Position numbers and translations under genes: made by a program
Shown: positions 1 through 14,317 of the stretch, one piece after another
Layout: each line of letters opens with the position of its first letter
How positions within the stretch are numbered: position 1 is the first letter of the stretch
Assembly (NCBI GenBank): GCA_027051265.1
Contig: JALTZH010000128.1
Coordinates: forward strand, 1-14,317
DNA: 14,317 bases
Origin: an archaeon
GTDB lineage: Archaea > Hydrothermarchaeota > Hydrothermarchaeia > JALTZZ01 > JALUTC01
Direction of reading: 5' to 3'
The notes under the pieces: generated by a model
What the model was told of the DNA's origin: nothing
The model's input: the letters and a program-made list of their open reading frames with translations, nothing else
Databases searched by the model: none

Positions 1-199
1 TTGCTCCACTTCTAACTCTATCACCATATGAAAAACCTCCAGGTATTATTAATGCATGATAATCTTCAAGCAGAATTTCCTTTCGTAACAATTTGTTTAT
101 ATGTATAATATCGGCAGTTATTCCAAAATGTTCAACACAATTCTTTGTTTCTATATCACAATTAGTTCCAGGTGCTCTTAAAATTAAAACCTTAAGCAT
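1..199 (-). CDS. purQ: PurQ, phosphoribosylformylglycinamidine synthase glutaminase subunit (N-terminal 66 codons; runs off the left edge)
   Basis: PurQ is the class I glutamine amidotransferase subunit that feeds ammonia to PurL in step four of purine synthesis. Translating the minus strand from the ATG at 199 gives an open frame to the window edge, beginning MLKVLILRAPGTNCDIET. The PGTNCD.ET signature at residues 10-18 and PGGFSYGDRVRSGA at about residues 53-66 are typical of PurQ. The Cys nucleophile and the His/Glu of the catalytic triad lie past the edge, so activity cannot be judged. The start follows the GltS2 stop codon after 3 nt, so the gene is probably co-transcribed with the two glutamate synthase genes. 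I see no clear Shine-Dalgarno sequence, and translation may rely on coupling to GltS2. The family call is firm. The gene is partial only because the window ends. Confidence 0.9.
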   Translation of the reverse strand, partial: MLKVLILRAPGTNCDIETKNCVEHFGITADIIHINKLLRKEILLEDYHALIIPGGFSYGDRVRSGA

Positions 200-202
200 T
201 AT

Positions 203-1705
203 TTAATCGCCGGCAACTTTAACTCCCAAAACTCTAAGTTCGGCATCGGTTAATCCAACAGCTCTTAACCTATCTCTATTTCCTCTTAAACTTTCAATAG
301 AATTTATACCCAATGCACCCATAACTTCTTTAATTTCATGTGTCCATGCTTTTATTAGATTTGCAACTCTTCTCGCACCTTCCTCAGGATTTAATCTCTT
401 TCTTAATCTTGGGTCTTGTGTTGCAATTCCCCATGCACATTTTCCAGTATAACATCTTTTACATACTGTGCAACCCAACGCTATTAAAGCTGCGGTACCT
501 ATATATACGGCATCTGCTCCCAATGCAATTGCCTTAACAACATCTGCAGCACATCTTATTCCTCCACTTGCAATTATTGATACTTGGTTCCTTATCTTTT
601 CTTGTCTAAGTCTTCTATCAACAGATGCTATTGCAAACTCTATTGGAATACCAACATGATCTCTCATTATCTGTGGCGTTGCTCCGGTACCACCTCTTAA
701 ACCATCTATTACTATGGCATCAGCTCCAGCATTTGCAATTCCTACAGCGATTGCTGCAACGTTATGAACAGCAGCGATTTTAACAAAAACAGGTTTCTTA
801 TATCTAGTAGCTTCTTTAAGAGCAGCAATCAACCTAGCTAAATCTTCTATTGAATATATATCATGATGTGGAGCTGGAGATAAAGCGTCGGTACCTTCAG
901 GTATCATTCTAGTTTCAGATATTTCCTTCGTTACTTTACTACCTGGCAAATGACCACCAATTCCGGGTTTTGCACCTTGACCAATCTTTATCTCTATTGC
1001 AGCACCAACTTTTAAATATTCTTCAGTAACTCCAAATCTACCACTAGCAACTTGTACGATTATATGATCAGCATAGGGATATAGGGATTTATGCAATCCC
1101 CCTTCTCCTGTACCCATATATGTTCCACATTCTTTTGCAGCCATTGCTAAAGCTTTATGAGCTTCTAAACTTAAAGCACCATAACTCATATGCGCAATCA
1201 TAATTGGAGTTTCAGCAACTATATATGGTCCGATTTTTGTCTTCAACTTTACTTTTTCACCATTGAAATCTACGTCAATAACATCAGGCTTTCTACCTAT
1301 ATAGACTCTCGTTTCCATTGGTTCTCTTAAAGGATCGATCGGTGGATTTGTTACTTGACATGCATCGATTAATAGTCGATCAAAAATAGATGGATAATCG
1401 TAATCCGTTCCCGTTGCTGTTAAAATTACTGATCCGGAATTTGCTTGTATTTTTATATCTCTTATATATCTAGCTTTCCACGTATGATGTCTATCAAAGA
1501 GCATGGGGTTTCTTATAATCTCTATAGCTTTTGTTGGACATGTAGCAACGCATCTAAAGCAACCAACACATTTTTCATGAAGTCTAACTATTTTTTTCTT
1601 TTTTTCATCGTAAACATGTGCTCCAAAACTACATTCGAATACGCATCTTCTACAATTTATACATAATTCTTTATCTACCAGTATTTTATATTCAGGAACG
1701 ATCAT
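203..1705 (-). CDS. Archaeal glutamate synthase, FMN/ferredoxin subunit (GltS2)
   Basis: This 500-residue protein is the FMN-binding synthase domain of glutamate synthase, which makes glutamate from 2-oxoglutarate and ammonia with electrons from iron-sulfur clusters. The N-terminus carries two [4Fe-4S] motifs (C15, C18, C21, C25 and C46, C49, C52, C56), pointing to electron input from ferredoxin. The TIM-barrel part shows GEGGLHKSLYP, GQGAKPGIGGHLPG, VIDGLRGGTGATP and IASGGIR, which are typical of the substrate and FMN sites. Cysteines 412, 415, 418 and 423, just before WGIATQDP, are the expected Fe-S ligands near the C-terminus. The start at 1705 overlaps the GltS1 stop as ATGA and has AGGTG 7 nt upstream. 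The separate GXGXG subunit and a bacterial-type GltD flavoprotein are absent from the window. The related N-methylglutamate synthase family is the main alternative. Confidence 0.93.
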   Translation of the reverse strand: MIVPEYKILVDKELCINCRRCVFECSFGAHVYDEKKKKIVRLHEKCVGCFRCVATCPTKAIEIIRNPMLFDRHHTWKARYIRDIKIQANSGSVILTATGTDYDYPSIFDRLLIDACQVTNPPIDPLREPMETRVYIGRKPDVIDVDFNGEKVKLKTKIGPYIVAETPIMIAHMSYGALSLEAHKALAMAAKECGTYMGTGEGGLHKSLYPYADHIIVQVASGRFGVTEEYLKVGAAIEIKIGQGAKPGIGGHLPGSKVTKEISETRMIPEGTDALSPAPHHDIYSIEDLARLIAALKEATRYKKPVFVKIAAVHNVAAIAVGIANAGADAIVIDGLRGGTGATPQIMRDHVGIPIEFAIASVDRRLRQEKIRNQVSIIASGGIRCAADVVKAIALGADAVYIGTAALIALGCTVCKRCYTGKCAWGIATQDPRLRKRLNPEEGARRVANLIKAWTHEIKEVMGALGINSIESLRGNRDRLRAVGLTDAELRVLGVKVAGD

Positions 1706-2769
1706 TTTTTCACACCTAATAATTCAACGAGAACTTCTTTTTCCAATTTTGCTATAACAGGTTCTCCTGCTATTGGAGCATATACATAGTCAGGATTTGA
1801 AACAATTTCTTTTATAGCGGCTTCTTCGGATGCAATATATGTATGCTCTTCATCTCTCGCAGCAACAAGAGGTCTTAATTTTATCCTATCGTTCAAACCA
1901 ACCATAAATTCTCCGTTGGATACAATTATTGCAAACGGTCCGTTTAACATCGCAGCTCCATAAACCACTCTTAATGCGGAATATAACTCTCTCTCATTTT
2001 CAGGCATCTTATCTATATGCTTCCAAAAAGGTGGTGCAAGAATTTTACATACAAGTTCAAGTGGAAGTTTATGTTTTCTATAGAGTAAATCGAAAAGATA
2101 TGCTACAACTTCAGTATCAGTTAATAATCTACATTTGTAACCATACATTTCAACGTATCTCTTATTCGTACCATAACTACTTATTTCACCGTTATGTACA
2201 ACACTCCAGTTTAATATGTTAAACGGATGTGCTCCACCCCACCATCCCGGTGTATTTGTTGGGAATCTTCCATGTCCTAACCAACAATACGCTTTATAAC
2301 TTTCGATTTTAAACAATTTTGCAACATGCCATGGGTAGCCTACGGCTTTAAATACGCCCATATTTTTTCCAGAACTTGCTACGAATGCTCCATCTATATA
2401 ATCGTTTATATACATTACAACATCAATCATATAATCTTCTTCATTTTTGATGTTTTCAGGTGGTTTTACAAAATACTTCCATGTAATATATTTTTTAGGA
2501 ATTTCTTTAACGTTTCTCGTTGGAATCTTATCATCTTTTATTATATCAACACATCCTTTTAAATATTCTTCAACACTTTCTTTTGACTCTTCGTTTTCCA
2601 CGTATATATGTAATGCGTAATACTCTTTATACTCAGGATATATACCATAAGCTGCAAAACCCGCACCTCTACCATCATATCTATTATACATAGCATTTAA
2701 CATTTTAATTATTTCAGTTCCTTGAATAGGTTTACCATATCTGTTAAAAATTCCTGCTATTCCACACAT
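1702..2769 (-). CDS. Archaeal glutamate synthase, class II glutamine amidotransferase subunit (GltS1)
   Basis: This 355-residue Ntn-hydrolase should release ammonia from glutamine for the GltS2 subunit encoded directly downstream. After removal of Met1, Cys2 (MCGIAGIFNR) is the expected N-terminal nucleophile. GHGRFPTNT at 165-173, HNGE at 192-195 (oxyanion-hole region), LTDTE at 216-220 and LNGPFA at 275-280 match the family of stand-alone amidotransferase subunits of archaeal glutamate synthase. The length is normal for such a split subunit. It is the first gene of a minus-strand operon GltS1-GltS2-purQ, and its stop overlaps the next start as ATGA, which suggests coupled translation and a complex. 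No Shine-Dalgarno sequence is evident, and an AT-rich promoter lies just upstream. Related amidotransferases such as PurF or GlmS are less likely because their partner domains are missing. Confidence 0.9.
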   Translation of the reverse strand: MCGIAGIFNRYGKPIQGTEIIKMLNAMYNRYDGRGAGFAAYGIYPEYKEYYALHIYVENEESKESVEEYLKGCVDIIKDDKIPTRNVKEIPKKYITWKYFVKPPENIKNEEDYMIDVVMYINDYIDGAFVASSGKNMGVFKAVGYPWHVAKLFKIESYKAYCWLGHGRFPTNTPGWWGGAHPFNILNWSVVHNGEISSYGTNKRYVEMYGYKCRLLTDTEVVAYLFDLLYRKHKLPLELVCKILAPPFWKHIDKMPENERELYSALRVVYGAAMLNGPFAIIVSNGEFMVGLNDRIKLRPLVAARDEEHTYIASEEAAIKEIVSNPDYVYAPIAGEPVIAKLEKEVLVELLGVKK

Positions 2770-2803
2770 AGGTAATTAATAGTAAAAAGAATAACATTTA
2801 AAA

Positions 2804-2811
2804 TTATATAA
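2804..2811 (-). promoter_or_regulatory. Putative TATA box for the GltS1-GltS2-purQ operon
   Basis: TTATATAA, in an AT-only context, lies 35-42 nt upstream of the GltS1 start. With the usual archaeal distance of about 25 nt from TATA box to transcription start, RNA would begin near 2780, leaving a short 5' leader of about ten bases. This fits the absence of a Shine-Dalgarno sequence. The call rests on composition and position only. Confidence 0.35.
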
Positions 2812-2859
2812 CTTAAGGTTTAAATTAATAATTCGCACTTTTTAACATTCTTTTCTTTT

Positions 2860-2924
2860 GGGTTGGGAATGATACAATTCCCAGAGTTTAATCCATATTT
2901 ATAGTATTGAAAGGGTATTGAAAG
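2860..2924 (+). repeat. Solitary degenerate CRISPR leader-end plus repeat, upstream of hdrA
   Basis: GGGTTGGGAATGATA at 2860-2874 matches 14 of 15 bases of the CRISPR leader end at 12398-12412. CCCAGAG-type sequence follows, and then a 28-nt repeat-like block at 2886-2913 that matches the array repeat at 23 of 28 positions. Its last 12 bases, TAGTATTGAAAG, are exact. The distance from GGAATG to the repeat is 20 nt here and 22 nt in the real leader. The last ten bases, GTATTGAAAG, are duplicated one base downstream (2915-2924). There is one repeat, no spacer and no second full repeat. It lies on the hdrA strand 37 nt before its start, directly upstream of the likely TATA box. It could be a decayed array, an ectopic leader copy or a recruited regulatory element. 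Confidence 0.8.
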
Positions 2925-2931
2925 TAGATTA

Positions 2932-2946
2932 TTTTTTAATTATAAA
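2932..2946 (+). promoter_or_regulatory. Putative core promoter (TATA region) of hdrA
   Basis: TTTTTTAATTATAAA ends 15 nt before the hdrA ATG. No Shine-Dalgarno sequence precedes the ATG, so a leaderless or nearly leaderless transcript is plausible. The solitary leader-repeat element abuts this region on its upstream side, where the BRE and upstream regulatory sites normally sit. Support is composition and spacing only. Confidence 0.35.
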
Positions 2947-2961
2947 TTTTTTTGCAATATT

Positions 2962-4956
2962 ATGAGTAAAGAAATTAGACTAGGCGTTTATGTTTGTCAT
3001 TGTGGAGTTAACATCGCAGGAGTCGTTGATGTAAAAAAGGTTGCAGAATATGCTTCAAAACTAAAAAACGTTGTAATTTCTCGTGATTATAAATACATGT
3101 GTTCTGCACCTGGTCAAGAACTAATAAAAAAAGATATAAAAGAACATAAACTAAATAGAATTGTTGTTGCAGCATGTTCTCCTAGGTTACATGAACAAAC
3201 GTTTAGAAAAGCTCTTCAAGAAGCCGGTTTGAATCCATTTTTGCTTGAAATGGCTAACATAAGAGAGCATTGCTCTTGGGTTCATATGAATGATAAAGAA
3301 ATCGCAACCGAAAAGGCAAAGGATTTATTAAGAATGGCTGTTGCAAAGGCTAGATTATTAAAGCCTCTAAATCCTATAAAAGTACCTGTAAAAAATAAAG
3401 CCTTAGTAATTGGTGGAGGAGTTGCTGGAATCGAAGCCGCATTAGATCTTGCTGATATGGGATACGAGGTATATCTGGTTGAAAAATCTCCAAGTATAGG
3501 AGGACATATGGCAATGCTTGATAAAACATTTCCAACAATGGATTGTTCGGCATGTATTCTCACACCAAAGATGGTAGATGCTGCAAGACATCCAAATATA
3601 AAATTAATAACTTATGCTGAAGTTAAAGAGATTAAAGGTTATGTTGGAAATTTTAAAGTTAAAATATTAAAGAAACCTAGATATGTTTTGGAAGATAAAT
3701 GTACTGGATGTGGTTTATGTAGTGAAGTATGTCCAATAGAAGTTCCTAATGAATTTGATCAAGGTCTTGGAGTTAGAAAAGCTATATATGTACCATTCCC
3801 CCAAGCCGTTCCTCTAGTGTATACGATTGATAAGGATTATTGTATTGGATGCGGTAACTGTAAAGCTGTATGTGGTGCCAAAGCAATAGATTTTGAACAA
3901 AAACCTGAAGAAATAGAATTAGAGGTTGGAACAATAATTGTTGCAACTGGTTATAAAACGTTTGATGCTAGAAAAATAGAAGAATATGGTTATGGTAGAT
4001 ATCAAAATGTAATCACAGCATTAGAATTTGAACGACTGATAAACGCTTCAGGACCAACAGCTGGAAAACTTATAAGACCAAGTGATGGTAAAGAGCCTAA
4101 GAGATTAGCTTTTATACTATGTGTTGGTTCAAGAGATGAAAGGTTTAATAAGTATTGTTCAAGAGTTTGCTGTATGTATTCGATTAAGAATGCAAGATTA
4201 TACAAGGAAAAGCATCCGGATGCGGATGTCTACATCTTTTACATGGATATAAGAGCAAGTGGAAAAGGATATGAAGAATTTTATAAAAAATCTCAGGAAG
4301 AGTATGGAATAAAATTTGTGAGAGGAAAACCTTCTGAAATCAAAGAAGATAGTAAGACAAAAAACTTAATAGTAGTTGTTGAGGATACTTTATTAGGTAA
4401 GAAACTTGAGTTTGAATTTGATCTTGTAGTTCTAGCAGTAGGTTTAGAACCAAGAGAAGATTCAAAAGAACTCGCCAGAATGTTAAGAATATCTGTAGGA
4501 GAAGATGGTTTCTTTTTAGAATCTCATCCTAAATTAAAACCTGTAGAATCTGTAACTGATGGAATATTTCTAGCCGGATGTTGTCTTGGACCAAAAGATA
4601 TTCCGGAATCGGTTGCACAAGCATCAGCTGCAGCTGCAAAAGCAGCGGCGTTAATGAGTAGAAAGGAGATAGAAGTTGAACCAATAATTGCTAAGGTAAA
4701 TAAAGAAAAATGTATTGGCTGTAGATTATGTATGCAAGTATGTGATTTTAAAGCAATAAATATTGTTAATCGAAAAGCTGAAGTAAATCCAGCATTATGT
4801 AAAGGTTGTGGAGCATGTAGCGGAGCATGTCCAACCGGTGCAATACAAGTAAATAACTTTATGGACGATCAAATCTTTGCAATGCTCGATGCATTATTCG
4901 ATGAGGAAAAAGAGTTTAAAGGTGTAGAAGTTGAAAAAAAAGTTTTAAAACACTGA
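2962..4956 (+). CDS. hdrA: HdrA-type heterodisulfide reductase subunit A (FAD, multiple Fe-S clusters)
   Basis: HdrA is the flavin subunit of soluble heterodisulfide reductase-type complexes, where FAD can bifurcate electrons between ferredoxin and a disulfide-reducing HdrBC module. The 664 residues are a normal full length. The N-terminal HdrA domain contains C12, C14, C47, C72 and C104. GGGVAG at 151-156 is the FAD Rossmann loop, and [21 protein letters not shown] (178-198) is an HdrA hallmark. Ferredoxin-type motifs lie at C247/250/253/257, C294/297/300/304, C584/587/590/594 and C613/616/619/623. C387, C399, C403 and C404 form a further conserved group. No HdrB, HdrC, MvhD or FdhB gene is in the window, so its electron partners are unknown. 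Non-methanogenic archaea also have HdrA, so it does not imply methanogenesis. The start has no Shine-Dalgarno sequence. Confidence 0.95.
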
Positions 4957-4965
4957 ACAATTTTG

Positions 4966-4980
4966 AGCAATTTTTTTATT
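4966..4980 (+). terminator. T-rich putative terminator of hdrA, shared with the leader-like element
   Basis: A run of seven T followed by ATT starts 14 nt after the hdrA stop, the usual form of an archaeal intrinsic terminator. The same T-tract followed by AT-rich TATATA occurs in the CRISPR leader (12357-12373). It therefore may belong to the leader-like element rather than, or as well as, ending hdrA transcription. Confidence 0.4.
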
Positions 4981-5064
4981 TATATATACTTTTTGTGAAT
5001 TTCAGATTTTTTAAATTTGGAATGATATAGGTTCTAAAGGTTTAAGCTATTGTTGTATTGAATG
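4971..5064 (+). repeat. Solitary degenerate CRISPR leader plus repeat, upstream of the THUMP-SPOUT gene
   Basis: About 95 nt align with the CRISPR leader and first repeat (12358-12453). Shared elements in the same order are the T7-A-T-rich tract with TATATA, GTGA (4995), GGAATGATATAGGT (5019-5032, 14 of 14 identical) and a repeat-like block starting GTTTAAGCTAT (5040-5050, exact). After a 3-nt deletion the block ends TGTTGTATTGAATG. GTGA-to-GGAATG spacing is exactly 24 nt in both. GGAATG-to-repeat spacing is 21 nt here and 22 nt in the array. Many differences in the GTGA-GGAATG interval are G/C to A/T changes. There is one repeat and no spacer. The element lies on the coding strand and ends 22 nt before the downstream start, so it must form its promoter region, 5' UTR or both. 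Confidence 0.85.
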
Positions 5065-5068
5065 GTTA

Positions 5069-5083
5069 ATGATGTTGATATAA
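5069..5083 (+). other. Four-codon upstream ORF / decoy start before the THUMP-SPOUT gene
   Basis: ATGATGTTGATATAA is a start, three codons and a stop. It sits 3 nt before the main ATG at 5087, whose first bases ATGATATTGATT are very similar. The pair looks like an imperfect tandem duplication of the start region (about 14 of 18 positions match without gaps). It may be a chance product of the duplication or may modulate initiation. No Shine-Dalgarno sequence helps to decide. Confidence 0.3.
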
Positions 5084-5086
5084 AAT

Positions 5087-6109
5087 ATGATATTGATTAA
5101 AACTAGAAAGGGAAACGAATTTATAGTAAAAACATTTTTAGATGAAAAAAATATCAAATCAGAAGCTAGACCTCATGGCTATCTTGGATTAGTGGTTGCG
5201 TATACCGATGATTTAGACGAAGTCTTAAAAATACCAGAGGTTGAACATGCTTATAAAGTCGAAAAGGTTGTTCGTGCAAATCTAGATGAAATTGTTAAAA
5301 CATGTAAAGAATTTGCTGATAGAATTAAAACTTGTAACAGTTTTGCAGTTGAAACAGTAAGACGGGGGACGCATGATTTCACATCCGTTGATGTTAATAT
5401 CCGTTGTGTTAAAGCTTTGAAAGAATTAACCGGTTGTGATGTTAATTATAAATTTCCGGAGAAACTTATAAGAGTTGAAATCATAAATGAGAATGCTTTT
5501 ATATGTTTGGTTGATGGAAAAGAGATCAAAAGAAAATATACTCCCGAAAAAAAAAGTTGTCTAGAACTATTTAATAAAATAATTTTTGTACAAATGCCTT
5601 ACTGGGGATCTCTTGATGGATGTTATGAAATGGGTAAAAGAATAGGAAGGGCTGCACAATCTTTTGAAATTTTAAAATTAGTTATAGCAAATCATGATGA
5701 AATAAATGCAGTTGAATTTTATAATTTTTTAAAAGGTGTTCTAGATGGAATTAAAGCTAGAATTTATATACAACGAAAAGCATATCCTAGAGAAATTAGA
5801 CAAGTTGAAGTAACTGTTGATAATCTATTCCAAATCATAAGAAAGCTTAATCCTAAAAAACATCTTATAATAATTACCGATCCACTAGGTGAACAAGTAA
5901 CGAAGGTTAAACATCAATTGAAAAAAGATTTAAAAAACTATGATAAAATTTATATATTTGCAGGATCAAGAGAAGGCATACCAAAAGGTTTATTTAGATT
6001 TGCTCATTATGTATTAGATTTAGCTCCGGGAATTACTTTCGCTACAGAACATACTATACCTTCAAGCTTAATCTCATTGTATACTATTTTTTCTGAGGAA
6101 CATGAATAG
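5087..6109 (+). CDS. THUMP-domain SPOUT-type predicted RNA methyltransferase (COG1818-like)
   Basis: The 340-residue protein joins an N-terminal RNA-binding part to a C-terminal SPOUT (knotted, SAM-binding) fold. Residues about 65-145 look like a THUMP domain, with the core FAVETVRRGTHDFTS at 86-100. Residues about 160-335 form the SPOUT part. FAGSREGIPKGL (291-302) and DLAPGITFATEHTIPSSL (311-328) are the glycine-rich stretches expected to build the SAM-binding knot. This architecture is that of the archaeal COG1818 group, predicted to methylate tRNA or rRNA. I do not know its modified nucleotide, so no symbol is given. The start lies 22 nt after a solitary CRISPR leader-repeat element and 3 nt after a tiny upstream ORF. 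It has no Shine-Dalgarno sequence. It is the last plus-strand gene before a convergent pair. Confidence 0.82.
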   Translation: MILIKTRKGNEFIVKTFLDEKNIKSEARPHGYLGLVVAYTDDLDEVLKIPEVEHAYKVEKVVRANLDEIVKTCKEFADRIKTCNSFAVETVRRGTHDFTSVDVNIRCVKALKELTGCDVNYKFPEKLIRVEIINENAFICLVDGKEIKRKYTPEKKSCLELFNKIIFVQMPYWGSLDGCYEMGKRIGRAAQSFEILKLVIANHDEINAVEFYNFLKGVLDGIKARIYIQRKAYPREIRQVEVTVDNLFQIIRKLNPKKHLIIITDPLGEQVTKVKHQLKKDLKNYDKIYIFAGSREGIPKGLFRFAHYVLDLAPGITFATEHTIPSSLISLYTIFSEEHE

Positions 6110-6124
6110 AAAAATAAAGAGAAA
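6109..6124 (-). terminator. T-rich putative terminator of the UbiD transcript
   Basis: On the minus strand the 20-nt gap between the convergent genes reads TTTCTCTTTATTTTTC directly after the UbiD stop. This pyrimidine-rich tract fits archaeal intrinsic termination. A perfect 16-bp palindrome, ATTAATTTAAATTAAT (6124-6139), overlaps the UbiD stop codon. It could form a weak AU hairpin but is also compositionally easy to obtain by chance. Confidence 0.4.
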
Positions 6125-6129
6125 TTAAT

Positions 6130-7383
6130 TTAAATTAATCTTTTAAATTTGTCGTATTTTTTAAACTTGATTGGTATTGTTGCATCTATACCTAATTTTG
6201 ATGTAATTCCAGATTTTTCTGTACTTGGATCTAAAGATGATCCGGGTTGATTTTTAAAAACATAAATATCTCTATCCGCTTGAAATCTGGTTGATAAAGC
6301 ATATTCAACATCTTCGACATTATAAACGTTAATATCATCATCAACTACAATAACAAGTTTTAAACCTTTATGAGATTTAAACGCAGCATTTATTGCTTTT
6401 AACACATCCTCATCAGTTTCTTTTTTTATTGAGATAACACAATGGAAGTAATACATGGAACCTTTAGTCATTGCAACGTTTTTAACTTTACATACTTTTG
6501 ATACTTCTTTATAAATTTTTGGTTCTTTAGTAATACCCATAAGTACCTTATGTTCCTCACCACCCGGCAATATTGCATAGAATATAGGATTTTCACGGAC
6601 AGCTATTCTCTTTATTTTAATTACAGGTTGAAGTCTTATAGCATCATATGTTCCCGTTATATCGACAAATGGACCTTCTTTTTCTCTAATCTTCGGTAAA
6701 ATTTCACCTTCTAGAACAATTTCCGAGTCAATTGGATAATCCAGATTAACAGTTTTTGCACGAGTTAAATATAACTCTCCTGCCAATGAAGACGCAAAAA
6801 GAATTTCATCTCTTACAATTTCAAGCGAATAGCAAGCAGCAAATAAAACGTATGGATTAACTCCTATACAAATTACGATTTCCAACGGTTCGTTATTCTT
6901 TTCCTTCTCCACATAATACCTATATAAATCTCTTTCTACAAGTCTTATAACGAGGTGATTATCATCCAAAACCAATAATCTATGAATAGATGCATTCCTA
7001 CCGAATTTTTTATTGTATGCAATAACAACGCCACTAGTTATATATTTTCCAGCATCTTTTTTAAAATACTTAAGAATTGGAAGTTGGTTTAAGCTTTTTA
7101 GCTCTTTTCTTTTATAATCATCCTTATATATTATCTTACCATCCTTATTTTCTTTCTGAATAATTTCCTTGCAAAAATTCTTTCTTATACCTAATATTTT
7201 ATATAATTTTTCTCTACTGGAAATTATGTTTCCAACAATTTTAAAATCCTCGTATCCTTTTACATTTTTAAATAAGACTGTCTTTTCCTTATACTTCTTT
7301 AAAATTTCAGCTATTTCATACTCAACATCTACCGGTTTTTCTATTATAATCTCGTTTTCAATTATGTCTCTAAACTCTAGCAT
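6130..7383 (-). CDS. UbiD-family decarboxylase, candidate anhydromevalonate phosphate decarboxylase
   Basis: UbiD enzymes use prenylated FMN and a divalent metal to decarboxylate unsaturated acids. The 417 residues show the family blocks SGVVIAYNKKFGRNASIHRL (117-136, with the Arg expected near the cofactor), EIVLEGEILP (221-230), KEGPFVDITGTYD (235-247) and NPIFYAILPGGEEH (265-278). In many archaea a UbiD homologue converts trans-anhydromevalonate 5-phosphate to isopentenyl phosphate in the modified mevalonate pathway. This protein is a good candidate, but that role is inferred from lineage and length, not from a diagnostic residue. The position four residues before E236, Glu in classical UbiD/Fdc enzymes by my recollection, is Ile232. 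The start overlaps the end of the upstream FAD-enzyme gene by 7 nt, suggesting coupled expression. No UbiX-type prenyltransferase is in the window. Confidence 0.85.
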   Translation of the reverse strand: MLEFRDIIENEIIIEKPVDVEYEIAEILKKYKEKTVLFKNVKGYEDFKIVGNIISSREKLYKILGIRKNFCKEIIQKENKDGKIIYKDDYKRKELKSLNQLPILKYFKKDAGKYITSGVVIAYNKKFGRNASIHRLLVLDDNHLVIRLVERDLYRYYVEKEKNNEPLEIVICIGVNPYVLFAACYSLEIVRDEILFASSLAGELYLTRAKTVNLDYPIDSEIVLEGEILPKIREKEGPFVDITGTYDAIRLQPVIKIKRIAVRENPIFYAILPGGEEHKVLMGITKEPKIYKEVSKVCKVKNVAMTKGSMYYFHCVISIKKETDEDVLKAINAAFKSHKGLKLVIVVDDDINVYNVEDVEYALSTRFQADRDIYVFKNQPGSSLDPSTEKSGITSKLGIDATIPIKFKKYDKFKRLI

Positions 7384-8747
7384 TCTATTCCTTCCTGCTT
7401 TAGGATTCCTCTAGCAGCTAATATTCCAGTTGCAGCAGCGATTACAAGTCCTCTAGAAACACCAGCTCCATCTCCAGCAACGAATATATTTTCTATATTT
7501 GTTTTCATATATTTATCAACTTCAACTTTTATTGCATAGTATTTTATTTCTGGCGCATAAAGTAACGTTGAATCTGAAGCAACTCCAGGTATAACTTTGT
7601 CCAACATATCTAACGATTCAAGTATATCGGTTACTATTCTATGTGGTAACACCATTGCTATATCTCCTGGTGTAACACTGAAAAGTGTTGGTTTTATAAG
7701 ATTTTCTTTAATTCTTTTCCATGTGCTTCTTCTTCCTTTTCTTAGATCACCTAACCTTTGTATGAGAGGATTTCCTCCTCCAAGGATTGTTGCAATTCTT
7801 GCGATTGATTCTCCATATAACGTAGTGTTTTCTATCGGTTCTGTTAAAGTTACGTTTACCAATAGAGCAAAATTTGTGTTATTACTGAATTTATTTTTCA
7901 TGGAATACCCATTTACACCAATAAACTCTCCGTATTTTTCTTTAACAACAAAGCCACGATGATTAACACAAAACGTTCTAACAAAATCATCATAAGTTTT
8001 TGTTCTCATTCTAAATTTTGGATCATGATTTATTCTGCAAATAGGTTCCATTATAACTGCGGGAACCTCAACACGAACACCAACGTCAATTGGTCCATAT
8101 CTATATTTGATACCAAGCTTATCAGCTTGTCTTTTTAACCAGTTAGCACCTGGACGACCAGGAGCTATGAGAATATATTTTGTCTCAATTTTTGTACCAT
8201 CTTCAAGTATAACGGCGTTTTTTTCAATTTCTTCAACTTTTTTTTCTAATAGAAATTCAACTCCTCTTTTTTTTAAAAAATCTCTAATTGATTTTATAAC
8301 ATTTCTAGTATTATCACTACCTATATGTCTTTGAGGAATTTGAACGAATTCAACACCAGCTGAAGCTGCACGTCTTGACCAATATTCTTCTTCCTCACTA
8401 GATGCTTTATACAATCTATCGGGAGCACCATGTTTAAGAAAAATTTCATCAACGTATTTTACCAAATCCATTGCATCCTTCTCATTCATATATTCGAAGA
8501 GATTTCCTCCTATATCAGGTCTTAAATTTAATGTACCATCAGAAATTCCACCGCTTCCACCAACACCATGTAACAAGTTACATGGTTTACAATTAACACA
8601 ATAACCCAGTTTTTCCATTGGACATTCTCTTTTCTCAACATCTTTACCCATATCTATTACGAGAACTTTAAGATTTGATTTAGTAGAAATTTCATATGAT
8701 GCAAATAATCCAGCCGGTCCGGCGCCTATGATAATAACATCTTTCAT
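7377..8747 (-). CDS. COG2509-type FAD-dependent dehydrogenase with a conserved cysteine cluster
   Basis: The 456-residue protein begins with a Rossmann FAD loop (VIIIGAGPAGLF, GxGxxG at 8-13) and ends with IFVAGDGAGVSRGLVIAAATG, the usual second flavin-contacting segment. Cysteines 42, 50, 53 and 56 (CX7CX2CX2C) precede a glycine-rich HGVGGSGGISDGTLN (60-74). This arrangement is characteristic of the uncharacterised COG2509 flavoprotein family and may hold a metal or Fe-S cluster. The substrate is unknown. The start at 8747 has GGTGA 4 nt upstream (8752-8756, minus strand). It is followed with a 7-nt overlap by the UbiD-family gene, so the two products probably act in one pathway. Its distant likeness to geranylgeranyl reductase-type flavoproteins makes a lipid role conceivable, but nothing seen here proves it. 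Confidence 0.82.
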   Translation of the reverse strand: MKDVIIIGAGPAGLFASYEISTKSNLKVLVIDMGKDVEKRECPMEKLGYCVNCKPCNLLHGVGGSGGISDGTLNLRPDIGGNLFEYMNEKDAMDLVKYVDEIFLKHGAPDRLYKASSEEEEYWSRRAASAGVEFVQIPQRHIGSDNTRNVIKSIRDFLKKRGVEFLLEKKVEEIEKNAVILEDGTKIETKYILIAPGRPGANWLKRQADKLGIKYRYGPIDVGVRVEVPAVIMEPICRINHDPKFRMRTKTYDDFVRTFCVNHRGFVVKEKYGEFIGVNGYSMKNKFSNNTNFALLVNVTLTEPIENTTLYGESIARIATILGGGNPLIQRLGDLRKGRRSTWKRIKENLIKPTLFSVTPGDIAMVLPHRIVTDILESLDMLDKVIPGVASDSTLLYAPEIKYYAIKVEVDKYMKTNIENIFVAGDGAGVSRGLVIAAATGILAARGILKQEGIEC

Positions 8748-8751
8748 CTTT

Positions 8752-8756
8752 TCACC
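8752..8756 (-). promoter_or_regulatory. Shine-Dalgarno sequence of the COG2509 gene
   Basis: On the minus strand GGTGA stands 4 nt before the ATG at 8747 and matches the archaeal anti-Shine-Dalgarno core. It supports that start. It also lies immediately beside the nominal Pop5 start on the other strand, leaving only 12 nt between the two starts. Confidence 0.6.
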
Positions 8757-8759
8757 AAA

Positions 8760-9140
8760 ATGATAATAAATAAAAATAATAAAATAAAAAGAATGAAAAG
8801 ATTAAAACCATCAGAAAGAAAGAAAAAGAGATATGTTGGATTTAAAATATTTTCTAACAATAAGATAGATCAAAAAGAATTCCTGAAGGTGTTCTTTAAA
8901 ACGTTAAAGGATTTTTTTGGAGAAAATATTTGCAGCGAAATAGAACCTGTTTTAGTTTACTTTAAAAAGGATAACAATATTGGTATCATAAGATGTAATC
9001 ATAAATACGTTGATCATGTAATCTCATGCTTATTATTAATCAACGAAATAAAAGGTGAAAGAGTAATATGTTACACGCTTGGTGTTTCTGGTACAATAAA
9101 ATCTTTGATCAGAAAAACAGGCATAAGTAAATGGTATTAA
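8760..9140 (+). CDS. rnp2: Ribonuclease P protein component 2 (Pop5)
   Basis: Pop5 is one of the protein subunits that, with Rpp30, activates the catalytic RNA of archaeal RNase P to cut the 5' leader from pre-tRNA. The 126-residue frame has the family pattern: KKKRYVGFKIF near the start, FFGEN (53-57), the GIIRCNHKYVDHV strand-helix segment (74-86) and the C-terminal GVSGTIKSLIRK (108-119). The first 11 residues (MIINKNNKIKR) are extra compared with a typical Pop5. The ATG at 8793 (MKRLKPSERKKKRYVG) is a plausible true start, because it frees an AT-rich stretch at 8760-8792 for a promoter. Neither start has a Shine-Dalgarno sequence. The gene is divergent from the COG2509 gene and is followed by a 173-nt gap. 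Confidence 0.88.
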   Translation: MIINKNNKIKRMKRLKPSERKKKRYVGFKIFSNNKIDQKEFLKVFFKTLKDFFGENICSEIEPVLVYFKKDNNIGIIRCNHKYVDHVISCLLLINEIKGERVICYTLGVSGTIKSLIRKTGISKWY

Positions 9141-9176
9141 TGTTATAGAAATAAATATTTACAGATGAATATGTTA

Positions 9177-9227
9177 ACCCTAAAGATTATTTACGGTAAT
9201 TTTAAATTAAGTTATATTGATTAGGGT
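9177..9227 (+). promoter_or_regulatory. Candidate promoter region of the DUF460-aIF6 pair, flanked by an inverted repeat
   Basis: The 173-nt gap between Pop5 and DUF460 contains TTTTAAATTAAG (near 9200-9211), a plausible TATA box that would place transcription start near 9230. It is enclosed by an inverted repeat, ACCCTAA at 9177-9183 and TTAGGGT at 9221-9227 (7 bp, 37-nt interval). The repeat could bind a dimeric regulator or arise by chance. I see no RNA gene in the gap. Confidence 0.35.
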
Positions 9228-9296
9228 ATGTTATTCAGAAGAATGGAAGAAAGATTTATTATAATGAATAATAAGGAAAACTCACTCCCTTATGAT

Positions 9297-9302
9297 GGAG
9301 GT
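9297..9302 (+). promoter_or_regulatory. Shine-Dalgarno sequence of the DUF460 gene
   Basis: GGAGGT precedes the ATG at 9314 by 11 nt. It is the strongest ribosome-binding site in the window apart from those seen inside CRISPR spacers. It supports the chosen start, whose product begins directly with the RNase H-like strand MKILGIDIHSG. Confidence 0.6.
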
Positions 9303-9313
9303 AGCTCTCAATA

Positions 9314-11212
9314 ATGAAAATCCTTGGAATTGATATACATTCTGGAAATATAAACTCAAAATCTCAAGCCAGATATAGTATTGCATTACTTGAAAACGGT
9401 GAGTTTAAATTACTTAAAGAGGATATAAGTAAAATTAGATTAATTCATCTCATAAGAAAAATAAAACCTGATATAATTGCATGCGATAACATATTTGAAC
9501 TTTTTCCAAAAGAGAAAATAAAGAGGTTTTTCTATTTATTACCTCCCGAATCTAAAGTTGTTCAAGTTACTGGCAAATTCGGTCAAGAACTCCCTTTATT
9601 ATATTTGGCAAGAAAACACGGTATAGAGATAAAGTCGAAACACGATTCTCTTGAAGAAGCTAAAGCATCAGCACTATTGGCATATAAAAAGGTTGGATTT
9701 GTTATTAAAATTTTCGAAGATAAATGTAAGATAATAGTATCTAGAGCTAGATCACCAACAAAAGGCGGTCAAAGTGAAAATAGATTTAGAAGAAAAATTC
9801 ATGGAATGGTATGGCAACATATAAAATATGTAAAAGAAAAGCTTGATGAGTTAAATTTAAAATATGAATTGAAGTTAATAAAAGCGGATGGTGGTTATTC
9901 AAAAGGAGAATTTCTGGTATATGCTCCTAGAGAAAAATTAATAGGTATAAGAAAGAAAAAAGGAGGTGATGTTCAAATCAAAATATTACCTGTTGAGATG
10001 AATGAAATAGAATTTGAACCGTTGTCAAATGTTAACATCCCAGTGATAATAGGAATAGATCCGGGTGCAACCGTTGCTATAGCTGTGATAGATATAAATG
10101 GAAAATTACTCGATGTTTATAGTGCAAAAAATTTATCCCTCGAAAACATTATAAATTTCACGAGCAAGTATAAAAGGATATTGATATGTGCATCCGACGT
10201 TTATCCAGCTCCAAGAATTGTTGAAAGAGTAGCATCTATTCATAATGCAATTTTATTCTCACCTCAGGAATCTCTAAGTATCGAAGAAAAAATAAAAATA
10301 GTTGATGAAACATATGGGAAGGATTGCTATTCAAATAATCATGAACGAGATGCAATCGCATCTGCACTTAAAGCATATAAATACTATAAAAATAAAATTG
10401 AAAACATACTTAAGAAAATAGAAAATCTTGAAGAGGAGAAGCGTTACGAAATATTAGAACGCGTTCTAAAAGGTGAAGTTTTAGAAAATGTTATAAGAGA
10501 AATTAAAGATAGAAACAAAATTAATGAAAAGAATAAATGTGTAAAGAAACCTGAAGAAAAAGAAATTAAAGTAAACGTTGAAAAATATTTAGAAGAAATT
10601 AAGAAACTAAAATATGATGTTGAAATCTTAAAAAGAGAAAACGAAGAGTTGAAAAGATTGTTACAAGAGAAAGAAATGGAAATTCAAAAACTCAAAAGAA
10701 AGATAGAGGACATGAAATCCGAACTATATAAAAACATATTAATTGAAAGAGAAATTAGAAAAAGAGACAAAATTATAAAAGATCTTGTACAAGAGTTGAA
10801 CGCTTTAAAAAAAGAAAGAGACGAGCTTATAAGAACTATGAAAAAAACTCAGGAAAAAGTTCCAGATGTTTATGAGAAAGTATATGTTCTTGAAAATCTC
10901 TCATGGAATTCTTTAAAAAATATACAGAAAGAAAATATTATAATCTTTATAAAAGATCCATCCGGTGGTGGAAAAAAGCTTGCTAGTGAACTTATGAACA
11001 AAAAACCAAAAGCCATTATAACAACGGTATCAAAAATGTCTCATATCGTTAAAAACATTTTGAAAGATATTCTAATAGATGTTAATGAGATTGATTTGAA
11101 GAGAATAAATAATAAGTACTATGTTAATAAGGAAGACATCGATAAATTATTGAACGAGAAAAAGAAAAGATTATTAGAGGATCTTATTAAACAATTTAAT
11201 ACATTCTTATGA
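9314..11212 (+). CDS. DUF460 protein: tandem RNase H-like folds and a long coiled coil (COG2433-like)
   Basis: The 632-residue protein is an archaeal DUF460 member, predicted to have a RuvC/YqgF-like nuclease fold but without a known substrate. An N-terminal RNase H-like region starts ILGIDIHSG (3-10, D7) and continues with IIACDN (D58). A second, clearer one starts at VIIGIDPGATVAIAVID (244-260, D249), with CASD (D295) and NNHERDAIASALKA (341-354, D346) giving the expected acidic residues. Residues about 360-515 are rich in E, K, L and I with heptad spacing and should form a long coiled coil. The C-terminal ~115 residues form a small separate domain with a PSGGGKK loop (549-555). Its stop overlaps the aIF6 start as ATGA, which suggests a shared role, perhaps in ribosome or RNA metabolism. 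The family call is firm; the function is not known. Confidence 0.88.
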   Translation: MKILGIDIHSGNINSKSQARYSIALLENGEFKLLKEDISKIRLIHLIRKIKPDIIACDNIFELFPKEKIKRFFYLLPPESKVVQVTGKFGQELPLLYLARKHGIEIKSKHDSLEEAKASALLAYKKVGFVIKIFEDKCKIIVSRARSPTKGGQSENRFRRKIHGMVWQHIKYVKEKLDELNLKYELKLIKADGGYSKGEFLVYAPREKLIGIRKKKGGDVQIKILPVEMNEIEFEPLSNVNIPVIIGIDPGATVAIAVIDINGKLLDVYSAKNLSLENIINFTSKYKRILICASDVYPAPRIVERVASIHNAILFSPQESLSIEEKIKIVDETYGKDCYSNNHERDAIASALKAYKYYKNKIENILKKIENLEEEKRYEILERVLKGEVLENVIREIKDRNKINEKNKCVKKPEEKEIKVNVEKYLEEIKKLKYDVEILKRENEELKRLLQEKEMEIQKLKRKIEDMKSELYKNILIEREIRKRDKIIKDLVQELNALKKERDELIRTMKKTQEKVPDVYEKVYVLENLSWNSLKNIQKENIIIFIKDPSGGGKKLASELMNKKPKAIITTVSKMSHIVKNILKDILIDVNEIDLKRINNKYYVNKEDIDKLLNEKKKRLLEDLIKQFNTFL

Positions 11213-11871
11213 CAAAGAAATTAAGCTATTACAGAAATAACAACATAGGTTTATTTTGTTGCTGTAACGATAAATATATATTCGTACCGGAAAATGTCGA
11301 AGAGAAGTTCTGTAAAGTTCTTGAAGAAGAATTAAAGGTGGAAATAATTAAGGCCAAAGTTTATGAAACAAATCTTCTTGGAATATTTTTGGCATTAAAT
11401 AACAATGGATTATTGTTACCATATGTGATAAGAGATGAGGAACTAAAAATTTTTAAAGAGTTGGATATGAATTTTGAAGTATTAAAAGATAAACACAACG
11501 CTTTAGGCAATCTTATACTAGCTAATGATAAAGGTGCTATCGTTTCTCCATTGATATCAAAAAGAAATATAAAAAAGATAGAAAATGTTTTGGACTGTGA
11601 GGTTTATGTATTGGATATAAAAGATTTTAAGACCATTGGATCATGTGGTGTTGCAAATAATAAAGGTTGTATAATTCATCCAGATATTGATGAAGAAATT
11701 GCTAAGGTAATAGAATCCGTTCTAAAAGTTAAGGTTGATTATGGTACTGTAAATAAAGGTGTTGGTTATGTCAAAAGCGGTGTCTTAATAAATAATAAAG
11801 GATTAGTGGTAGGTGAGGATACAACCGGTGTTGAAATAGTACGATTAGAAGAAATATTACTTCATGATTAA
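11209..11871 (+). CDS. eif6: Translation initiation factor 6 (aIF6)
   Basis: aIF6 binds the large ribosomal subunit and blocks premature joining of the small subunit, acting in ribosome biogenesis and recycling. The 220 residues show the five-fold pentein repeat as recurring NNxG blocks: NNNIGLF (10-16), NLLGIFLALNNNGLLLP, NALGNLILANDKGAIVSP, TIGSCGVANNKGCIIHP and GVGYVKSGVLINNKGLVVG. Length and repeat count are those of a complete archaeal factor. The start codon overlaps the DUF460 stop (ATGA) and lacks its own Shine-Dalgarno sequence, so translation is probably coupled to DUF460. In many archaea aIF6 sits with ribosomal protein genes such as L31e and L39e. Here it is the last gene before the CRISPR region. 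Confidence 0.95.
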   Translation: MTKKLSYYRNNNIGLFCCCNDKYIFVPENVEEKFCKVLEEELKVEIIKAKVYETNLLGIFLALNNNGLLLPYVIRDEELKIFKELDMNFEVLKDKHNALGNLILANDKGAIVSPLISKRNIKKIENVLDCEVYVLDIKDFKTIGSCGVANNKGCIIHPDIDEEIAKVIESVLKVKVDYGTVNKGVGYVKSGVLINNKGLVVGEDTTGVEIVRLEEILLHD

Positions 11872-11877
11872 ACAATT

Positions 11878-11900
11878 ATCTTTCGCTTTTTAAAAAATTT
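11878..11900 (+). terminator. T-rich putative terminator of the DUF460-aIF6 transcript
   Basis: Beginning 7 nt after the aIF6 stop, the sequence is T-rich (TATCTTTCGCTTTTT) and then A/T-only. This fits archaeal intrinsic termination without a required hairpin. No stronger candidate is seen before the G-rich segment at about 11910. Confidence 0.35.
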
Positions 11901-12038
11901 AAGGTAGATAAGAGTTTAGGGGGGGGTTGTACGAGAGCAGATAAGGAAAAGATTAAATTCCGTGACGGAGCATTGTGCGAGGGTTTTTATAATGTGCATG
12001 ATATTATATTTTTGTTATAGGATTTGGTGGGTGATTAC

Positions 12039-12143
12039 ATGTTATTAAGCAAATGGGCGATAGTTTACATGATGTTTTTAGGGATATTATATGATGGAGA
12101 ATATAATTTTGAGGATTTGTTGTTTGTGAGGTTTTTTGCATGA
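12039..12143 (+). CDS. Possible 34-residue small protein of unknown function
   Basis: The frame encodes a hydrophobic-start peptide, MLLSKWAIVYMMFLGILYD followed by about 15 further residues rich in F, D and E. GGTGGGTGA ends 4 nt before the ATG, a good archaeal ribosome-binding site, and AT-rich TATA-like sequence lies upstream. Residues 5-18 could be a short membrane segment. The stop overlaps another ATG (ATGA), starting a second tiny frame. I recognise no family. Small frames arise by chance in AT-rich DNA, so the main support is the Shine-Dalgarno match. It lies about 280 nt upstream of the CRISPR array on the same strand. Confidence 0.3.
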   Translation: MLLSKWAIVYMMFLGILYDGEYNFEDLLFVRFFA

Positions 12144-12220
12144 GCATTTCTTGCTCTGAAGAGGTTAAGGGTAATGATTATAAATTTAATATTTTGTTGG
12201 TTTGTGGAAATTTAAGGTAG
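12140..12220 (+). CDS. Possible 26-residue small protein overlapping the preceding ORF
   Basis: The ATG at 12140 overlaps the stop of the 34-codon frame as ATGA. This is the same coupling arrangement as the GltS1/GltS2 and DUF460/aIF6 pairs. The peptide begins MSISCSEEVKGNDYKFN and has two Cys (positions 5 and 22). No family is recognised. The frame may be fortuitous and is listed because of the overlap only. Confidence 0.18.
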   Translation: MSISCSEEVKGNDYKFNILLVCGNLR

Positions 12221-12339
12221 AAATTTTTTGATATTGGCATGGAACATTTTAGGCATGGAGATCCGTTCTTGCTCTGAAAAGCTTCACGACTTTTTTGTAT
12301 AACCATCTTTTCAGAATTCTTAACTTTTAATATTTAATT

Positions 12340-12425
12340 GTTTGCATTTTTTCTCATTTTTTTTATCTATATACATCTCGTGAGTTCCCGATCCTCAGGG
12401 TCGGGAATGATATAGGTCCCAGAGA
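12340..12425 (+). promoter_or_regulatory. CRISPR leader (repeat-proximal part)
   Basis: This AT-rich, T-tract-containing segment immediately precedes the first intact repeat, while the degenerate repeat is at the far end, so the array reads rightwards. A T8 tract and TATCTATATA (12365-12374) may form the promoter. GTGA (12380) and GGAATGATATAGGT (12404-12417) recur in the two solitary copies at about 2860 and 4971. TTCCCGA (12385-12391) and TCGGGAA (12401-12407) can pair as a 7-bp stem with a 9-nt loop. A competing GGGA/TCCC pairing is possible with 12417-12420. Conserved leader-end motifs are known to direct new spacer insertion next to repeat 1, and GGAATGATATAGG is the best candidate here. 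Confidence 0.75.
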
Positions 12426-13404
12426 GTTTAAGCTATACTAGTAGTATTGAAAGAGATTTGGTAGAGATACAATGCAGAATGTAATCTTTCTATGTTTAAG
12501 CTATACTAGTAGTATTGAAAGCTTAAAGATTTTAAAATGCGTACTGATGATGTTGCAATAAGTTTAAGCTATACTAGTAGTATTGAAAGTTACTTAAATC
12601 TTGGAAAGGTGGCAAGCTATGGAAGAACGTTTAAGCTATACTAGTAGTATTGAAAGATATAATTGTATGTCTATATGGTCTAAGACTCCTTTATCCGTTT
12701 AAGCTATACTAGTAGTATTGAAAGTCTTTGAGTTCTTTTACCGAAATATATATAACAAATCCTAGTTTAAGCTATACTAGTAGTATTGAAAGAACATTGC
12801 CACTCGTATCATATCTTTATTTCAAAATTTTCGTTTAAGCTATACTAGTAGTATTGAAAGGGGTAAATGATTTTGAATTGAGGTGATGAAAAGCACCGGA
12901 GTTTAAGCTATACTAGTAGTATTGAAAGCATCTGGAAGAGAAACTTCCTCTGAGTTTTTTCCACTCCGGTTTAAGCTATACTAGTAGTATTGAAAGTATC
13001 GCTTGCAAGGTGGTTCGTATGGGTATTGCTAAGACTAGTTTAAGCTATACTAGTAGTATTGAAAGACATCTTTAAAACTACAACTGAAAACTTGTCTTAT
13101 AGTATGTTTAAGCTATACTAGTAGTATTGAAAGCTGGTAGGGTAATCGTGGTACTCTTCACAGCTATGACAGTGTTTAAGCTATACTAGTAGTATTGAAA
13201 GTTTCTTGAAATACTTTTTTCCTAGTACTTCGAATGTATATTGTTTAAGCTATACTAGTAGTATTGAAAGAAATGGTTACTACTTGGTGCTGGTGCTATA
13301 TTGTTAATGTTTAAGCTATACTAGTAGTATTGAAAGAAAATTTGATTATAAGGATTTTCATCTTCCTTTGAGACTCGTTTAAGCTATACTAGTAGTATTG
13401 AAAG

Positions 13405-13443
13405 ACCATACACTCACCTCCAATACTACAAGTATAGTTTAAA
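13405..13443 (-). other. Spacer 15: contains an inverted, degenerate copy of the CRISPR repeat
   Basis: On the minus strand this spacer holds CTATACTTGTAGTATTG, against CTATACTAGTAGTATTG in the repeat. Over 27 positions (13443 down to 13417) 23 match. The remaining 12 bases, overlapping the end of the repeat-like block, read GGAGGTGAGTGTATGGT: a full archaeal Shine-Dalgarno sequence and an ATG. The protospacer was therefore a solitary repeat-like unit directly upstream of a gene. In the precursor RNA the spacer can pair with the flanking repeats. The first 12 nt of the guide, including the type I seed, lie outside the repeat-like part, which would spare the host's own repeats. Confidence 0.85.
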
Positions 13444-14258
13444 GTTTAAGCTATACTAGTAGTATTGAAAGATTTTTGTCACATGCATTTGCATTAATAC
13501 AGAAATCACACGTTTAAGCTATACTAGTAGTATTGAAAGATTTGTGCAGAGCTATTATCGAATCAAAAATTTAGAAACAGTTTAAGCTATACTAGTAGTA
13601 TTGAAAGTTTAATCTTCGATACTTCATAGTTCGTCAAAACAGCCGTGTTTAAGCTATACTAGTAGTATTGAAAGCTTCTACTATATACCTATCTTTATTC
13701 CTTCCTATTATATCGTTTAAGCTATACTAGTAGTATTGAAAGTAGCTTAGTATCTCCACGTTAAACAAGTCTGCGATTTCTTGTTTAAGCTATACTAGTA
13801 GTATTGAAAGTTTCAATCTTAACTTGGGTATATTCAACATGACTGATATCGTTTAAGCTATACTAGTAGTATTGAAAGTTTATATATAAAAGGGTCTGGG
13901 ACGGGAGGTGTTTTTATGTTTAAGCTATACTAGTAGTATTGAAAGATAATTTCATGGTCGTCCGAGTTCCGAAGTTCCGCGTAAGTTTAAGCTATACTAG
14001 TAGTATTGAAAGCCTTCTTAAACAATTTTGTCCCTTCCAAATCAGCATCCAGTTTAAGCTATACTAGTAGTATTGAAAGAACAATTAGCAAGGTCTTAGA
14101 CAAAAAAATATAGGAAGCTAACGTTTAAGCTATACTAGTAGTATTGAAAGTTGCTTTCTCAATTGTTCAAGCTCTTGCTCACTTATTTCCGTTTAAGCTA
14201 TACTAGTAGTATTGAAAGATAAATTCTGATATTTTGTATATTGTTACATAGGGATTTT

Positions 14259-14286
14259 GTTTAGGTTATACTAGTGGTATTGAAAG
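14259..14286 (+). repeat. Degenerate terminal CRISPR repeat (repeat 28)
   Basis: It differs from the other repeats at three positions (6 A to G, 8 C to T and 18 A to G), all transitions, and keeps the ATTGAAAG end. A degenerate last repeat marks the leader-distal end, agreeing with the leader at the left. The 31 nt that remain in the window are shorter than a spacer, so a further repeat just past the edge cannot be excluded. Confidence 0.85.
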
Positions 14287-14317
14287 ATTGTTGGTGAGCG
14301 ATTTATAATTGTAGGAT

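Follow-up and report, generated by a model that had tools for sequence, protein, structure and literature searches.

CRISPR repeats that stand alone, outside an array, have so far been known mainly from viruses, as anti-CRISPR RNAs, from CreA guides, and from the repeat-like motifs of transposons. Solitary repeat units encoded by viruses can act as RNA anti-CRISPRs (Racr; PMC10651486). Viruses and plasmids of the Sulfolobales carry leader-bearing mini-CRISPR arrays, along with stand-alone repeats without recognisable leaders (PMC6858448). In Saccharolobus, non-canonical Cbp1 sites occur in ISC1229 transposons (PMC10883916). Here we describe an archaeal CRISPR array in which one spacer resembles the repeat itself, and a family of solitary leader-repeat units dispersed over the chromosome of the same host. 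The window, by which we mean the whole stretch of 14,317 nucleotides that was analysed, is contig C128 of an assembly of 1.46 Mb.

The array of the window (Table 1) holds spacers 38-43 nt long and runs on into contig C27, as window positions 14191-14317 are identical over 127 nt to C27 1-127 (L037). On C27, the final repeat is found at position 137 and is followed by a TruA-like gene. Most relevant to this study, the minus strand of spacer 15, TTTAAACTATACTTGTAGTATTGGAGGTGAGTGTATGGT, shares 23 of 27 bases with positions 2-28 of the array repeat. After the repeat block it continues as GGAGGTGAGTGTATGGT, which corresponds to a ribosome-binding site and a start codon. The boundary of the spacer falls within the repeat block, leaving the leader side of the source outside the spacer. 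Its length and phase are normal for the array, and the repeats that flank it are identical.

Table 1 Features of the window discussed in the text (positions in nucleotides)
Feature	Position	Strand	Details
Solitary unit upstream of hdrA (2962-4956)	2836-2913	+	R1 53.2 bits, E 3.5e-14
Solitary unit between hdrA and THUMP-SPOUT gene (5087-6109)	about 4984-5067	+	R1 52.1 bits, E 7.3e-14
Reference copy of the unit (CRISPR leader and first array repeat)	12322-12453	+	Homology to 14 solitary units
CRISPR array	12426-14286	+	28 repeats in the window, consensus GTTTAAGCTATACTAGTAGTATTGAAAG, last repeat degenerate
Spacer 6	12793-12832	+	Protospacer 40/40 on G001:C25, 5' flank CCT
Spacer 15	13405-13443	-	39 nt; repeat-like block 13417-13443, then SD GGAGGTGA and ATG (minus strand)
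Spacer 24	14013-14051	+	Protospacer 38/39 on G001:C25 (ParA-like gene), 5' flank TCG

A chance origin of this repeat match is negligible. A binomial estimate that allows for any of 37 spacers, both strands and all offsets gives a probability of about 2e-6, and spacer 15 scored 17 against the repeat, while the best among 20,000 shuffled spacers scored 10.5. Among the 37 spacers of the array that were compared, none but spacer 15 resembled the repeat. Meanwhile, an SD match of at least 7 nt, properly spaced ahead of a start codon, occurs in only 0.27% of host 40-mers, suggesting that the tail is most likely a genuine gene start. These results confirm the preliminary description of spacer 15 as an anti-repeat with a ribosome-binding site and start codon, and the layout of the spacer supports its proposal that the source DNA bore a solitary repeat directly before a gene. 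SD strength was also considered as a marker of mobile origin and gave no discrimination (at least 6 nt in 1 of 37 spacers versus 1.3% of host 40-mers). A possible second gene start was observed in spacer 22 (window 13879-13917), which displays a TATA-like stretch and GGGAGGTG, with an ATG arising where the spacer meets the next repeat.

A pattern search of the host genome yielded 66 repeat-like places, against zero for the reversed control. About 25 of these were solitary, that is, outside the arrays (window/C27, C84 and C121). R1, a model of 85 positions used to search genomes for such units, produced 18 host matches with E below 1e-13, of which 17 are solitary units and one is the leader of the array itself; decayed copies followed at weaker scores. 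Altogether, about 30 solitary copies of the array leader with its first repeat are present in the host. Across 14 strong copies, homology sets in at about position 12322 of the window and stops exactly at 12453, the end of the repeat, with control level beyond either side. The unit is a 132-bp segment with sharp ends that are common to its copies. Its elements typically follow the order TTTGCATTTTTT, TATA box, inverted repeat TTCCCGATCC-nnAG-GGTCGGGAA, ATGATATAGG and repeat, and most units have one repeat without a spacer-like insert. Covariation in the leader hairpin was weak, with 85% of cells paired and changes on both sides in 4 pairs, against 3.5 in shuffles. Two of the units lie in the window, and the repeat-then-gene layout previously noted upstream of hdrA and of the THUMP-SPOUT gene was verified.

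Some copies depart from this layout. At C208:8777-8863 (L053 2978-3064), a second degenerate repeat lies 31 nt beyond the unit, directly before the ATG of a TtuA-like gene, so that the 5'-UTR amounts to a degenerate mini-array. Several units (L056 3009-3070, L045 near 1000-1074, L052 3039, L050 189, L040 3020 and window 2886-2924) are directly followed by additional copies, in tandem, of the repeat's 3' half (GTAGTATTGAAAG). A tandem pair of units is present at C50:13787-13916 (L057 2890-3017); the second of them is devoid of the TATA part, and its upstream homology to the array leader reaches window position 12161. At L071 and L086, a second type of 5' extension (caagaggctcccgcaccttagcac...gaagttaaggcttataagaatgaaa), unrelated to the array-leader extension, is found some 150 nt upstream of units.

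In 22 of 32 units, a same-strand gene lies at the repeat end or shortly after it (within 166 nt); the other 10 have none there (two-sided binomial test, about 0.05). According to our readings of the proteins, the genes preceded by units encode UbiX, an SdhA/FrdA-type flavoprotein, ribosomal protein L18e, aTrm56, a TtuA-like protein, RibC, HisB, a UDP-sugar dehydrogenase and HdrA. About eight units have the start codon no more than 12 nt from the repeat end, which places the GAAAG of the repeat at the position of a ribosome-binding site. The repeat end in the source of spacer 15 reads GGAGG instead of the GAAAG of the units.

Comparison with G001, a sister genome of the same genus, indicates that the units look like insertions. 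The hdrA/THUMP-SPOUT junction measures 20 nt in G001 and 130 nt, with the unit, in the window, and the G001 orthologues of L18e and DUF373 have no unit before them. R1 detected one unit in G001 besides the array, and gave no convincing match in the other class-mates. Some of the genes preceded by units have other neighbours in G001, and the absence of units there could be partly due to loss. The unit at C252:3757 is situated between copies of GAATARTTCAAAGAGCAAAT, a 20-bp duplication (19 of 20 identical) that abuts both ends of the element and overlaps the stop codon of the neighbouring gene. This was the one clear case among 27 units tested, and target duplications at the remaining units were not convincing. 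As for terminal inverted repeats, inspection by eye revealed only a short imperfect match, CTTTTAATATT versus CTTTCAATACT (9 of 11), located 5 nt off the end. The sole unit found in G001 (C139, L202 1219-1309) precedes RHH antitoxin-like and MazF/PemK-like genes (1339-1859), and this contig also bears a second RHH/PIN-like pair.

The repeat part of spacer 15 can be placed within this family. It is identical at 23 of 23 positions to the solitary unit before ubiX (C48:19204-19227). The block carries A7 and T15, as do several solitary units, while the array repeat has G7 and A15; the repeat part of the spacer thus stems from the unit family and not from the array. The tail GGAGGTGAGTGTATGGT was not found beside the units of the host's own genome. 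We infer the source of spacer 15, since the full 39-nt protospacer was found neither in the own genome nor in 22 class-mates, viral contigs, phages or plasmids. The spacer most likely represents a unit-gene junction from DNA that is absent from the assembly, belonging either to a mobile element or to the chromosome of a sister strain.

We therefore regard it as probable that spacer 15 covers the point where a solitary leader-repeat unit meets the gene that it drives, which is the overall best explanation of the observations. According to this explanation, the units would be mobile or formerly mobile cassettes that supply a promoter, a hairpin in the 5'-UTR and the purine-rich GAAAG end of the repeat, which can serve as ribosome-binding site. 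This end would have turned into a perfect site (GGAGG) in the DNA from which spacer 15 came. Cas1-Cas2 would then have captured a fragment from a mobile element bearing the unit or from a sister-strain chromosome, and an anti-CRISPR role of the source would be unnecessary. The adaptation genes cas1 and cas2 are both present in the host, on contig C117. There (L205, 7-2588) they stand alone on opposite strands beside a serine recombinase (IS607-like), and the contig displays no interference genes. Two Pfam models, one of which had poor reach in control genomes, detected no Cas6 in the host.

One of the two branches of this explanation is accidental self-acquisition, in which the fragment came from a chromosome of the host population (the missing 5% of the assembly or a sister strain) and was tolerated because the resident copy differs at the seed end or has since been lost. 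We consider this branch quite possible. The units found adjoin ordinary chromosomal genes, and the assembly, 95% complete, is split into 257 contigs. The preliminary description proposed that a chromosomal solitary copy as best protospacer would indicate such an event; the best partial match, the unit before ubiX, is indeed chromosomal, which comes close to that outcome over the repeat part of the spacer. However, no other spacer of the array near-perfectly matches the own genome outside the arrays, suggesting that self-derived spacers are rare here, and a perfect chromosomal target would be autoimmune.

An alternative that we deem unlikely is the one favoured by the preliminary description, namely that the source was a viral or plasmid-borne solitary repeat acting, by mimicry of the host repeat, as an RNA anti-CRISPR, and that the spacer reflects immunisation of the host against this element. 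Viral genomes frequently contain solitary repeat units, in many cases a short way behind a promoter, and inhibition of type I-F was shown for one of them (PMC10651486). Furthermore, two spacers of the same array, 6 and 24, match a contig of the sister genome, G001:C25 (L200, 1-6494; 6.5 kb), indicating that the array is at least partly aimed at mobile DNA. This contig appears plasmid- or virus-like from its gene content: a HerA-like ATPase, a ParA-like ATPase, TadC-like, prepilin-peptidase-like and AbrB-like proteins, and pilus-type membrane proteins. Yet the targeted contig carries no unit. The source repeat is followed directly by a ribosome-binding site and start codon, which is the arrangement of a gene 5'-UTR. 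Such units form a chromosomal family in the host, and as about 30 leader-plus-repeat pieces precede ordinary genes in its chromosome, a mimic virus is neither needed nor supported.

A search for the protospacer in viral, phage and plasmid sequence, akin to the check suggested earlier, did not recover the full 39-nt source, nor anything credible. Eight pattern or protein scans were run against 2.9 million viral contigs; seven of them revealed no unit, and the eighth used a tail-only pattern. Four patterns directed at the repeat core, namely the core with two SD variants, the spacer core, the sister repeat and the relaxed unit repeat, matched no viral contig. The leader core gave five matches, which covered a short part of the unit only and reached at most 14.2 bits. 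Two proteins of G001:C25 had no relatives among the viral contigs. Phage records yielded no match, and a repeat scan of named genomes returned nothing. Two sets of candidate matches were rejected. The five viral matches to a tail-only pattern are starts of one type of phage protein (MV.SLEEVKLYLRVDG, with a head-tail-connector-like reading); they are unrelated and have no repeat ahead. A 22-nt AT-rich match in Borreliella, among plasmid records, was taken as chance.

It is very improbable that spacer 15 is a functional antisense element, regulating crRNA processing or unit-driven genes through base pairing of its RNA with the adjacent repeat or with 5'-UTRs that contain a repeat. The pre-crRNA fold does place spacer 15 on the downstream repeat (-27.3 kcal/mol, z -5.1), and because of this pairing the processing of crRNA 15 may be impaired. 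Nevertheless, any anti-repeat pairs automatically, the 5'-terminal 12 nt of the spacer do not come from the repeat and resemble the start of a gene, and there was no sign of selection for pairing. An array repeat that was inverted or mis-integrated within the array is scarcely credible, for although the block lies inside the array in opposite orientation, A7 and T15 are seen in solitary units but are absent from every repeat of this array, the tail GGAGGTGAGTGTATGGT does not recur in the array, and spacer length (39) and phase are normal.

The seed end of spacer 15, ACCATACACTCA, is most likely gene-derived, so the units found in the host genome are not expected to be targets of crRNA 15. The earlier expectation that a non-matching seed would limit self-targeting holds in this respect, as the seed end ACCATACA... 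has no match beside any of these units. A repeat-like spacer alone does not indicate an anti-CRISPR virus, and the unit family is more interesting than spacer 15 itself. We tentatively postulate, as a possibility still open to considerable doubt, that the leader and first repeat became a mobile 132-bp expression cassette which, possibly through Cas1-Cas2, spread over the chromosome of one archaeal species and at about 30 sites now provides housekeeping genes with a promoter, a 5'-UTR hairpin and a ribosome-binding site, and that spacer 15 records one such cassette. If true, an immune array would have a control region that is itself able to spread and rewire gene expression. The mRNAs of cassette genes would then carry a repeat open to crRNA-processing enzymes or repeat-binding proteins, tying these genes to CRISPR activity, and Cas proteins that bind or cleave repeats could control ordinary mRNAs. 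Cleavage of unit-bearing mRNAs by Cas proteins is speculation; Cas6-like cleavage, if any, would fall 8 nt before the repeat end and leave 5'-AUUGAAAG.

A limited search of open-access text found no description of a leader-plus-repeat module dispersed in a chromosome before genes, and several known systems come close to the units. As in Racr, one CRISPR repeat lies behind a promoter and outside arrays; here, however, about 30 copies reside in a cellular chromosome, with the whole leader and mostly before housekeeping genes, and none was seen in viruses (PMC10651486). The Sulfolobales mini-arrays likewise place a leader and repeat outside the main arrays, and the stand-alone repeats resemble those of the host, but they are carried by viruses and plasmids, whereas our units consist of a leader and one repeat without a spacer and are chromosomally dispersed (PMC6858448). 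Cbp1 sites are also repeat-like motifs scattered over an archaeal chromosome, many of them on mobile DNA; they are 21-bp motifs often associated with an IS110-family element, in contrast to 132 bp of leader and repeat with no transposase seen (PMC10883916). Finally, the ectopic repeats of CreTA lie outside arrays and use CRISPR parts for gene control (PMC9458426). CreA represses a toxin and contains a spacer-like guide along with, as a rule, two degenerate repeats, while the units described here have one well-kept repeat and no guide. The single G001 unit does precede an RHH antitoxin-like and a toxin-like gene.
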